Shown in pieces: positions 1 through 64,000 of a stretch of DNA of 64,000 nucleotides; the first letter of the stretch is position 1; every line of letters begins with the position of its first letter. Origin of the DNA: Cupriavidus metallidurans CH34. GTDB taxonomy: Bacteria > Pseudomonadota > Gammaproteobacteria > Burkholderiales > Burkholderiaceae. The DNA is taken from assembly GCF_000196015.1 (NCBI RefSeq), contig NC_007973.1:1860001-1924000 (forward strand). The letters run 5' to 3'. The notes under the pieces are model-generated. The model was not told where the DNA came from and made no database searches. It worked only from the letters and a program-made list of their open reading frames with translations. Made by a program: the position numbers and the translations under genes.

Positions 1-1214
1 ACGGACAGACCGTGCCCGACACGGCTATCCCGTTCGCCGGCGAGTACGAGGCACTGGTCGGCGCCGCCTCGCCGGAGTTCGAGTTTCCGGAGTTTGACGA
101 GCGCACGAAGGCCGCCACGTTCTATACGACAGGCACCACGGGCGACCCCAAGGGCGTGTGCTACAGCCATCGCGACATCGTGCTGCATACGCTGACCGCG
201 ACGGCCAGCCTGTGCTCGCCGCGCGAAGGCCAGCGTATGCATCGCGAGGATGTGTATATGCCGATCACGCCGATGTTCCATGTGATGGCGTGGGGCATCC
301 CGTATGTTGCGATCACGCTGGGCCTGCGCACGGTCCTGCCGGGCCGCTACGCGCCCGAAATGCTGCTGAAGCTGCGCGCCCAGGAAAAGGTGTCGTTCTC
401 GCACTGCGTGCCGACAATCCTGCAGATGCTGCTGCACGCCGCAGAGGCAGGCGGACAGGACCTGAGCGGCTGGAAGATCATCATCGGCGGTTCGGCGCTG
501 CCACCGTCCTTGTGCGAGGCCGCGCTGGAGCGGGGCATCGACATCTTTGCCGGCTACGGCATGTCCGAAACCGGGCCGATCGTGGCGCTGGCGCAGTTGC
601 CGCCGGGATACCAGCCGGCCAGCCGCGAGGAAGAAGTCCGCCTGCGCTGCTCGACGGGCCGGCCGGTGCCGCTGGCAGACTTCCGCGTCGTGGGGACGGA
701 CATGCGGGAACTGCCGCGCGACGGCCAAAGCCAGGGCGAGATCGTGCTGCGCGCGCCATACCTGACCCGCAGTTACTTCCGCAAGCCGAGTGCGTCGGAA
801 GAACTCTGGGCCGACGGGTACCTGCACACGCAGGACGTCGCGGTCGTGCACGAGAACGGCTTCGTGCAGATCGTGGATCGCCTCAAGGACGTCATCAAGA
901 CCGGTGGCGAGTGGGTCTCGTCGATCGAGATCGAGAACCTGGTCACGCGCGTGCCAGGCGTGCGGGAGTGCGCCGTGATTGGCGTGCCCGACGCGCGCTG
1001 GGGCGAGCGGCCGATGGCCTTCGTGGTGCGGCAACCGGATTCGGAAGTGGGCGCCGAGGACATTCGCGCGGAGCTGATGAACCATGTCTCGGCCCAGCGC
1101 CTGAGCAAGTTCGCGGTACCTGAAGCCGATCGGATCGCCTTTGTGGCCGAGATTCCGAAGACCAGCGTTGGCAAAATTGACAAGAAGCTGCTACGGGGGA
1201 ACAAAGCAGCCTGA
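1..1214 (+). CDS. Acyl-CoA synthetase (AMP-forming), 5' end cut by window edge
   Basis: Adenylate-forming ligase that would activate a carboxylic acid to its CoA thioester in the cytoplasm. The reading frame is open from the first bases, so the N-terminal part lies outside the window; the GTG at 12 is only an internal codon. Visible are the nucleotide-binding loop (YTTGTTGDPKG, about residue 38 counted from that GTG), the GYGMSETGP motif, the hinge region TGGEWVSSIEIENL, and the C-terminal PKTSVGKIDKK loop with the catalytic lysine. The overall look is of the AlkK/medium-chain fatty acyl-CoA synthetase group. A strong terminator follows at once. It probably feeds the acyl-CoA degradation operon downstream; the substrate is unknown. 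Confidence 0.93.
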   Translation, partial: GQTVPDTAIPFAGEYEALVGAASPEFEFPEFDERTKAATFYTTGTTGDPKGVCYSHRDIVLHTLTATASLCSPREGQRMHREDVYMPITPMFHVMAWGIPYVAITLGLRTVLPGRYAPEMLLKLRAQEKVSFSHCVPTILQMLLHAAEAGGQDLSGWKIIIGGSALPPSLCEAALERGIDIFAGYGMSETGPIVALAQLPPGYQPASREEEVRLRCSTGRPVPLADFRVVGTDMRELPRDGQSQGEIVLRAPYLTRSYFRKPSASEELWADGYLHTQDVAVVHENGFVQIVDRLKDVIKTGGEWVSSIEIENLVTRVPGVRECAVIGVPDARWGERPMAFVVRQPDSEVGAEDIRAELMNHVSAQRLSKFAVPEADRIAFVAEIPKTSVGKIDKKLLRGNKAA

Positions 1215-1237
1215 GGGTAGGGCATGGAGTTAGGGAG

Positions 1238-1264
1238 CGCCCCGCACTGCGGGGCGTTTTTTTA
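1238..1264 (+). terminator. Rho-independent terminator after the acyl-CoA synthetase
   Basis: Perfect 8-bp stem CGCCCCGC/GCGGGGCG around a 3-base loop (ACT), followed directly by seven T residues. It lies 24 bases after the stop codon and separates the ligase from the Bug receptor gene. Confidence 0.9.
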
Positions 1265-1428
1265 TTTGGCGACATGCAACCCGTGCATGTAGACGATGAA
1301 ATCGGTGGATATGCGACCGGTATTCTCCAATTCCTGATGGTCGGCGCCGTGGCGGCATTGTCATACTGTGCGGACAACCTCGCAGACTGGACATGACAGA
1401 TCCGGCAGACAAATCAGGAGACACCTTC

Positions 1429-2412
1429 ATGCAACGACGTCGCTTCTTCCGTGTCGCGCTGGCCACCACCGGCCTGGCACTGACGGCTTCCCTTGGCACG
1501 CCGGCGCTGGCCGCCGACGAGTTCCCAACCCGGCCGATCCGGCTCATCGTGCCTTACGGCGCGGGCGGCGTCACCGATCAGGTGACACGTGCGCTTGCCG
1601 ACGCGGCCGGCCGTGAGCTGGGCCAGTCAATCGTGGTGGAGAACAAGCCCGGTGTCAGTGGCACGCTCGGCGCCACGCAGATGGCCACCACCGAACCGGA
1701 CGGCTACACGCTCAGCATGGCGCCCGTGGTGATCTTCCGCCTGCCGCATGTGCAGAAGATGCGCTATGACCCGCTCAAGGACCTGACGTACATCTCCATG
1801 ATCGCGGACTACAACTTCGCGGTAGCCGTGAAGAAGGACGCGAAGTGGCAGACCATGCAGGAGCTGATCGCCGAAGCCAAGGCCAACAAGAAAGGCATCA
1901 GCTATGGCACCACCGGCATCTATGGCAGCCAGCACCTGACCATTTCCGAACTGGCGCGGGTGTCGCAATCGAACTGGACCCACGTCCCGTACAAGGGCGA
2001 CGCCGAGGCGATCACCGCGCTGCTGAGCGGTTCGTCCGATGTGGCGGTGCTATCGAACACGCTGCTGCCCTACGTGCAGGGTGGGCAGATGCGCGTGCTG
2101 GCGACGCTGTCGGAGAAGCGCGCCGCGGACTTCCCCAATGCGCCGACGCTGAAAGAGATCGGCTATCCGGTGTGGTCGAACTCGCCGTTCGGCATCGTCG
2201 GCCCGGCAAACATGAAGCCCGCGGTCGTGAAGCGGCTGGACGAGGCCTTCCGCAATGCGCTGAAGGACCCGAAGTTCCTGAACGTAACCCGCCAGTACGG
2301 CATGGTCAGCAACTACATGAATCCCGAGCAGTACACCGCCTATGCGCAGAAGGCATTCAAGAGCGAGGGCGAGATCATCGCGCGACTGGCCGAGGCGATG
2401 AAGAATCAGTAA
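1429..2412 (+). CDS. Bug-family (TctC-type) periplasmic solute-binding receptor
   Basis: Periplasmic binding protein of the tripartite tricarboxylate transporter receptor family, 327 residues. A signal peptide starts MQRRRFF and ends near LAADEFP. Family hallmarks are present: RPIRLIVPYGAGG after the signal, VENKPGVSG, and THVPYKG in the second half. An in-frame ATG at 1393 exists, but AGGAGA sits about 8 bases before 1429 and the signal peptide begins there, so I chose 1429. No TctA/TctB membrane genes are adjacent, as is common for this expanded family in Burkholderiales. The ligand is probably an acid handled by the neighbouring CoA pathway (inference). Confidence 0.93.
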   Translation: MQRRRFFRVALATTGLALTASLGTPALAADEFPTRPIRLIVPYGAGGVTDQVTRALADAAGRELGQSIVVENKPGVSGTLGATQMATTEPDGYTLSMAPVVIFRLPHVQKMRYDPLKDLTYISMIADYNFAVAVKKDAKWQTMQELIAEAKANKKGISYGTTGIYGSQHLTISELARVSQSNWTHVPYKGDAEAITALLSGSSDVAVLSNTLLPYVQGGQMRVLATLSEKRAADFPNAPTLKEIGYPVWSNSPFGIVGPANMKPAVVKRLDEAFRNALKDPKFLNVTRQYGMVSNYMNPEQYTAYAQKAFKSEGEIIARLAEAMKNQ

Positions 2413-2437
2413 GCGGGAACATTGGCGGCTTCGGGGC

Positions 2438-3196
2438 TTAATCCGCGCCGAATGTCGCCTGCAATAACGCGCCGATCTCGTGACGTCGCGAAACGGGCAT
2501 CCGTGACGCGGCGGACACGACGCTCACTGCCAGGTCGCCCTCCAGCGCCAGTGGCAACAGGTAGCCCACGCCGGCCACCCCGCCGGCACCGGCCAGCACA
2601 TAACCGAGTTTGCGGCTGCGGTCCACGCCGCGCAACAGTGCCAGCAGGCTCAATCCACCTTGCTCGTACTCCGCCCGATGCCGGTTGTAGTGCTTCCGGA
2701 TTTCGTCGTTATCCAGCCTTGCCATCAGCGCCATGCTCGCCGTGCCCTGACCCAGCAGCCGCGACGTGCCAGTCAACAGATCAAAGGTCTTGATGCGATG
2801 CGCGCCTTCCTCGGTGTGCAGGCAATGTCCGTGGTCGCCTAGACGCCCAATCAGGAACACCGCGTCGCCAGTCAAACGCGCCACCGCCTTCATCCGCGTG
2901 ACGATACGGCTATCGGGAGGCGGTCGGTTCATTGCCCGCAGGCCCAACGCCATGGCCGCGCTGCCCAGGTGATAGCGCTTGCCGGCCGGTTCGCGCTCAG
3001 CGTATCCCGCCGTCTCAAGGAAACGGATCATGCGATGCGCGGTAGTGCGATCGATATTCGCCAGCGTGGCAAGCTCGGGCAGGGTCAATCCCGGGTCGTG
3101 GTGTGTGCCCAGCAGGTGCAGCAGCGCAAAGGCGCGTGCCAGGCTTTGCACACCGGGTTGGGGGAGGGGGGCATCCGCTTTGGCGCTCGAGGGCAT
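2438..3196 (-). CDS. IclR-family transcriptional regulator
   Basis: Cytoplasmic regulator of 252 residues. The N-terminal winged HTH reads SLARAFALLHLLG...LTLPELATLANIDRTTAHRMIRFLE, followed by the IclR effector-binding domain (YHLGSAAMALG..., ending in a block with RMPVSRRHEIGALLQ). The frame stays open upstream to 3433, but that part runs past the divergent promoter, and the HTH would normally begin about 15 residues from the start, so ATG 3196 is preferred even though no good ribosome site is seen. It is divergent from the carboxylase operon with a palindrome between them, so it is the likely regulator of that operon. Confidence 0.9.
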   Translation of the reverse strand: MPSSAKADAPLPQPGVQSLARAFALLHLLGTHHDPGLTLPELATLANIDRTTAHRMIRFLETAGYAEREPAGKRYHLGSAAMALGLRAMNRPPPDSRIVTRMKAVARLTGDAVFLIGRLGDHGHCLHTEEGAHRIKTFDLLTGTSRLLGQGTASMALMARLDNDEIRKHYNRHRAEYEQGGLSLLALLRGVDRSRKLGYVLAGAGGVAGVGYLLPLALEGDLAVSVVSAASRMPVSRRHEIGALLQATFGAD

Positions 3197-3242
3197 AAGG
3201 AAACCAGCAGGGCGAGAGTAGGTTGCAGGGTTAATACCTAAG

Positions 3243-3261
3243 TTGTGCACATTATGCACAA
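3243..3261. promoter_or_regulatory. Palindromic operator candidate between IclR gene and carboxylase operon
   Basis: Perfect inverted repeat TTGTGCA-N5-TGCACAA, centred between the two divergent starts (3196 and 3369). Its size and symmetry suit a dimeric IclR-type repressor. That IclR binds it is inference from position. Confidence 0.6.
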
Positions 3262-3368
3262 GGACGCCCGTTGTGGTTGTCCAGCGGTGAAGGGTGGATT
3301 GCAATGGATTCACTTCGTACAACCCGTCACGCCAACACGCGCCATCGGACGCCAGCCGGTCTCCCACC

Positions 3369-4988
3369 ATGATCACCATCGATACCCGGATTGATTCCAC
3401 CTCGGATACCTTTGCCACGCAGCGTGCTGGCATGCAGGCGCTGACAGACCGGCTGCGCGCGCTGGAACAGCGAGCCGTCGACGCCTCGTCGCGTGCTCGC
3501 TCAAGCTTTCAGAAACGCGGGGCGCTGCTGCCGCGCGAGCGAGTTGCCTGTCTGCTCGACCCCGGCGCGCCATTCCTGCCGCTGGCCACGCTTGCGGGAT
3601 ATGGGCTGGACGATCCGAATCCCGATACGTCGATTCCCGGCGGCTCGCTGGTGGCTGGAATCGGCTTTGTGTGCGGCGTGCGCTGCATGGTGCTGGCCAC
3701 GGATTCAGGCATCGACGCCGGCGCCATGACCGAGGCCGGCAACCTGAAGCTGATGCGCTGTCAGGACATCGCGCTGGAGAACCGGTTGCCGCTGATCCAT
3801 CTCGTGGAGTCGGCCGGCGCAAACCTGCGCAAGTACAGGGTCGAAAAATTCGTGCGAGGCGGCACGATCTTCTACAACCTGGCGCGGCTCTCGGCAGCGG
3901 GGCTACCGGTCATTACGGTGGTCCACGGCTCGTCCACGGCCGGCGGGGCGTACATGCCGGGCCTGTCCGATTACGTCGTGATGGTCCGCAAGCGTGCCCG
4001 CGCCTTCCTGGCCGGCCCGCCACTGCTCAAAGCCGCCACCGGCGAGATTGCCACCGACGAAGAACTGGGTGGCGCGGATCTACACGCCACCGTCAGCGGT
4101 CTGGCCGAGTATCTGGCCGAGGACGACGAGCACGCCATTGCCACGGCACGGGACATCGTCGCCAGCCTTGACTGGCCCCGTGTGGATCAGACGCCGCCAC
4201 GGCCGGCACGGGCGCCGAAGCTCCCCGCGGCCGAGCTCGAAGGTGTCATGACCCTGGATCACAAGCGTCCGGTCGATATGCGCGAGGTTATCGCCAGGCT
4301 GGTGGATGACTCCGCCTGGCTGCCGTTCAAGCCCGACTACGGACCGGGCACCGTCTGCGGTCATGCCCGCATCGAAGGCCATGCCGTCGGCTTTATCGCC
4401 AACAATGGCCCGATCGATCCGGCTGGCGCCACCAAGGCCGCGCAGTTTATTCAGGCCTGCAACCAGTCCGGCACACCGATCGTGTTTCTGCAGAACACCA
4501 CGGGCTTCATCGTCGGCAAGGCATCGGAGGAGGCCGGCATGATCAAGCACGGCTCGAAGATGATTCAGGCGCTCTCCAACTCCACCGTCCCACATGTCAC
4601 GCTGTACTGCGGCGCGAGCTTCGGCGCCGGCAATTTCGGCATGTGCGGCCGTGGCTTCCATCCGCGCTTCTGCTTCTCGTGGCCCAACGCGCGAACGGCC
4701 GTCATGGGCGGAGAGCAGGCTGCGATGACACTCGAAATCGTGGCCCGCCAGCAGGCCGCGCGCAAGGGCGTGCCCGTGGACGAGGCGGCGCTGGCCGCGC
4801 AGACCGCCGAGATCGTCGCCAACTTCGAGCGTCAGGGCAGCGCGTTCGTCACCAGCGGGTTGCTGCTGGACGATGGTGTGATCGACCCACGCGACACGCG
4901 CGCGGTGCTGGCCTTTGTGCTGGCCACAGCGCGAGAAGCCGCCGCCCGCACGCCCCGCGCGATGCAGTTCGGCGTTGCGCGTTTCTGA
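3369..4988 (+). CDS. Acyl-CoA carboxylase, carboxyltransferase (beta) subunit
   Basis: Carboxyltransferase subunit of a biotin-dependent acyl-CoA carboxylase, 539 residues, the usual size for methylcrotonyl- or geranyl-CoA carboxylase beta. Both crotonase-fold halves are present: LIHLVESAGANL and STAGGAYMPG in the N half, and FLQNTTGFIVG, GASFGAGNFGMCGRGF and WPNARTAVMGGEQAA in the C half. ATG 3369 opens a normal N-terminus; the frame extends to 3294. It is the first gene of the operon and works with the alpha subunit three genes later. The block GSSTAGGAYMPGLSD departs from the GSCTAGGAYVPAMSD form I associate with methylcrotonyl enzymes, so the substrate is left open. Confidence 0.92.
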   Translation: MITIDTRIDSTSDTFATQRAGMQALTDRLRALEQRAVDASSRARSSFQKRGALLPRERVACLLDPGAPFLPLATLAGYGLDDPNPDTSIPGGSLVAGIGFVCGVRCMVLATDSGIDAGAMTEAGNLKLMRCQDIALENRLPLIHLVESAGANLRKYRVEKFVRGGTIFYNLARLSAAGLPVITVVHGSSTAGGAYMPGLSDYVVMVRKRARAFLAGPPLLKAATGEIATDEELGGADLHATVSGLAEYLAEDDEHAIATARDIVASLDWPRVDQTPPRPARAPKLPAAELEGVMTLDHKRPVDMREVIARLVDDSAWLPFKPDYGPGTVCGHARIEGHAVGFIANNGPIDPAGATKAAQFIQACNQSGTPIVFLQNTTGFIVGKASEEAGMIKHGSKMIQALSNSTVPHVTLYCGASFGAGNFGMCGRGFHPRFCFSWPNARTAVMGGEQAAMTLEIVARQQAARKGVPVDEAALAAQTAEIVANFERQGSAFVTSGLLLDDGVIDPRDTRAVLAFVLATAREAAARTPRAMQFGVARF

Positions 4989-5057
4989 CGCTTCCGACGC
5001 TTCCAACGCTTTCGCGCCTCATCAGATCTGAACAAACAAGGTACCCCGGAGACACAG

Positions 5058-6224
5058 ATGCTTTATACCCAGGACCACCGCAGCATCATGGACAGTATTC
5101 GCCGGTTCGTCGCGGCCGAGATCGACCCGTTCGTCGACGAATGGGAAGCAGCGGAGACGTTTCCCGCCCACGCGCTATTCCGGAAGATGGGCGAGCTTGG
5201 ATTCCTTGGCATCACCAAGCCCGTGGAATACGGTGGGCTGGGTCTGGATTTCTCGTACGCCGTCGCCGCCGCCGAAGCCCTGGGCCATGCGCGCGCACAA
5301 GGTGTTGGGATGGGTATCGGCGTGCAAACCGACATGGCCACGCCTGCATTGGCGGCATTCGGCACTGACGCGCTCAAGCGTGAATTCCTGGCACCAGCCA
5401 TCGCCGGCGAGATGGTTGTCTCCATCGGCGTGTCGGAAGTCGGAGCGGGCTCCGACGTCGCGTCGCTGAAGACACGCGCACGTCGCGACGGCGACGATTA
5501 CGTGATCAGCGGCTCCAAGATGTGGATCACCAACGGCACGCAGGCCGACTGGATCTGCCTGCTTTGCAACACGTCGGACGGGCCGGTCCACAAGAACAAG
5601 TCGCTGATCATCGTGCCGTTGAGGGAAAACGGCCGACTCGTGCGTGGCGTGGAAGTGCAGAAGATCCGCAAGATGGGCATGTGGTGCTCGGACACCGCCC
5701 AGATCTTCTTCGATGACGTACGCGTGCCGGCGCGCAACCGTATTGGCGATGAGGGCATGGGGTTCATCTATCAGATGAAACAATTCCAGGAGGAGCGCCT
5801 GAACGGCGCGGCCCGTCGGCTGGCGTGCAGTGCGCTGATCGAGGAGACCGCCGACTACCTCCGCCAGCGCGTGGCGTTCGGCAAGCCACTGCTCGACAAC
5901 CAGTACATCCAGTTCAAGCTCGCCGAACTGAAGACCGAACTCGAATCGCTGCGCGCGCTGGTTCACGTGGCGACGCGAGCCTATATCCAGGGCGAGGATG
6001 TGGTGGAACTGGCGTCGATGGCCAAGCTGAAGGCAGGCCGCCTGTCGCGCGAAATAGCCGACTGGTGCATCCAGTTCCAGGGCGGCATGGGTTACACGTG
6101 GGACAACCACGCCAATCGCGCCTATCGGGATTTCCGGCTTGGATCGATCGGTGGTGGCGCCGACGAGGTGATGCTGCAAGTTATCGCCAAGCAGATGGGG
6201 CTGATGTCCCGCCACGACCGCTGA
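5058..6224 (+). CDS. Acyl-CoA dehydrogenase (isovaleryl/citronellyl-CoA dehydrogenase type)
   Basis: FAD-dependent alpha,beta-dehydrogenase of acyl-CoA, 388 residues. Standard features: VSEVGAGSDVASL and GSKMWITNG in the middle beta domain, RVAFGKPL and GGMGYTWDN in the C-terminal helical domain. Where medium-chain enzymes have the catalytic Glu (YEGTSE) this protein reads IGGGADE, while a Glu is available in FQEERL near residue 245. This suggests the alternative base position used by isovaleryl- and long-chain-type enzymes (inference). GGAGA lies 8 bases before the ATG. It sits 69 bases after the carboxylase beta gene. Confidence 0.92.
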   Translation: MLYTQDHRSIMDSIRRFVAAEIDPFVDEWEAAETFPAHALFRKMGELGFLGITKPVEYGGLGLDFSYAVAAAEALGHARAQGVGMGIGVQTDMATPALAAFGTDALKREFLAPAIAGEMVVSIGVSEVGAGSDVASLKTRARRDGDDYVISGSKMWITNGTQADWICLLCNTSDGPVHKNKSLIIVPLRENGRLVRGVEVQKIRKMGMWCSDTAQIFFDDVRVPARNRIGDEGMGFIYQMKQFQEERLNGAARRLACSALIEETADYLRQRVAFGKPLLDNQYIQFKLAELKTELESLRALVHVATRAYIQGEDVVELASMAKLKAGRLSREIADWCIQFQGGMGYTWDNHANRAYRDFRLGSIGGGADEVMLQVIAKQMGLMSRHDR

Positions 6225-6232
6225 GACGAGCC

Positions 6233-7066
6233 ATGACCAACCCAGTCATCGTACGTTGCGTGGAGGGCGTGTTGTTCGCCACGCTCAACATCCCGGCCAC
6301 GCGCAATGCGCTCGCTCCGGAAGTGGTCGCCGTGCTGACGGACATCGTGGCGCAGGCTGAAGCCGACGTCGGCATCCGCGCGCTGGTGCTACGCGGTGCG
6401 GGTGGAACCTTCAGCGCGGGAGGCAACGTCGGCAATTTCCAGGCGCGGCTTGACGCCGATGTTGGCCACGAAGACCCGGTTGCCGCGCGCAACCGCCAGT
6501 TCGGTCATTTCATGACACGGCTGGCGACACTCCCGATACCCGTGATCGCGGCCGTGGACGGGCCGGCGATGGGCGGCGGCATGGGCATGGCATGTGCCGC
6601 AGACGTTGTGCTCGCAACGCGCGCGGCGCGGTTCGCCTTGTCGGAAACCTCGCTGGGCATCATTCCCGCACAGATCGCACCGTTCGTCGTCGGCCGTCTC
6701 GGCGCCGCGCTGACACGGCGCCTGGGCCTGACCGGCGAGCGTCTGGACGGCGTGGCGGCAGAGGCAGTCGGGCTCGTGGACCAGTTGGCCGATGACGCCG
6801 CCGGACTGGACGAACTGATTGCCGAGTGGCTGACCCGCATTGGCCGCTGCGGGCCACACGCCAACCGACAGTTCAAGGCATTGGTCGCCAGATGTGGCCA
6901 GACGCCGGTGGACAGCCTGCTTGATGACGCATCGCATCAGTTTGCCCAGTGCATGCGCACCGAAGGCACAGAAGGCATCGCGGCCTTCCGCGAAAAGCGC
7001 GAAGCGCGCTGGGTCACGCGATTTGATGCCGGCATCGTATGCGCCGCGCAATCGACAGACGCCTGA
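6233..7066 (+). CDS. Enoyl-CoA hydratase/isomerase family protein
   Basis: Crotonase-fold enzyme of 277 residues. The oxyanion-hole region GGTFSAGGNVGNF and the DGPAMGGGMGMA helix are present, and SETSLGIIP supplies a Glu in the usual second acidic position. It starts 8 bases after the dehydrogenase stop. The open frame extends far upstream into the dehydrogenase gene, but ATG 6233 gives the normal crotonase N-terminus (MTNPVIVRCVEGVLFATLN). By order it matches AtuE or LiuC: it would hydrate the product of the carboxylase. Confidence 0.9.
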   Translation: MTNPVIVRCVEGVLFATLNIPATRNALAPEVVAVLTDIVAQAEADVGIRALVLRGAGGTFSAGGNVGNFQARLDADVGHEDPVAARNRQFGHFMTRLATLPIPVIAAVDGPAMGGGMGMACAADVVLATRAARFALSETSLGIIPAQIAPFVVGRLGAALTRRLGLTGERLDGVAAEAVGLVDQLADDAAGLDELIAEWLTRIGRCGPHANRQFKALVARCGQTPVDSLLDDASHQFAQCMRTEGTEGIAAFREKREARWVTRFDAGIVCAAQSTDA

Positions 7067-7094
7067 ACGCGAGAAACTTTCCAGAGAGCATTCC

Positions 7095-9092
7095 ATGTCA
7101 GCTTCCTGCCGACCCTTCCATACCGTGCTCGTGGCCAACCGGGGCGAGATCGCCATCCGCATCATGCGGACGGCCCGCCGACTTGGGCTTGGCACCGTTG
7201 CCGTCTACTCCGAGGCCGACCGCCACAGCCCGCACGTGGCCAGCGCGGATCGGGCCGTGTGCATCGGTGCTGCCGCGCCGCGTGAGTCCTACCTCAACAT
7301 TGCAGCCATCATCGCTGCCGCGCGAAACGCTGGTGCCGATGCCGTCCATCCGGGCTATGGCTTCCTGGCCGAGAACGCCGAGTTCGCCGATGCTGTGACC
7401 GACGCCGGGCTGGTCTTCGTCGGTCCGCCGGCCAGCGCCATCCGTGCCATGGGCAACAAGGCCGAGGCCAAGCGCCTGATGCTGGCCGCGGACATGCCGT
7501 GCGTGCCCGGCTATCAGGGCGAGGCGCAGGACGACAAGACCTTGCTGGCAGAAGCCGGGCGCATCGGCTTTCCGCTCATGGTCAAAGCTGCAGCAGGCGG
7601 CGGCGGACGCGGCATGCGATTGGTGCCCGATGCCGCTGCATTGCCCGCGGCGCTCGCCAGTGCGCGGTCGGAAGCCGCGACGGCGTTCGGCAACGACGAA
7701 CTGATCCTGGAACGCGCGGTCATCCAACCACGCCACGTCGAGATTCAGGTCTTTGCCGACGCGCATGGCAATGTGATCCACCTTGGAGAGCGCGATTGCT
7801 CGGTGCAGCGCCGCCACCAGAAGGTGATCGAGGAAGCCCCATCGCCGGCGGTATCGCCCGCGCTGCGCGGCAGGATGGGCGAGGCAGCCGTGCGGGCGGC
7901 ACGGGCCATTGGCTACGTGGGAGCCGGCACGATGGAGTTTCTGCTCGATGCCGACGCCAACTTCTACTTTATGGAGATGAACACCCGGTTGCAGGTGGAA
8001 CACGCCGTGACCGAGGCTATCACCGGGTTCGACCTCGTGGCATGGCAACTGCAAGTTGCCGCGGGCGAAACGCTGCCAGCGACGCAGGATCAGGTGACGT
8101 TCGACGGCCACGCGATCGAAGTGCGCCTGACGGCCGAGGACGTGCCTGCAGGATTTCTTCCCCAGGGCGGTCCGGTGCTGCGCTGGCGCGCCCCGGAGTC
8201 GGGCCACGACGTGCGTGTCGACCATGCGCTGGAAACCGGGGGCACTATCCCCACGCACTATGACTCGATGATCGCCAAGCTCGTGGCCCATGGGCGCACA
8301 CGCGAGGAAGCGCGTCAGAAGCTGTTGCGAGCGGTGCAGGACTGCGTGCTGCTCGGCGTGCCATCGAACCAGCCGTTCCTGGCGTCGTGCCTTGCCAGTG
8401 CGGCGTTCGCTGGCAATGACGTGCACACGGGCTTCGTCGACGCGCATATGCAGGCGTCGTTGCAACCCACCGAACCATCCAGTCATGTGGTTGCCATTGC
8501 CGCACTGACGGCATCTGGTCAGTTGTCGCGGAGCGAGCCCGTCGCGCTATTGCGAATGACAACGTCGGTGAGACTGCACGCGGAAGGAAGACCGTGGGAC
8601 TCGGCAGTGCAGGCGACAGAAGAAGGCTGGCGCGTTACCGTCAGCGCGCGCGGAGAGACGGGCGCGCAGCCAGTCCACGTGCGGATGCTCCGCGACCATG
8701 CGGCTGACGGGGCGGCATGGATCGAGTGCGACGGTATGGCTCGGCCTGTTCTCCATGCTGACGACGATCTGGCAATACATCTGTTTGCCGACGGTCGGGC
8801 CTGGCGCTTCACCCGACACGACCCGCGCCGTCGAAATACGGAAGGGGAGTCATCAGGCGCGCTCACCGCGCCGCTGACGGCCCGGATCGTGGCCGTCAAC
8901 GTGGCGGAAGGTGATCGTGTGGAGGCGGGCCAGTCGCTGGTTGTGCTGGAAGCGATGAAAATGGAACACACGCTCGTCGCCCCGTTCGCCGGCGTCGTCT
9001 CGGAATTGTCGGCACGCGCTGGCGGACAGGCCAGCGCCGGCACCCTGCTGGTGCGCGTGGTTGCTGAGGAAGCAGGGGAGGGCAAGGCATGA
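7095..9092 (+). CDS. Acyl-CoA carboxylase, biotin carboxylase/biotin carrier (alpha) subunit
   Basis: Alpha subunit of 665 residues. The biotin carboxylase N domain (VLVANRGEIAIRI), the ATP-grasp Gly loop (KAAAGGGGRGM) and EMNTRLQVEHAVTE are in the first 450 residues. A linker domain follows, and the C-terminal biotinyl domain carries VLEAMKMEH with the acceptor lysine at residue 622. Partner of the beta subunit encoded at 3369-4988. The frame is open back to 6840, but ATG 7095 opens directly into the family N-terminus. The following gene overlaps it by 4 bases (ATGA), so translation is probably coupled. Size and architecture fit methylcrotonyl- or geranyl-CoA carboxylase alpha. Confidence 0.94.
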   Translation: MSASCRPFHTVLVANRGEIAIRIMRTARRLGLGTVAVYSEADRHSPHVASADRAVCIGAAAPRESYLNIAAIIAAARNAGADAVHPGYGFLAENAEFADAVTDAGLVFVGPPASAIRAMGNKAEAKRLMLAADMPCVPGYQGEAQDDKTLLAEAGRIGFPLMVKAAAGGGGRGMRLVPDAAALPAALASARSEAATAFGNDELILERAVIQPRHVEIQVFADAHGNVIHLGERDCSVQRRHQKVIEEAPSPAVSPALRGRMGEAAVRAARAIGYVGAGTMEFLLDADANFYFMEMNTRLQVEHAVTEAITGFDLVAWQLQVAAGETLPATQDQVTFDGHAIEVRLTAEDVPAGFLPQGGPVLRWRAPESGHDVRVDHALETGGTIPTHYDSMIAKLVAHGRTREEARQKLLRAVQDCVLLGVPSNQPFLASCLASAAFAGNDVHTGFVDAHMQASLQPTEPSSHVVAIAALTASGQLSRSEPVALLRMTTSVRLHAEGRPWDSAVQATEEGWRVTVSARGETGAQPVHVRMLRDHAADGAAWIECDGMARPVLHADDDLAIHLFADGRAWRFTRHDPRRRNTEGESSGALTAPLTARIVAVNVAEGDRVEAGQSLVVLEAMKMEHTLVAPFAGVVSELSARAGGQASAGTLLVRVVAEEAGEGKA

Positions 9093-10972
9093 AACGCGCC
9101 TCCGCCGCCGGCCGCCGGGGTATGGAAACCAGCCGGAGCCTGCCCCGCACGGTCCGCATCGGTGGCGCAAGCGGTTTCTGGGGCGACTCGGCCACCGCTA
9201 CGCCCCAGTTACTGACGGTGCCCGGACTTCAGTACCTGGTGTATGACTATCTGGCCGAAACCACGATGTCGATCCTGGCCCGTGCCCGCGCCAAGGATCC
9301 GTCCCTCGGTTACGCCACCGACTTCGTTCACGCCGCGATCGCGCCCCATCTGGCCGCCATCCTGGAGCGGGGCGTGCGCGTCATCGCCAATGCAGGTGGG
9401 CTGAATCCGCAGGGCTGTCGCGACGCGTTGCTCAAGGTTGCCGCGCAACAGGGTCTGTCGCCGAAGATTGCCGTGGTCACTGGGGACGATGTGGGGGCCG
9501 CATTCCCGGGCTGGTGCGATGCGGGATTGACACAACTGGACGGTAGCGCCGTGCCAACCACCGAGCCATGGTCCGCGAACGTGTACACCGGGGCGCAGGG
9601 CATCGCGAGAGCGCTCGAAATGGGGGCCGACATCGTGATCGCCGGCCGTAGCGTGGATAGCGCGGTGGTGGTGGGCGCACTGGCGCATGAGTTCGATTGG
9701 GGCTGGGACGACTGGGACAGGCTCGCGGCTGGCACGCTCGCCGGGCACGTTATCGAGTGCGGAGCGCAGGCCACGGGGGGGCTGTTCACTGACTGGGAAC
9801 GCGTGTCCGACTGGGACCGCATTGGCTACCCCGTCATCGATTGCGCGGAGGATGGTAGCTTCGTGCTGTCGAAGCCCGACGACACCGGCGGCCTGATCGA
9901 TCCGCTGGCCGTATCCGAACAGATCCTGTACGAAGTCGGTGATCCAGCCAACTACCTGATGCCGGACGTGACCTGCGATTTCCGCCAGGTGCATGTCGAG
10001 GTCATCGACGAAGAGCATGTTCGCGTGCATGGCGCACGGGGGCGTCCGCCGGGCACGCACTACAAGGCCAATGCCACCTGGCAGGATGGCTACCAGATCA
10101 GCCCGATGATGGCGATTCGCGGCATCGACGCGCCGGCCAAGGCCCGCCGTACCGCCGAAGCGCTGCTTGCACGCACGCGCCGCATGATGGCCGAGCAGGG
10201 GTTCGGCGACTACAGCGCGACCATCGTCGAACTGCTTGGCTGCGAATCGCACTACGGCCCCCATGCGCGCGAGTTACCCACGCGCGAAGTGGTATTGCGC
10301 ATCGGCGCCCGGCACCCTCGGGCGAAGGCGTTGGCCATCCTGCAGCGCGAATGCGCTTCCGCCGGCACGTCGATGGCTGCCGGCACGCGTTCGTCGTTCT
10401 CGGGACGCGTAGATATTCAGCCGGTGGTCAAGGTCTTCTCGTTTCTTGTGCCGAAGGATGCGGTGCCAATGACGGTCGAACTCGACAACCGCCGCGTGGC
10501 CCTGAGCATCGCCGCCGAGTTGGCTGCACCACAGGCTGCACCACAGGCCGCTGCGCCTGTGGCGCTAACCACCGCCCCAATCCCTGACGGCCCACGCGTG
10601 ACATGCCCTTTGGTGGCGCTGGCGTGCGCGCGCAGTGGTGACAAGGGCGATGACGAGAACATCGGCGTGATTGCGCGCAAGCCCGAGTATCTGGCGTTGT
10701 TGCGCCAGCAACTGACGCCGAAGGCCGTCGGTCAGTACTTCGCGCATCTCGTGACGGGCGAGGTGGAGTGTTTTGAGGTACCCGGGTTGAATGCGCTGAA
10801 CTTCCTGATGCATGACGCGCTTGCCGGTGGCGGCGTGGCGAGCCTGCGATCCGACCCATTGGGCAAGAGCTTCGCGCAGACGCTGCTCGATTTTCCGCTG
10901 TCGGTGCCCATTGCCTGGGCAGAGGAAGTCGGACGACGTGGAATGAACGAGGCGACTGGCGCCGGTATGTGA
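9089..10972 (+). CDS. AtuA-family protein (DUF1446 domain plus C-terminal ferredoxin-fold domain)
   Basis: 627-residue protein of the acyclic terpene utilisation AtuA family. The long N-terminal domain starts VRIGGASGFWGDSA and includes ANAGGLNPQGCRDAL, IVIAGRSVDSA and GCESHYGPHA. After a short Ala/Pro-rich linker repeating APQA (near residues 476-490) comes a C-terminal domain with ACARSGDKGDDENIGVIA. AtuA is needed for acyclic terpene growth in Pseudomonas, but its reaction is not established. A GGGGAGGG ribosome site precedes ATG 9089; a second ATG at residue 12 is possible. The ATGA overlap with the carboxylase alpha gene ties it to that operon. Confidence 0.9.
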   Translation: MKRASAAGRRGMETSRSLPRTVRIGGASGFWGDSATATPQLLTVPGLQYLVYDYLAETTMSILARARAKDPSLGYATDFVHAAIAPHLAAILERGVRVIANAGGLNPQGCRDALLKVAAQQGLSPKIAVVTGDDVGAAFPGWCDAGLTQLDGSAVPTTEPWSANVYTGAQGIARALEMGADIVIAGRSVDSAVVVGALAHEFDWGWDDWDRLAAGTLAGHVIECGAQATGGLFTDWERVSDWDRIGYPVIDCAEDGSFVLSKPDDTGGLIDPLAVSEQILYEVGDPANYLMPDVTCDFRQVHVEVIDEEHVRVHGARGRPPGTHYKANATWQDGYQISPMMAIRGIDAPAKARRTAEALLARTRRMMAEQGFGDYSATIVELLGCESHYGPHARELPTREVVLRIGARHPRAKALAILQRECASAGTSMAAGTRSSFSGRVDIQPVVKVFSFLVPKDAVPMTVELDNRRVALSIAAELAAPQAAPQAAAPVALTTAPIPDGPRVTCPLVALACARSGDKGDDENIGVIARKPEYLALLRQQLTPKAVGQYFAHLVTGEVECFEVPGLNALNFLMHDALAGGGVASLRSDPLGKSFAQTLLDFPLSVPIAWAEEVGRRGMNEATGAGM

Positions 10973-11005
10973 CAACAGCGACAAGACCAGGAGGAGACAG
11001 TGGTG

Positions 11006-12019
11006 ATGACAGCGCAGAAGGACTCCCGCCGTGCCGCAAGGCGGCGGCTCGTGCAGGCGGCAATACTCGCCAGTGGATTGATGCTGGCGGTGCCCGCCAT
11101 GGCGCAGAGTGCCAGCACGCAGAATTGGCCGTCTCGGCCGGTACGTGTGGTGGTGCCATACCCGCCGGGTGGCGTGTCGGACGCGGTAACCCGCCTCGTC
11201 ATGCAGAAACTGGCCGAACGCATCGGACAACCGGTCGTAGTGGAGAACCGCCCGGGTGCCAACGGCATGATCGGTTCAGACAACGTCGCCAAATCCGCGC
11301 CGGACGGCTATTCGCTGCTGGTTGTGGTGGCCGCGCACGCGATCAACCCGAGCCTGTACCAGAAGATGAGCTACGACCCGATCCGGGACCTGACTGGTGT
11401 GAGCGAGATTGGGCGTATTCCGCTACTGATGGTTTCGAGCGCGCAGTTGCCGCCGAAGTCGGTAAAGGAACTGGTGTCGTGGGGCAAGGCGCATCCGGAC
11501 CAGATGACCTTCGCCTCGAGCGGCAGCGGGTCAGGCGCGCATCTGGCCGGCGAGCTGTTTTCACAGGGCACGGGCATGACGATGACGCACGTGCCATACA
11601 AGGGCATCTCGCCCGCGTTGCCAGACCTTATCTCAGGTCAGGTGGCCGTGATCTTCGACTCTGTGCAGACCATGATTCCGCTGGCGAAGGCAGGCAAGGT
11701 TCGCGCGCTGGCCATCACCAATCCGCGCCGCTGGCCGGCTGCGCCCGATGTGCCCACCATGGCTGAAGCCGGCTATCCGAACATCATGCCATCGAGCTGG
11801 ATCGGCGTGCTGGCGCCAGCAAAGACGCCAACCGCCATCATTGACAAACTATCCGCGGAACTCGACGCCGTGGTCCACGCGCCGGACGTCCAGGCCAAGC
11901 TGATCGACTACGGCATTGACCCGGTTGGCGGCAAGGCGGATCAGTTCCAGGCATTCATCAAGGAAGAAGCTGGGCGCTGGGCCAGCGTGGTGCAGAAGGC
12001 GGGGATCAAACTCGATTGA
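11006..12019 (+). CDS. Bug-family (TctC-type) periplasmic solute-binding receptor
   Basis: 337-residue periplasmic receptor, last gene of the carboxylase operon. The signal peptide (MTAQKDSRRAARRR, then a hydrophobic stretch to AMAQSAS) is followed by RPVRVVVPYPPGGVSD, VENRPGANGMIGS and THVPYKG. Two GTG codons (11000, 11003) precede ATG 11006; the GAGGAGA site is only 3 bases from 11000 but a normal 9 bases from 11006, which decides the start. The operon position suggests that it captures the acid degraded by the pathway. No transporter membrane subunits are nearby. Confidence 0.92.
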   Translation: MTAQKDSRRAARRRLVQAAILASGLMLAVPAMAQSASTQNWPSRPVRVVVPYPPGGVSDAVTRLVMQKLAERIGQPVVVENRPGANGMIGSDNVAKSAPDGYSLLVVVAAHAINPSLYQKMSYDPIRDLTGVSEIGRIPLLMVSSAQLPPKSVKELVSWGKAHPDQMTFASSGSGSGAHLAGELFSQGTGMTMTHVPYKGISPALPDLISGQVAVIFDSVQTMIPLAKAGKVRALAITNPRRWPAAPDVPTMAEAGYPNIMPSSWIGVLAPAKTPTAIIDKLSAELDAVVHAPDVQAKLIDYGIDPVGGKADQFQAFIKEEAGRWASVVQKAGIKLD

Positions 12020-12043
12020 TGCGGATTGATGCGGACTGATGCG
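12014..12043. repeat. Three tandem 10-bp units across the stop codon
   Basis: GATTGATGCG, GATTGATGCG and GACTGATGCG follow one another. The first unit holds the last codons and the TGA stop of the Bug receptor gene. Confidence 0.85.
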
Positions 12044-12066
12044 ATATGCCGGTAGCGCCGGCATAT
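12044..12066 (+). terminator. Hairpin at the end of the carboxylase operon
   Basis: Perfect 9-bp stem ATATGCCGG/CCGGCATAT with a 5-base loop, 24 bases after the Bug receptor stop. No T run follows on this strand, so it is either a weak terminator or a 3'-end stabilising hairpin. Confidence 0.5.
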
Positions 12067-12078
12067 CCCGACCACAAA

Positions 12079-12105
12079 GAAAAACGGGCTGCCTTGCGCA
12101 GCCCG
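12079..12105 (-). terminator. Rho-independent terminator of the CoA-transferase gene
   Basis: On the minus strand an 8-bp stem CGGGCTGC/GCAGCCCG with a 5-base loop is followed by TTTTTCTTT. It lies 24 bases past the CoA-transferase stop codon. Confidence 0.88.
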
Positions 12106-12128
12106 CGTCCATTCCATGGTCCGTTGCG

Positions 12129-13346
12129 TCAGATCACGCCTCTCTCCCGGAAGGCCTCCACGTCCGCTGCCGACATTCCCAATTCGCTCCGGAGCGCGGC
12201 TTCGGTGTGCTGGCCAAGTTGCGGTGGCGCGGTCATCGTGACCGGCGTGGCAGAGAAGCGCAGTGGGCTGCGCAGCGTCGGCGCCTCGACACCACTGCCG
12301 TGCGGCAGGCGTACCAGCAGTTCGCGGTGCCGGACTTGCGGATCGTCGAAAACGTCGTCGATGTCGTTGATCGGGCCACATGGCACGCCTGCGCCTTCCA
12401 GGGCCTGAATCAGGTCGGCAAGACGCCAGTTCAGCAGACGCTCACCCAATGTCTCGCGCAGAACCGGGCGATTTCGTACGCGGTCCATGTTCTGCAGGAA
12501 TCGCGGATCTTCGATCAACGACGCACACCCGATCACGCGGCACAACGCCGCGAACTGACCGTTGTTGCCGGCGGCGATGATGACGTGGCCGTCAAGGCAG
12601 GCGAACACCTCCGAAGGCGATGCCACCGGATTGGAGTTGCCGGCGCGCTGCGGCACCTTTCCCGTCATGTGATAGCCCAGCGCGAGATGGCCGTTGGCGG
12701 CCACTGCGGCATCGATCATCGCGGCATCGATGAATTGCCCCTCACCGGTAGCCTGACGGTGATAGAGCGCGCCCATCAGTGCCACCGATGCATACAGCCC
12801 CGTGAGGATATCCGTCAGTGGAATCGCGGTTCGCATCGGCGCCGCGCCGGGCGTGCCATCGGGCTGCCCGCAGGTGCTCATCAGCCCCGCCATGCCTTGC
12901 AGGATGAAGTCGTATGCGGGGCGGGGCGCGTAAGGGCCATCCGGACCAAAGCCGGTCACGGAGCAATAGATGATGTCGGGACGCAGCGCACGGATGCTCT
13001 CGTAGTCGAGTCCGTACTTCTTCAGGCTGCCCGCCTTGTAGTTCTCCACGACGACATCGCAATGCGATGCCAGTTGGCGTACCAGTTCGGCGCCTTCCGG
13101 CTGCGAAATATCGACGGTGACCGATTGCTTGCCACGGTTGCAGCAGAGGAAGAACGCGGAGTCGTTCGTCACGTTGCCATCGCCGTCGGTCAGGAATGGC
13201 CCCATCCGACGCGTGTCATCGCCATCACCGGGTTTCTCGATCTTGTAGACGGTGGCACCCATGTCCGCCAGGTTCTGAGTAGCCCACGGCCCGGCCACAA
13301 CACGGGTCAGGTCCAGTACCTTGATGCCCTGCAGGATTGCGCTCAT
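12129..13346 (-). CDS. CaiB/BaiF family (class III) CoA-transferase
   Basis: 405-residue enzyme that moves CoA between carboxylic acids. The N-terminus reads LQGIKVLDLTRVVAGPWATQNLADMGA, and YKIEKPGDGDDTR and FILQGMAGLMS follow. The Asp in LTDILTGLY (residue 179) stands at the position of the catalytic Asp that forms the aspartyl-CoA anhydride in the family. It is convergent with the carboxylase operon and probably offers a ligase-free way to activate the substrate (inference). Confidence 0.9.
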   Translation of the reverse strand: MSAILQGIKVLDLTRVVAGPWATQNLADMGATVYKIEKPGDGDDTRRMGPFLTDGDGNVTNDSAFFLCCNRGKQSVTVDISQPEGAELVRQLASHCDVVVENYKAGSLKKYGLDYESIRALRPDIIYCSVTGFGPDGPYAPRPAYDFILQGMAGLMSTCGQPDGTPGAAPMRTAIPLTDILTGLYASVALMGALYHRQATGEGQFIDAAMIDAAVAANGHLALGYHMTGKVPQRAGNSNPVASPSEVFACLDGHVIIAAGNNGQFAALCRVIGCASLIEDPRFLQNMDRVRNRPVLRETLGERLLNWRLADLIQALEGAGVPCGPINDIDDVFDDPQVRHRELLVRLPHGSGVEAPTLRSPLRFSATPVTMTAPPQLGQHTEAALRSELGMSAADVEAFRERGVI

Positions 13347-13529
13347 GCGATGACGAAAGGCGAGTCGATCGAATCAGCATGATGTGGCGCGCAGCACTCA
13401 CCAGCAATTCGTCAATGCCAAAGGCAGGGTTTCCGCCAATACGTTCGCGACGCCTCTCACGTATCGCATTCGAGACTGAAGCGCGATGCCGTCATCCCCT
13501 GCGAGGCGGCTGCCTCACCCGTCGGAACC

Positions 13530-13561
13530 GTAACAGATTTGTTACTGTCTATACCGGTATA
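13530..13561. promoter_or_regulatory. Two adjacent palindromes upstream of the MFS gene
   Basis: GTAACA-GATT-TGTTAC (13530-13545) is followed within 5 bases by the 12-bp palindrome TATACCGGTATA (13550-13561). The pair ends 19 bases before the transporter ATG. These are candidate operator and hairpin elements; no binding protein can be named. Confidence 0.45.
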
Positions 13562-13580
13562 TGCAGACAGGGGACGCATC

Positions 13581-14938
13581 ATGGATCCCATGCAGTCGGG
13601 GGCAGTGCCCCTACCCGAAGCAGAAGCACGGCGGCAGTTGCGTCGCGCTGTCATCGCAAGCACCGTGGGTACCACGATCGAGTGGTACGACTTTTTTCTC
13701 TACAGCACGGTAACCGGCCTGGTGTTCGCCAAGCTGTACTTTCCCGAATCCGATCCACTCGTTGGCACGCTGCAGGCGTTCCTGATCTACGCGGTAGGCT
13801 TTGTCGCGCGCCCGGTCGGCGCGGCCATCTTCGGGCACTACGGTGACCGTATCGGTCGCAAGGCCACGCTTGTGGCCACCTTGCTGTTGATGGGACTGGC
13901 AACATTCGCAGTGGCCTTCGTGCCGTCCTATGCGCAGATCGGGATCTGGGGCGCCGTGGCACTGACGGTCCTGCGCTTCATCCAGGGGATTGGTGTTGGC
14001 GGGGAGTGGGGCGGTTCAGTGCTGATGTCGATGGAATGGGCACGCTCCGACTCGCACCGCGGCCTGGTCGCGTCATGGCCGCAGTTCGGGGTGCCAGCGG
14101 GATTGTTCCTCGCCAACCTGGCAGTATTGGGCATGAGTTGGCTGGCCGGCGATCAGTTCTTGACCTGGGGCTGGCGTGTGCCGTTCCTCCTGAGCATCGT
14201 TCTGGTCGGGATCGGGCTCTACATCCGCCTGAACATTCTGGAGACGCCGTCTTCGCGCGGCTGCTGGCCGAGCATCGGATCGAGAAAACGCCGATGCTGG
14301 AAGTGATCCGGCGCCAGCCGAAGGACATCCTGTTGTCGGCCCTGGTCCGCATGGCCGAACAGGCGCCGTTCTACATATTTACGGCCTTTGTGTTCACCTA
14401 TGGTGTGATGACGCTGGGCATGTCACGCGATCTGCTCCTGCTGGCCGTGCTCGCGGCATCGGTGGTCGAGTTCTTCACCATTCCGTACTTTGGACATCTG
14501 TCCGACGTGCTGGGCCGGCGCCGCATGTACATCGCGGGCGCGATCGCAGTCGGCGTGTTCGGCTTCCTGTACTTCGCGATGGTCGACACCCGCAACCCGA
14601 TGTGGGTGTTCATCGCCATCGTGCTGTCGCTTGTCCCGCACGCGATGATGTATGGCCCACAGGCGGCGTTGATCGCGGAGACGTTTACAGGTCGCCTGCG
14701 CTATAGCGGGGCCTCGATGGGCTACCAGCTAGCGTCCGTGATTGCGGGCGGCCCGGCACCGCTGATTGCCACGGCGTTGTTCGCCCACTATCACACCGGC
14801 TATGCCATTGCGGTCTATGTGCTGGTATGCGCAGCGCTCAGCGTGTTCGCGGCCGTGAAGCTGCGCGACTATACGAACAAGGATATTTCTCGGGAGTATG
14901 ACGACGCGGATGTCGCGCATGTCACGCACGCGGTATGA
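13581..14938 (+). pseudogene. MHS-type MFS transporter interrupted by a one-base frameshift
   Basis: Metabolite:H+ symporter family member (usual size about 430-450 residues). The first part begins STVGTTIEWYDFFLYS and continues through RPVGAAIFGHYGDRIGRK and GIGVGGEWGGSVL. It loses frame after NILETP near 14250, where the sequence reads CCG TCT TCG; adding one base there restores a frame reading VFARLLAEHRIEKTP and then LVRMAEQAPFYIFTAF, running to a proper stop at 14938. With the frame restored the protein would be 452 residues. Either a recent inactivating deletion or a sequencing error. If intact it would import an organic acid for the neighbouring CoA pathway. Confidence 0.85.
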
Positions 14939-14975
14939 CGGACGGTGAATTCGACCGGGGGAACAAACGACCACC

Positions 14976-15014
14976 GAGAAGAGGAAAGAAGAGGAAAGAG
15001 GGAAGGGAAAAAGA
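14976..15014 (+). repeat. 39-base uninterrupted polypurine tract
   Basis: Only A and G from 14976 to 15014, with a nearly repeated unit AGAGGAAAGA. On the opposite strand it gives the pyrimidine run that follows a long hairpin. Confidence 0.85.
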
Positions 15015-15080
15015 CCGGACCTGCCTGCTTTGGGCTGACTGGAAAGTGTCGAACAGATGTCGAACGTATGGCAGGTCCGG
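15008..15080 (-). terminator. Long hairpin with T-run, end of the BKACE-DUF1289 operon
   Basis: Arms CCGGACCTGCC (15015-15025) and GGCAGGTCCGG (15070-15080) are perfect 11-bp complements separated by 44 bases. On the minus strand the hairpin is followed by TCTTTTT. The loop is longer than in a classical terminator and holds a direct repeat TGTCGAAC twice. It lies 43 bases beyond the DUF1289 stop. Confidence 0.55.
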
Positions 15081-15122
15081 CGAGAAACCGTGGAAAGCGC
15101 CGCAAGGAGTGCGGCGCGTGGG

Positions 15123-15323
15123 TCAGGATGGCACCGATGTCGGCTGCTGTGATGCGCCCCTGCCCAGAGCGCGCAGGGGAAGGTCGGCCAGCACCTCGAT
15201 GCGCTGGACTTCGGTCATGGTGTCCCAAAGACCGATCTCGACCGTGGTTCTGCGGCAACCCTGGCAGTACTTGCCTGCCAGGTCCATGCGACAGATGTTG
15301 ATACAGGGGTTCGCGGCGGGCAT
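15123..15323 (-). CDS. Small Cys-rich DUF1289 protein
   Basis: 66-residue protein with NPCINICRMD and YCQGCRRT, the four-cysteine pattern of the DUF1289 family, which probably binds a metal. The function of the family is not known. The longer open frame runs back through the upstream gene, but ATG 15323 starts right before the family domain and lies 8 bases after the BKACE stop, so the two are almost certainly co-transcribed. Confidence 0.85.
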   Translation of the reverse strand: MPAANPCINICRMDLAGKYCQGCRRTTVEIGLWDTMTEVQRIEVLADLPLRALGRGASQQPTSVPS

Positions 15324-15331
15324 GGTATGTC

Positions 15332-16390
15332 TCAGGCAGCCTTGCGCAGCGGCAGGTTCTTCTGACCCGACTTGCGGTTCGGGAGCATGCCATGGGCCGC
15401 CAGCGTTTCGTCGACGCTGTCGTACCAGGTGCCGATGCGATAGATCTCGCGTGCTTCCTTGCCCGAGGCGACCTCGCGGCCCAATTCCTTCGCCACGCGC
15501 ACGCACTGCTCGATCTGCTGCACCGACGTCATGCGGTTGCCGTGCTGGTCGATGATCGTGTCCTCGATGCCGCAGCGCGGGTGCATGCCCATCGCCATTG
15601 CCATCATGTTGAACGGCAGCACGTTCTTGAGTAGCGACTCGGCGGTCAGCGTGCAACCATCCGGCGCGCGGTGGATGAAGTTGAAGAAGTTGAACGGGTT
15701 CGGACCGTCGAAGCCACCGCCGATGCCGATCCAGGTCAGGTTCAGCGGCCCCTTGTAGGCGCCGGCGCGCACCATGCGTTCCAGCGTTTCCATCGCGTGG
15801 ATGCCGGTGAGCTGGAAGTGCGGCTGGATGCCGGAGGCGCTCAGGCGGCGCAGGTGCTCTTCCACCCAGCCCGGGCCAGCCGGCACGGTCATCTCACGGT
15901 AGGCTTGGATATACGCAGGGTTGGACAGCGACGTACCCTCGAGATACTCGGGGTAGAGCAGTTCCATGATGTTCATCTGCGTGGTGTTGATGGCCACGGT
16001 CACCTGGTCCGGCTTCGGGTCCAGATCGGCCAGCATGTGGCGCGTGTCGTCCGACAGCCATGTGGCGGCCTGGCCTTCATTCTCCGGCGCAAACGAGATC
16101 GAACCACCCACCTGGATGATCATGTCCGGCACGGCCGCGCGGACGCCAGCGATCAGTTCGTTGAACTTCGACAGGCGCTTGGAGCCCTTGCCGTCCAGTT
16201 CGCGCACGTGCAGGTGCAGCACCGTGGCACCGGCGTTGTAGCAGTCGACGGCCTTCTGGATCTGTTCCTCCATCGTCACGGGGATGTCTTCCGGGAAGTC
16301 CTCCGGCATCCACTCGGGGCCATACGGCGCCACCGTGATAACAACCTTGTCCATGTTCTCGGGGTGCAGGGAGTCGTCGAGGAACTGCAT
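15332..16390 (-). CDS. BKACE-family beta-keto acid cleavage enzyme (DUF849)
   Basis: 352-residue member of the family that cleaves beta-keto acids with acetyl-CoA, giving acetoacetate and an acyl-CoA, using a Zn2+ ion; the prototype acts on 3-keto-5-aminohexanoate. Visible: VVITVAPYGPEW near the N-terminus, the metal-binding HLHVRE, VGGSISFAPENEG, and MHPRCGIEDTI with a family acidic residue. ATG 16390 has AGGAG 8 bases upstream; the frame continues further but without support. It is divergent from an AraC regulator and followed by the DUF1289 gene. Substrates differ widely in this family (carnitine-derived and other keto acids), so none is assigned. Confidence 0.9.
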   Translation of the reverse strand: MQFLDDSLHPENMDKVVITVAPYGPEWMPEDFPEDIPVTMEEQIQKAVDCYNAGATVLHLHVRELDGKGSKRLSKFNELIAGVRAAVPDMIIQVGGSISFAPENEGQAATWLSDDTRHMLADLDPKPDQVTVAINTTQMNIMELLYPEYLEGTSLSNPAYIQAYREMTVPAGPGWVEEHLRRLSASGIQPHFQLTGIHAMETLERMVRAGAYKGPLNLTWIGIGGGFDGPNPFNFFNFIHRAPDGCTLTAESLLKNVLPFNMMAMAMGMHPRCGIEDTIIDQHGNRMTSVQQIEQCVRVAKELGREVASGKEAREIYRIGTWYDSVDETLAAHGMLPNRKSGQKNLPLRKAA

Positions 16391-16467
16391 ACTGTGTCTC
16401 CTGTTGTTCGAATGCGTACTTCGGTGCCGGAAGTATCGACGAACGGCATTGAAATATTTGACGACCA

Positions 16468-16502
16468 GGGACACACGATTTACATTTCGGGACACTCAGG
16501 GA
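16468..16502 (+). promoter_or_regulatory. AraC-type operator candidate: three GGGA(C) half-sites, copy 1
   Basis: GGGAC at 16468, GGGAC at 16489 and GGGA at 16499, that is spacings of 21 and 10 bases. Copy 2 with identical spacing is at 20996-21030. The core around the last two half-sites (16481-16507) matches copy 2 at 22 of 27 bases. It lies just before the AraC start and 78 bases from the BKACE start. Confidence 0.65.
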
Positions 16503-16509
16503 AAACACG

Positions 16510-17532
16510 ATGTCCTATTTTCTTCGCAGTGCCAGCCTGACCAATTACATGGAAGTTGCGCGCGCCGTAGGGCTCGATCCGCACCAGATGCTGCGTGCCG
16601 CCAAGATCAACCGGGACGTGCTGCTGGACCCGGATATCCGCATCCCCGCCGCATCGGTGGGGCGTCTGCTCGAGGCGTCGGCGCGCGACGGGCACGCGGA
16701 GGATTTCGGCCTGCGACTGGCGGAGTTGCGGCAGTTCTCGAACCTGGGGCCACTTGCCTTCGTGGTCCGCGAGGAACCCACGCTGCGCCGCGCGCTGGAG
16801 TCGATGGTGCGCTACATGGGCCTGCAGAACGAGTCCCTGGCAATGCGCGTGGAAGAGATGGATGGCTTGGTGGTGATCCGCCTGCAGATCCTCAGCGACC
16901 AGCCCGCAGGCTCGATGCGGCAGGCTACTCAACTGGCCGCCGGGGTGATGTTCCGGATGCTCAGCATGTTTCTCGGGCCCGCGTGGCGCCCGCGCAGCAT
17001 CTGCTTTTCGCACGCGCCGCCCGAAAGCCAGACCACATACCTGCGCGTGTTCGGGATGCCCGCGCTGTTCAATCAGGATTTCGACGGAATCGTCTGCGTG
17101 GCCTCCGATCTGGAAGCGCCGCTGCCGTCCTATGACCCGGTGATGGCGCAGCAGGTCAAGCGCTACCTGGGCACGCTGCTGGCGCAATCGAATACCACCA
17201 TGGCGGACAAGGTGCGCAAGCTCGTCTACGCATTGCTGCCAAGCGGCATGTGTTCGATCGACCGGGTGGCTCAGCACTTGGGAGTGGACCGGCGCACCAT
17301 CCACCGCCGACTGGCGCAGGATGGCACCACTTATTCGCAGATCCTGAACGAGGCACGCGCAGGGCTGGCTACAAGCTACATCGAGAACCGCTCACGCCCG
17401 CTGTCCGAAGTTGCGACGCTGCTCGGCTTTTCGTCGCTGAGCGCATTCTCGCGCTGGTTTGGCAACCAGTTTGGCTGCAGCGTTTCGAAGTGGCGCACAA
17501 CGCGAACGGGCGAACAGGTCGAGGAGACCTGA
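16510..17532 (+). CDS. AraC-family transcriptional regulator (arabinose-binding-like N domain)
   Basis: 340-residue regulator. The N-terminal two thirds (DPHQMLRAAKINRDVLLDPD, LRLAELRQFSNLGPLAFVV) has the look of the ArgR/OruR-type AraC group. The C-terminal double HTH contains VAQHLGVDRRTIHRRLAQDG and LSEVATLLGFSSLSAFSRWF. It is divergent from the BKACE operon, and a candidate operator ends 8 bases before its ATG, so it is probably autoregulated and controls BKACE and, through a second copy of the site, the MFS gene at 19570-20901. Confidence 0.92.
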   Translation: MSYFLRSASLTNYMEVARAVGLDPHQMLRAAKINRDVLLDPDIRIPAASVGRLLEASARDGHAEDFGLRLAELRQFSNLGPLAFVVREEPTLRRALESMVRYMGLQNESLAMRVEEMDGLVVIRLQILSDQPAGSMRQATQLAAGVMFRMLSMFLGPAWRPRSICFSHAPPESQTTYLRVFGMPALFNQDFDGIVCVASDLEAPLPSYDPVMAQQVKRYLGTLLAQSNTTMADKVRKLVYALLPSGMCSIDRVAQHLGVDRRTIHRRLAQDGTTYSQILNEARAGLATSYIENRSRPLSEVATLLGFSSLSAFSRWFGNQFGCSVSKWRTTRTGEQVEET

Positions 17533-17664
17533 TCGCCCAGAAGAAAATCGGCCACACGGACGGAGGCCCGTGCGACCAAAGGCGAACATCGAATCGGACC
17601 AGGCGAGGGGAACGGGTAAAACTCGCCTGGCCGATTCACGCCAGTAGAACCAATCCGAATTGGG

Positions 17665-18861
17665 TCAGAACTTGTGGCGAAGGCCCAGGCTCACACCCAC
17701 CATGCTGCTCTGGCCGGTGCCGAGAATGTAGCTGTTGCCGGTGGCGCCGGTCGTGGCCAGCTGGTTCGTGTTCGCGGCGTCCAGCGTCAGGCCGGCATTC
17801 TTGGCGTATGCGGCGCTCAGGTACACGTCGGTACGCTTCGAGAAGCTGTAGTCCGCCACGAAGGCGATCTGCCACGGATTCGGTGCGTGGGTGTTGTTGA
17901 AGTAGTCGCGCTTGAGGTTGTCGTAGTCATACTCCAGCGTCAGGCCCACAGCAGGCGTCACCTGATAGTTCGCGCCGATCCAGTAGTAGTCGTCGCGCTG
18001 AAGCTGGGCGCCGGTACCGTTGTTATCGACCTTGCCCCAGCGGTAGCCAGCCATGATCTTGGCGACCTGGCCGATGGCGTAGCTGCCGGCCACCGAAGCC
18101 TTCTTCAGCGTGGCAGTGGTGCCCTGGTAGACGCCGGCGGCGTTGTTGACCGACGGGTTCCACTGGTCATAGGCAATCGCTGCACCAAACGGGCCAGCCG
18201 AGTACGTGAATGCGCCGCCGAAGGCGCTGTCGCGGCGGAATGCGCCCGGGACTTCACCGTTGCCACCGAAGGCGCTTGCACCGCCCTGGATCGCCAGGTT
18301 CGGCACACCAGCGCCGAACGAGAAGTGGGCCAGCGCGGTCACCGGACCGAACACGCCCGTGTAGGCAATGGTGTTGTCTTCACGGAAGTTGTTACCGGCC
18401 ATGAATGCCGCCGGTTCGTACTGCGTGGCATACGCCGTCGGCATGAAGTTGGCCATCGCCACGAACAGCGAGGTGTACTGGCGACCCAGCGTGATCTGAC
18501 CGTAGGTGTTGTGCGAGATACCGACGAATGCCTGACGACCGAACAGACGGTTGCTCTGCTGCATCGTGCCGTTATCGACGGAAATACCGCTTTCCAGCAC
18601 GAAGATGCTCTTCAGGCCGCCGCCGAGATCCTCCGTACCACGAAGACCCCAACGCGAACCAGACAGGCCGCCGGAGTTCACGCGGAACACATTGTTGCCG
18701 GCGCCCGGATTCGCGGTAAAGCCCGCGGCCGAGTACGGCGCCACATGGTTTGCGAATTCCAGGCTGGTGTCGAGCACGCCGTAGAGCGTAACGGCAGACT
18801 GCGCGTAGGCGCTGCCGGTACAGGCGAGCAGTGCGGCCATGGCCATGCCCTTGAGCTTCAT
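17665..18861 (-). CDS. Gram-negative porin (OmpC-like, betaproteobacterial type)
   Basis: 398-residue outer-membrane trimeric porin. The signal peptide MKLKGMAMAALLACTGSAYAQ is followed by SAVTLYGVLDTSLEF, then GSRWGLRGTEDLGGGL and GRQAFVGISHNTYGQITLGRQY typical of the family, and the C-terminal strand ends in Phe (GLRHKF) as required for outer-membrane insertion. AGGAGAT lies 6 bases before the ATG. Next to the AraC/BKACE/MFS genes, it probably lets the substrate cross the outer membrane, but porins of this type are often unspecific. Confidence 0.95.
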   Translation of the reverse strand: MKLKGMAMAALLACTGSAYAQSAVTLYGVLDTSLEFANHVAPYSAAGFTANPGAGNNVFRVNSGGLSGSRWGLRGTEDLGGGLKSIFVLESGISVDNGTMQQSNRLFGRQAFVGISHNTYGQITLGRQYTSLFVAMANFMPTAYATQYEPAAFMAGNNFREDNTIAYTGVFGPVTALAHFSFGAGVPNLAIQGGASAFGGNGEVPGAFRRDSAFGGAFTYSAGPFGAAIAYDQWNPSVNNAAGVYQGTTATLKKASVAGSYAIGQVAKIMAGYRWGKVDNNGTGAQLQRDDYYWIGANYQVTPAVGLTLEYDYDNLKRDYFNNTHAPNPWQIAFVADYSFSKRTDVYLSAAYAKNAGLTLDAANTNQLATTGATGNSYILGTGQSSMVGVSLGLRHKF

Positions 18862-18972
18862 AGGTCAATCTCCTCTCTTTTTTCTCGATTGCTATTTGGG
18901 GGGTTCCCGTCGGAAATGGTTACTGCGGTTACTTCTGTGGACAAAACAAAAATCGGTGTGCCTCGAGCATGG

Positions 18973-19542
18973 TCAGGCGCGACGCATCAGGCGCTCCACG
19001 AGCGTCATCGCGTAGGGCCATTCGCCGTAGCCCGCGGCGGGGTTCAGGTGGCCGACCTCGCCGAGATCGACCAGTTCGCTGCCCCAGTCGCGCGCCATCT
19101 GCTCCACGCGATCGAAGCGCGCCAGCGGATCGTTGCGGCTGGCGCCAACAATGCTGGGGAAGGGCAGCGGGCGACGGGGAATCGGCAGCCAGCCGTGCTC
19201 GTCGAGCGTGGCGTGGGTGGGATAGCCGGCGGGCATCGGGTTTTCGAGGTCGGCCGGTGCGGCGAGCAGCGCGGCGCGGATCTTGCGGTGATGCTGGGCC
19301 GCCCAGTGGACGGTGATCATCACGCCGGCGCTATGCGCGACGAGGACCACGGGGCCGTCGATCTCGGCCAGGGCTTCGTCCAGCGCGGCCACGCGTGCCG
19401 CGCGGCTCAGCTTGTCATGCTCGAGCGGCTGTACCGATCGGGAGTTGGGGATCTGCGCCTGAAGCAGGGTCTGCCAGTGCTCGGGCACGTGGTCGCGCAA
19501 GCCGGGAACGAACAGTACGGTGGTGTCAGCCAGAAAGTCCAT
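18973..19542 (-). CDS. RBBP9/YdeN-type serine hydrolase
   Basis: Small alpha/beta hydrolase of 189 residues, the usual length for the family. The nucleophile elbow VLVAHSAG places Ser at residue 71, an acid follows in GASRNDP, and the catalytic His is in GHLNP. VLFVPGLRDHVPEHWQ is the typical N-terminus. It lies 27 bases after the MFS gene on the same strand, so the two are likely an operon. Substrate unknown; an esterase role for the imported compound is possible. Confidence 0.88.
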   Translation of the reverse strand: MDFLADTTVLFVPGLRDHVPEHWQTLLQAQIPNSRSVQPLEHDKLSRAARVAALDEALAEIDGPVVLVAHSAGVMITVHWAAQHHRKIRAALLAAPADLENPMPAGYPTHATLDEHGWLPIPRRPLPFPSIVGASRNDPLARFDRVEQMARDWGSELVDLGEVGHLNPAAGYGEWPYAMTLVERLMRRA

Positions 19543-19569
19543 TGCGAAAACGGGTAAATGGTGTTGGGG

Positions 19570-20901
19570 TCAGCGATTGCCGGCGGCGGCACGCATACGC
19601 TCCAGGCGGTGTACGTCCGCGCTGTAGGTGCGACGCCCGATAACGAAGCAGACGGCGGCCAGCAAGCCAACCAGCGGCAGGAACTGCAGCGCGCCGCGCA
19701 GGCCGATGTGATCGGCGATCAGGCCGGTGAAGAACGGACCCGGCGCGAGTCCAAGCAGGTTGTTGACCAGCGTGAGCGTGGCAAACGCGGAGCCATGAAT
19801 CGCAGGCGCGGTCAGGTTGGCCACCGCGGCGCTGGCCGGGCCGGCCGTGCCGCCTGCCAGCAGCATCCCGGCGCCGATCAGCACGAGCTGGGCCGTGCCC
19901 GGCGGCAGCTGGAAGGCTGCGCCCAGCAGCACGCAGCAGAGCACGCTGTAGGCGATGGCCACGATCCACTTGCGGGCCGGGATATGACGGGCAATCCAGT
20001 CGGTGAAGGCCCCGCACATGATCATGCCGGCGCCACCGATCAGCACAAAAGCGGCGGCAGTCAGGCCGGCTTGCGCGCCGCTCATGCCGTAGTAGCGGCC
20101 GAAGTAGCTCGGCAGCCAGGCCAGCATCGAAGCCATGACGAACAATTGCAGGGCGCTGCCCACATAGGCGCAGAGAATCGAACGGGTGGAGAACAGCGCG
20201 GAGACCAGCGGGCGAAGCTCCAGCTTGGCCTGCGTCTGGCTGGCGGAGACGTCCTCGCCGAGTTCCTGGCGGCGGGCCAGCAGGCCCTTCTCAGTAATCA
20301 GCAGGCGGTACAGCGCCACCAGGATCAGGCCGAAGAGCGCCATGCCGCCGAAAGCAACGCGCCATCCGAAGTGAGCGGAAATCACACCGCCCAGCCCCAT
20401 GCCCAGTACCGAGCCGAATGCGCCACCGGCGATGAAGGCTGCGCTGAGGCTGGCACGCAGGTGCCGGGGGAATACCGAGACCACCACGGCAATGCCGACG
20501 CTGCCATAGGCGGCCTCGCCAATACCAACGCAAAGCCGTGCGAGGAACATCTCGCCGAAGGAATTGGCCAGCGCGCAACCGAGCGTGGCCAGGCTCCAAA
20601 GCGCTGCCATCAGCGTCAGGCTGCGCACGCGGCCCCAACGGTCAGCAAGGATCGACAGCGGGAAGGTCAGTACCCCCACCATCAACGCAACGACGCCGCC
20701 CAAGGCGCCCAATTCAGTGTCGCTGAGTCCCCACTCGAGCTTGAGCATTGGGAACAGCGCATTCAAAACCTGCCGGGACATATAGTCCGAGAGGAGCAAC
20801 CCAAAGCTCAGCGCGAAGACCAGCCACGGGTAATATCGCGACAGCCTGGCCTTGGCAGGCGCGCCTGCCATTGGCGCAAGGGTGGAACGGTATCCGTGCA
20901 T
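19570..20901 (-). CDS. MFS transporter
   Basis: 443-residue, 12-helix major facilitator. DYMSRQVLNALFP in helix 1, the loop 2-3 motif LADRWGRVRSL and RLCVGIGEAAYGSVG are those of the anion:cation symporter/hexuronate branch. A strong AGGAGG precedes the ATG. About 95 bases upstream lies a second copy of the three-half-site operator seen at the AraC gene, so it is probably the uptake system of the same regulon. The serine hydrolase gene follows it. Confidence 0.92.
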   Translation of the reverse strand: MHGYRSTLAPMAGAPAKARLSRYYPWLVFALSFGLLLSDYMSRQVLNALFPMLKLEWGLSDTELGALGGVVALMVGVLTFPLSILADRWGRVRSLTLMAALWSLATLGCALANSFGEMFLARLCVGIGEAAYGSVGIAVVVSVFPRHLRASLSAAFIAGGAFGSVLGMGLGGVISAHFGWRVAFGGMALFGLILVALYRLLITEKGLLARRQELGEDVSASQTQAKLELRPLVSALFSTRSILCAYVGSALQLFVMASMLAWLPSYFGRYYGMSGAQAGLTAAAFVLIGGAGMIMCGAFTDWIARHIPARKWIVAIAYSVLCCVLLGAAFQLPPGTAQLVLIGAGMLLAGGTAGPASAAVANLTAPAIHGSAFATLTLVNNLLGLAPGPFFTGLIADHIGLRGALQFLPLVGLLAAVCFVIGRRTYSADVHRLERMRAAAGNR

Positions 20902-20995
20902 GTCTGCCTCCTAAATGACCCGTGACATCGTGATGACAGCGTCGGGTCGTGACCGGCGAAGTATCTAGGATTCGCAGCCTACGGTTTGATCATTC

Positions 20996-21030
20996 GGGAC
21001 AACGTTTTTGCATCTTGGGACAGTCGGGGA
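20996..21030 (+). promoter_or_regulatory. AraC-type operator candidate: three GGGA(C) half-sites, copy 2
   Basis: GGGAC at 20996, GGGAC at 21017 and GGGA at 21027, the same 21 and 10 base spacings as copy 1 at 16468-16502. It lies upstream of the MFS gene in the same relative orientation as copy 1 has to BKACE. It could also influence the divergent cytochrome b561 gene. Confidence 0.65.
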
Positions 21031-21081
21031 AAACGAGAGGGTGCCCGGAAGATGTGCTGTGACGCTTGCTTCATTGCTGAA

Positions 21082-21176
21082 GTCAACGCTTTGCCGTTGA
21101 CCTGTCACAAGCTGGGAGCGGTATTGAGGATTGATTCCGGACAGACATGACGCGCAGAATTGTTCTGTTGGAACAA
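21082..21176. promoter_or_regulatory. Two inverted repeats upstream of cytochrome b561
   Basis: GTCAACG-CTTTGC-CGTTGAC at 21082-21101 has perfect 7-bp arms. TTGTTC-TGTTG-GAACAA at 21160-21176 has perfect 6-bp arms and ends 12 bases before the start codon, so it may be an operator or a 5' leader hairpin. The regulator is not known. Confidence 0.5.
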
Positions 21177-21188
21177 AAGAGGACAAAA

Positions 21189-21746
21189 ATGCATTTGACA
21201 TCCCCACATACCCTCTCCCTGACCTTCCAGCCCAAATACTCCTTAGCCATGCGCGCGTTGCACTGGCTGGTATTCCTGGGCGCCGTGGTGGCGGTTGCGG
21301 CGGTGGAGTTTCGCGACGTGTTCCCGAAGGGCAGCACCGAGCGGGCCGCGATGATGGCAATTCATGAATCCGCGGGCATCACGATATTGGTGTTGATGCT
21401 GTTGCGTCTGCTGGTGCGAGTGAGCCAACCGCTCCCTCCGCCGCCGGCCGGGGACCCACGGTGGATGGACCGCGCGGCAAGCGCCATGCATTTCGTGCTG
21501 TATGTGCTGATGCTGGCCATGCCGGTGCTCGGCATGTTGGCGGTGGCGTGGAAGGGCAGGACCATCCCGGTCTATGGCTTCCAGCTGGCGCTACCGCTCG
21601 CGATCAATGAGCCGTACTCAAAGCTCGCGAAGGAGATTCACGAAACTGGCGCCACGTTCGTGTACATCTTCGTCGGCCTGCACGCCGCAGCCGCCTTGTG
21701 GCACCAGTTCGTCCTGAAGGACCGGCTACTTCGCCGGATGATCTAG
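21189..21746 (+). CDS. Cytochrome b561 family membrane protein
   Basis: 185-residue inner-membrane di-heme cytochrome with four hydrophobic helices. Candidate heme-ligand histidines lie in MRALHWLVFL, AIHESAGI, MHFVLY, EIHETGA and GLHAAAALWHQF. Members of this family pass electrons between quinol, superoxide or periplasmic partners. An in-frame ATG at 21147 exists, but GAGGA just before 21189 supports the later start. Its last 21 bases overlap the end of the convergent NodT-like gene. Confidence 0.9.
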   Translation: MHLTSPHTLSLTFQPKYSLAMRALHWLVFLGAVVAVAAVEFRDVFPKGSTERAAMMAIHESAGITILVLMLLRLLVRVSQPLPPPPAGDPRWMDRAASAMHFVLYVLMLAMPVLGMLAVAWKGRTIPVYGFQLALPLAINEPYSKLAKEIHETGATFVYIFVGLHAAAALWHQFVLKDRLLRRMI

Positions 21747-23219
21747 GCTGGCCACCGTCTGCTGCGACCACCCGCCGCCCAGCGCCTTGTATAGGCTTGC
21801 GCGGCTGGTGAGTCTGGCCAGTTCGATCGTCACCATCTTCTTCTGCGCATCGTAGAGTTGCCGCTGCGCATCGAACACGGGGAAGTAGTCATCCACCCCG
21901 TTCTTGAAACGGATTTCCGCCAGCCGCTTGGTTTCGGAAACTTCCTTCGTCAGCGCCTCCTGCGCCACGGTCTGCCGGTCGTAGGTGCCGCGTGCAGCCA
22001 GGCCATCGGCAACTTCCCGGAATGCACCCTGGATCGTTTTCTCGTAAGCCGCCACGTTAATGTCCTTCTGCACCGTGGCAATATCGAGTCGTGCCTGGTT
22101 GGCCCCGGCGTTAAAAATCGGCAGTGTGATCTGCGGCGCGAACGCCCAGGCCATGCCGCCCGTGAACAGCGAGGCGAGCGCCGTGCTGGCCACGCCGACG
22201 GTGGCCGTCAGCGATATCTGCGGGAAGAAGGCCGCCCGCGCCGCGCCGATGTTGGCATTGGCCCCCTTGAGCTGATGCTCGGCCGCCATGATGTCTGGCC
22301 GTTGCTCCATCAGTGTCGATGGCACCCCGGCGGGCAACTCTGCCACGTACGAGTTATTCGCAAACGGCTGCGGGGGCGGCAGGTCCGCCGGTAGCTGGCC
22401 GCCGATCAACAACGCCAGCGCATTCTCGTCCTGCGCCACCTGTCGCGTGAACTGCTCCACATCCACCTGCGCGGTCTGCACCTGGGTCTGCCCGCGATGC
22501 ATGTCGATCTCCGCCATGCCGCCGGCGCTCTTGCTGCGGCTGATCATCAGCGCGGCGTCCTGCTGGACCTTGAGCGTTTCCTTCGACAGCCTGAGCAGTT
22601 CCTGGTCGGCCTGCCATGTCAGGTAGGCGCTGGCCACTTCCGCCACGAGACTGATCTGCGCGCTGCGCCGCACTTCCTCGATTGCCAGATATTGCTCCAG
22701 CGCCTGATGCTTGAGGCTGCGCACCCGCCCGAACACATCGAGCTCAAATGCATTGAAGCCTACGCCCGCAGTCCAGGAGTTGATCACGGCGTCCTGTCCG
22801 GGCGCGCGCAGATCGCTGTTCAGCCGAGTACTGGCAAAGCCTGCATTGGCGTTGATCGCCGGAAACTGCGCGGCACGCTGGATCCGGTACTGCGCTCGCG
22901 CCTGATCGATGGACAGCGTCGCGATACGCAGGTCACGGTTGTTCGCCAGCGCCAGCCCGATCAGCGTGCGCAGGCGTGGGTCGGTAAAGAAGTCCTCCCA
23001 GCCAAGGCTCGCGGCGGGCGTTGCCTGGTCCGGCCGCGCCTGGCCCGCGGGCCCCTTGTTGGCGCTTTCATAGGCAGGGCCGGTCGGGTAAGCCTGCGGT
23101 ACCGGTGACTCCGGACGTTGGTAGGTGGGTTCCAGCGAGCAGGCGGCAAGCGCCAGCGGCACGAGGAGGGCAGGGGTCCAGCGCGGCGGGCGAATCAGGG
23201 AGGTTGGCTTTCTTTTCAT
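21726..23219 (-). CDS. NodT-family outer-membrane factor lipoprotein of the polysaccharide operon
   Basis: 497-residue TolC-like channel. The signal peptide ends in a lipobox (ALAACSLEP), followed by the family start PTYQRPESPVP, and LATYLTWQADQELL-like helices and VPSTLMEQRPDIMAAEHQLKGANANIG are typical. NodT proteins usually serve RND pumps; here no RND gene is adjacent, and the gene starts 3 bases after the stop of a glycosyltransferase in a tight four-gene operon with an HlyD-like adaptor. It probably forms the outer-membrane exit for the glycan (inference). Confidence 0.92.
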   Translation of the reverse strand: MKRKPTSLIRPPRWTPALLVPLALAACSLEPTYQRPESPVPQAYPTGPAYESANKGPAGQARPDQATPAASLGWEDFFTDPRLRTLIGLALANNRDLRIATLSIDQARAQYRIQRAAQFPAINANAGFASTRLNSDLRAPGQDAVINSWTAGVGFNAFELDVFGRVRSLKHQALEQYLAIEEVRRSAQISLVAEVASAYLTWQADQELLRLSKETLKVQQDAALMISRSKSAGGMAEIDMHRGQTQVQTAQVDVEQFTRQVAQDENALALLIGGQLPADLPPPQPFANNSYVAELPAGVPSTLMEQRPDIMAAEHQLKGANANIGAARAAFFPQISLTATVGVASTALASLFTGGMAWAFAPQITLPIFNAGANQARLDIATVQKDINVAAYEKTIQGAFREVADGLAARGTYDRQTVAQEALTKEVSETKRLAEIRFKNGVDDYFPVFDAQRQLYDAQKKMVTIELARLTSRASLYKALGGGWSQQTVASLDHPAK

Positions 23220-23222
23220 GGT

Positions 23223-25199
23223 TCATCCGGTAAATGCGCGACGCAGCAATTGCACGATGGCCACACGCGGGCGGCCGCGGTGCGCGATGTTGTGAGCCGG
23301 TTCGCCGAACAGCATCCGGATTAGCCGATGGCGTCCCGCCATGTCCGGAAACAGTTCGATGCCTAGCAGATGGCCTTGCGTGCGCGCCACGCGGCAGGTC
23401 ACCCAGCCCAGTTCGGAGAGCCAGACCGCGCCCGTGGCGCCAGCTTCCACCCGACCGGCAGCATCGCTGATCAGGCCGATCCCGTTGCACGACATGTCCT
23501 GCGTGACGCCATCGAATTCACGTGGCAAGCCGTCGCTGCCGTAGATGCAAAGGCGGGCACGCTCGCGGTGTGGAAAGCGTTCTTCCTTGCGCGGCCGGGG
23601 CAGCTCGAAACAGACCAGCAACGAGGCCAGGTACAGGACCATCGAGATCACGGTCCATCCGATGTTGAAGACCACACCGCTGGCCGTGCCGTCGGCGGCC
23701 ACGGCACGCCCAAGGCCCATGGCGGCCAGAACAAACAGTGCGCCATAGAACGCGGCGAACTTGCCGTGGACGACCAGCTTTGAACGGTCCAGCCCCTTGT
23801 TCGTGACCTTGAACGGCCTGCCGAACGGTTTGAAGATGGCACTGACCAGCGTTGCGGAAACCGCCATGGCCGCCACGATCTGCGTGACCTCGGTGAAGAT
23901 CGGCATCGCACGCGCGCCTGTGATCCAGATGCTATAGGCCCAGTAGAGCAGCAACGCCGGCACGCCGAACGCGAGGAACTGCAGCGGCTCGCCGTACAGC
24001 GTCGGCACATTGAAGTACCAGTACAGCAGCGGCCCGGCCAGCAGCATCAGCGTGAACGGGCGGCTCAACCAGTGCAGCAGCCCGTGCACATAGTGCAGGC
24101 GTTCGCGCAACGTGTAGCCGGGTCCGCGCAGCGGCCCATCGGCGGTGAGCGCCACCTGGATCGTGCCCAGTCCCCAGCGGCTGCGCTGGCTGATGTACTC
24201 AGGCAGGCCCTCTGCCGACAGGCCCACGCTCAGGCGCTCATTGAGCCAGCGCGTGATATAGCCATGCGGCATCAGCTTGTAGGTCAGGTGAATATCTTCC
24301 GTCACGGTGCCGATCGGGAAACCACCGATCCGGTCCAGCGCCTCGCGGCGCACGACGAACGATGTGCCGATGCAGAACGCGGTACCCCAGGCGTCCTTCG
24401 ACGGCTGCATGACATCGAAGAATGCGCGTTGCTCGTCCACCCAGCACTCCGTGGAGCGAAGGTTGTATTGGATCGGGTCGGCGTTGTAGTAGAACTGGGG
24501 CGTCTGCACCACGCCGACCTGTGGATCGTCGAACAGCCCAACGATACGTAGCAGGATGTTCCGGTTGGGTGCGAAATCGGCGTCGAGCACCATGATGAAT
24601 GGCGCGCCGCCATCGAGTTCCGCGCTGTGCCGCAGGCCGTTGTTCAGGTTGCCGGCCTTGGCGTGGGCGTTATCGGGCCGGGTCACGTAGCGTGCCCCGA
24701 CCTGATCGCAGAACTCGCGCAGCCAGTCGCGACGGGTGTCGTCGAGCACCCAGACCCGGAAGTTCGGATAGTCGATATCCAGCGCGGCAACGATGGTCTT
24801 CTCGAGCACGTCGAGGCCTTCGTTGTACGTGGCGATGAAAATGTCCACCGGCGGTGCTTCCCGCCCGCGTCGCAATGCGGTCTCGCCGGCGTCAGCCTCG
24901 GCGCTGTGATCGGACGTGCGGGTCATGATGCCGATCGAGATCAGCGTGTACGCGATGGTCAGGCTCTCGAAGCCGAAGAACGCATGCGCCCAAAGGCTCG
25001 GGAAGTCCATGCGCCATTCCGGCAAGGTGTCGGTGAATCGCCATACGTAATAGACCAGCAGCAGCACGCCGGCCGCGGCGCCGAAAAGCCAGCGGTCCAG
25101 GGTGCGCTGCCGGTCGCCGCGCAGGCAGAGCAGCGCGATCAGGAATGCGCCCGCATTGATCTGCATGAGCATACGGCCATCGAGATACTCGGCAAACAT
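23223..25199 (-). CDS. Cellulose-synthase-like glycosyltransferase (GT2) with PilZ domain
   Basis: 658-residue inner-membrane processive GT2. Two hydrophobic segments precede the catalytic domain, which carries all family residues: the Asp pair in VLDDTRRDW (153-154), DAD (206-208), TED (300-302) and QRSRW (338-342). Further membrane helices follow, then a C-terminal PilZ domain with RKEER (from 537) and DMSCNG (568-573), the RxxxR and D/NxSxxG c-di-GMP-binding motifs. AGGAGT precedes ATG 25199; the frame is open further upstream but overlaps the previous gene. It should polymerise a nucleotide-sugar into a beta-glucan-like chain, activated by c-di-GMP. BcsB and BcsC genes are absent. Confidence 0.93.
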   Translation of the reverse strand: MFAEYLDGRMLMQINAGAFLIALLCLRGDRQRTLDRWLFGAAAGVLLLVYYVWRFTDTLPEWRMDFPSLWAHAFFGFESLTIAYTLISIGIMTRTSDHSAEADAGETALRRGREAPPVDIFIATYNEGLDVLEKTIVAALDIDYPNFRVWVLDDTRRDWLREFCDQVGARYVTRPDNAHAKAGNLNNGLRHSAELDGGAPFIMVLDADFAPNRNILLRIVGLFDDPQVGVVQTPQFYYNADPIQYNLRSTECWVDEQRAFFDVMQPSKDAWGTAFCIGTSFVVRREALDRIGGFPIGTVTEDIHLTYKLMPHGYITRWLNERLSVGLSAEGLPEYISQRSRWGLGTIQVALTADGPLRGPGYTLRERLHYVHGLLHWLSRPFTLMLLAGPLLYWYFNVPTLYGEPLQFLAFGVPALLLYWAYSIWITGARAMPIFTEVTQIVAAMAVSATLVSAIFKPFGRPFKVTNKGLDRSKLVVHGKFAAFYGALFVLAAMGLGRAVAADGTASGVVFNIGWTVISMVLYLASLLVCFELPRPRKEERFPHRERARLCIYGSDGLPREFDGVTQDMSCNGIGLISDAAGRVEAGATGAVWLSELGWVTCRVARTQGHLLGIELFPDMAGRHRLIRMLFGEPAHNIAHRGRPRVAIVQLLRRAFTG

Positions 25200-25213
25200 C
25201 GTTACTCCTATCG

Positions 25214-26569
25214 TCACTCGTTGGGTCCGTTGGCGGGACCATTGCTCGGACCACTGACGGACGCCGTCGTGGCTGCGCAGTTCGCCCGGCATCCTCGCGG
25301 CTGGAACGGATTCCAGCCCGTGGCGGCCAGTACGGCCCAGGCCGTGGCGCCAAGGTGGGGCAGGTGGAAGTAGTAAAAGTCCTCGGTCTTCGAATCAGGG
25401 CCGATCGATAGCCCCGTTTGAATCCGTTTCTCGGGTGTGGCGAAGAGCATTCCGTCCGGCGCGCGCTGTGACAACAACAGCGGCCAGAGCGGACCCGCGA
25501 CATCGGCATGGTTGGTGGCCAGCAGCACCAGCGCGGCCTGGCCGGTGCCCTCCGTCCAGACGCCATCGGGATCGGCCTTGAAGCCGAATCCGCCATTGAC
25601 GGCGTGCCGGGTGCGCGCCCAGTCCAGCGAGCGCTGCCAGGTGCCGGCGGCGTCCGGGATGGCAATCAACGGCCACAGCGATGCATCGAGCGCCGAGGGC
25701 CCGCCGTTCAGCGTCCGCCCGTCATCGCGGGTGCCGATCGCGAAACGCCCCTCGCGCGACTGCCACATGCTCTCGACGAAGTGCCGCGCCCGCTCCGCGT
25801 CCGTGTTCCAGCGCGGATCATTGCTGTATCTGGCCAGCCAGCGGAACGCGGCATAGGCATCGACGTTGTGCTCGGTGGATTTCCACCCCTGGCGCTCGGG
25901 ATTCGGCTCGTGTCCGAAGTACCCGCCGATGTATGCGGCGGGACTGTCCGCGTTGAAGGTTTCCTTGTCGACCCATCCCATCAGCGCCTTGGCCCCGTCT
26001 AGATAGGCGGGCGCGCGCGTGGCCTCATATGTAGCCAGCAGAAGCAGGGCGGCCCAGACGACATTGCCGGTGGCGGTGCCCACCTGGTAGCGGTCCTCGA
26101 ACCAGCGCTTGCTGGCGTCGTCCCACCAGCCTGGCAATGGCACAGGCCCGTTAGGTATCGCGCCCGCCCGGTAGGCATTGCGCAGGCGGCCGTCATGGTA
26201 GTGGCGGTCGCGGCTCATCCCCGCCAGCACGCCATCGGCAATACGCCGCGCCGCATCGCGCTGGCCGCAGGCGATCAGTGCGATGCCGGCCAGCGCGTTG
26301 TCGTAGACGAAAGCCGATTGACGCAGCGGCGCCGGCAACGGCTCGCCACCGGGCGCCGGCTCGTAGCTGGCCAGCCATATCGGACCCGAGCCCGGAATGG
26401 CCGTCACGCGCTGCGCCAGCGTCTGGCACCCGCTATCGCGCAGTTGCGTGCGGGTGTCGGCTGACGATGCTGCAAAGGTGGGCGATGTGGCCAGAATGCA
26501 TGATGTGGCGAGGTAAGTAGCCAGCCGGATGCCCCCGGCTGCCAACCCCTTTGACGTATGACGCTGCAC
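25214..26569 (-). CDS. Exported glycosidase-like (alpha/alpha barrel) protein of the polysaccharide operon
   Basis: 451-residue protein with an N-terminal signal sequence (ending near SPTFAASSA). The body has repeated helix-rich blocks such as FVYDNALAGIALIACG, GNVVWAALLLLATYEAT, STEHNVDAYAAFRWLARY and WTEGTGQAALVLL, the pattern of (alpha/alpha)6-barrel glycosidases. I cannot name a precise family. A GTG at 26569 with AGGAGA 5 bases upstream is a better start than the unsupported ATG 26623. It lies between the HlyD-like and GT2 genes (14-base gap to the latter) and may trim or edit the polymer in the periplasm. Confidence 0.8.
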   Translation of the reverse strand: MQRHTSKGLAAGGIRLATYLATSCILATSPTFAASSADTRTQLRDSGCQTLAQRVTAIPGSGPIWLASYEPAPGGEPLPAPLRQSAFVYDNALAGIALIACGQRDAARRIADGVLAGMSRDRHYHDGRLRNAYRAGAIPNGPVPLPGWWDDASKRWFEDRYQVGTATGNVVWAALLLLATYEATRAPAYLDGAKALMGWVDKETFNADSPAAYIGGYFGHEPNPERQGWKSTEHNVDAYAAFRWLARYSNDPRWNTDAERARHFVESMWQSREGRFAIGTRDDGRTLNGGPSALDASLWPLIAIPDAAGTWQRSLDWARTRHAVNGGFGFKADPDGVWTEGTGQAALVLLATNHADVAGPLWPLLLSQRAPDGMLFATPEKRIQTGLSIGPDSKTEDFYYFHLPHLGATAWAVLAATGWNPFQPRGCRANCAATTASVSGPSNGPANGPNE

Positions 26570-26639
26570 GGTTGTCTCCTTCCTGCGGGCGTTGCGTGAG
26601 TGGCTTCGCGCCTGCTCGATCAAACCGGATAGGCTCTGG

Positions 26640-27971
26640 TCAGATCAGGCGGGTGAACCACGGGCGATCGAGGCTGACCTTGGCCCAATGGCCAAGCGCG
26701 CACCGATCGGTACTGCCACTGCCGCGATTGCGCAGGTCGGGGAGCGGCTTGTTGAGCTTCGCGATCAGGTAAATCTCGTTCTTCTCGATGGGCGGGAAGG
26801 GAACGAAGTAGCGCGCCTGATCGCCTTCCGGCGCGCGCGGCATGATCTCTGCGACAGTGCCCGGCTGCGGCGTAGGAACACCATCGACCAGCACGGTCAG
26901 CTTCGCGCCCGGCAGCAGATCCTTGCTGAGGCTGCGCGGGAACACGGCCACGACGTTGGGCTGGCTGCAGTTGGTGGTGCGCATCAGCGTGGCGCCGGCG
27001 GCAACCCGCGTGCCCGGCGGCGTCAGCACATCCTCGACGATGCCACTCGCGTACGCCTTGATATCGAGGTTGGAGACCCGTTCGAGACGTTCCTGTTCCG
27101 CCGTCACGAGCTTGTCGACCTCGGCACCGTACTGTTCCAGTTGCGTGATCTCGGCCTGCGTCTGCGTGATCTCGGCCTTCAGCTCATCCTGCTTCTGCGA
27201 CAGCGCGCCCAGCGCGCCGTCCGCGCTCGAACTGAATACCTTGCTACGCGCTGCTTCGCTGCTGTTGCGCGCGCTGTCGAGCTCCGCCTGGATGGCATCG
27301 CGCGAACCGGCCAGCACGGTAAGCTGGTTCCGTGACGCATCGGTATAGGCCTGGCTGACCGCGCCCGCCCATTGCATGGCCTGATTGCGATTGACCACGT
27401 CCTCCTGCGCGTCGATCTGCTGCTTCGCTACCGCCAGCCGGGCCTCGATGCCACGCACGCGCGAGGCGTGCTCGCGATCCGCCGAGGCCTGGTAACGCTT
27501 GATATCACCACCCGTCGACGCCATGCGCGTCTGGTCCGCCTCGAGCTTCACCTTCGCGGCCTCCAGGCGTTTCTGGTTATCGAGTTGTTTCCCGGTCAGT
27601 TCCACCAGCAGCGCGCGGTCCATATTCGGGTTCTGCAACGCCATCAGTGGATCGCCCGCTTTGAAGCTGCCGCCTACCGTCACCACCTGCTTGGTGACAA
27701 CGCCTTCCACCGGCGTGGTTACGAGGGTGACAGGACTATTCACGATCGCGCGCTCGGACGACCGCGTGAAGATGTACGGGAACATCACCGACAGGACCAC
27801 CCAGATGATGAACACCACCATCCCATAGCTGGCCAACCGAGGCACCACCCGCCACAAGGGCAGGCCTGGCACGCCCGCGCGCCGTTGCATTAACGAGTCG
27901 TGGTGCGGTGGGTGTTGAGACGGTTTGACCCGTGCGGGTACCGAGTCCTTCTGGTCAACTTTCTTATCCAT
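26640..27971 (-). CDS. HlyD/membrane-fusion-like protein of the polysaccharide operon
   Basis: 443-residue inner-membrane-anchored periplasmic adaptor. One helix near residues 50-70 (LASYGMVVFIIWVVLSVMF) is followed by a lipoyl-like half (VEGVVTKQVVTVGGSFKAGDPL), a long coiled coil (KQLDNQKRLEAAKVKLEAD to QEELERVSN-like), and the second half (SGIVEDVLTPPGTRVAAG). GGAGG precedes ATG 27971. It is the first gene of the operon. Adaptor plus GT2 recalls BgsB/BgsA, which make mixed-linkage beta-glucan in Sinorhizobium, and Alg44/Alg8 of alginate. The adaptor probably couples polymer export to the NodT channel. Confidence 0.9.
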   Translation of the reverse strand: MDKKVDQKDSVPARVKPSQHPPHHDSLMQRRAGVPGLPLWRVVPRLASYGMVVFIIWVVLSVMFPYIFTRSSERAIVNSPVTLVTTPVEGVVTKQVVTVGGSFKAGDPLMALQNPNMDRALLVELTGKQLDNQKRLEAAKVKLEADQTRMASTGGDIKRYQASADREHASRVRGIEARLAVAKQQIDAQEDVVNRNQAMQWAGAVSQAYTDASRNQLTVLAGSRDAIQAELDSARNSSEAARSKVFSSSADGALGALSQKQDELKAEITQTQAEITQLEQYGAEVDKLVTAEQERLERVSNLDIKAYASGIVEDVLTPPGTRVAAGATLMRTTNCSQPNVVAVFPRSLSKDLLPGAKLTVLVDGVPTPQPGTVAEIMPRAPEGDQARYFVPFPPIEKNEIYLIAKLNKPLPDLRNRGSGSTDRCALGHWAKVSLDRPWFTRLI

Positions 27972-28431
27972 GCCGCCTCCGGATAAAAGGTGGGCCACCC
28001 GAGATAGCCAAAGCCATCGCGGTCAGCAATAGGCAACAAGCTGCCGCCACGCGAGCGAATCCCCACCCGCGCAGTGCGCAGTGCTTCGTCCCCCAGATTG
28101 TTTGTTATGCGCCGTTGCCCCGGGCCGTCACAACGCCGCCGGAACAGGCTTCTGGATCGATACCGCCGACCCGATGAATTCACGCGCCCGATTGCCGATA
28201 TGATTGTGGGCACGTGTAGATACAGTGAGGCGCAAGCGCCAGAGAAACTCAGGACACAACATCACTTGATTGATGCGATGCAGCGCAGGAGCGTTTCAAA
28301 GTTAGACAAGTTGAGCCCTGCGTGCTGTAAGAATGTGTAAGGCCTGCATTTCAAGTCGCTTACAACGCGGCAAGTTCACCGCTTGGCATTACACTTGCGC
28401 TGCGACACTCGAGAACGATAAGGAGCTTTGA
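27972..28431. other. Gene-free divergent promoter region (460 bp)
   Basis: Holds the promoters of the leftward polysaccharide operon and the rightward universal stress gene. I see no convincing gene; an 88-codon plus-strand frame (28074-28340) has no ribosome site or recognisable domain. Near the right end are TGTAAG repeats (28336-28341, with a reverse copy CTTACA at 28359-28364) upstream of a sigma-54-like promoter. Confidence 0.7.
28383..28399 (+). promoter_or_regulatory. Sigma-54 (RpoN) promoter candidate for the universal stress gene
   Basis: TTGGCATTACACTTGCG has the GG and GC elements 10 bases apart, as in the -24/-12 consensus TGGCAC-N5-TTGCW. The start codon lies 33 bases after its end, with AAGGAG in between, so spacing is right for transcription. 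TGTAAG repeats upstream might be activator sites. Confidence 0.5.
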
Positions 28432-28863
28432 ATGACAGCGATCGTACTGGCGATGGATGGGTCCACCTATAGCCGACATGCGGCAACATGGCTTGCATCG
28501 ACGACATGCCTGGCCCAGCCCCTGATCGTGCATGTGGTGCACGTGTCGCCGATACTCGGACGCACCGGCTTCAGCGCCGTCGATTTTGAAACCGAGAATC
28601 GTGAAGAAGCACGTGTGGTGTTCGAATCGGCCAGAGGTCTGCTGGAAGGACGAGTGAGCGAATTGCACGAGCACTGGCTGCGCGGCAATGCATCGGAGGA
28701 GATCCTTCGGTTCGCCACCGAGAACGCCGTGGACCTGATCATTGTGGGCGCCAAGGGGATCGGTGCGCTCCGGTCCTCGATCATTGGCTCGGTGGTATCG
28801 AAGATCGCAGCGCAGTCCACGGTGCCCGCGTTGATCGTCAATCCGAACGACCAGGAAGGCTAG
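28432..28863 (+). CDS. Universal stress protein (UspA family)
   Basis: 143-residue single-domain USP. The N-terminal IVLAMDGSTYS and the C-terminal nucleotide-binding signature G-2x-G-9x-G-S (GAKGIGALRSSIIGSVV) are both intact, so it belongs to the ATP-binding branch. AAGGAG lies 7 bases before the ATG. It appears to be a single-gene unit, with a sigma-54-like promoter just upstream. Confidence 0.94.
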   Translation: MTAIVLAMDGSTYSRHAATWLASTTCLAQPLIVHVVHVSPILGRTGFSAVDFETENREEARVVFESARGLLEGRVSELHEHWLRGNASEEILRFATENAVDLIIVGAKGIGALRSSIIGSVVSKIAAQSTVPALIVNPNDQEG

Positions 28864-29075
28864 GGCGGTTGCTCCCATCCTGCCATGGTGCCTGCATGGG
28901 CCTGGAGGCGCTATCAGACTGAAGCGAAGCGGTTCTGGCCAGGGTGACGCAGACGGTACGAGTGGCCGGGCCAACGCCGCCCAACCCCGCCCAAGGACGC
29001 CGGAATCATCTTGATAGTGCCTGTTACAGATTGGCGCGCGTCGCCTATCCTGATGAGACTGCAAGGAGACGCATC

Positions 29076-29915
29076 ATGTGCCGCTGGCTGGCTTACTCAG
29101 GCAATCCCATCCAACTGGAAACGGTGCTGTTCCGGGCCCAGCACTCGTTGATCGATCAAAGCCTGCATTCGCGGCTGGGCCACACCACGACCAACGGCGA
29201 CGGCTTCGGCATGGGGTGGTATGCCAAGCATTCCGAGGAACCGTTCCGGTACCGTTGCATCCACCCGGCTTGGAACGACATCAACCTGCGCGAGGCGGCG
29301 CGCGCCATCCGAGCCGCGAAGTTCGTCGCGCACATTCGCGCGGCAACGGACACCCCGGCCCAGGAAACCAACTGTCATCCATTCCGATACGGCAGATGGC
29401 TGTTTGCCCACAACGGGCTGATCCGCCAATACCCGGAGGTCCGGCGCGAACTGATGCTTTCGATCGCGCCCGAACTGTTTCGCTGGATCGAAGGCTCCAC
29501 GGACTCGGAGGTCATGTTCTATCTGGCACTGACTTTCGGGCTGGAGCGGGACCCACGCGAAGCACTGCAAAGGACGGTGGGACTGGTGGAACATGTGGGC
29601 CGCCGCCATGGGGTCGATTTTCCCGTGAACATGACCATTTGCGCGACCGACGGCGATCAGATCGTTGCGGTGCGGTATTCCAGCGAAGGGGACTCGCGCT
29701 CGCTATTCCACAGCAATTCGTTTCGACACCTCCGCGAGTTATATCCGGAGAATCCAGGTATTGCCGCAGTGGGCGATGATGCCGTGCTGATCCTGTCCGA
29801 ACCCCTGGTGGATCTGCCTGGCGCCTGGGCGGAGATCCCGGAAGCCACGTTCATGCAAGCCAGACAGGGGACGGTCGACTACTACCCGTTCATCCCGACG
29901 TATTCGGAGCCTTGA
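29076..29915 (+). CDS. Class-II glutamine amidotransferase (YafJ-like)
   Basis: 279-residue N-terminal-nucleophile amidotransferase. Starting at ATG 29076 puts the catalytic Cys at position 2 (MCRWLAYSG), as the family requires after Met removal; AAGGAG is 6 bases upstream. TNGDGFGMGWY, FVAHIRAAT, NCHPF and FAHNGLI supply the glutamine-binding residues. It is a free-standing glutaminase-like domain without a synthase domain, so the acceptor is unknown. The AraC-type gene overlaps its stop codon. Confidence 0.9.
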   Translation: MCRWLAYSGNPIQLETVLFRAQHSLIDQSLHSRLGHTTTNGDGFGMGWYAKHSEEPFRYRCIHPAWNDINLREAARAIRAAKFVAHIRAATDTPAQETNCHPFRYGRWLFAHNGLIRQYPEVRRELMLSIAPELFRWIEGSTDSEVMFYLALTFGLERDPREALQRTVGLVEHVGRRHGVDFPVNMTICATDGDQIVAVRYSSEGDSRSLFHSNSFRHLRELYPENPGIAAVGDDAVLILSEPLVDLPGAWAEIPEATFMQARQGTVDYYPFIPTYSEP

Positions 29916-30772
29916 TGGATCGGCATGGCATGAAGCATGGATTCTCAGGCGTGGATCGAACAGGAAATGCGGCCGCCGCACCGTACTGTCCGAGTGCACG
30001 GATCACAATGTTCGAGCGCAGTATCGCGATCACGACGCAGGATCTTGTGTCCGGGCCTGTGAGGCGCCCGGCAATCAGCGTGCTGCTCTCCCTGGATGAC
30101 ACGCCATTCTCCATTTCAATCAACGACGTGCCAGTGCCCAAAGCGCGGGCGTTCGTCGTGCGAGAGCTTGCGCCGCGCGCCATCCAGGCCTTGAACTGCC
30201 AGCTTCTGAGCCTCAGTCTCGATCCGGGGCATCCGCTTTTTCTGTCGACACGCAAGGCATTGGGAGACAAGGAGTTCCTTGCGCTTCCAGACGGACCGCT
30301 GCGGGCCTGCCGCGATCCACTGCGCGGAGAACTACTTGGCGCCGTGCCTCGCCAGCCGGATGACCGGCTCATCGAAGCACTGTTGTCTTCGGCGCCGGAT
30401 TTCTCCCTCCATTTGCGGGCGAAATCGGCTTCGCGCCGAGAGCACCTGCTCGCGCAATTCGAATCGCAATGGACTGAACCGCATCTCGCGAGCAAGCTGG
30501 CGGCAGCGATGGACCTTTCGGTCAGCCGGCTGTCCCATCTTTTCGTGGAAGAGGTCGGCGTGCCGCTTCGGACCTATACCCTCTGGCGGAAGTACCGACA
30601 CGCATGCGCCAGGCTGCAGTCTCCTGGCAACCTGAGCACGCTGGCGCAGGATTGCGGCTTCTCGGACGCCGCGCACATGACACGAACCTTCGTCAGCTAC
30701 CTGGGCTTCTCACCAACCATGGTAAAAAGCCTGAGCCATATCCATCGACCAGTCGAAGCACACCGTGCCTGA
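29915..30772 (+). CDS. AraC-family transcriptional regulator
   Basis: 285 residues if started at ATG 29915, which shares one base with the amidotransferase stop and has CGGAG about 7 bases upstream; ATGs at 29930 and 30008 are alternatives. The C-terminal third has the double HTH: LASKLAAAMDLSVSRLSHLFVEEVGVPL and LSTLAQDCGFSDAAHMTRTFVSYLGFSP. The N-terminal part has no domain I can name. Coupling to the amidotransferase suggests a shared role. Confidence 0.88.
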   Translation: MDRHGMKHGFSGVDRTGNAAAAPYCPSARITMFERSIAITTQDLVSGPVRRPAISVLLSLDDTPFSISINDVPVPKARAFVVRELAPRAIQALNCQLLSLSLDPGHPLFLSTRKALGDKEFLALPDGPLRACRDPLRGELLGAVPRQPDDRLIEALLSSAPDFSLHLRAKSASRREHLLAQFESQWTEPHLASKLAAAMDLSVSRLSHLFVEEVGVPLRTYTLWRKYRHACARLQSPGNLSTLAQDCGFSDAAHMTRTFVSYLGFSPTMVKSLSHIHRPVEAHRA

Positions 30773-30804
30773 GGTGGGGCAGCAGGGCGGGTAACCACCG
30801 GGAA

Positions 30805-32658
30805 TCACTCGCGATGCAGCGCCCAGGTGAACGTATAGCCCTCCAGATGGACCTTCACGGCTTGTTCGATCTCGGCATCCGGCGCCACTAGTCGCACATC
30901 GACATGCAGACCGCGCTTTCCGCCCGCGCTCACTTCGACCGCTCTCAGCGCGGTGGACGCGATCGTCTCCAGTGCCGGTCGCAGCAGTAGCTCTGCGGCC
31001 TTGACCCGCAAGGCAGGCTTGAACAGCTTGCCAACGGCCGTAGTGGGCAACTGGTCCAGCACGTGGATCGCCTTCGGCCAGGCCGGCCGCTCCGCAATTC
31101 GCTCTTTGACAAAGGCATCGAGTTCTTCAAGATTGATGCCGACGCCAGGCTTTGCCACGACAAAGACGACCGGCAATTCGCCAGCGTACTTGTCCGGCAG
31201 CGAAACGGCCGCTGCCAGGACGACGGAAGGGTGCATCATCATCGCCTGTTCGATCATCCCCGGATCGATGTTGTGGCCGCTGCGGATGATGAGGTCCTTT
31301 GCGCGTCCAGCGATGAAAAGCTTGCCCGCATCGTCGAAGTAGGCGAGGTCTCCTGTGTTCAGCCCACCTTCGATAAAGACCCCGGCATTCTGGCTCGGAT
31401 CACGATAGCCGTGCGAAACATGCGGCCCCTCGACAAACAGGACACCGACTTCATGCGGATCGCAATCGTCCCCCAGACCTTGCTCGGCGTCTTGGCGTCG
31501 CACACGCAGTCTCGTGAACGGGAGCCGATATCCCACGGAACCCACTGTCGGGCGCTGGCCTGCCGCATCCGCCGCCGTCGCACCGCCGGTTTCCGTCATG
31601 CCAAGCAGCTCGTGAAGCTCAACACCAGTTACCTCGGCAAAGCGCTTTGTCACGCTGAATGGACACGGTGCCGCCCCGGTCAGGCCGTATCGAATCGATG
31701 AAATATCGGCATCGACCGGGACGTTGAGGAGGGCGCCGAGAGCCGTCGGCACAGCGCCAAAAATCGTGATGCCGAACCGTTCGACGATCTTCCAGATCCC
31801 CGTCACCATGGCGGGATTCCGGAGTCCTTGGGCCGAGAGCATGATGATATGGCCGCCCGACAGCAGGACCGACAAGGTACTCACGATCGTCCCGCCAACG
31901 TGGAACAACGGCATGCCGTTGGTCACCCGGTCATCCTTGCGCATGCCAAGCAGGCTTGCAGCCCCCAGCGCCGCGGCAAGCTGATTCCTGCTGCTATGCG
32001 CGACAAGTTTGGGCAGCCCGGTCGTCCCTCCGGTGTGGAAATACGCCACAACTGCGTCGCTGTCGCCCGACGGCTCCCACGTTGCGCAGCCATGCGCGGT
32101 GCTGTCCGCCAGGACTGCATTGAAATCGATGGCAAAGTCCGGCGCAGAGCCTGGCCCGACCGCTACAAGGCGAACATCCGGAAGATTCGCCCGGATCGCC
32201 GCGACGCGCTCCGCGATGCCAGGGATCTCGCCCTTCGGAAACACGAGAACATCGGCAGCCGAATTACGGACAAGATTGACGATCTCATCGGGCTGAAGGA
32301 AGGGGTTGAGCGGCACCGCGAAACCACAAGCTTCGGCGCCCCAGAGCACATAGTGCGTTTCGACGAAGGACGGCAGGATATAGGCCACGCCACAGCCCGG
32401 GCCAGCCAGTTCCGAAAAGAACCGCGCTGCCGCCGTAATGTTGTCCAAAAGCTCCCGATAGCTCACCGTCCGGGCCGGCCCATCCGCCGCATCAATGTAG
32501 GTCAGCGCCGGCGCATCGCCATGCCGCTGGGCGCTAGCGCGAATCGCGCCGTAGACCGTGCCACCAATCGCGGCGTTCCATGCCTGAACCGCGACGCCGG
32601 AGCGCTCGATCGCTTCAATTTCCGTGAGGCTCGACACGAGAGGTATGCTGAATTCCAT
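30805..32658 (-). CDS. Acyl-CoA synthetase (AMP-forming)
   Basis: 617-residue adenylate-forming ligase. YFHTGGTTGLPKLV is the phosphate loop, MPLFHVGG and GMTETGG the substrate and adenine regions, NTGDLAYFD the ribose-binding Asp region, and PTTAVGKLFKPALR the catalytic lysine loop. Two ATGs compete: 32670 has no ribosome site, whereas the GGAG inside that first ATG context stands 7 bases before ATG 32658, which I prefer. It is convergent with the AraC gene and preceded by TGTTG-N9-CAACA. Substrate unknown; it is not close in sequence to the ligase at the left edge. Confidence 0.92.
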   Translation of the reverse strand: MEFSIPLVSSLTEIEAIERSGVAVQAWNAAIGGTVYGAIRASAQRHGDAPALTYIDAADGPARTVSYRELLDNITAAARFFSELAGPGCGVAYILPSFVETHYVLWGAEACGFAVPLNPFLQPDEIVNLVRNSAADVLVFPKGEIPGIAERVAAIRANLPDVRLVAVGPGSAPDFAIDFNAVLADSTAHGCATWEPSGDSDAVVAYFHTGGTTGLPKLVAHSSRNQLAAALGAASLLGMRKDDRVTNGMPLFHVGGTIVSTLSVLLSGGHIIMLSAQGLRNPAMVTGIWKIVERFGITIFGAVPTALGALLNVPVDADISSIRYGLTGAAPCPFSVTKRFAEVTGVELHELLGMTETGGATAADAAGQRPTVGSVGYRLPFTRLRVRRQDAEQGLGDDCDPHEVGVLFVEGPHVSHGYRDPSQNAGVFIEGGLNTGDLAYFDDAGKLFIAGRAKDLIIRSGHNIDPGMIEQAMMMHPSVVLAAAVSLPDKYAGELPVVFVVAKPGVGINLEELDAFVKERIAERPAWPKAIHVLDQLPTTAVGKLFKPALRVKAAELLLRPALETIASTALRAVEVSAGGKRGLHVDVRLVAPDAEIEQAVKVHLEGYTFTWALHRE

Positions 32659-32688
32659 TGGCGTCTCCATGCTGTAAGTCGCTATCGT

Positions 32689-32707
32689 TGTTGTACTTTA
32701 TGCAACA
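32689..32707. promoter_or_regulatory. Inverted repeat upstream of the acyl-CoA synthetase
   Basis: TGTTG-TACTTTATG-CAACA, 31 bases before the preferred start codon. Short arms; a possible repressor site, nothing more can be said. Confidence 0.3.
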
Positions 32708-32931
32708 CGATGCTGACAGACGAGGGCGGCGGCGTCTTGAAGATTTCAGCTATGGATGGCCGGTCGTGAGCATGGTTTTAGGTGCTTATATTATTTAACA
32801 TAAGATAGATTATTGGTATTGAATCAAGTTTTAAGCAGCCATGGAAATCAAGGGTCAAGCCCCCGTCTACGGGGGTTCAAGACGTAAAAGCCAGCCCATA
32901 ACTTGCTGCCTTCTTTGTTGCCGGAGACGAC

Positions 32932-33183
32932 ATGAAGAATCCGTCCAGGCGCTGGGTCAGTGCGATCGAATTTGAGAAGCACGCCTCGGGGCTGCAACGA
33001 AAACACCTAGTCCGTCTATTGCGCAGATGCGACAGAACAATCCGAGATTGGCAGTCCGGTCGCAGGCCCATCCCGGCCTGGACAATCGACGCACTCAAGC
33101 TCCATCGATACGAACGCCAGCAGGCTTTTCGGCAGATGGTTGCCGCTGCTTCGTGCCACCAGCTCCAGCGGCCACTGCCGTGA
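32932..33183 (+). CDS. Small hypothetical HTH-like protein
   Basis: 83-residue basic protein. HLVRLLRRCDRTIRDWQSGRRPIPAWTIDALKLHRYE has the pattern of small phage or plasmid DNA-binding proteins in which a helix-turn-helix is followed by a Trp and a G-R-R-P-I-P turn. It follows an AT-rich patch and its last 89 bases overlap the convergent DUF2726 gene. The role is not known; the composition and place suggest an acquired gene. Confidence 0.6.
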   Translation: MKNPSRRWVSAIEFEKHASGLQRKHLVRLLRRCDRTIRDWQSGRRPIPAWTIDALKLHRYERQQAFRQMVAAASCHQLQRPLP

Positions 33184-33640
33184 TCGCCTCCTGAAAATCC
33201 CGCGCCAGCGTTGCTTCGTCGACCTTTACCGACGAGTAACGCTTAATCGGAATTCCTGCTGCCAGAAGAATTTCATTTTTTACCGCGTCGGCTTTCTGTG
33301 CTGCTGCGGAGTTGTGGCTCTTGTCGTCCAACTCGATCACGTAAAGAACTCGACAATTTGACGAGCAGACAACGAAATCCACGTATTTTTGGCTAAAGCG
33401 CCCCCTCGCGGCCAAGCCTCCGCGCTTCACATCTACGATGGCTGACATGGAGACTTGCGCGAACAAATGCGATTGCGGCAAAGACTTCTTTAGCTTGTGG
33501 AAAAAGCCGACTTCGCGCTCCGTCATCAACTGACGCCGCGCATAGGCGAAGTTGGTGCCTCTCTGCCGACGGCCGCGCGACGCCGCAGCTACAGCAAGCA
33601 CGAGCACGAGAGCTAGGATCAGGAAAAAGAATGGCTTCAA
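33095..33640 (-). CDS. DUF2726 protein with N-terminal membrane anchor
   Basis: 181 residues. A hydrophobic helix (residues 4-21) precedes the DUF2726 domain: LMTEREVGFFHKLKKSLPQ, FAQVSMSAI, KYVDFVVCSSN, YVIELDDKSH, VKNEILLAAGIPIKRY. The D...E-x-D arrangement resembles the restriction-endonuclease-like fold, but catalytic activity is not established for the family. Its end overlaps the small HTH-like gene. Confidence 0.82.
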   Translation of the reverse strand: MKPFFFLILALVLVLAVAAASRGRRQRGTNFAYARRQLMTEREVGFFHKLKKSLPQSHLFAQVSMSAIVDVKRGGLAARGRFSQKYVDFVVCSSNCRVLYVIELDDKSHNSAAAQKADAVKNEILLAAGIPIKRYSSVKVDEATLARDFQEAITAVAAGAGGTKQRQPSAEKPAGVRIDGA

Positions 33641-33785
33641 GCGGCCTCCGGTCGATGCGATAACGTAACGACAAGGGTAACGGAAAAGTCGCTTATAGAG
33701 AGGGCTGGTTTGCTCGGGGACCTGCGCCTGACGGCAAGAAACTACGCCTGCACAAGATCAGCACCATAGAGGCCGCCAGCGCCTT

Positions 33786-33962
33786 CATGGCTACATCGAG
33801 GTGGCCGAGTACCCCGAAGGCCATGTCGAATTGTGGGCGGACGCTGCTCCCCTGCCCTACACGACTTATGACCGTTTCCCGGAGGTCGACCAGCGCGCGA
33901 TCGTGGACAACAAGCGCCAGGGGCTCGCCCTGGCGAGCACGGCCGAAGGCCAGGAGCGAACC
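33786..33962 (+). pseudogene. Remnant of an ISNCY-type transposase (C-terminal fragment)
   Basis: In the frame starting at 33786 the translation HGYIEVAEYPEGHVELWADA, then LPYTTYDRFPEVDQRAIVDNKR and LALA, corresponds to the C-terminal part of ISNCY-family transposases as I know them. No start codon, catalytic core or terminal inverted repeats are visible. The surrounding 33641-34005 stretch has no other gene. It marks an old insertion. Confidence 0.65.
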
Positions 33963-34005
33963 GCACACTCCCCTCTAACCGGGCACTCGAACGTCGTGAG
34001 TCCGC

Positions 34006-34539
34006 CTAGTAACGGACCTTCCCAGTCTCGTCATAGGTGATCAGATTGAAACCTTCGCCGTGCGCCGGGGGCACGAAATAGCTGGTTATCTGATCGAACT
34101 GCTCTTCTGATGTCTGGAAAGGATGCTCGCCTGACAGGTTCCTGGCCTTTAAGCGGCTTTTGCAGATCTCGTCGCTCACCTCCAGATAATGGAGTCGATG
34201 CTCGCAGCCGGCCGCTCGGTATAGTGAGGCGCCCCACGTCCGAGCACCGACGGTATTGAATGGGAAGTCCAGAACTACGGATGTACCCGCCGTGAGCAGC
34301 GACACGATGTGGTCGGTAAGAAGTGTTCTTATGCGCGCTGTGCGGTTCATGTAATCGGATAGCGTATGGATTTCGTCCGGGTAGAGACATGCTATCCATT
34401 TGTCCTCGCTCAGCAGAACTCTCCGAGGGGCGGCGGCCAAGCGTGCCGTCAGTGAGGATTTACCCGAAGCGATCTTCCCGCAAACCATATGCAAGGCAGC
34501 CGTATCGCTACAGGCGACTATGTTCGTTTCTTGATCCAT
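34006..34539 (-). CDS. P-loop kinase-like protein (AAA_33/zeta-toxin-like)
   Basis: 177 residues. Walker A is MVCGKIASGKSSLTARLA; a Walker-B-like strand VVLDFPFNT and a lid arginine segment (CKSRLKARN) follow, with SEDKWIACLYPDE after the P-loop. This is the layout of small nucleoside/antibiotic kinases and zeta-like ATPases. The Asp in SEDKW could be the catalytic base. ATG 34539 is used because the codon at 34545 is TTG. No antitoxin-like neighbour is seen, so a toxin role is not supported. Confidence 0.82.
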   Translation of the reverse strand: MDQETNIVACSDTAALHMVCGKIASGKSSLTARLAAAPRRVLLSEDKWIACLYPDEIHTLSDYMNRTARIRTLLTDHIVSLLTAGTSVVLDFPFNTVGARTWGASLYRAAGCEHRLHYLEVSDEICKSRLKARNLSGEHPFQTSEEQFDQITSYFVPPAHGEGFNLITYDETGKVRY

Positions 34540-34569
34540 TTCCAAGCGCTCCGTGTCGCCCCAGAAAGC

Positions 34570-34594
34570 AAAAAACCCGCCTTCTGGGCGGGTT
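34570..34594 (-). terminator. Rho-independent terminator
   Basis: 8-bp stem AACCCGCC/GGCGGGTT with a 5-base loop; on the minus strand the stem runs into six T residues. It would end the candidate small RNA and any read-through from the RND operon. Confidence 0.88.
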
Positions 34595-34678
34595 GTGATT
34601 GCGTATTGTCAACTCAATAGCTATCCCGCCGAGATTCGCGCGGCGTAAATAATCGAGTTGACGGTCAAATGGGTCATG
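34570..34678 (-). ncRNA. Candidate small RNA of about 109 nt (with an 18-codon frame inside)
   Basis: On the minus strand a sigma-70-like promoter (34685-34713) predicts a start near 34678. The transcript would then form GTCAACTC/GAGTTGAC (34655-34662 with 34608-34615) with a nested CGCCG/CGGCG stem, then a strong terminator at 34570-34594. An 18-codon frame starting at 34677 (MTHLTVNSIIYAARISAG) ends at 34621 inside the hairpin. It could be an sRNA or a leaderless micropeptide mRNA. No known family is recognised. Confidence 0.4.
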
Positions 34679-34684
34679 CGCCTT

Positions 34685-34713
34685 AGCTTAAATCAACCGG
34701 CGACGCCAGGCAA
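34685..34713 (-). promoter_or_regulatory. Sigma-70-like promoter of the candidate small RNA
   Basis: On the minus strand TTGCCT and TAAGCT are separated by 17 bases. The match is partial (-35 4/6, -10 4/6) but the spacing is ideal and a terminator lies 110 bases further on. Confidence 0.35.
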
Positions 34714-34767
34714 GCCTTGGCCTCAAAGCATGATCGGCACGGAAGAGTTACCGGCGTTCAGCGACAA

Positions 34768-36234
34768 CTAACGCTTTAAATGCAGTCCTTCCGTTGCCGC
34801 CGGTTCTGACGTCGCCAACGGGTCGACAGCGGTACTCTGAGCGTCAGCCCCATCCTTAGCCTGCCAGCCTCCCCCAAGCGAGCGAAAGAGCGCTACGCTA
34901 GAGACCAACTGACGTCGATGAATACTCTCGAGAGTGCGTTCGTTAGTGAGCGTCGTTGCCTCCACCACATTAACGTCGAGGTATGCCGCCGCGCCTTTCT
35001 TGTAGCGATCCGTCGCCTGCGCGAGCGCGCGTTGCGACGCCTGGACTGCGGCTTCCTGACTCGATGCAGCCTCCTTCAGGAGTCTCGTGGCCGCGTAGCT
35101 GTCCTCCACGTCTTGGACCGCCGTTAGCACGGTCTGCCGGTAGTCGGCCGCAGCAGCATCGAATTGCGCCTGGGCACTGTCCACGCCGGCTTGGCGCTTC
35201 CCTCCGTCGAAGATTGTCGCAGCCAAGGCAGGCCCCACCGCCCAGAAGCGACCTGGGGCCGTAAGGAGTCCGGCCAAGCCTGAGCTCTCGACACCTCCGC
35301 TCAGGTTGAGCATGAGACTCGGAAAGAACGCGGCCTTAGCAACGCCGATTTGGGAATTGGCCGCCGAAACACGACGTTCTACTGCAGCTATGTCCGGACG
35401 TCGCTTCAATAACTCGCTGGGAACTGCGGCAGGTACTACAGGAAGTTGCGTTCCATAGGCGTCATGTGGTGCGATCGAAAACGTGCTGGCAGGCTCGCCC
35501 ACCAGTGTTGCGAGCGCATGTTGCAGTTGGGTTCGCGCAAGAGTTAGGTCAGCCAATTGAGCTTTAGTACTGTCGCGCTGAGCTTGAGCCTGCGCAACAT
35601 CGCTCTCAGCCGCAATTCCGCCCTTATATCTGTTAGTGACCATCGAGAGCACCGAAGAATAAGCGTCCACCGTCTGCCTTAGCAGCGATGCCTCGCGGTC
35701 AAGCGAGCGGATCGCAAAGTAATCCGTAGCGACTTCCGCCTGCAAGGTCAGCCGAACTGCGGCGACATCGTCCGCACTTGCTTGCACTCGAGACGTTGCC
35801 GCATCGACGGCATTGCCAATTCGCCCAAAAAGGTCAGGCTCCCAGGTCGCACTGAATCCGATAAGCCGGTCGGGCGTTGTCTTACCGGCCAGCGACCGTC
35901 CAACTACGTTTGCCGACACATGACTACTGGTAGCGCTGGCATTCGCGCCGGCTGTCGGAAAGTACGCTGCGCGTGCAGCATCGGCCTGGGCCCGGGAATC
36001 TTGCAGAAGGGCTATCGATCTCTTGAGCGTTTGATTTGTCACATCGATGCGTCGAATTAACGCATCAAGGTCGTCGTCATGGTAAGACGTCCACCACTCA
36101 GCGGGAATCTGACTCAGGACTGGATCGCTCGCTTCTGCATACTTCGCGGGAAGATCCATCTCCGGAATGTGGTAAGTCGGTGCGAAAGAGCACCCCGCTA
36201 GCCATATACAAACCGCACTTATGGCTAGCCTCAT
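34768..36234 (-). CDS. NodT-family outer-membrane factor of the RND efflux system
   Basis: 488-residue outer-membrane channel lipoprotein. The lipobox is AGCSFAPTY, followed by the family start; VPSELLKRRPDIAAVERRVSAANSQIGVAKAAFFP and the coiled-coil repeats are typical. ATG 36234 overlaps the stop of the adaptor gene (TGATG), with AGGAG upstream; the GTG at 36237 is an alternative. Third gene of the RND operon. It is a different protein from the NodT of the polysaccharide operon. Confidence 0.93.
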   Translation of the reverse strand: MRLAISAVCIWLAGCSFAPTYHIPEMDLPAKYAEASDPVLSQIPAEWWTSYHDDDLDALIRRIDVTNQTLKRSIALLQDSRAQADAARAAYFPTAGANASATSSHVSANVVGRSLAGKTTPDRLIGFSATWEPDLFGRIGNAVDAATSRVQASADDVAAVRLTLQAEVATDYFAIRSLDREASLLRQTVDAYSSVLSMVTNRYKGGIAAESDVAQAQAQRDSTKAQLADLTLARTQLQHALATLVGEPASTFSIAPHDAYGTQLPVVPAAVPSELLKRRPDIAAVERRVSAANSQIGVAKAAFFPSLMLNLSGGVESSGLAGLLTAPGRFWAVGPALAATIFDGGKRQAGVDSAQAQFDAAAADYRQTVLTAVQDVEDSYAATRLLKEAASSQEAAVQASQRALAQATDRYKKGAAAYLDVNVVEATTLTNERTLESIHRRQLVSSVALFRSLGGGWQAKDGADAQSTAVDPLATSEPAATEGLHLKR

Positions 36235-37430
36235 CACGATTTAGCTCCTTGCGACGCGACCGTCTGCGGCGAAGACACTCTCACACGCGCGCCGCCGGCA
36301 AGCCCATCCCCCGGGTTCACGATAACCTTGGCACTCGCAGCCAGTCCGCCCAAGACCTCTACGTGCGAACCAAAGTCACGTCCCAACTGGATCTTCTGAA
36401 TCGCGACCTTCCCGTTTTGGTCGATGATTGCCACCGATGCCCCGCCGGCCGGAAACATAAGCGTACTCGCGGGTAGATCCAATCCCGCCCTATCCGCTTC
36501 CGGCACGATATGGACCTCGGCGTAGGCACCTGGGAGGATCTTTCCACCCTGACTGTCCACATCGAGCTCGACTCGGAGACTACGGGTCACCGGGTCCATT
36601 GCGCCCGCCGTCCGCGTAATCGTGGCCGGGAAGTGGTGGCCCGGCGATTGCGGTAGCGCCAACCAAGCCTTGGTGCCTGGCGCAACCGCTGCACTCACTG
36701 ACTGTGGGACCTGCACATAGACACGAAGACGGTTGCCTGCCGAGATGTGAAACAGTTCACGCCCCTGGTTAGGCGCACTCCCCGCATCAATAAGCGCACC
36801 GGCGTCTACGTTCCGTGCGGTAATCACACCATCGAACGGCGCCCGAATCTGCGTGTACGAAGCCAGTTGCGCGACGCGCGCTGTATTCGAGCGAGCCGAA
36901 GCTAGCAATGCCGCTTTGGCCTGCATGTCAGCGACCTTCTGGTCGGTTTCCTGCTGCGCTACCGAGTTGGTGGACTGCAGATCCTTCCACCTGTCGGCCG
37001 TAGTCTTCGCGAGTGCGTAGTTGGCAGAGGCAGTCTCTTCGTCTGCGCGTGCTTGCCGAAGTTGGTCCGCGACTTCCGGAGCGTCGATTTCGGCCAGCAG
37101 CTGGCCAGCCTTTACCTCAGTACCGATATCCACATACCAATTTCGAAGGTATCCATTCACCCGCGCATGGATGGCCGCATCCTGATAGGCGCGCACATCG
37201 GCAGGCAGCGTGATCTCCTGCGAGGATGCCGCCGGCTTCGGGGAAACAATACCGACAACCGGAGTCTGTGCGTCGATACTGCGCTTTTGCAGGGCAGCCT
37301 CACCATGCACTCGAGGGACGATTCCCACAATCAGCGCTGCAGCTGCCACTACCCCCACCGCGATTGCTGTCTTGATGTGCCTGCGGGACAACGGCACGCG
37401 ACTATTGTTCTTTCGTTCGATTTGGGTCAT
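36234..37430 (-). CDS. RND efflux membrane-fusion (adaptor) protein
   Basis: 397-residue periplasmic adaptor. One N-terminal helix (TAIAVGVVAAAALIVGIVP) is followed by the lipoyl halves (YLRNWYVDIGTEVKAGQLLAEID and YTQIRAPFDGVITARNVDAG), a coiled coil, and the beta-barrel (PGTKAWLALPQSPGHHFPATITRTAGAMDP). ATG 37430 overlaps the permease stop by 4 bases (ATGA), which decides against the upstream ATG 37487. Middle gene of the efflux operon. Confidence 0.94.
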   Translation of the reverse strand: MTQIERKNNSRVPLSRRHIKTAIAVGVVAAAALIVGIVPRVHGEAALQKRSIDAQTPVVGIVSPKPAASSQEITLPADVRAYQDAAIHARVNGYLRNWYVDIGTEVKAGQLLAEIDAPEVADQLRQARADEETASANYALAKTTADRWKDLQSTNSVAQQETDQKVADMQAKAALLASARSNTARVAQLASYTQIRAPFDGVITARNVDAGALIDAGSAPNQGRELFHISAGNRLRVYVQVPQSVSAAVAPGTKAWLALPQSPGHHFPATITRTAGAMDPVTRSLRVELDVDSQGGKILPGAYAEVHIVPEADRAGLDLPASTLMFPAGGASVAIIDQNGKVAIQKIQLGRDFGSHVEVLGGLAASAKVIVNPGDGLAGGARVRVSSPQTVASQGAKS

Positions 37431-40400
37431 ACCGGACTCTGTACTTTCACTGTGTTTTGGCGCGAGTTGGCTCGCTTTTCGAGCCAACCATGCAAGAGCG
37501 CGAAGAATGTGGGGACGAGCACGAGGGTCGCGACGGTTCCAAAGGCCAGACCGCCAATAACGACGCGGCCCAGCGGTGCGTTTTGCGCGCCCGCACTTCC
37601 CGCTCCCAATGCCATGGGAACCATGCCGAACAGCATCGCAAGGGCCGTCATCACGACAGGCCGGAATCGTCCGAACCCTGCCTCATACGCTGCTTCGACG
37701 GCTCCCTTCCCTTCGTTCAATAGCTCCCGGGCACGGCTAACAACGAGAATGCTGTTAGCCGTTGCAATGCCAACGCACATGATTGCCCCCGTCAGCGCAG
37801 GGACACTAATCGTTGTGTAGGTGGCAAATAGCATCCATGCCATCCCGGACAGCGCGACCGGCAACGCGCCGACAATGGCAAGCGGGTCCAGCCACGACTG
37901 GAAGTTCACGACCATCAGCAGGTAGACCAGCGCAATGGCCGCAGCCAGTCCCGTAAGCAATCCAGCAAACGAAGCCTGCATTGTTTGGACCTGGCCGCGA
38001 ACCACAATGCGAGAGCCTGCCGGCAAGCCTGGACGGACACTGTCGACGACACGCTGCACGTCCGCAGACACTGCTCCCAGGTCGCGGCCGCGCACAGACC
38101 CAAACAAATCCAGTACCGGTTGTACGTTGTAGTGGGAAATTACACCCGGCTGGCTGCTTCGATTGACTGTGCCAAACTGGCCGAGCTGTGCCGCACCGCC
38201 CTGCCTAAGCGTCTCTGCACCACTCCCAAGCGGGATATTCGACAGTGTCTGGAGGGAGTCCATGGCGTACTGCGGAACCGAAATCAGCATCGGGTAGCTC
38301 ACCCCATTCTTGGGGTTCAGCCAGAAGTTTGGAGACGTCTGGCTACTTCCCGACAACGCGATAAGAAGGTTCTGTGCCACGTCACGTTGCTGCATCCCTG
38401 CCTGCAGCGCTCGGGTGCGGTCTACGTTCACCGTCAATGCAGGCTGATCATCCGGTTGCTGCAGATGTAGGTCGCTAAGGCCGCGCACGGCCGACAGCTT
38501 CCGCAACAAGTCATCTGCGACCGTGCGGTTTCCGGCAGCATTATTGCCCACGATCTGCACATCAATCGGTGCAGGAAGGCCAAAATTCAGGATTTGGCTG
38601 ACCATATCGCCGGACAAAAATGAGAAGCTCACTCCTGGGAATGCCACCGGTAACTCGGCATCGAGCTTTTCGATGAGCGCCGAAGACTTTCCAGCAGAGG
38701 GATTCAACGAGATCAGAATCTCGGCATCGCCGGTTCCGATGGGCAGCGCGGAGTCGTAAGTCAAGTTGATGCCGCTGACGGGGAGGCCGATGTTGTCCAC
38801 AATGCTCGAAACATGAGTAGGACCCACCGTTTCGCGGATCTTCGTCTCAACCTGGTCAACCAGGCGCGCAGTCTCTTCAATCCGCGTACCTGTGCGCGCT
38901 CGCATATGAAGGCGGATCTCTCCACTATCCACTGCCGGGAAAAAGTCTTGGCCCAGAAACGGCACTAAAGTCATTGAGCACACGCAGAGCATTGCGAAAA
39001 GTGCCATAGCGCGCCGCGGCGATCCCAGCGCAAGCTCCAGAACATTTGCGTAGGACTGGCGGACACGCTCGAAACTCTGCTCGAATTTGGAATGCACGTT
39101 AGAAAACCAGCGGGCAAAGCGGCCTTCCGGATGATGCCCGCTAGGCTCCCGGCTGAAGAGATAGTGGGCCAACGTGGGGATCAATGTGCGCGAGAGGAAG
39201 TATGACGCCATCATCGCAAACACCACCGCCTCTGCGAGCGGAACGAACAGGTAACGAGCGACTCCGCTCAGCATGAACATCGGTAAGAACACGATACAAA
39301 TGCAGAGGGTAGATACGAGCGTCGGCAATGCAATCTGTGCAGACCCATCCAGGATCGCGTCCTCCAGCGGCTTGCTCATCTCCCGGTGGTGCGTAATATT
39401 CTCGATCGCTACCGTCGCATCGTCTACTAGCACACCTACTGCAAGAGCCAAGCCGCCCAACGTCATGATGTTCAAAGTTTGGCCCAACGCCGACAAAGCA
39501 ATGAGGGCAGCCAAGACCGACAGCGGAATGGTGACAGCAATAATGAGAGTGGCGCGCCAGCTTCCAAGGAATAGCAGAATCATCGCCGCAGTCAGGCACG
39601 CGGCTATCAATGCTTCATGCAACACGCCGTCAATAGCAGATGTCACGAAGATTGACTGGTCGGAGATAGGTTGTACCACCAGAGATTTCGGCAATCCGGC
39701 CGTCACGTCTGGAAGCATTGCCTTGATTTGCGAGATGATGGAGAGCGTCGACGCGTTCCCGCTCTTCTCGATCTCCAAGAGCGCCGAACGCTTTCCGTCA
39801 CGCCGAACGACATTCAATTGAGGAGCGTAGCCGTCGCGTACCTGCGCGACGTCACGCACGTAGACCGTGCCTTCCGGCCCACTGCGAATTGGCAAGTCAT
39901 TGAGCGCCGAGATGGTTTGGGTGCTGCCATTCAGATCCACCCGATACTCAAGCGCGCCAATCTTTGCCGTTCCACCCGGCAAGGTGAGATTCTGGGCATT
40001 AATCGCATTGACCACATCGAGAGGCGACAGACCTCGCGCCTGCAGTGCTTCCGTATTGAGGTCGACAGCCACCTGGCGGACCTTGCCACCGTATGGCAGA
40101 GGAATTGATGCCCCCTGCACGGTTGCAAGCTGAGTACGGATAAAGCTGTTACCCAGATCGTAGAGTTCTTGCTCGGGAAGCGTGTCACTGCCTAGGGCTA
40201 GCCGGAGGATTGGGACGGTCGAGGCGTTGTAGCTCAGCACCAGTGGAGCAGTCGTCCCTGGTGGCATCGTCTTCAAAAGCGATTGTGCACCGGACGTCGT
40301 CTGCGCTATAGCGCGATTTATATCTGCCCCTGGGTGAAAAAACACCTTGATAACGCTTACGCCCGGCAGCGTTTGGGACTCGATATGCTCGATGTCATCC

Positions 40401-40624
40401 ACGCTGTTCGTAAGGGAGCGCTCATATCCTGTCACGATCCGCTGCGACATATCTTGCGCAGAAAGGCCGTTGTAGCTCCACACGACGCTAACAACTGGGA
40501 TGTCAATGGAAGGAAAAATGTCTGTCGGCGTGCGCAGAATGGCCAACGGCCCGCCCAAAAGCAAAAGTATTGCCAAAACGACAAAAGTATATGGCCGACG
40601 TAGCGCAAGCCGCACAATCCACAT
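37427..40624 (-). CDS. RND-family efflux permease (HAE-1 type)
   Basis: 1065-residue inner-membrane proton/drug antiporter, normal length for the family, with 12 helices and two large periplasmic loops. Helix 4 carries the paired acid residues for the proton relay in GVLVDDATVAIENI. PTDIFPSIDIPVVSVVW and PPGTTAPLVLSYNAS are typical of the HAE-1 subgroup rather than of CzcA-type metal pumps. First gene of the operon, divergent from a two-component system; a CusR-type box lies between. The exported compound is unknown. Confidence 0.94.
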   Translation of the reverse strand: MWIVRLALRRPYTFVVLAILLLLGGPLAILRTPTDIFPSIDIPVVSVVWSYNGLSAQDMSQRIVTGYERSLTNSVDDIEHIESQTLPGVSVIKVFFHPGADINRAIAQTTSGAQSLLKTMPPGTTAPLVLSYNASTVPILRLALGSDTLPEQELYDLGNSFIRTQLATVQGASIPLPYGGKVRQVAVDLNTEALQARGLSPLDVVNAINAQNLTLPGGTAKIGALEYRVDLNGSTQTISALNDLPIRSGPEGTVYVRDVAQVRDGYAPQLNVVRRDGKRSALLEIEKSGNASTLSIISQIKAMLPDVTAGLPKSLVVQPISDQSIFVTSAIDGVLHEALIAACLTAAMILLFLGSWRATLIIAVTIPLSVLAALIALSALGQTLNIMTLGGLALAVGVLVDDATVAIENITHHREMSKPLEDAILDGSAQIALPTLVSTLCICIVFLPMFMLSGVARYLFVPLAEAVVFAMMASYFLSRTLIPTLAHYLFSREPSGHHPEGRFARWFSNVHSKFEQSFERVRQSYANVLELALGSPRRAMALFAMLCVCSMTLVPFLGQDFFPAVDSGEIRLHMRARTGTRIEETARLVDQVETKIRETVGPTHVSSIVDNIGLPVSGINLTYDSALPIGTGDAEILISLNPSAGKSSALIEKLDAELPVAFPGVSFSFLSGDMVSQILNFGLPAPIDVQIVGNNAAGNRTVADDLLRKLSAVRGLSDLHLQQPDDQPALTVNVDRTRALQAGMQQRDVAQNLLIALSGSSQTSPNFWLNPKNGVSYPMLISVPQYAMDSLQTLSNIPLGSGAETLRQGGAAQLGQFGTVNRSSQPGVISHYNVQPVLDLFGSVRGRDLGAVSADVQRVVDSVRPGLPAGSRIVVRGQVQTMQASFAGLLTGLAAAIALVYLLMVVNFQSWLDPLAIVGALPVALSGMAWMLFATYTTISVPALTGAIMCVGIATANSILVVSRARELLNEGKGAVEAAYEAGFGRFRPVVMTALAMLFGMVPMALGAGSAGAQNAPLGRVVIGGLAFGTVATLVLVPTFFALLHGWLEKRANSRQNTVKVQSPV

Positions 40625-40711
40625 GGTTCACTCCAGGCGCTGTCGGCGCCGGTCATCCAGAATTAGCGGCGATTCTATGTACGCAACACCCTTTCAAACG
40701 GGGACGAAACG

Positions 40712-40727
40712 ATTACAGTCTTGTCAT
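40712..40727. promoter_or_regulatory. CusR-type operator between RND operon and two-component genes
   Basis: ATTACAG-TC-TTGTCAT matches the core of the E. coli CusR box (ATGACAA-NN-TTGTCAT) at 12 of 14 defined positions with the same 2-base spacer; the right half is exact. It lies 76 bases from the response-regulator start and 88 bases from the permease start, suitable for control of both. Confidence 0.6.
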
Positions 40728-40802
40728 CCAATAGGCGAACCTGCGCCGTTATCATCGGCGGCATCGTTTGAGCTGTGAGCCCGTGCAGCTGAGGATGAAA
40801 AC

Positions 40803-41477
40803 ATGAAGATCTTGGTAATCGAAGATGAACCTAAGACTGGCGAGTACCTCCGAAAAGGCCTCACCGAGTCATCTTTCGTTGTCGATCTTGCGTCGACAGG
40901 ACGGGATGGCCTGCACCACGCAATCGACGGGGACTACGATCTGGTCATTCTTGATGTCATGCTGCCTGGCATGAACGGATGGGAAGTGCTCAAGGAACTC
41001 CGGGAACACAAAGATACTCCCGTGCTCTTCCTGACCGCACGCGATGAAGTCGAGGACAGAGTGAAAGGGCTCGAGCTTGGCGGCGATGACTACCTCGCAA
41101 AACCCTTTGCTTTCGTCGAATTGCTGGCGCGGGCCCGGACGCTGCTGCGGCGCGGACCCACGCGCGAAGCTGAGCGCATCGAAATCGAGGACTTGGAGAT
41201 CGACCTTTTGCGTCACCGAGTCTCCAGAGGAGGGATACGCATCGACTTGTCGCCCAGGGAGTTCGCATTGCTCCACTTCCTCGCGCGACGACACGGCGAA
41301 GTCCTTAGTCGCACGCAAATCGCCTCACACGTTTGGGATATGAACTTCGACAGCGACACGAACGTCGTGGACGTGGCGATTCGACGCCTTCGAGCGAAGA
41401 TGGATGACACTTACGCTCCCAAACTTATCCATAGCGTCCGCGGCATCGGCTACGTCCTTGAGAACCGACAGTCTTGA
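40803..41477 (+). CDS. OmpR/CusR-type response regulator
   Basis: 224-residue response regulator. The receiver domain has the acidic pair (VIEDEPKTG), the phospho-acceptor Asp in [10 protein letters not shown], and LTARDE and [10 protein letters not shown]. The C-terminal winged helix ([33 protein letters not shown] and [14 protein letters not shown]) is of the heavy-metal regulator group (CusR/IrlR/CopR). The kinase gene overlaps its stop. It probably binds the CusR-type box upstream and controls the RND operon. Confidence 0.94.
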
Positions 41478-42886
41478 TGCGTAAAAGGTCGCTTACCGCT
41501 CGGCTCGCACTTGCATTTGCCCTGATCGCCGGACTAACTTTTTCCGGCGTGGGAATCTATCTGTATGGTTCCCTCGCAAGCCAGATCATCGATCGCGACG
41601 ACGCTGAACTTCTCCGCAAAGCCGCGCGAGCCCAACAGGAACTAGCTGAGCTTCGAAGCTCCCCCACCGAAAACCGATGGGAGGAGGTACTTGGCGTGGT
41701 GAAAGGAAACGAGGAGTTCGGCATCCGCATATTGGATGCGCGCGGCGTGCAGTTGGCGGCGGCCGGTGCAAACTATGGGATAAAGCCGATTGGTGGCGGC
41801 GCTTACGCCAAAGTGCCGGACGCGGCCGGGTCAATTCAGGCCTGGAGCACACCGAGCGACATGCCGGTACGCATGACCACTATCAAGGCTAGCGTCAGCG
41901 GTGAGGCATCACCTGTAGTGGTGGAACTGTATCAGGTCGCTAGCAGTCGTGTTTCCCTCCTGCGAGACTATCGCTGGAAACTATTTATCGCAGTCCTTTT
42001 AGGCACAGTCGGTGCAGGCGGGCTGGGATACGCGGCGCTTCGGGCTGGCATGGCGCCATTGCGAAGTATCGCAGCCGGCACGGCCTCCGTGACCTTTACA
42101 AGTGGAGCGCTACCCGTTGATCCATCCAGGCTGCCTGCGGAACTAGATGATTTGGCGCGCGCCCTGCAGAGAATGATCGACCGTCTCCGCGAACGGTACG
42201 ATAGGCTTTCGCAGTTTTCAGCGGACCTTGCCCACGACTTCCGTACGCCAATTACCAATCTGCTCGGACAGACCCAAGTCGCACTGAGCAGCGACCGATC
42301 TATTGAAGAGTACCAATCGCTGCTGGTCTCGAATGTTGAAGAGTATGAGCGCCTTTCTCGGATGATTGAGAACATGCTCTTCCTGGCAAGAGCCGACAAT
42401 GCACGGGTAGCCATTCGCGCTACGGAGCTCGACCTTCGCGAGGAACTGCATCGACAGGCAGACTACTTTGAATCATTGGCGGAAGCACGGCAAATAACCA
42501 TCCAGGTGAATGCGCAAGGGAAGGTTTTCGCAGACCCAACGCTCTTCCGACGCGCGTTAAGTAACTTGCTGTCAAACGCAATCCGCTATGCCAATGAGGG
42601 CACCAGCGTAACCGTTCACGGTCGACACACTGGAGGTGTCGCTCAAGTTAAGGTGGAAAACGTCGGACCAGGCATTGCCCCGGAGCATCTATCCCTCCTC
42701 TTCGACCGCTTTTTTCGCGCAGACCCCGCGCGCGCCAACTCTGGTGAATCATCGGGAATTGGGCTTGCAATCGTCAAGACCATCATGGATCTTCACCACG
42801 GAGCGGTTTCTGTCCGCTCAGTACTGAATGCCACTACGTCCTTCCAGCTGGAGTTTCCTGACAATAGGACAATTCCGCATACCTGA
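41477..42886 (+). CDS. Heavy-metal-type sensor histidine kinase (CusS family)
   Basis: 469-residue membrane kinase with two N-terminal helices around a periplasmic sensor, a HAMP segment, the H-box FSADLAHDFRTPITNLLGQ, the N-box LSNLLSNAIRYANEG and the G-box SSGIGLAIVKTI. ATG 41477 overlaps the response-regulator stop by one base (TGATG). Membership of the CusS group is clear, but these kinases do not always sense metals, and the linked pump looks like a drug-type RND, so the signal is open. Confidence 0.92.
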   Translation: MRKRSLTARLALAFALIAGLTFSGVGIYLYGSLASQIIDRDDAELLRKAARAQQELAELRSSPTENRWEEVLGVVKGNEEFGIRILDARGVQLAAAGANYGIKPIGGGAYAKVPDAAGSIQAWSTPSDMPVRMTTIKASVSGEASPVVVELYQVASSRVSLLRDYRWKLFIAVLLGTVGAGGLGYAALRAGMAPLRSIAAGTASVTFTSGALPVDPSRLPAELDDLARALQRMIDRLRERYDRLSQFSADLAHDFRTPITNLLGQTQVALSSDRSIEEYQSLLVSNVEEYERLSRMIENMLFLARADNARVAIRATELDLREELHRQADYFESLAEARQITIQVNAQGKVFADPTLFRRALSNLLSNAIRYANEGTSVTVHGRHTGGVAQVKVENVGPGIAPEHLSLLFDRFFRADPARANSGESSGIGLAIVKTIMDLHHGAVSVRSVLNATTSFQLEFPDNRTIPHT

Positions 42887-43238
42887 CGGGCAACATCGTC
42901 GCTATCCGTGTAGAAAGCGGCTCCGCTTTCGAATCTTCATTACTACTTTCCTCCTCACAATGTCGGCACGATAAGCGAATCCGCAAGCGACGAGCGCAAC
43001 GCTGGCTCGCCGCAGATGGGTGCGCCCTCTCGCCCTCGCCTTTTCCTATATCTCGCCGTTAGCGTTAGCCCTGCATTAAGACAAAAATTATTCACAATTA
43101 CGTAAGCAATGTGAACCCACTCCTGCTCGCGGCGAGACCTTGCCAGGGTCGATTGGTATCGGCCAGAAAGCGATGTTCGTCTTGGCGGTAGAATTGTTGA
43201 CGATTCACAGCCCCTTTTTGTGCATGGGAGCAATGAAA
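42887..43238. other. Gene-free stretch (352 bp)
   Basis: Contains a hairpin GAAAGCG-GCTC-CGCTTTC (42913-42930) soon after the kinase stop, without a T run, and an inverted repeat TTCACA-N13-TGTGAA (43091-43115). No gene is recognised. Confidence 0.6.
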
Positions 43239-43475
43239 ATGACGACGACCATGCTTGAGTCCGCGTTGACCTGCCCGCATTGCGGATACGTGTCGGTCGA
43301 AGTGATGCCGACTGACGCTTGCATCTATTTCTATGAATGCACGAGGTGCAAAGCCTTGCTTTCCCCGAAGTCTGGCGACTGTTGTGTCTTCTGTTCGTAT
43401 GGCTCGGTCAAGTGCCCGCCCATTCAAGAAGGACGTGCTTGTTGCGCGGGTTCCGCTACTCCAGCCAAACGTTAA
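43239..43475 (+). CDS. GDCCVxC-motif Cys-rich small protein
   Basis: 78-residue protein with two CxxC-type pairs (LTCPHCGY and YECTRCKA) and the block GDCCVFCSYGSVKCPPIQ, the defining motif of a conserved family in which some members are selenoproteins; here all are Cys codons. It probably binds a metal or handles thiol chemistry. GGGAG is placed 8 bases before ATG 43239, better than for ATG 43233. It lies downstream of the efflux/CusRS-like genes, and its relatives are often found near metal resistance genes (from memory). Confidence 0.82.
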   Translation: MTTTMLESALTCPHCGYVSVEVMPTDACIYFYECTRCKALLSPKSGDCCVFCSYGSVKCPPIQEGRACCAGSATPAKR

Positions 43476-43696
43476 GGAACCTATCCCCTGCACCGGAGGG
43501 ACTGAAATGCTTCAGGCATACATGCATAGTCCGCTTCATGTCGTGACTGACCTTGCACCGTCACCCAACCTGCGACCTTCGTAGGCTTATTTTCGTCGCA
43601 TGTTAGCTTCTACGCACCCTCGCGACCCTGACAGATTTCGACGACCAAATCCCGCCGTCACGCAGGACATTTTCGCCGCGTCACCAATATTTCTGG

Positions 43697-44224
43697 TCAC
43701 GCGCGAGACCCCGACCCGCCATCATCCAGCGTTCCCGCAGTACGGGTGAACAGCGCCCGAAACTTGTTCCAGAAATCACCGCCGAGCACGAAGAAGCTTG
43801 CGACCAGCATCAGGTCACCGACCAACTGTGCCTCCCACATCTTTGGCCGAAGCCCGGGCCAGATCGCATCCACGTAGGGTTCGAACATGGCCGAGGCCAG
43901 TGGCAGGCAGAACATCACGAGGCCGATGGCGTGACGTGCCGGCCCCACGGTGTCGCCGGGGGGGCTGAGGCGGCGCAACAGCAGAGCCTTCAGCCGCTCG
44001 AATCCCGGCTTGCCCATCACTGCGATGCTAGCCAGCAGCATGATCTTATTGACGACCACGATCCCGCCCGTCAGCGTCGCGATACCGGTGGCGGATACGC
44101 CCGCAAAGGCTGCGATTGGGACGAGGCCCCAAACCGCGTACGCGAGCACGAAGACACCAATGCCGGCGCGGAAGCGCCAGGTGCCCGGAGCGTGGGCTTC
44201 AGCCGGTGTATCGGGAATCGTCAT
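43697..44224 (-). CDS. Small multi-pass membrane protein
   Basis: 175 residues from ATG 44224 (AGGA about 9 bases upstream; ATGs at 44233 and 44254 are alternatives). About four hydrophobic segments: IGVFVLAYAVWGLVPIAAF, IVVVNKIMLLASIAVMG, AIGLVMFCLPLASAMF and LMLVASFFVLGG. The sequence resembles proteins annotated as carrying a 'transporter suffix domain', for which no function is known. Single gene, high GC like the flanking chromosome. Confidence 0.75.
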   Translation of the reverse strand: MTIPDTPAEAHAPGTWRFRAGIGVFVLAYAVWGLVPIAAFAGVSATGIATLTGGIVVVNKIMLLASIAVMGKPGFERLKALLLRRLSPPGDTVGPARHAIGLVMFCLPLASAMFEPYVDAIWPGLRPKMWEAQLVGDLMLVASFFVLGGDFWNKFRALFTRTAGTLDDGGSGSRA

Positions 44225-44451
44225 GCGCAGCATCCTGGGTGAGGAGTCCGGCATCAGGCAATCGGGAAGCTTCTCCCGAGGTCATGAATAACGCCGAACT
44301 CGGACGAAACTCAGTGTAGCCGACGGTCAGCCAGGAGGGTTGGGCGGTTCGGCTGCGTCGGCGGATGGCCGTTTATGCTGCGGATTCAACCGGTCAATGC
44401 AACGGATTGGTGGAACCGTTCATAGAGGCTAACAACCACCGCTGACGAGCG

Positions 44452-45450
44452 TCAGCTTGCACTGATGCCCTTGGCCTTGACGATGGCGCTCCAGCGGTCG
44501 TAGTCCTTGTTGAGGCGCGCCTGCATCTCCTTGCCGTCCTGGAACGATGCAATCGCCCCTGCGCTGACCAGCTTCTGCTGCAACTCCTTGTCCTTGCCGA
44601 TGATGTCGCGCGTTTCGCTGGCGATCCGGTCGACGATGGGTTGCGGCGTGTCCAGTGGCGCGATCAGGCCACCCCAGGAGTCGAAGTCGAAACCCGGGAA
44701 GCCCTGCTCCGACACGGTCTTCACGCCAGGCAACAGCACGCGGGCGTTGGGCGAGCTCAGCGCGATGGCCTTGAGCTTGCCCGCGCGGATATGAGGCAGG
44801 GCCGCCACGACGTCGGCGAACATGATGCCCACCTGGCCGCCGAGCAGGTCTGCCACGGCGGGCGCGCTACCACGGTAAGGCACGTGCAGCACATCGAAAC
44901 CGCCTAGGTCCTTCAACTGCTCCATGGCCAGATGGCCGAAGCTGCCGGTGCCGGAACTGGTGTAGCTCAACGGCGTCTTGCTTGCCTTGGCGAAGCGGAT
45001 CAGGTCAGGCAGCGTTTCGACATGGGGCACCACGGCCGGGTTGATGACGATGGCCATCGGCAGTACGTAGACCGTGGCCACGGACAGAAAGTCCTTCTTC
45101 ACATCGTAGGCATTGGTCTTGTACATCAGCGGTGCCAGCAAGGCCGGCATGCCGAACATCGACAGGTTGTAGCCGTCGGCGGGGCTGCGGATAAAGCTGG
45201 CGGTGCCGATCGAGCCCGATGCGCCGGGCTTGTTTTCGATGATGACCTGCTGGCCGAGCCGTCCCGACAGCTTCTGCGCCACGATGCGCGCGGCGGTATC
45301 GGTGGGGCCACCGGCAGGGAATGCGACCACCATCTTGATGAACTTGTCGGGCCAGCCGGTCTTGGCCAGCACCGAGGGCATCACGGCGGCCATCGACGCG
45401 GCAGCGCCGGCCTTCAGTACCTGGCGGCGGCTGATTAGCAGCTTGGTCAT
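44452..45450 (-). CDS. Bug-family (TctC-type) periplasmic solute-binding receptor
   Basis: 332-residue receptor with an Arg-Arg signal (LLISRRQVLKAGAAA), then IKMVVAFPAGGPTDTAARIVA, IENKPGASGSIGT and LHVPYRGSAPAVADLLGG. The twin Arg pattern might direct it to the Tat route. CAGGAGAC precedes the ATG. It follows a CoA-transferase gene with a 34-base gap and is likely its operon partner, so the ligand is probably the acid that this enzyme activates. Confidence 0.92.
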   Translation of the reverse strand: MTKLLISRRQVLKAGAAASMAAVMPSVLAKTGWPDKFIKMVVAFPAGGPTDTAARIVAQKLSGRLGQQVIIENKPGASGSIGTASFIRSPADGYNLSMFGMPALLAPLMYKTNAYDVKKDFLSVATVYVLPMAIVINPAVVPHVETLPDLIRFAKASKTPLSYTSSGTGSFGHLAMEQLKDLGGFDVLHVPYRGSAPAVADLLGGQVGIMFADVVAALPHIRAGKLKAIALSSPNARVLLPGVKTVSEQGFPGFDFDSWGGLIAPLDTPQPIVDRIASETRDIIGKDKELQQKLVSAGAIASFQDGKEMQARLNKDYDRWSAIVKAKGISAS

Positions 45451-45484
45451 TGTCTTGTCTCCTGTCGATCGAAAATTCGGGGTG

Positions 45485-46696
45485 TCAGATCACGCCTCTG
45501 GATTGCAGATCCGCGATGGCGCTGTCGTCGAGCTTCAGCAATTCCTTGAACACTTCATGTGTGTGCTCTCCCATGTGGGGCGGCGGCATGCGCACGGGCA
45601 GGCGCTGCCCATCGAGCGCATACGGCGGGGCGAGCACCGCCTGGGCACCGGCCTCGCTGTCCTCGAATCGATGCAGCAAGCCAGCCTGCGTGGTGCGTTC
45701 CGATTGCAGGGCATCCAGCATGCCCAGCACCTCGCCGCACGGAATCTGCGCGGCCGTCAGGCGTTGCAGCAATTCGGCGCGCGTAAAGCGCTGCAGCCGC
45801 TCCCGTACCTCCACGAGCAGTACGTCGCGATGAGCCGAGCGCGCCGTGTTGGTGGCAAAGCGTTCGTCATCGGCCCATTCCGGGCAGTCGATGACCTCGC
45901 GGCAGAAGCGCTGGAACTGTCCGTTGTTGCCGACCGTGATCACCAGCGGGCCATCGGCGGCCTCGAACACACCGTACGGCACGATGGACGGATGCGCATT
46001 GCCGAACTTGGGCGGATCGCCGGCCTTGAGCAAGGCTTCCATGCCGTAGTAGGACGTGATCATCACGCCGCAGTCGTAGAGCGCCATCTGCACGTGTCGG
46101 CCACGGCCGGTGGACTGGCGCGCAAACAGCGCAGCCAGGATCGCCTGGGCCGAATACATGCCCGTGAACATGTCGACCGCTGCCACGCCGAACTTCAGCG
46201 GCCCCTGCCCGGCCTCGCCGTTGGTAGCCATCACGCCGGACTCGCCCTGCACGACGAGGTCGTAGCCCGGACGTTCGGCTTCCGGCGTAAAGCGCGCATA
46301 ACCGGAAATCGAGCAGTAGACCAGGCGCGGATTGATTTCGCTGAGCTGCTCGTAACCCAGGCCGAGCTTTTCCGCTCCGCCCACCTTGAAGTTCTGGATG
46401 ACCACGTCGCACTGCGCAGCCAGTTGGCGTGCCAGCGCCAGACCGGCTTCGCTTTGCAGATCGAGTGTCACGGACCGCTTGTTGCGGTTCGCGCTATTGA
46501 AATAGGAGGTATTGCGGGTGCCGATGCGCACGCCCCAGTCTCGGGTGTCGTCGCCACGGGCGGGATGTTCCACCTTGATGACGTCCGCGCCCAGGTCGGC
46601 CAGCGCCATCGCGCACATCGGTCCTGCCAGGACACGTGACAGGTCCAGCACCCGCACACCGGCCAGCGGCAGCGATGCCATGTTTTCTTGCTTCAT
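45485..46696 (-). CDS. CaiB/BaiF family (class III) CoA-transferase
   Basis: 403-residue enzyme. LAGVRVLDLSRVLAGPMCAM at the N-terminus, VEHPARGDDTRDWG, and the catalytic-position Asp in AAVDMFTGMYS (residue 175). The frame is open to 47005, across the divergent LysR start, but ATG 46696 has GGGAG upstream and starts the family domain. It is in operon with the Bug receptor and divergent from a LysR gene, an arrangement repeated in many Burkholderiales acid-catabolic islets. Confidence 0.92.
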   Translation of the reverse strand: MKQENMASLPLAGVRVLDLSRVLAGPMCAMALADLGADVIKVEHPARGDDTRDWGVRIGTRNTSYFNSANRNKRSVTLDLQSEAGLALARQLAAQCDVVIQNFKVGGAEKLGLGYEQLSEINPRLVYCSISGYARFTPEAERPGYDLVVQGESGVMATNGEAGQGPLKFGVAAVDMFTGMYSAQAILAALFARQSTGRGRHVQMALYDCGVMITSYYGMEALLKAGDPPKFGNAHPSIVPYGVFEAADGPLVITVGNNGQFQRFCREVIDCPEWADDERFATNTARSAHRDVLLVEVRERLQRFTRAELLQRLTAAQIPCGEVLGMLDALQSERTTQAGLLHRFEDSEAGAQAVLAPPYALDGQRLPVRMPPPHMGEHTHEVFKELLKLDDSAIADLQSRGVI

Positions 46697-46802
46697 TGAT
46701 TGCGTCTCCCCGCGTCCGGATCTGTGCCTGCAGGGAGGTCCGGTTTTCTTTACCAGCGGTGATTGTCCATATGTTCCGAATGCTTGACAATTGCAACCGG
46801 TT

Positions 46803-46817
46803 TTCAACATATATGAA
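46803..46817. promoter_or_regulatory. LysR-type box between LysR and CoA-transferase genes
   Basis: TTCA-ACATATA-TGAA is a perfect interrupted palindrome of the T-N11-A type, 16 bases before the LysR start codon and about 107 bases from the CoA-transferase start. Expected site of LysR autoregulation and activation. Confidence 0.6.
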
Positions 46818-46832
46818 TACTCAAGGTTGACA

Positions 46833-47726
46833 ATGGACCTGAACGCGCTGGCATTGCTGGTCGAAATCATCGACGCCGGAAACCTGAGCCGAGCTGCAAA
46901 CCAGCTCGGCATGAGCCGCGCCAATGTGAGCAAGCGGCTCAACCATTTCGAGCGGCAGTTGGGCGCCGAACTGCTGAGGCGCAGCACCCGGCAGCTCGAA
47001 CCCACGGAACTGGGATGGCAGCTCTACGAACATGGCCGCGCGATCCGCCACGAGTTGATGGCGGCCCAGGAGTCGGTGCAGAGCCTGGGCAAGCGCCTGA
47101 GCGGCACGGTGCGGCTCAGCGTGCCAAGCGGATTCGGCCAGCACACCATGTCAGCCTGGTTTATCGAATTCATGACGATGTACCCGGCCATCACGCTCAA
47201 CGTGATTTTCGATAATGACATCGAGGACCTGATCAAGGGCGCGGTGGACTTCTCCATCCGTGTCATGGCGGAAACGCCCGCCAATGCCGTGGCCCATAGC
47301 CTGGGCGATGTCGAGTACGTGGCCTGCGTCACGCCGGCGCTGGTAAGCCAATACGGTATGCCGCACACCCTCGACCAGTTTCGAGACCTGCCGCTGATCA
47401 CGTCGGAACTGACCGGCCAGAAACTCCACGCAGCGGGCCGGGCGGGCGCGGCCGGCGGGACACGGCCTATCCGACCCCGCCTGATGTCGGCCAATTTCTT
47501 CTTCCTGCGCGACGCCATCCTTCAGGGCCTGGGCGTCGGCCTGGTGCCCCGCTACATGGTGGAGCGCGACCTCGCCGCCGGCACCTTGCTGCAGTTGCCC
47601 CTGCCTCCGCAGGACCTGGCGTTCCTGCGCACCACCATGTACCTGCTGTACATGCCGGCCCGCTACCAGACGCGTGCGTTTACGACTCTTGTCGCCTTCC
47701 TGCGCGACAAGGCTGCAGGCCGATGA
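46833..47726 (+). CDS. LysR-family transcriptional regulator
   Basis: 297-residue regulator. The N-terminal HTH is LSRAANQLGMSRANVSKRLNHFERQLGAELLRR; the remaining two thirds are the co-inducer domain (VRLSVPSGFGQHTM...). The earlier in-frame ATG at 46791 would place the LysR box inside the gene, so ATG 46833 is chosen. It is divergent from the CoA-transferase/Bug operon, its likely target. Confidence 0.92.
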   Translation: MDLNALALLVEIIDAGNLSRAANQLGMSRANVSKRLNHFERQLGAELLRRSTRQLEPTELGWQLYEHGRAIRHELMAAQESVQSLGKRLSGTVRLSVPSGFGQHTMSAWFIEFMTMYPAITLNVIFDNDIEDLIKGAVDFSIRVMAETPANAVAHSLGDVEYVACVTPALVSQYGMPHTLDQFRDLPLITSELTGQKLHAAGRAGAAGGTRPIRPRLMSANFFFLRDAILQGLGVGLVPRYMVERDLAAGTLLQLPLPPQDLAFLRTTMYLLYMPARYQTRAFTTLVAFLRDKAAGR

Positions 47727-48006
47727 GCCGAGTTGTTCACATGAGTGCAAGGGGCGGAACCCCGCTACGTTGAGCACGGCACAACTGCCTGCCCTCGTGG
47801 AGACGGCAACGCGCAAGTGGTCCGCGGTGATCAAGCAATCGAACGCCCGGGTGGATTGATTGCGCGGAAGATATCGTCGCTGACTATCTCGCCAGGCCGG
47901 GCATTCGATGGCGTTTGTGTGCATGGTGATCGCACGAGGCATGTGCTTCGCGGATCCAACGCGCCCGTGTTAGTCTCATGGCACTTTGATCCGTGAGGCC
48001 GTCGGC

Positions 48007-48927
48007 ATGGTCTGCCCTGGACGCACCCTGGTCACCTTGTGGATGTGGCTTGCCCTGTGGTGCTGCACAATGCCGGCCCACGCGCAAGAACTCGAGCCAC
48101 GCAGCTATTCTGCCGCACCTGTCGGGACAAACTTCCTCGCCGCTACCTATACCCGGCTCTCGGGGGATGTGCTCACTGATCCGTCGCTGCCCATCACCGA
48201 TGTACGCTCCAGAATCAACATCTTCGGGGCGGGCTATGTGCACGTGTTTGATCTGGCCGGGCGGACTGCCTCGATCGGCCTGCTTGCACCCTTCGCGAGT
48301 GGCGACGTCAGTGGCAACGTGCTCGACGCGCCGACCGCGGTCCATCGGGCGGGGATCGGCGACGCGCGCGTGCGCTTGGCCATCAATCTCCTTGGCGGCC
48401 CCGCGCTGACACCGGCCGAGTTCATGAAACGGGCGCCGGACACCATGCTCGGTGCGAGCCTCACAGTGGTAGCACCTACCGGCCAGTACGATGCCTCCCG
48501 GCTGGTCAACGTTGGGACCCACCGCTGGGCCTTCAAGCCGGAAATCGGCCTGTCTCAGCCGATCGGCAACTGGTTTAGCGAGTTGTCTGCCGGCGTGTGG
48601 CTGTTCGGCGACAACAACGCTTTTCTAGGCGATAAGCGGCGCGAGCAGTCGCCGCTCGGCGTGTTGCAGTGGCATGTCGGTTATCAGTTCCGGCCCGCCC
48701 TGTGGATCGCGGCAGACGCCGGCTTCTATAGCGGCGGCCGCACGTCGGTAAATGGCATCCCCAATGCAGATCGTCAGCAGAACTCACGCTATGGCGTCAC
48801 GCTGTCCGTCCCGATCGTGCCTGGCTGGTCGGCCAAGCTGGCGGCATCGAAGGGCCTCATCACCCGGGCGGCAGGTGACTACACGGCAATCACGCTGGCG
48901 CTCCAATACCAGTGGATCAACCACTGA
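48007..48927 (+). CDS. Outer-membrane MetA-pathway-like protein (phenol degradation family)
   Basis: 306-residue protein with a signal peptide (hydrophobic LVTLWMWLALWCC, cleavage near AHAQE) and repeated amphipathic strands (VGTNFLAATYTRLSGD, FGAGYVHVFDLAGRTASIGLLAP, GASLTVVAPTGQYD, LQWHVGYQFRPALWIAADAGFYSGG), consistent with a beta-barrel of the putative MetA phenol-degradation family. The function in the family is weakly known; a hydrophobic-compound channel is suspected. ATG 48007 is used; an upstream TTG in frame is possible. Single gene. Confidence 0.82.
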   Translation: MVCPGRTLVTLWMWLALWCCTMPAHAQELEPRSYSAAPVGTNFLAATYTRLSGDVLTDPSLPITDVRSRINIFGAGYVHVFDLAGRTASIGLLAPFASGDVSGNVLDAPTAVHRAGIGDARVRLAINLLGGPALTPAEFMKRAPDTMLGASLTVVAPTGQYDASRLVNVGTHRWAFKPEIGLSQPIGNWFSELSAGVWLFGDNNAFLGDKRREQSPLGVLQWHVGYQFRPALWIAADAGFYSGGRTSVNGIPNADRQQNSRYGVTLSVPIVPGWSAKLAASKGLITRAAGDYTAITLALQYQWINH

Positions 48928-49326
48928 AGCGTCAAACCACCGAGAAGCAGGTCTGTCAGAGACGGCGGCAGCTTCGCGGTGAGCATCTGACCGACACCGG
49001 CCAGACTCAGCCATTGCTTTCAGGTCGGTGAGCGTCTGCAGTGCAGTCATGAACTGGCGCTGACTCGGGCTGCGGGCATTGAAATCATGGAAGGCATAGC
49101 ATTTGTTCCGTAGAGGAGCTCTCGATGCGGAAGATGTGTGAGCTATGGACCTCCAGAAGTCCCCAAGGGGGGTAGATTTTGCCCTTCTCGAACATGGAAA
49201 ATTCGCGTCCGAGAGTTTCCGCAATGTTCGCGTGCCCCGTCGCCGGAACGCCCGGCGCGGCCAGAAAAGCGACCGCCCTGCACGCCCGGTCGGCTATCAT
49301 GCCTATCCTCTCCGAAGTAGCTCCCT
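48928..49326. other. Gene-free or doubtful stretch (399 bp)
   Basis: No gene I can trust. A 71-codon minus frame (49085-49300) and an overlapping minus frame (48784-49224) have no recognised domain and could be pieces of one broken gene. The promoter of the ABC-F gene must lie at the right end. Confidence 0.5.
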
Positions 49327-50991
49327 ATGATTTCCGTCCGTAATGTCACGCTGCGTCGTGGCGTCAATGTCGTACTTGACCGCGCATCCGTCACCTTCAA
49401 CCCCGGCGAAAAGATCGGTCTTGTCGGCCGCAATGGCGCCGGCAAGTCATCCTTCTTCGGCCTTCTCAATGGCACGCTGCACGAAGACAGCGGCGAGTTC
49501 TCGATTCCCGCTGCATGGAAGATGGGCCAGGTCGCGCAGGAGATGCCAGAGACCGAGCAAAGCGCGACCGACTTCGTAGTCGAGGGTGACACCGCGCTGT
49601 TGGCCGCGCAGACCGAAGTCGCCGCCGCCGAGGCCTGCGACGACGGCATGCGCATGGCGCACGCCTACATGGCCCTGCACGACGCCGGTGCGCACGATGC
49701 CCCTGCCCGTGCCCAAGCGCTGATCCTGGGCCTTGGCTTCAGTGCTGCGCAGCTTAGTCAGCCGGTCAACAGTTTCTCCGGCGGCTGGCGCATGCGACTG
49801 CAACTGGCGCGCGCGCTCATGTGCCCGTCCGACCTGCTGCTGCTCGACGAGCCAACGAATCACCTTGACCTCGACGCGCTGGTCTGGCTGGAAGCCTGGC
49901 TCAAGCGCTATCAAGGAACCCTCGTAGTGATCAGCCACGACCGCGAGTTTCTCGATGCGGTGACGCAGGTGACGGTGCACGTCGACAACGCCCAGCTCGT
50001 GCGCTATGGCGGCAACTACAGCAAATTTGAAGACATGCGAGCTGAACAGCTCGTATTGCAGCAGGCCGCGATGGCCAAGCAGGCGGACAAGATCGCCCAC
50101 CTGCAGAAATTCATCGACCGCTTCAAGGCCAAGGCCTCGAAGGAGAAGCAGGCGCAGAGCCGCGTCAAGGCGCTCGAACGCATGGAGAAGATCGCACCGG
50201 TGCTTGCCGACGCAGAGTTCAACTTCGAGTTCAAGGAGCCGCTCAACGTCCCGAACCCGCTGCTGTCGATGCTGGACACGAGCTTCGGCTACCCGGCGCC
50301 AGCCGGCGCACTGCCGGGCACGCCGCCCACGGTCATCGTACGAGGCATCAACCGTTCCGTGCTGGCCGGGCAGCGCATCGGCATTCTCGGTGCCAACGGC
50401 CAGGGCAAGTCCACGCTGGTGAAGACGGTGGCGCATGCGCTGGCGCCGATCGCCGGCGAAATCAGCGAAGGCAAAGGCCTGAATATCGGCTACTTCGCAC
50501 AGCAGGAGCTCGACGTGCTGCGCCCGCTCGACACGCCGATGGAACACATGATCCGCCTTGCAAAGGGGACGCCGGCTCACATGCGCGCCCCCGGCCAGAG
50601 TGGAACCGAACAATCCCTTCGCACCTTCCTTGGCACCTTCAACTTCAGTGGCGACATGGTCCATCAGGCGGTCAGCACGATGAGCGGCGGCGAAAAGGCG
50701 CGGCTCGTGTTGTGCATGATCGTGTGGCAGCGCCCGAACCTGCTGCTGCTCGACGAGCCTACCAACCACCTCGACTTGGCCACACGCGAAGCGCTCGGCA
50801 TGGCGCTCAACGAATTCGAAGGCACTGTGATGTTGGTCAGTCACGACCGCGCTCTGCTGCGCGCCGTATGTGACGAGTTCTGGCTGGTCACCAAGGGCGG
50901 CGTCGAGCCCTTCGACGGCGATCTGGACGATTACCAGCAGTTTTTGCGCGACGAAGCCCGTCGCATACGCGAACAGGCTGCCGCAGCGTAG
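49327..50991 (+). CDS. ABC-F family ATPase (YheS/Uup-like)
   Basis: 554-residue soluble protein with two ABC ATPase domains and no membrane part. Domain 1: GRNGAGKSS, FSGGWRMRLQLARAL and LLLLDEPTNHLD; domain 2: GANGQGKST, MSGGEKARLVL and LLLLDEPTNHLDLATRE. The charged linker between (QADKIAHLQKFIDRFKAKASKEKQ-type) is the P-site-tRNA interaction motif of ABC-F translation factors. It lacks the long C-terminal extension seen in some YheS proteins. Likely acts on ribosomes to relieve stalling. Single gene. Confidence 0.94.
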   Translation: MISVRNVTLRRGVNVVLDRASVTFNPGEKIGLVGRNGAGKSSFFGLLNGTLHEDSGEFSIPAAWKMGQVAQEMPETEQSATDFVVEGDTALLAAQTEVAAAEACDDGMRMAHAYMALHDAGAHDAPARAQALILGLGFSAAQLSQPVNSFSGGWRMRLQLARALMCPSDLLLLDEPTNHLDLDALVWLEAWLKRYQGTLVVISHDREFLDAVTQVTVHVDNAQLVRYGGNYSKFEDMRAEQLVLQQAAMAKQADKIAHLQKFIDRFKAKASKEKQAQSRVKALERMEKIAPVLADAEFNFEFKEPLNVPNPLLSMLDTSFGYPAPAGALPGTPPTVIVRGINRSVLAGQRIGILGANGQGKSTLVKTVAHALAPIAGEISEGKGLNIGYFAQQELDVLRPLDTPMEHMIRLAKGTPAHMRAPGQSGTEQSLRTFLGTFNFSGDMVHQAVSTMSGGEKARLVLCMIVWQRPNLLLLDEPTNHLDLATREALGMALNEFEGTVMLVSHDRALLRAVCDEFWLVTKGGVEPFDGDLDDYQQFLRDEARRIREQAAAA

Positions 50992-51076
50992 ACGCACATC
51001 GGCTGAAGTGGGCCAATGGGAACGCGTGCCCTTCACAGGATTCAGCGCAAAGGGAACCATTGAGGGCCTCGAGACT

Positions 51077-51125
51077 GATTCGAACTCGGACGTCGAGATC
51101 AATCACGGGGTTCGCTGTTCGAATC
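51077..51125. repeat. Inverted repeat with tRNA T-loop-like arms
   Basis: GATTCGAAC (51077-51085) and GTTCGAATC (51117-51125) are perfect 9-bp inverted arms, 31 bases apart. Both read as the conserved T-arm core of tRNAs on one strand, but no acceptor or anticodon stems are present. Confidence 0.6.
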
Positions 51126-51180
51126 CAATAGGGAACGTCTGCGGGGCGCAGTGATTGAGCGACGGCAGTGGGGTTGGCAG

Positions 51181-51210
51181 TTGCCGTTGCCATTGCCGTT
51201 GCCATTGCCG
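51181..51210. repeat. Hexanucleotide tandem repeat (TTGCCR)5
   Basis: Five units alternating TTGCCG and TTGCCA over 30 bases, intergenic. The 6-base period would keep any reading frame. Confidence 0.85.
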
Positions 51211-51299
51211 CCGCCTGACTCGAACGCGGAGAGCGCCGCCGTTCACCCGCCCCACCTCTATTGCAGTTCAGCTGCATCAGGACGCCAGCGATCTTCTGG

Positions 51300-52208
51300 C
51301 TATTGTCCGAGGAAATCGACGATCGCGCCCACTGTGGCCTGTGGTTGTTCTTCCATCAGCCAATGCCCGGCATTCGGAATGACTAGTTCTTTCACGTTGG
51401 TGGCCGCATTGCGCATGACGATCGCTTCGTTCTGGCCAAAGGACTTCGCGCCGCCAATCGCCAGTACTGGCATGGTCAGCTTGGTCGCCAGCGATTTCTG
51501 ATTGTCCTCGGCGTCTTGCGGAATTGAGAGGAATTGCGCGAACGCTGAATGCATCGCGCCCGGCTTGGCATAGAGCCGGGAATAGTGAACCCGTGTGGCT
51601 TCGTCGATCTTCGAAGGGTCTCCGGCGAACTCGTTCCAGAACCTGTCCAGGTAGATGCGTTCCCGGCCTTTTACCAGCCGCTCCGCATCCGGGCCGCCGA
51701 AGGAGAAATGCCAGAGCGCTGGCATTCGGACGATCTGTTCCCACGGCGGGACTCCTGGCACTGGCGCGTCCATGACGATCAGCCTTTTCGTTTTGTCCGG
51801 GTAGCGCGCCGCATAGGCATAGGCGACCATCGTGCCGATGTCGTGGCCGACCACGTCCGCTTGGTCGATGTTCAGTTGCGCCAGCACCGACCGGATGTCC
51901 CCAGCCTGTGTGCGCTTGTCGTAGCCGCCGTCAGGATGCGATGACAGCCCCATTCCGCGCAGATCCGGCACCACCACCGTATGGGTGCGTGCCAGTTCGG
52001 CGGCCAGTGGCGCCCACATGTCCCCTGTATCGCCAAAACCGTGCAGCAGGACCACGGCAGGCCCGCTGCCACCCACCCGCACATACAGCGTCGCGCCCTC
52101 GGTCTGGATATTCTGGTGCCGGAAACCTGGCGGAAATGGCTTCACCTGTGCTTGCAACGGCTGGACCATGGCAAGCATGAATACGACGGCTGCAAGGAGT
52201 CTTCGCAT
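51300..52208 (-). CDS. Exported epoxide-hydrolase-like alpha/beta hydrolase
   Basis: 302-residue protein with an N-terminal signal peptide (MRRLLAAVVFMLAMVQPLQA). Oxyanion motif VLLHGFGDTG; the nucleophile elbow is VVGHDIGTMVAY, with Asp at residue 123, as in epoxide hydrolases and haloalkane dehalogenases rather than the Ser of esterases; the catalytic His is in NAGHWLMEE. ATG 52208 has CGGAGA upstream and begins the signal peptide; the frame opens further without support. A periplasmic location is unusual for the family and suggests detoxification at the cell surface. Single gene. Confidence 0.9.
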   Translation of the reverse strand: MRRLLAAVVFMLAMVQPLQAQVKPFPPGFRHQNIQTEGATLYVRVGGSGPAVVLLHGFGDTGDMWAPLAAELARTHTVVVPDLRGMGLSSHPDGGYDKRTQAGDIRSVLAQLNIDQADVVGHDIGTMVAYAYAARYPDKTKRLIVMDAPVPGVPPWEQIVRMPALWHFSFGGPDAERLVKGRERIYLDRFWNEFAGDPSKIDEATRVHYSRLYAKPGAMHSAFAQFLSIPQDAEDNQKSLATKLTMPVLAIGGAKSFGQNEAIVMRNAATNVKELVIPNAGHWLMEEQPQATVGAIVDFLGQ

Positions 52209-52491
52209 GTTTTTCTCCGGGGGCGGGAGTGGCCGGTGTCGGAAAGTCACGGTTATCGGATCGCCTGAATGGCTTCGCTTCGCACGAGCCCCCTGAAGCG
52301 TAGTGCAAGTCGCGCACAACGCAAGGCGCTGCCGCGCCTGATGTTGGATGTCGATGCATGAACCAATCGGCTTCACGCCTGCCTGCTGACGGCCTGCTCC
52401 CTGGAGAACCGGCGAGCACTGCTGATACCATGACGACCCGAAGACGCCGACACGTCAGAAGCGTCAAAAGAACAACGCCAATTCCTGTCAG

Positions 52492-53148
52492 ATGCACCTA
52501 CTTCGATCTGCCGCGCTGGCCACCGCCCTGCTCTCCCTGATGGCCTGCACGACCCGGCCGTTCCAACCGTCGCCGCCCCTGTACACCCTGTGGGCCAAGC
52601 CGGGGGTGAATGAGGCAGGCGTGCGCAGCGCCATGCTCGGCTGCGGATTCGTTCACGCAGGCCATGTCGACGGCACCACGATGACTAGCGACGACTATGC
52701 GCGCGCGCAGCTTTGCATGATCGACAATGGGTTCGTCTATCAAGACAGGCGCATCGTCTGCACGGACAGTCCAGATCTGCCGGCCTGCGCCAATGTGCCG
52801 CGTGGCAAAACCTTCGGTACCGACCCGGACTTCGACCCCACGCTGCTCAAACGTCGCCCATCCCGCCCACCCGCATATACGTACTGGAGCCGCCCCGGTA
52901 CCGATACCGAAGGCGTCAAGCGCGCCATGGCGGCGTGCGGCTACTCAACGGTTATCGAGCCCATCAACACAATGCTGCTGAACGATATCGCGGCGGCCGA
53001 GCTTTGCATGATCGACAAGCAGTTCACCTATGCGCTTCCGGCCAACGCCCTGCTTTGCAAGAACCCGCCGGCGCTGCCTGCCTGCAGGAATCGCGTCATT
53101 GATGCCGTGCGCTGCTGCGCGCCACCGAAAGCCGCAGGGCAACGCTGA
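52492..53148 (+). CDS. Lipoprotein with two tandem Cys-containing repeats
   Basis: 218 residues with a lipobox in LLSLMACTT. The body is an internal duplication: repeat 1 runs from YTLWAKPGVNEAGVRSAML to DLPAC, repeat 2 from YTYWSRPGTDTEGVKRAMA to ALPAC. Shared positions are the YT-W--PG start, a central CGY/CGF, the strongly conserved LCMID, and the C...P-LPAC end. The Cys pattern suggests a disulphide core repeated twice. No family is recognised. Single gene. Confidence 0.8.
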   Translation: MHLLRSAALATALLSLMACTTRPFQPSPPLYTLWAKPGVNEAGVRSAMLGCGFVHAGHVDGTTMTSDDYARAQLCMIDNGFVYQDRRIVCTDSPDLPACANVPRGKTFGTDPDFDPTLLKRRPSRPPAYTYWSRPGTDTEGVKRAMAACGYSTVIEPINTMLLNDIAAAELCMIDKQFTYALPANALLCKNPPALPACRNRVIDAVRCCAPPKAAGQR

Positions 53149-53193
53149 ACTAAGGGCGCCAACCGTGCCGCCGGCGGTATCCGGCAGGTGCGC

Positions 53194-54786
53194 TCAGGCA
53201 CCCGAGTCAATGGGCGCGCCCTCGGCATCGGCGGTAGCCCTTCCCACGGCCTGAACGTCGACGCGCTCGATCCGGCGATCGCTCACCTCCGTGACCGTGA
53301 AACGATAGCCCTCCAGATCGAGCGTCATCCGTGGTTTCGGCACCATGCCGAAGTGTTCGAGCAGCAAGCCACCCAGCGATGCGGCGCCTTTCGCCGAACT
53401 CACCCAGGCGGGGTCCAGGCCGAGCGCCTGCGCCACGCCGTGCAGATCCGCAGCGCCATCCATGAGCCAGTGCCCTTCGTCGATCTTCGTGATCGTGGCG
53501 GTCTCGTCCTCGTCGGGAAACTCTCCCGCAATGGCTTCGAGGATGTCGATCGGTGTCACCAGCCCAACGATCGCGCCATACTCGTCCGCCACCAGCACCA
53601 GACGGCCGCGCGAATGCGAGTCCTTCAGCGTATCGATCAAACGCAGGATATTGATCGACTCGTGGACCACGATCGGCTCGCGCAGGCTCTGTGTCTCGTC
53701 GATGGCGCCCTTGTCGAACAGGTCTCCGAGCGCATCCTTGCCGCGCACGACGCCAATCACGTTGTCCAGTTCGCCGCGGCATACCGGGAAGAAACTGTGC
53801 GGGTCATCAAGAATCTGTTTGCGCAGCGTTCCGCCATCGGCGTTCACGTCCAGATATGAGATATCGGCGCGCGGCGTCATCAGGGAGTGGACGGATCGTT
53901 CGGCCAGGGTCATCACGCCACTCACCATGCTGCGCTCTTCCGGCGCGAACGGCAGCGGTTCATCCCGCTTCACGGCCCCGCCTTCTGGCGTCTCCGATGC
54001 ATTGGCGCGCCGGTCGCCGAGCAGGCGCAATACGGCATCGGCTGTCCTCTGCCGCATCGGCACCCGCGCCATATGACGCAGAAAGTTGCGCTGCGCGACC
54101 TGGTTGAATGCCTCGATCAGCACCGAGAATCCGATCGCCGAATACAGGTAGCCCTTCGGAATATGGAAGCCGAGCCCCTCCGCCACCAGGCTCATGCCGA
54201 TCATCAGCAGGAAGCTGAGACACAGCACCACCACCGTCGGGTGCGCATTCACGAATCGGGTCAGCGGCTTGGAAGCAATCAGCATGACGCCGACCGCGAT
54301 CACGACGGCGGCCATCATCACGCCGAGATGGTCGGCCACCCCCACCGCAGTGATCACGGCGTCCAGCGAGAACACCGCGTCGAGAATCACGATCTGGGTC
54401 ACTACCACCCAGAAGCCGGCGTACTCGGTCTTGCCCCCCTCCATATGTGGCATGCCCTCCAGGCGCTCATGAAGCTCGAGCGTGGCCTTGAGCAACAGGA
54501 AGAAGCCGCCTACCGCCAGGATCAGGTCCCGGGCCGACATCGAGAGCGGCCCAATGGAGAACAGCGGCCGGGTGAGCGTGATGAGCCACGACATCACCGA
54601 CAGCAAGCCAAGCCGCATGAACATCGCCAGCGACAGGCCAACCACCCGCGCCTTGTCGCGCTGGCTCGGCGGCAGTTTGTCCGCGAGAATCGCCACGAAG
54701 ATAAGGTTGTCGATGCCGAGGACGATCTCGAGCACGACCAGCGTGACCAGTCCGATCCAGATCGAGGGGTCGGTCAACCATTCCAT
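53194..54786 (-). CDS. TerC-family membrane protein with CBS and CorC domains (YoaE-like)
   Basis: 530 residues. N-terminal TerC membrane domain of about seven helices with acidic residues inside helices ([40 protein letters not shown]). A cytoplasmic pair of CBS domains follows ([18 protein letters not shown] and [17 protein letters not shown]), then a CorC/HlyC transporter-associated domain. TerC proteins are linked to metal ion export, in particular Mn2+ in relatives. Single gene; the start is followed by typical YoaE-like sequence. Confidence 0.93.
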
Positions 54787-54940
54787 GACAGGATTTCACG
54801 TGGGGAAACGTGCACTGTAGCCGGAAATGACAGGCTGCCACAGCACGGCAGCCGTGAGCCCACGTTGACTCTCGGGCGACTTGACCATCCCTCGATAACC
54901 GATGGAAGTATCTAAACCGGACATGGCACCACACTGCGTC

Positions 54941-54976
54941 GTCGTGTACTATGCAACCAGTTGCATAGTACACGAC
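54941..54976. promoter_or_regulatory. 36-bp perfect palindrome upstream of NTF2-like gene
   Basis: Arms GTCGTGTACTATGCAA (54941-54956) and TTGCATAGTACACGAC (54961-54976) are exact 16-base complements around CCAG. It ends 41 bases before the start codon at 55018. A site of this size and symmetry is expected for a MarR-, PadR- or TetR-type dimer, or a pair of dimers. No regulator gene is adjacent. Confidence 0.75.
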
Positions 54977-55017
54977 CGTATCCAACCGGAGACGGCGCCA
55001 CCATGAGGAGACACGAC

Positions 55018-55452
55018 ATGAATGCAGCGGGACTTTCCCCGGCAGCCGCAAAGACGCTGGCAACCTGGCATGACCTTCTGGCACGCAACGCCATGGAGGA
55101 GCTCGATCCCCTGCTGTCCGACAGCATCGTGTTTCGCTCGCCGGTCGCGCATACACCTTACCCGGGCCGTGCCGCGATCAAGCTGGTCCTGAAAACCGTC
55201 AACACGGTATTCAAGAATTTCACCTATCACCGCACGTTCGCCACGGCGGACGGGCTGGGCGTGGTGCTTGAATTCAGCGCCGAGGTCGACGGCAAGGCGC
55301 TCAAGGGCATCGACATGCTGCGTTTCGATCAAGCGGGAAAGATCGAGGAATTCGAAGTGATGGTGCGCCCGATGTCGGGCCTGCAAGCGCTCGGCGCGGC
55401 CATGGGCGCCAAGCTAGCTAGCCAGAAGCACGTACTGGCCGGACAGGACTGA
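55018..55452 (+). CDS. NTF2-like/SnoaL-type protein
   Basis: 144 residues in the cone-shaped alpha+beta fold pattern of SnoaL/NTF2-like proteins: WHDLLARNAMEELDPLLSDSIVFRSPVA, GRAAIKLVLKTVNTVFKNFTYHR, VVLEFSAEVDGKALKGIDMLRFD and KIEEFEVMVRP. Members are ligand-binding or isomerase-like; a specific reaction cannot be given. The frame opens at 54961 inside the palindrome, but AGGAG 8 bases before ATG 55018 decides the start. Likely controlled through the palindrome. Confidence 0.87.
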   Translation: MNAAGLSPAAAKTLATWHDLLARNAMEELDPLLSDSIVFRSPVAHTPYPGRAAIKLVLKTVNTVFKNFTYHRTFATADGLGVVLEFSAEVDGKALKGIDMLRFDQAGKIEEFEVMVRPMSGLQALGAAMGAKLASQKHVLAGQD

Positions 55453-55576
55453 CGGGTCGCTGGCAATTGCTAAGGCGAGGGGCCCCTCGGCACTGAGTTT
55501 CGGCAAGACGCCAGCCACGCCAGCGTTTATGCTTCGGGCACCGGGATGGCGTCTCCCGCCAACGACGAGGATTCGA

Positions 55577-56599
55577 ATGCATAGGTTTCGCTGGGCCGGC
55601 CTGCTGCTGGCATTGCTGTGCGGGATTGCTCATGCCTCGATGGGGCTGACCGAATTGCCGGCTAGCGGGGATGACGGCCCGGTGACCGTGTATTACCCAT
55701 CGAATGATGCGAGCCACCCGGTAAAGCGTGGGCGATTCCTGCTCGACGTCGCGGTGGAAGGCCACCCGGTGGCGGGCAACGGCAGGCTGATTGTGATCTC
55801 GCACGGTTCAGGCGGCGCGCCGTGGGTCCATGCCGACCTCGCGCGAAACCTGGTCGACGCGGGATACATCGTTGCCATGCCGCTGCACAAGGCCGACAAC
55901 TATCTGGATAGCAGCGATCCCGGCCCCGACAGTTGGACCATCCGGCCCGCCGAAGTATCGCGCGCCATCGACGCGATGGGCCGAGACGCGCGATTCGCGT
56001 CGATGCTTCGGTTGGACAAGGTCGGCATGTTCGGGATTTCTGCAGGCGGCCATACCGCGCTGAGCCTGGCGGGAGGACGCTGGTCACCGGCACGCTTCAT
56101 GCAGCATTGCGATGCCCATATCGCAGAGGATTTCCAGACCTGCGTCGGGTTGATCACAAGACTGACGGGCGGCCCGCTGGACGGCGTGAAGGAATGGCTG
56201 GCCCTGCGCGTGATTCACCACCGTTTTGACGACGACACCCCACGCGCCACCTTCGATCCACGCATCGCGGCAGTAGTGGCCGGCGTGCCCGCCGCCGCGG
56301 ACTTCGACATGGATTCACTGGTCCGGCCGGCCGTACCCCTTGGCCTGGTCACAGCCGAGCAGGACCGCTGGCTGATTCCGCGCTTCCACGCGGACCGGGT
56401 ACTGGCGGTCTGCCAGACCTGCGAGCATGTCGCCGACATGCCCACGGGCGGGCACGGCGCGTTGCTGTCGCCGCACCCGCCGGGTCTGACCGGACTCCTG
56501 GGCGATCTGCTCAACGATCCCCCCGGCTTCGATCGCGCCGAGGTTGCCGAAGTCCATCGCAAGATCGTCGCGTTCTTTGGGCGACACCTGCTGCCATAA
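55577..56599 (+). CDS. Exported dienelactone-hydrolase-like alpha/beta hydrolase
   Basis: 340 residues with a signal peptide (RWAGLLLALLCGIAHAS). VISHGSGGAP gives the oxyanion strand, MFGISAGGHTAL the nucleophile Ser155, and GGHGALL near the C-terminus the catalytic His. The fold resembles the predicted dienelactone hydrolases and platelet-activating-factor acetylhydrolase-like lipases. ATG 55577 begins the signal peptide; an upstream in-frame ATG 55529 is not supported. Substrate unknown. Confidence 0.85.
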   Translation: MHRFRWAGLLLALLCGIAHASMGLTELPASGDDGPVTVYYPSNDASHPVKRGRFLLDVAVEGHPVAGNGRLIVISHGSGGAPWVHADLARNLVDAGYIVAMPLHKADNYLDSSDPGPDSWTIRPAEVSRAIDAMGRDARFASMLRLDKVGMFGISAGGHTALSLAGGRWSPARFMQHCDAHIAEDFQTCVGLITRLTGGPLDGVKEWLALRVIHHRFDDDTPRATFDPRIAAVVAGVPAAADFDMDSLVRPAVPLGLVTAEQDRWLIPRFHADRVLAVCQTCEHVADMPTGGHGALLSPHPPGLTGLLGDLLNDPPGFDRAEVAEVHRKIVAFFGRHLLP

Positions 56600-56607
56600 C
56601 GCAGTGA

Positions 56608-57006
56608 CTACTTGCGGGATTTCGACTGGTTGAGCACAACGGCAGCCTGGATAAGCGCTTTCAGCGAAGGCTCGTCGATCTCCTCGCCTTCATGAAAGTC
56701 GATCGCACGCCGCGTGTTGCCTTCGAGACTGGAATTGAAAAGCCCCGCTGGGTCTTCCAGCGACGCCCCCTTGGCAAAGGTCATTTTCACGACGTTCTTG
56801 TAGGTCTCACCCGTGCAGAGAATGCCGGCGTGCGACCACACCGGCACGCCCCGCCATTTCCATTCCTCGATCACCTCGGGATCGGCGGCCTTCACCACCG
56901 CGCGTAGCCGCGCCAGCATCGCGCCGCGCCAGTCACCCAGTTCCTGGATCCTCCCGTCGATCAATCGGGAAGCCGACTCGCTCTCTCGCGGTTCGCTCTT
57001 TGTCAT
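56608..57006 (-). CDS. DUF1801 protein
   Basis: 132-residue cytoplasmic protein with the DUF1801 pattern: LARLRAVVKAADPEVIEEWKW, VPVWSHAGILCTGETYKNVVKMTFAKGASL and LFNSSLEGNTRRAIDFHEGEEI. Structures in this family are small alpha+beta folds without an assigned activity. GAGGAG lies 9 bases before the ATG. Convergent with the hydrolase gene, single. Confidence 0.88.
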   Translation of the reverse strand: MTKSEPRESESASRLIDGRIQELGDWRGAMLARLRAVVKAADPEVIEEWKWRGVPVWSHAGILCTGETYKNVVKMTFAKGASLEDPAGLFNSSLEGNTRRAIDFHEGEEIDEPSLKALIQAAVVLNQSKSRK

Positions 57007-57381
57007 CCAAGTTTCTCCTCGAAAACACGCCTTGGTAATACGGCAGATTCGGGCATGTCAGGCAGTCGAATTACGCACACCGGGTACCTGTCTGACAGCG
57101 GAGTCGAGTATAGCTTTCCCATCACCGCTGACCACGTCGTGCGACAGTGATTTTGTGCGCCCGTATTGGCCTAAAGCACAATGATTTGTCGGGGGCTTCG
57201 CTCCTATACTCGTGTCGAGCCGCGTGCCCGGGGTACGTCCACGGAACGCGGCGCCGCAGCCGGCGCCTGCCCTTCCCTCCCGCGCTTTCCGCACCCGTTC
57301 GTCTTCCTGTTCGGTGCCTTCGCGCCGTGACCGGGTATCGGGTCGCCGGTTCTCGCCATGTCAACGTTACGAGGGGTATCC
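57007..57381. other. Gene-free promoter region of gadB (375 bp)
   Basis: Contains a near-perfect inverted repeat TGTCAGGCAG (57056-57065) / CTGTCTGACA (57088-57097), one mismatch in 10, and TTGTGC (57153-57158) / GCACAA (57176-57181). Either may be a regulatory site for gadB or DUF1801. No gene is seen. Confidence 0.6.
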
Positions 57382-58764
57382 ATGAGCGACATGCAAGAGC
57401 ACAAGGTCACACCGTACGACCAGTTCAACTACGAGGTGCCTGAAAACGTCTTCCCGCGCGAAGGCATCTCGGCGAATGCAGCGGCCGCGATCGTGATCAG
57501 TGACGAATGGACCGACACCAACCCCATGCTCAACATGTCGTCGTTCGTCACCACGTTCGCGGAACCGGAAGCCCGGGAAGTCGCCGCGCGCAATATCTTC
57601 AAGAACTATATCGACCACGACATGTATCCGCGGCTCTTCGCCATGGAAGGCCGCATGGTGCGCTGGCTGCATGAACTGTGGAACGGTCCGAAGGGCGTGG
57701 AGCCGTACGGCACGTGTACGGTAGGCTCATCCGAAGCCTGCATGCTCGGGGGCCTGGCGCACAAGTGGAACTGGCGCCAGCGCCGCCAGGCCGAAGGCAA
57801 GGATGCCACCCGCCCGAACATGGTGACGGGCGGCAACGTGCAGATCGTGTGGAAGAAGTTTCTGCGCTACTTCGACGTCGAGCCGCGCATCGTGCCGCTG
57901 AAGCCGGGCAACTACTGCCTGACCGCCGAAGACCTGGACAAGTACGTCGATGAGAACACGATCTGCGTCGTGGCCATCGCCGGGCAGACCTTCACGGGCG
58001 AGGATGACGACATCCAGGGCATTCACGACTGGCTCGATGCCTACGAGAAGCGCACGGGCATCTCGATCCCCATGCATATCGACGGCGCCTCCGGCGGCTT
58101 CGTCAACCCGTTCCTCTACCCCGACTACAAGTGGGACTTCCGCCTGCCGCGCGTGCAGTCGATCAACGCCTCGGGCCACAAGTACGGGCTGACGCCGCCG
58201 GGCCTCGGCTGGGTGGTGTTCCGCGAACGCAAGATCTTCAACGAGGAACTGGTGTTCTACGTGAACTACTTGGGCGGAGAAATGCCCACGGCCACGCTCA
58301 ACTTCAGCCGCAACGCATTCCAGGTGGCCGTGCAGTACTACCAGTTCCTGCGGCTCGGGTTCGACGGCTACAAACGCGTGATGCAGCACACGCTGGACAA
58401 CGCGATCTTCCTGCGCCAGCAGCTCGTCGACAGCGGGTACTTCGACATCATGAACACCACGCAGCGCATTCCGGTGGTGGCAGTGACGCTGAACAAGAAG
58501 TACAAGAACTTCAACGAGTTCGATGTCTCCAACAAGGTCCGCGAGAAAGGCTGGGTGCTGTCCGCGTACACGATGCCGCCCAACGCCGAATCGGTCACGA
58601 GCCTGCGCGTGGTGGTGCGTCCGCATGTGAACCACAACGTGGCGCAACTGCTTGCCAACGATATCATTAACGCCTGCAAGTTCCTCGAGGCCAACGGTGG
58701 CAATGCCAAGCCTCCCGCATTGCACAAACATGCCGAAGCGCAATCGACGTCGTTGAAGTGCTGA
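57382..58764 (+). CDS. gadB: Glutamate decarboxylase
   Basis: 460-residue PLP enzyme that converts glutamate to GABA and CO2 with proton uptake. The PLP lysine is K267 in SINASGHKYGL, the Asp in HIDGASGGF (234) contacts the pyridine N, and TVGSSEACMLGGLAHKWNW is the substrate loop. Length and motifs are those of bacterial GadA/B. GAGGGG precedes ATG 57382; the in-frame ATG 57358 has no site. No GadC antiporter gene is nearby, so the role in acid resistance is uncertain. A strong terminator follows. Confidence 0.96.
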   Translation: MSDMQEHKVTPYDQFNYEVPENVFPREGISANAAAAIVISDEWTDTNPMLNMSSFVTTFAEPEAREVAARNIFKNYIDHDMYPRLFAMEGRMVRWLHELWNGPKGVEPYGTCTVGSSEACMLGGLAHKWNWRQRRQAEGKDATRPNMVTGGNVQIVWKKFLRYFDVEPRIVPLKPGNYCLTAEDLDKYVDENTICVVAIAGQTFTGEDDDIQGIHDWLDAYEKRTGISIPMHIDGASGGFVNPFLYPDYKWDFRLPRVQSINASGHKYGLTPPGLGWVVFRERKIFNEELVFYVNYLGGEMPTATLNFSRNAFQVAVQYYQFLRLGFDGYKRVMQHTLDNAIFLRQQLVDSGYFDIMNTTQRIPVVAVTLNKKYKNFNEFDVSNKVREKGWVLSAYTMPPNAESVTSLRVVVRPHVNHNVAQLLANDIINACKFLEANGGNAKPPALHKHAEAQSTSLKC

Positions 58765-58778
58765 TGAGTGGATGACTG

Positions 58779-58823
58779 GCCGGCCGAGGGCACGCAATGC
58801 CCTCGGCCGGCTTTTTCTTTTTT
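58779..58823 (+). terminator. Strong rho-independent terminator of gadB
   Basis: Perfect 14-bp stem GCCGGCCGAGGGCA/TGCCCTCGGCCGGC with a 5-base loop, then TTTTTCTTTTTT. It ends just before the stop of the convergent LysR gene. Confidence 0.95.
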
Positions 58824-58831
58824 GGCAACGC

Positions 58832-59716
58832 CTACGCCAACCGCAGATCCCGCAACATATCAAGCACGTGTTGCGTGGAACGCTCAACGTACCCCGCACG
58901 ATGCGCAATACCGAGCCGACGCCACAACGCCGGGCGCAGCGGACGCATGACAATGCGCTTGTCGGGCGATGGCGCCGTCTCCTCAAGGGGTAGTAGCGAG
59001 GCGCCGTAGCCGGCCGCCACCAGACTCTTGATCGCGTCGTTGTAGTTGAGCTGAATGCGGGGCGCGGGATGATACCCCGCAGTCGCGAACCACTCCGTAG
59101 TCAGACGTGAAAGTCGCGTGGTCGCGTCATTGAGAATGAGAGGTTGGGCGGCGAGCCATTCAGGCGTGACGCGTGCTGGGCACTCCCAATGCGCCGGCAA
59201 GAAAGCCATCACGGGGTCGCGGCGCCAAGGCTTGATCACGAGTCCGGCTACCGGCGGCTGCGGCAGTGCAACCAGCCCAACGTCCAGCGTCCCATCCGCC
59301 AGTCGGGACAACGTTTCATGTGAAGTCAGCACCGCCACCTGTATGTCGATCGCGGGATGGTGCTGGCGCAGCCCTTCGAGCGCTTGCGGCAACAGGTGCG
59401 CGATCGCGCCCGTCGACGCGCCGAGCCGCACTCGCCCTTCCAGCCCCTGCACCTGGCGTTGAATATCGTCCAGCGCCCGCTCCGCATCGGCCAGCAGCCG
59501 GCGTGCGCGCTCCACCAGCACCTCCCCTATTGCCGACGGCCTGACTTGCCCGCGCTTGCGCGACAGGAGTGGAGCGCCAATGCGGGCTTCGAGTTCAGCG
59601 ATATGGAGGCTGACCGTTGGCGGCGCCAGATGCAACGCACGCGCCGCATCGGCAAACGAGCCGCGATCTGCAATGGCGACCAGAGTGCGCAAACGGTCCA
59701 GGCTGATCTCTCGCAT
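58832..59716 (-). CDS. LysR-family transcriptional regulator
   Basis: 294-residue regulator. HTH: LRTLVAIADRGSFADAARALHLAPPTVSLHIAELEARIGAPLL; the co-inducer domain follows (VRLGASTGAIAHLLPQAL, VGLVALPQPP). It is divergent from the type-2 argC gene with a T-N11-A box between them, so argC is its most likely target. Confidence 0.93.
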   Translation of the reverse strand: MREISLDRLRTLVAIADRGSFADAARALHLAPPTVSLHIAELEARIGAPLLSRKRGQVRPSAIGEVLVERARRLLADAERALDDIQRQVQGLEGRVRLGASTGAIAHLLPQALEGLRQHHPAIDIQVAVLTSHETLSRLADGTLDVGLVALPQPPVAGLVIKPWRRDPVMAFLPAHWECPARVTPEWLAAQPLILNDATTRLSRLTTEWFATAGYHPAPRIQLNYNDAIKSLVAAGYGASLLPLEETAPSPDKRIVMRPLRPALWRRLGIAHRAGYVERSTQHVLDMLRDLRLA

Positions 59717-59729
59717 GTCGGCGTCCTGA

Positions 59730-59744
59730 TTCAGAAAAACTGAA
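59730..59744. promoter_or_regulatory. LysR-type box between LysR and argC genes
   Basis: TTCAG-AAAAA-CTGAA is a perfect interrupted palindrome (T-N11-A type), 14 bases upstream of the LysR start and 109 bases from the argC start. Confidence 0.6.
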
Positions 59745-59852
59745 TGTTTATGTTATGAAATTCAACTTTCTCTATTGTAGCTATCCACGGAATATAGGGG
59801 CTCGCTCTTCGTTCTACTGCCTCCAACCCAAAGTCAGCGGAGTATTTCACCC

Positions 59853-60782
59853 ATGAGCTCTCCTATTGTTTTCATCGACGGCGACCAAGGCACCACTGGG
59901 TTGCTCATCCACGAACGGCTGCGTAACCGGACCGATATCAGACTGATCACGCTTGCTGCCGCGGAGCGCAAGGATTTGCAGCGTCGCGCGGAAGCCATCA
60001 ACGCCTGCGACATCGCCATCCTCTGCTTGCCGGATGCCGCCGCGCGCGAGGCTGTGGCCACGATTGTCAATCCTGCGGTTCGCGTCATCGACGCAAGCTC
60101 CGCGCACCGTACACAGCCGGACTGGACTTACGGGTTTCCTGAGATGGCGCCGGGGCAGGCTGAGAAAATTGCAAACGCGCGCCGGGTCACCAATCCCGGT
60201 TGCTATCCGACCGGTGCGATTGGCCTGCTGCGTCCGTTGGTGCAGGCTGGGCTCATCCCGGGCGATTACCCCATCAGCATTCATGCGGTATCCGGCTACT
60301 CCGGACGGGGACGCGCCGGCGTGGAGGAATACGAGGGACCGGGAGCCGCCAGCGCGCCTTCCTACCAGGTATATGGCCTGGAACTCGCGCACAAGCACAC
60401 GCCGGAGATCCAGCAGCACGCCGGGCTCGCGCAACCGCCTATTTTCGTCCCCGCATACGGCGCGTTCCGCCAGGGCATCGTGCTGACTGTGCCGCTGGCG
60501 TTGCGGCTGCTGGCACCCGGCGTGGATGGCGCCACGTTACACGCCTGCCTCGCGCGCCACTATGCCGAGGCAGACCACGTGCAGGTCTTGCCGCTGTCAG
60601 AATCGTCCGCCGTGAAGCACCTGGACCCGCAATTGCTGAATGGCACGAACGACATGCGCCTGAGCGTATTTCCTGGCACGGAACACGGGCACGTTCTCCT
60701 GTCAGCCGTTTTCGACAACCTCGGCAAGGGCGCATCCGGCGCTGCGATTCAAAACCTGAACCTGATGCTCGCGTCGCGATAG
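59853..60782 (+). CDS. argC: N-acetyl-gamma-glutamyl-phosphate reductase, type 2
   Basis: 309-residue NADPH-dependent reductase of the shorter (type 2) ArgC class. [17 protein letters not shown] is the dinucleotide-binding start, [11 protein letters not shown] holds the catalytic Cys117, and [15 protein letters not shown] and [13 protein letters not shown] are typical. It normally makes N-acetylglutamate semialdehyde in arginine synthesis. No other arg gene is near; instead it is divergent from a LysR regulator and next to a Bug receptor and an amidase, so a dedicated catabolic or salvage role is possible (inference). Confidence 0.92.
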
Positions 60783-60804
60783 TTGTGATTGGATTGAAAT
60801 GACA

Positions 60805-60858
60805 GACGGCCACGTCCAGATGCCAGCGCATGGTTGCGCGGATCTGTTCGTGGCCGTC
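60805..60858. repeat. Long hairpin between argC and Bug receptor genes
   Basis: Perfect 10-bp arms GACGGCCACG (60805-60814) and CGTGGCCGTC (60849-60858), with an inner CAGAT/ATCTG pair. No T run on either side, so it may stabilise or end converging transcripts. Confidence 0.65.
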
Positions 60859-60923
60859 ATGCGCGGGACACAAGCAGGCGATGAAACGCCCTAGCGTTCA
60901 TCGCCCCCAAGCAGTGGCTGGCA

Positions 60924-61916
60924 TCAGTCCTCTGCCACGAACCCGGTCGACTCGACGATCGGCTTCCATGCCGCGCGTTCTGTCTGGATGCGCTTGCGCG
61001 CGGCCTCGCCGGATTGGGCGTTCACCTCAAGCCCCAGCGTCTCCAGCTTGGCCGCGCTCGACGCATTGGTCGATGCCTGGAGGAACGCCTTTTCGAGCTT
61101 GGCCTGCTCTGCGGCGGGCGTGCCAGCGGGCACGAAGGCGCCGTACCAGCTCGTCGCGAATTCGTACTGGTTGATGCCCTGCTCCTTCATCGTCGGCACT
61201 TCCGGCAACGCCTTGGCACGTCGTGTGCCGCTCACGCCCAGAAGCTGAATCTTGCCGCCCTTGTACAGCGACATCATGCTGGCCACCGCATCCCAGCCGA
61301 TCGACACGTTGCCGCTGATCACGTCCACCAGCATCGGCGATGCGCCACGGTATGGCGTGGGCGTGATGGCCACGCCCGATGCCTTGCCCAGCGCCACCGT
61401 GCCAAGGTGGCCCGCACTGCCGATCGTGGCCAGGCCCAGACTGGCCTTGGACGGATGCTGCTTGGCCCAGTCCAGGAATTCCTTCATGTTCTTGTACGGC
61501 TGCTGCACGCCTGCTGCCACGGCGGTCGGCACGTCAGTTAGCACCGCCACGGGCACGAGGTCCTTGTCGGCGTCGTAGCTGAGCTTCTTGTACGTGAGCG
61601 GGAAGATCGTGAACAGTGGCGACGGGCCGATGAAGATCGTCTTGCCATCGGGCTTCGACCGCTTGACGTAGTCGAGCGCCAGCCGTGCAGATGCGCCCGG
61701 GCGGTTCTCCACGATCACCGTGCCCTGCCCGTCCTGACGGAGTTGCTCGGCGTAGATCCGGGCCAGACTGTCGGCGGCACCGCCCGGCGCGTAGCCAACG
61801 ATGATGTGCATCGGCGCATCGTCCGCGGCGGATGCTGGCGCGGCAACGATCATGAGGCCGCTGAACGCGGTGCCAAGCAGCCAAGTCAGGCGGCCGGAAT
61901 GAAACTTGACGGTCAT
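60924..61916 (-). CDS. Bug-family (TctC-type) periplasmic solute-binding receptor
   Basis: 330-residue periplasmic receptor. The signal peptide (LTWLLGTAFSGLMIVAAPASAA) is followed by MHIIVGYAPGGAADSLARIYA, VENRPGASARLALD and PTPYRGASPMLVDVISG. ATG 61916 starts the signal peptide; the frame opens to 61964. It lies 112 bases after the amidase gene on the same strand, so the two may be co-transcribed, with the amidase acting on the imported amide or a related compound (inference). Confidence 0.92.
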   Translation of the reverse strand: MTVKFHSGRLTWLLGTAFSGLMIVAAPASAADDAPMHIIVGYAPGGAADSLARIYAEQLRQDGQGTVIVENRPGASARLALDYVKRSKPDGKTIFIGPSPLFTIFPLTYKKLSYDADKDLVPVAVLTDVPTAVAAGVQQPYKNMKEFLDWAKQHPSKASLGLATIGSAGHLGTVALGKASGVAITPTPYRGASPMLVDVISGNVSIGWDAVASMMSLYKGGKIQLLGVSGTRRAKALPEVPTMKEQGINQYEFATSWYGAFVPAGTPAAEQAKLEKAFLQASTNASSAAKLETLGLEVNAQSGEAARKRIQTERAAWKPIVESTGFVAED

Positions 61917-62028
61917 GAGGAAAGTCCTGTGGTGAAAGCGGGAAGCCTGGGAAGGGGCAAGCAAAGGGTGGTGATGTCGGCGTCGATCTCGATATTGAGA
62001 TCGGTATCGGCATCGGCATCACGTAGCG

Positions 62029-63456
62029 TCACAGCGACGGCCACCGGTCGAGGAAGCCGTGGGCCGATTCGAACAATGCGGCGCAACGCAGCAGTTCCGT
62101 GTCGCGGCGGAACCGTCCAACCAGTTGCAGCCCGATCGGCAGATCGTCGCTGCCGAAGCCACACGGCAGGCTGATCGCGGGATGGCCGGTCATGTTGAAT
62201 GGCATCGTCCACGGAAACCAGTTCGCGCGCACGTTCTCGTGTACATGCCCGTCGATCTCGATCGTGCCGAACAGATCCTGGTCGATCGGCAGCGCGGTGC
62301 GCATGATGGTCGGCATCGCCAGCAGGTCGGCGCGCTCGAGCAACGCCTGCACGCGCTGGAACAGCCGCGAACGGTCAAACATCGCCTGCTGGTACGCCAC
62401 GCCGCTGACTTGCGCGGCCGACTCCACCTGACGTACGAACGTTGCGCTCAGTTCGTCGCGATGACGCTCGACGATCTCGACGAAGCGCGTGCGCCAGACG
62501 GTGTGGTTGATCGCGCGCCAAAGCGGCTCGATATCGTTGAAGCCGTCGCCATCGAACGGCTCTAGCTCCGCGCCGAGCCCGGCTAGCGCGGCCAGCCCCC
62601 GCTCGAACGCGCGTGCCACATCCGCCGCCACTGGGCGGCCCGGCGGCGCCAGGCAATAGAGGATGCGCTTGCCACGCAGATCGCCCTGGGCGCGCGCGGC
62701 ATCGACATAGTCGGCCTTCGGCACGCCGATCGACCACGGGTCGCAGGCGTGCTCGCCCGCCATCGCCGCCATCATCAGGCCAGTATCGGCCACGGTGCGC
62801 GTGGTGGGGGTGACATAGGTCTGGTTGCCGTACAGGTCCTGCGCCTGGCTATGTGGAATCACACCGTTGCTTTGCTTGATGCCGACCACACCGTTACAGG
62901 CAGCCGGAATCCGCGTGGACCCACCGCCGTCGGTGGCGACAGCCAGTGGCGCGATGCCGCTGGCCACCGCCACGGCCGCACCGCCGCTGGAGCCGCCACT
63001 GGTCCGTTGCGCGCTCCACGCGTTACGTGTGCGCCCGAACAGCGGCGAATCGGTCAGGCACTTGGAGCCAAACTCGGGCGTGGTGGTCTTGCCGATCAGG
63101 ATGGCGCCCTGTTCGCGCAGGCGGGCCACCGCGACGGCGTCCTGCTGCGGCACGTTGTCCCGCAACGGCGCCGCGCCGAAAGTCGTGCGCACGCCTTGCG
63201 TGTTGACGATGTCCTTGACCGTGAACGGCACGCCGTGGAGCAAGCCGAGTGGCCCGCCCGCCATGACCAATCGTTCTGCCTGGCGGGCCGATTCCATCGC
63301 CCGCTCGGCGTCGATCGTGATGAAGCAGTTCAGTTCAGGTTGAAGGCGCTCCGCGCGCGCCAGGACTGCGGAAGTGATGTCTACCGGGGAGACACGTTTG
63401 TGCCGGATGGCGTCGGCCAACTCGGTGGCCGACAGAAAGCAGAGGGACTCGCTCAT
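62029..63456 (-). CDS. Amidase-signature family enzyme
   Basis: 475-residue amidase. The Ser-cisSer-Lys triad is visible: Lys81 in GVPFTVKDIVNTQG, the cis-Ser in RTSGGSSGGAAVAVASG (156/157), and the nucleophile Ser180 in DGGGSTRIPAACNGVVG. Related to GatA but with no GatB/GatC neighbours, so a free amidase for a small amide. ATG 63456 starts the family domain; the upstream open frame is a shadow. Cytoplasmic, no signal peptide. Confidence 0.93.
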   Translation of the reverse strand: MSESLCFLSATELADAIRHKRVSPVDITSAVLARAERLQPELNCFITIDAERAMESARQAERLVMAGGPLGLLHGVPFTVKDIVNTQGVRTTFGAAPLRDNVPQQDAVAVARLREQGAILIGKTTTPEFGSKCLTDSPLFGRTRNAWSAQRTSGGSSGGAAVAVASGIAPLAVATDGGGSTRIPAACNGVVGIKQSNGVIPHSQAQDLYGNQTYVTPTTRTVADTGLMMAAMAGEHACDPWSIGVPKADYVDAARAQGDLRGKRILYCLAPPGRPVAADVARAFERGLAALAGLGAELEPFDGDGFNDIEPLWRAINHTVWRTRFVEIVERHRDELSATFVRQVESAAQVSGVAYQQAMFDRSRLFQRVQALLERADLLAMPTIMRTALPIDQDLFGTIEIDGHVHENVRANWFPWTMPFNMTGHPAISLPCGFGSDDLPIGLQLVGRFRRDTELLRCAALFESAHGFLDRWPSL

Positions 63457-63551
63457 TGTTTCGTGTAAGGCAACGTCAAGAACTGCAGCAACTTGCGCAG
63501 TCTGCCATGAGCGATACGGCAGGAGAAGCCGGGTAACCCCGCTGGCGCGGC

Positions 63552-63995
63552 TCAGCGATGCATGGCTCCCCCTCCATGGAAGCCACCCGGCGCCGCGCCG
63601 CCATGGAACCCGCCAGGCGCTCCACCGTGCACGACGCGACCGCCCCGCACGATCACGCCGCGACTGGGAAAGAACACATGGTGCATGACGTGCGGGCGAT
63701 GATGGTGGTCGATGAAAATCACGCCGGCGAACCCCACATACGGCGTCCAGTACCACGGGTCGTAGTAATAGTCCCCGCCGCCATAGCCCACACTGCTGCT
63801 ATCCACCATCTGCCACGTGCCATCGGGCTGCAGGCAGGCCACTCCCGCGATGGTCTGCATCACGCCGCCGATTTCGGCCTGCCCAACCACCTGCTGGCAC
63901 ATCGTCGACATGTCCTGCGCCCATGCGCCACCAACGCCACCGCCCAGGCCGAGTCCGGCGATTGCCGCTGCCACGGCCGCCAATCCCTTGCCCAT
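63552..63995 (-). CDS. Secreted His/Gly-rich small protein
   Basis: 147 residues from ATG 63995; the window ends 5 bases upstream, so an earlier start cannot be excluded. A signal peptide (GLAAVAAAIAGLG to AWAQD) is followed by a segment with two Cys (STMCQQVVGQAEIGGVMQTIAGVACLQPDGTWQ), a Tyr/Trp-rich part, a His cluster IDHHHRPHVMHH, and a C-terminal tail of GGFHGG repeats. His richness suggests metal binding. No family is recognised with certainty. Confidence 0.78.
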   Translation of the reverse strand: MGKGLAAVAAAIAGLGLGGGVGGAWAQDMSTMCQQVVGQAEIGGVMQTIAGVACLQPDGTWQMVDSSSVGYGGGDYYYDPWYWTPYVGFAGVIFIDHHHRPHVMHHVFFPSRGVIVRGGRVVHGGAPGGFHGGAAPGGFHGGGAMHR

Positions 63996-64000
63996 GATCC

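Follow-up and report, generated by a model that had tools for sequence, protein, structure and literature searches.

How a polysaccharide crosses the periplasm and the outer membrane when its synthase works without BcsB or BcsC is a question that can be studied in a minus-strand gene cluster of Cupriavidus metallidurans CH34, lying in a 64,000-nucleotide stretch of DNA referred to here as the window. We propose, with a probability of roughly 0.8, that the cluster is an operon encoding a c-di-GMP-gated beta-glucan synthase that feeds an adaptor-channel conduit, that is, a synthase-driven tripartite secretion machine. Its features are:

26640..27971, minus strand: HlyD-type periplasmic adaptor (Pfam HlyD_3 / HlyD_D23 above cut-off; ATG at 27971)
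27354..27389, minus strand: adaptor RLS motif, predicted tip for docking the outer-membrane factor (R204-x3-M208-x6-S215, counted from GTG 27998)
25214..26569, minus strand: exported protein, denoted GHL, a predicted alpha/alpha-barrel and putative glycoside hydrolase or lyase (GTG at 26569)
23223..25199, minus strand: GT2 beta-glucan-type synthase of 658 amino acids (Glycos_transf_2 and PilZ; ATG at 25199)
23793..23813, minus strand: synthase gating loop, FxVTxKG motif
23304..23591, minus strand: C-terminal PilZ domain of the synthase (RxxxR at 23565-23579; DxSxxG at 23481-23498)
21726..23219, minus strand: NodT/OprM-type outer-membrane factor (OMF) lipoprotein (OEP / outer_NodT; ATG at 23219; lipobox LAAC at 23139-23150)

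The domain matches of adaptor, synthase and OMF all exceed the Pfam and NCBIfam cut-offs. The original prediction of a single-strand operon with gaps of 70, 14 and 3 bases is borne out at these positions, the gaps depending on four gene starts picked by eye via ribosome-binding sites. A promoter scan detected no sigma-70-like promoter and a terminator scan gave terminator-like sites at chance level, so that co-transcription is argued here from gene spacing. The NodT ATG lies downstream in frame with the synthase, from which a stop codon and one further codon separate it.

That the four genes form one functional unit, as had been supposed, is upheld by their conserved order and by gene fusions between synthase and channel; the set is one real unit and its arrangement is not due to chance. 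A search of other genomes for the four-gene order, suggested in the original prediction, returned adaptor, GHL, synthase and OMF in the same order in 18 of the 18 same-genus loci fetched. From 546 relatives, the wider survey took the best 80, all of them named loci. Among these best 80, the set is complete in that order in 44, one further locus has all four genes plus an extra OMF upstream, three at contig edges show GHL, synthase and OMF, and in three the OMF is fused to the synthase. An OMF adjoins or is fused to the synthase in all 51 beta- and gammaproteobacterial synthase loci of the 80, and accompanies it in none of the 19 alphaproteobacterial loci within the stretch read. Ten of the 80 loci have GHL without a synthase, an OMF alone accompanying it in one; two such orphan loci, L105 and L113, adjoin the phoH-ybeY housekeeping genes, which gives no functional hint.

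The fusions are found as 43 proteins longer than 1000 amino acids in which synthase and OMF are read through in a single frame, all 43 carrying a lipobox internally; the named ones come from Variovorax or Ramlibacter. A stop codon at the junction was considered and rejected, since the "1 TGA" flagged in many Variovorax matches never fell at the junction in the 20 of 20 loci read. An internal translation start as the cause of the shared frame was likewise set aside for want of a conserved start signal across loci: in 6 of 23 loci a possible internal start is preceded by Shine-Dalgarno-like words (L125 and L190 encoding one and the same protein), in L206-L208 Ala replaces the Met or Val of the other loci in their group, and L194 lacks any start codon between -41 and -9. 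Internal initiation is thus not conserved, although it may occur in a single species of the Variovorax group. It is an even call, in our judgement, whether synthase and channel are made in Variovorax and relatives as a single precursor that signal peptidase II would cut apart, giving equal dose, with the Cupriavidus operon as the unfused form, the whole forming a synthase-powered tripartite export class distinct from Bcs, Alg and Pga.

The synthase retains DDT, DxD, TED and QxxRW besides the FxVTxKG gating loop, and its seven hydrophobic segments are arranged 3+4. Its core shows 43-44% identity to three proteins assigned as BgsA from their gene arrangement (43.7% for the one on S. meliloti pSymB), which agrees with the near kinship to BgsB/BgsA suggested beforehand. 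The C-terminal PilZ domain (29.2 bits against a Pfam cut-off of 22.5) carries both c-di-GMP motifs, RFPHR (RxxxR) and DMSCNG ((D/N)x(S/A)xxG). The expected c-di-GMP gating through PilZ has its motifs in the CH34 synthase but is not general: both motifs are intact in 24 of 35 beta, 3 of 14 gamma, one of two Variovorax and none of 22 alpha rows. Five PilZ matches were found in the genome, the fifth on C4, and four PilZ genes have been named (PMC6629876); from gene order among the PilZ genes, rather than from coordinates, the window synthase probably corresponds to RMET_RS08705 of that study.

Could this be a second cellulose synthase, making ordinary cellulose with Bcs export parts encoded elsewhere, next to an adaptor and NodT left over from an efflux system? 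CH34 does carry matches to BcsA, BcsB, a BcsZ-type GH8 enzyme, BcsC, BcsE and BcsG some 0.58 Mb from the operon (the N-terminal part of BcsC lies across the border of two stretches read), and among curated models the synthase scores best with the BcsA-type TIGR03030 (CelA), at 372 bits, far under its cut-off of 699. The claim that BcsB and BcsC are missing is accordingly correct for the operon, whose four genes have no Pfam match to either, but not for the genome, where Bcs genes with a BcsA of their own occur. We nevertheless consider the cellulose explanation very improbable. The synthase, with 31-33% identity to five BcsA proteins, does not fall in the BcsA clade, no pump is found by Pfam among the four genes, and Variovorax fuses synthase and OMF. 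Furthermore, of 60 same-genus genomes, 29 have both GHL and BcsB, 15 GHL only, 16 BcsB only and none neither, so that BcsB is absent from 15 of the 44 genomes with GHL (two of the 15 being incomplete drafts, at 78% and 86%), or from 12 of 39 when the count is restricted to genomes with a completeness of 90% or more and a contamination of 5% or less. Four of the 15 genomes without BcsB were read (G044, G046, G051 and G052) and all four keep the four genes, those for synthase and OMF being frame-broken in the G052 draft.

The adaptor has an N-terminal membrane anchor, recognized by eye, and a long predicted hairpin with the RLS motif RxxxLxxxxxxS, here RNQAMQWAGAVS, with M in place of L; its position at the hairpin tip is deduced from sequence. 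As defined in PMC3391258, this motif docks adaptors onto TolC-type channels. Allowing L or M at the second position, it is present in all 33 beta and all 14 gamma adaptor rows, in one of two Variovorax rows and in 18 of 22 alpha rows; a search of solved structures with the adaptor as query gave no match. The docking motif, together with the 15 of 44 GHL genomes that lack BcsB, favours the proposal that adaptor and channel stand in for BcsB and BcsC.

The channel itself scores 390 bits against a cut-off of 210 for TIGR01845 (NCBIfam), a NodT-family model named after efflux transporters, and one may ask whether adaptor and NodT are an efflux or small-molecule exporter that is co-regulated with the synthase and does not carry its polymer. 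In a tree of 70 OMFs, including 16 others from the CH34 genome, 34 beta operon OMFs form one clade (0.99) and 16 gamma/Variovorax operon OMFs another (0.997), the latter joined by one OMF adjoining a GHL; all 50 operon OMFs fall within one split together with four others, and this split takes in three of the 16 other CH34 OMFs, two of which adjoin RND pumps. From 64 half-domain matches, the OMF genes of the genome number about 32; RND matches number 25, some being pieces of one gene, and several RND genes have no OMF alongside, so that the operon NodT could also serve pumps. On a search that covered the four genes and part of their neighbours, an exporter unconnected with the polymer seems hardly probable, however, given gaps of at most about 210 bases between the four matches in the 18 same-genus loci, which leave no room for a pump gene, the direct synthase-OMF fusions, and the BgsB-type adaptors, which are also paired with a synthase gene and, in all four rows, carry a related R-L-T or R-L-S in the columns of the tip.

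GHL, first described as "glycosidase-like", matches no Pfam or NCBIfam model, GH8 of Pfam included. It has a Sec signal peptide, read by eye, and weak alpha/alpha-barrel similarity to GH105, GH76, GH127 and cellobiose 2-epimerase, with further weak matches to GlcNAc 2-epimerase and glucuronyl C5-epimerase C-terminal models. The GH105 and the two latter epimerase matches would suit the same machine making a non-glucan polymer, for example an amino-sugar or uronic-acid one, with the barrel protein as the matching lyase or epimerase. This we regard as rather unlikely: the segments DEQRxFFD and LNERLSxGL are common to the synthase and BgsA and absent from the four BcsA rows shown, NodC is distant (24.5% identity), and the PgaC model is weak on the synthase (60 bits, cut-off 422).

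In the beta-glucan machine that we favour, the inner-membrane GT2 enzyme would build a polymer from an activated sugar, UDP-glucose being the likeliest and a beta-glucan, perhaps of mixed linkage, the likeliest product, and thread the chain outward via its own membrane channel, and in Cupriavidus the C-terminal PilZ domain would gate the active site on c-di-GMP. The RLS motif at the adaptor hairpin tip would dock on the dedicated NodT to form a sealed periplasmic conduit, the two replacing BcsB and BcsC, and GHL may act on the polysaccharide in the periplasm, cleaving or editing it so as to trim or clear chains, the part played in Bcs systems by BcsZ, an enzyme of barrel fold. The evidence is sequence-level throughout, for the GHL fold and adaptor hairpin as for the rest (the gene set and its order, the motifs for catalysis, gating, PilZ and docking, the fusions, and the occurrence in genomes lacking BcsB), and from it we infer polymer identity, complex assembly, c-di-GMP response and the role of the barrel protein.

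Bcs operons likewise pair a GT2 and PilZ synthase and its gating loop with a gene for an exported barrel-type enzyme, but the CH34 exported protein gives no match to the GH8 model. As described in PMC5567048 and PMC9495663, BgsBA, the (1,3;1,4) mixed-linkage beta-glucan system of Sinorhizobium and Rhizobium, similarly couples an HlyD-like adaptor to a GT2 enzyme that has the gating loop and, by prediction, seven membrane helices, whereas BgsA has no PilZ and another c-di-GMP-binding C terminus; no OMF or GHL gene is annotated beside BgsA in the two loci viewed. Against the proposed machine, the alphaproteobacterial sets, if functional at all, would have to operate with no intact PilZ motifs and with no OMF gene in the sequence read around them. 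AcrAB-TolC and HlyBD-TolC share an adaptor with the RLS motif (PMC3391258) and an OEP-family channel, but where they have a pump in the inner membrane, CH34 has a polysaccharide synthase. The principle cannot be called undescribed, as it had been, for a 2025 review (PMC12430437) presents very similar logic for cyanobacterial XcsAB-TolC, a model said there to lack experimental validation: a PilZ synthase, an HlyD-like adaptor, a TolC-type exit and a separate endoglucanase, with BcsB and BcsC absent from the unit. Synthase, adaptor and endoglucanase genes are described there as clustered in S. elongatus and N. punctiforme, with TolC elsewhere, whereas here the OMF gene belongs to the operon or is joined to that of the synthase, and the exported protein is of a family for which Pfam and NCBIfam have no model.

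The CH34 operon holds all the parts together, in a non-photosynthetic model strain, whereas the XcsAB-TolC parts, according to the review, are not in one operon. With all parts in one operon, and synthase and channel in one frame in another genus, the export question becomes directly testable. If the precursor reading is true, both ends of one envelope-spanning conduit would be made in equal dose. The fusions also suggest that polysaccharide export, and not drug efflux, is the proper context of several Variovorax records annotated as "efflux transporter outer membrane subunit".

For the four-gene operon of C. metallidurans CH34, the best reading is a tripartite exporter of polysaccharide that the synthase itself powers. 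Its genes lie exactly as originally predicted, including the gaps of 70, 14 and 3 bases, with start codons that were chosen by eye from ribosome-binding sites.

Operon genes in CH34 (window positions; matches are to Pfam/NCBIfam models)
Start ATG 27971, minus strand: adaptor; HlyD_3 and HlyD_D23 above cut-off
Start GTG 26569, minus strand: exported protein GHL (putative glycoside hydrolase or lyase); no model matched
Start ATG 25199, minus strand: synthase; GT2 plus PilZ above cut-off
Start ATG 23219, minus strand: NodT channel, the outer-membrane factor (OMF); OEP / outer_NodT above cut-off

The NodT start codon in CH34 shares the synthase's reading frame and lies past one stop codon and one further codon; in 10 of 47 loci, nothing separates the synthase stop from the OMF frame. 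The window also has a separate OMF-adaptor-RND pump set with its own OMF at 34768-40624 (minus strand), some 7 kb upstream of the operon.

The adaptor-GHL-synthase-OMF order, whose conservation the original prediction had put forward for checking, was found in all 18 same-genus loci fetched; two of these, both from drafts, have broken frames (that of the OMF in L034, those of the synthase and the OMF in L037). A wider set leans to near relatives, because the best 80 of 546 relatives from a scan of species genomes were kept. These 80 loci comprise 44 with all four genes in order, one with another OMF upstream of the four, three with GHL-synthase-OMF at contig edges, 18 with adaptor-GHL-synthase (three of them with the OMF fused in frame), four with adaptor-synthase-GHL, nine with GHL alone, and one with GHL-OMF. 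Among the 70 that bear a synthase, the OMF is separate in 48, fused in three and absent from 19; the latter are the alphaproteobacterial loci, and a separate or fused OMF accompanies every beta- and gammaproteobacterial synthase (51/51).

The adaptor bears RNQAMQWAGAVS, which fits, but for M in place of L, the RLS pattern RxxxLxxxxxxS reported as the TolC-binding hairpin tip of MacA, AcrA and MexA (PMC3391258); an RND adaptor of the same 64-kb window has no such match. R, L/M and S occur together in 33/33 beta, 14/14 gamma, 1/2 Variovorax and 18/22 alpha adaptor rows, the second position, which ranks 31 among 182 hairpin columns, varying more than the rest. The 49 beta, gamma and Variovorax rows show no variation at G212, A213 or S215. 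BgsB-type adaptors of mixed-linkage beta-glucan systems have R, L, G and either T (three rows: L050, L053, L179) or S (one row) in these columns, and the T form has been reported for HlyD itself (PMC3391258). With R-L-T at the tip, the mixed-linkage glucan system, too, may use a TolC-type channel, encoded at another place, as its docking partner. In the OMF tree, the operon channels form one beta clade and one gamma/Variovorax clade, both sharing a single split with three other CH34 OMFs and one GHL-linked OMF, indicating a channel recruited from RND-type OMFs and staying with the synthase.

The in-frame fusions in the 80-locus set come from Variovorax (L125, L126) and Pseudomonas putida (L114).

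Synthase-NodT open frames with an internal lipobox
L125, 9266-12703: Variovorax
L126, 9206-12604: Variovorax
L190-L209: Variovorax-type loci, 20/20

When the OMF portion of the Variovorax protein served as query, 74 proteins were retrieved at E <= 1e-20, namely 41 fusions of synthase and OMF with more than 1000 aa, 29 RND pump-OMF fusions (P0171-P0181, P0183-P0200) and four OMFs only; the RND pump-OMF proteins show that fusion of an inner-membrane partner to its own OMF has precedents. Together with two Variovorax proteins, which may fall into the same clusters, the 41 give 43 synthase-OMF fusions, and every one of the 43 has at its junction a lipobox that closes a hydrophobic stretch (42 called by pattern, P0140 by eye). 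G436 is a genome in which the Variovorax sp. SG517 protein is matched at 100%; in its genus, a near-full-length continuous match occurs in 20 of 61 genomes, and one more genome has it in two pieces. The 20 loci, one per genome, contain no junction stop codon, and a start codon and Shine-Dalgarno sequence are not conserved there (SD-like in 6/23 loci). The simplest reading would be a single precursor that signal peptidase II cleaves. Related proteins carry the database names "efflux transporter outer membrane subunit" or "cellulose synthase (UDP-forming)".

The synthase family stands apart from BcsA in the catalytic-region tree, and the CH34 protein is 43.7% identical to an S. meliloti pSymB protein, labelled BgsA here from its position behind an adaptor gene, and 31-33% identical to five BcsA proteins. 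With deep nodes weak (57-79 at several) and NodC a distant outgroup, any exact sister group read from the tree would be tentative. Synthase and BgsA share DEQRxFFD and LNERLSxGL segments, and the 3+4 hydrophobic segments resemble the seven helices that PMC5567048 describes in BgsA; unlike BgsA, the CH34 synthase has a PilZ domain with both motifs. RxxxR is kept in 24/35 beta (one lacking it, L064, is frame-broken), 3/14 gamma, 1/2 Variovorax and 0/22 alpha rows, and (D/N)x(S/A)xxG in 34/35, 14/14, 1/2 and 0/22, so that both occur together in 24/35, 3/14, 1/2 and 0/22. Because retention differs among groups, c-di-GMP control through PilZ is likely in Cupriavidus but is no rule for the whole family; the alpha synthases are likely under another kind of control. 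The alpha rows retain the gating loop FKVTxKG (FKITDKG in L052), though the PilZ motifs are lost in 22/22. RMET_RS08705, which from the order of PilZ genes on the chromosome we take to be this synthase, is reported as one of four CH34 PilZ genes, with its binding motif kept; under cadmium, effector transcripts were lower, the drop in RMET_RS08705 not being significant in planktonic cells (PMC6629876).

Cellulose in CH34 is probably made by a separate Bcs system, since the genome encodes BcsA, BcsB, a GH8 enzyme, BcsC, BcsE and BcsG elsewhere.

Bcs cellulose locus in CH34
Contig C3, ~2463000-2479300 (L030, L031): E. coli-like, with BcsE, BcsG and GH8 enzyme; a PAS-GGDEF-EAL protein adjoins

When GHL is taken to represent the operon (of which 18 loci were read, four in genomes without BcsB), the 60 genus genomes divide into 29 with GHL and BcsB (one BcsB, in G034, being a broken fragment), 15 with GHL only, 16 with BcsB only and none with neither, a zero with a chance of 0.0043 given the margins if kinship is ignored; the 54 genomes with completeness of 90% or more and contamination of 5% or less give 27, 12, 15 and 0 (chance 0.011, kinship likewise ignored). 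These counts show the operon to be independent of BcsB and suggest that the two systems can replace each other.

Profile searches with GHL gave weak alpha/alpha-barrel matches only (alpha-1,6-mannanase, cellobiose 2-epimerase, GH105, GH127). A working enzyme is nevertheless suggested, because many carboxylates are invariant across 58 aligned members (e.g. D108, D139, D177, E251, D255, E358, D415). GHL occurs in 44/60 genomes of CH34's genus and patchily outside Cupriavidus, at E <= 1e-20 in 3/399 genomes of the order and 10/398 of the phylum, both counts including CH34 and another Cupriavidus genome. GHL genes without a synthase adjoin phoH-ybeY housekeeping genes in L105 and L113, and in L113 an OMF and a corC-like gene come next; the neighbour of an orphan GHL in Rhodanobacter (L115, 6550-7776) matches the Pfam TcA_TcB_BD domain.

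The same export principle has already been proposed for cyanobacterial cellulose as XcsAB-TolC, where TolC is described as lying outside the operon (PMC12430437), whereas the CH34 unit includes its OMF. As far as the open-licence literature shows, three features are new: a compact operon that carries its own OMF together with an unnamed exported protein, the distribution of this operon in beta- and gammaproteobacteria, and the fusion of synthase and channel.
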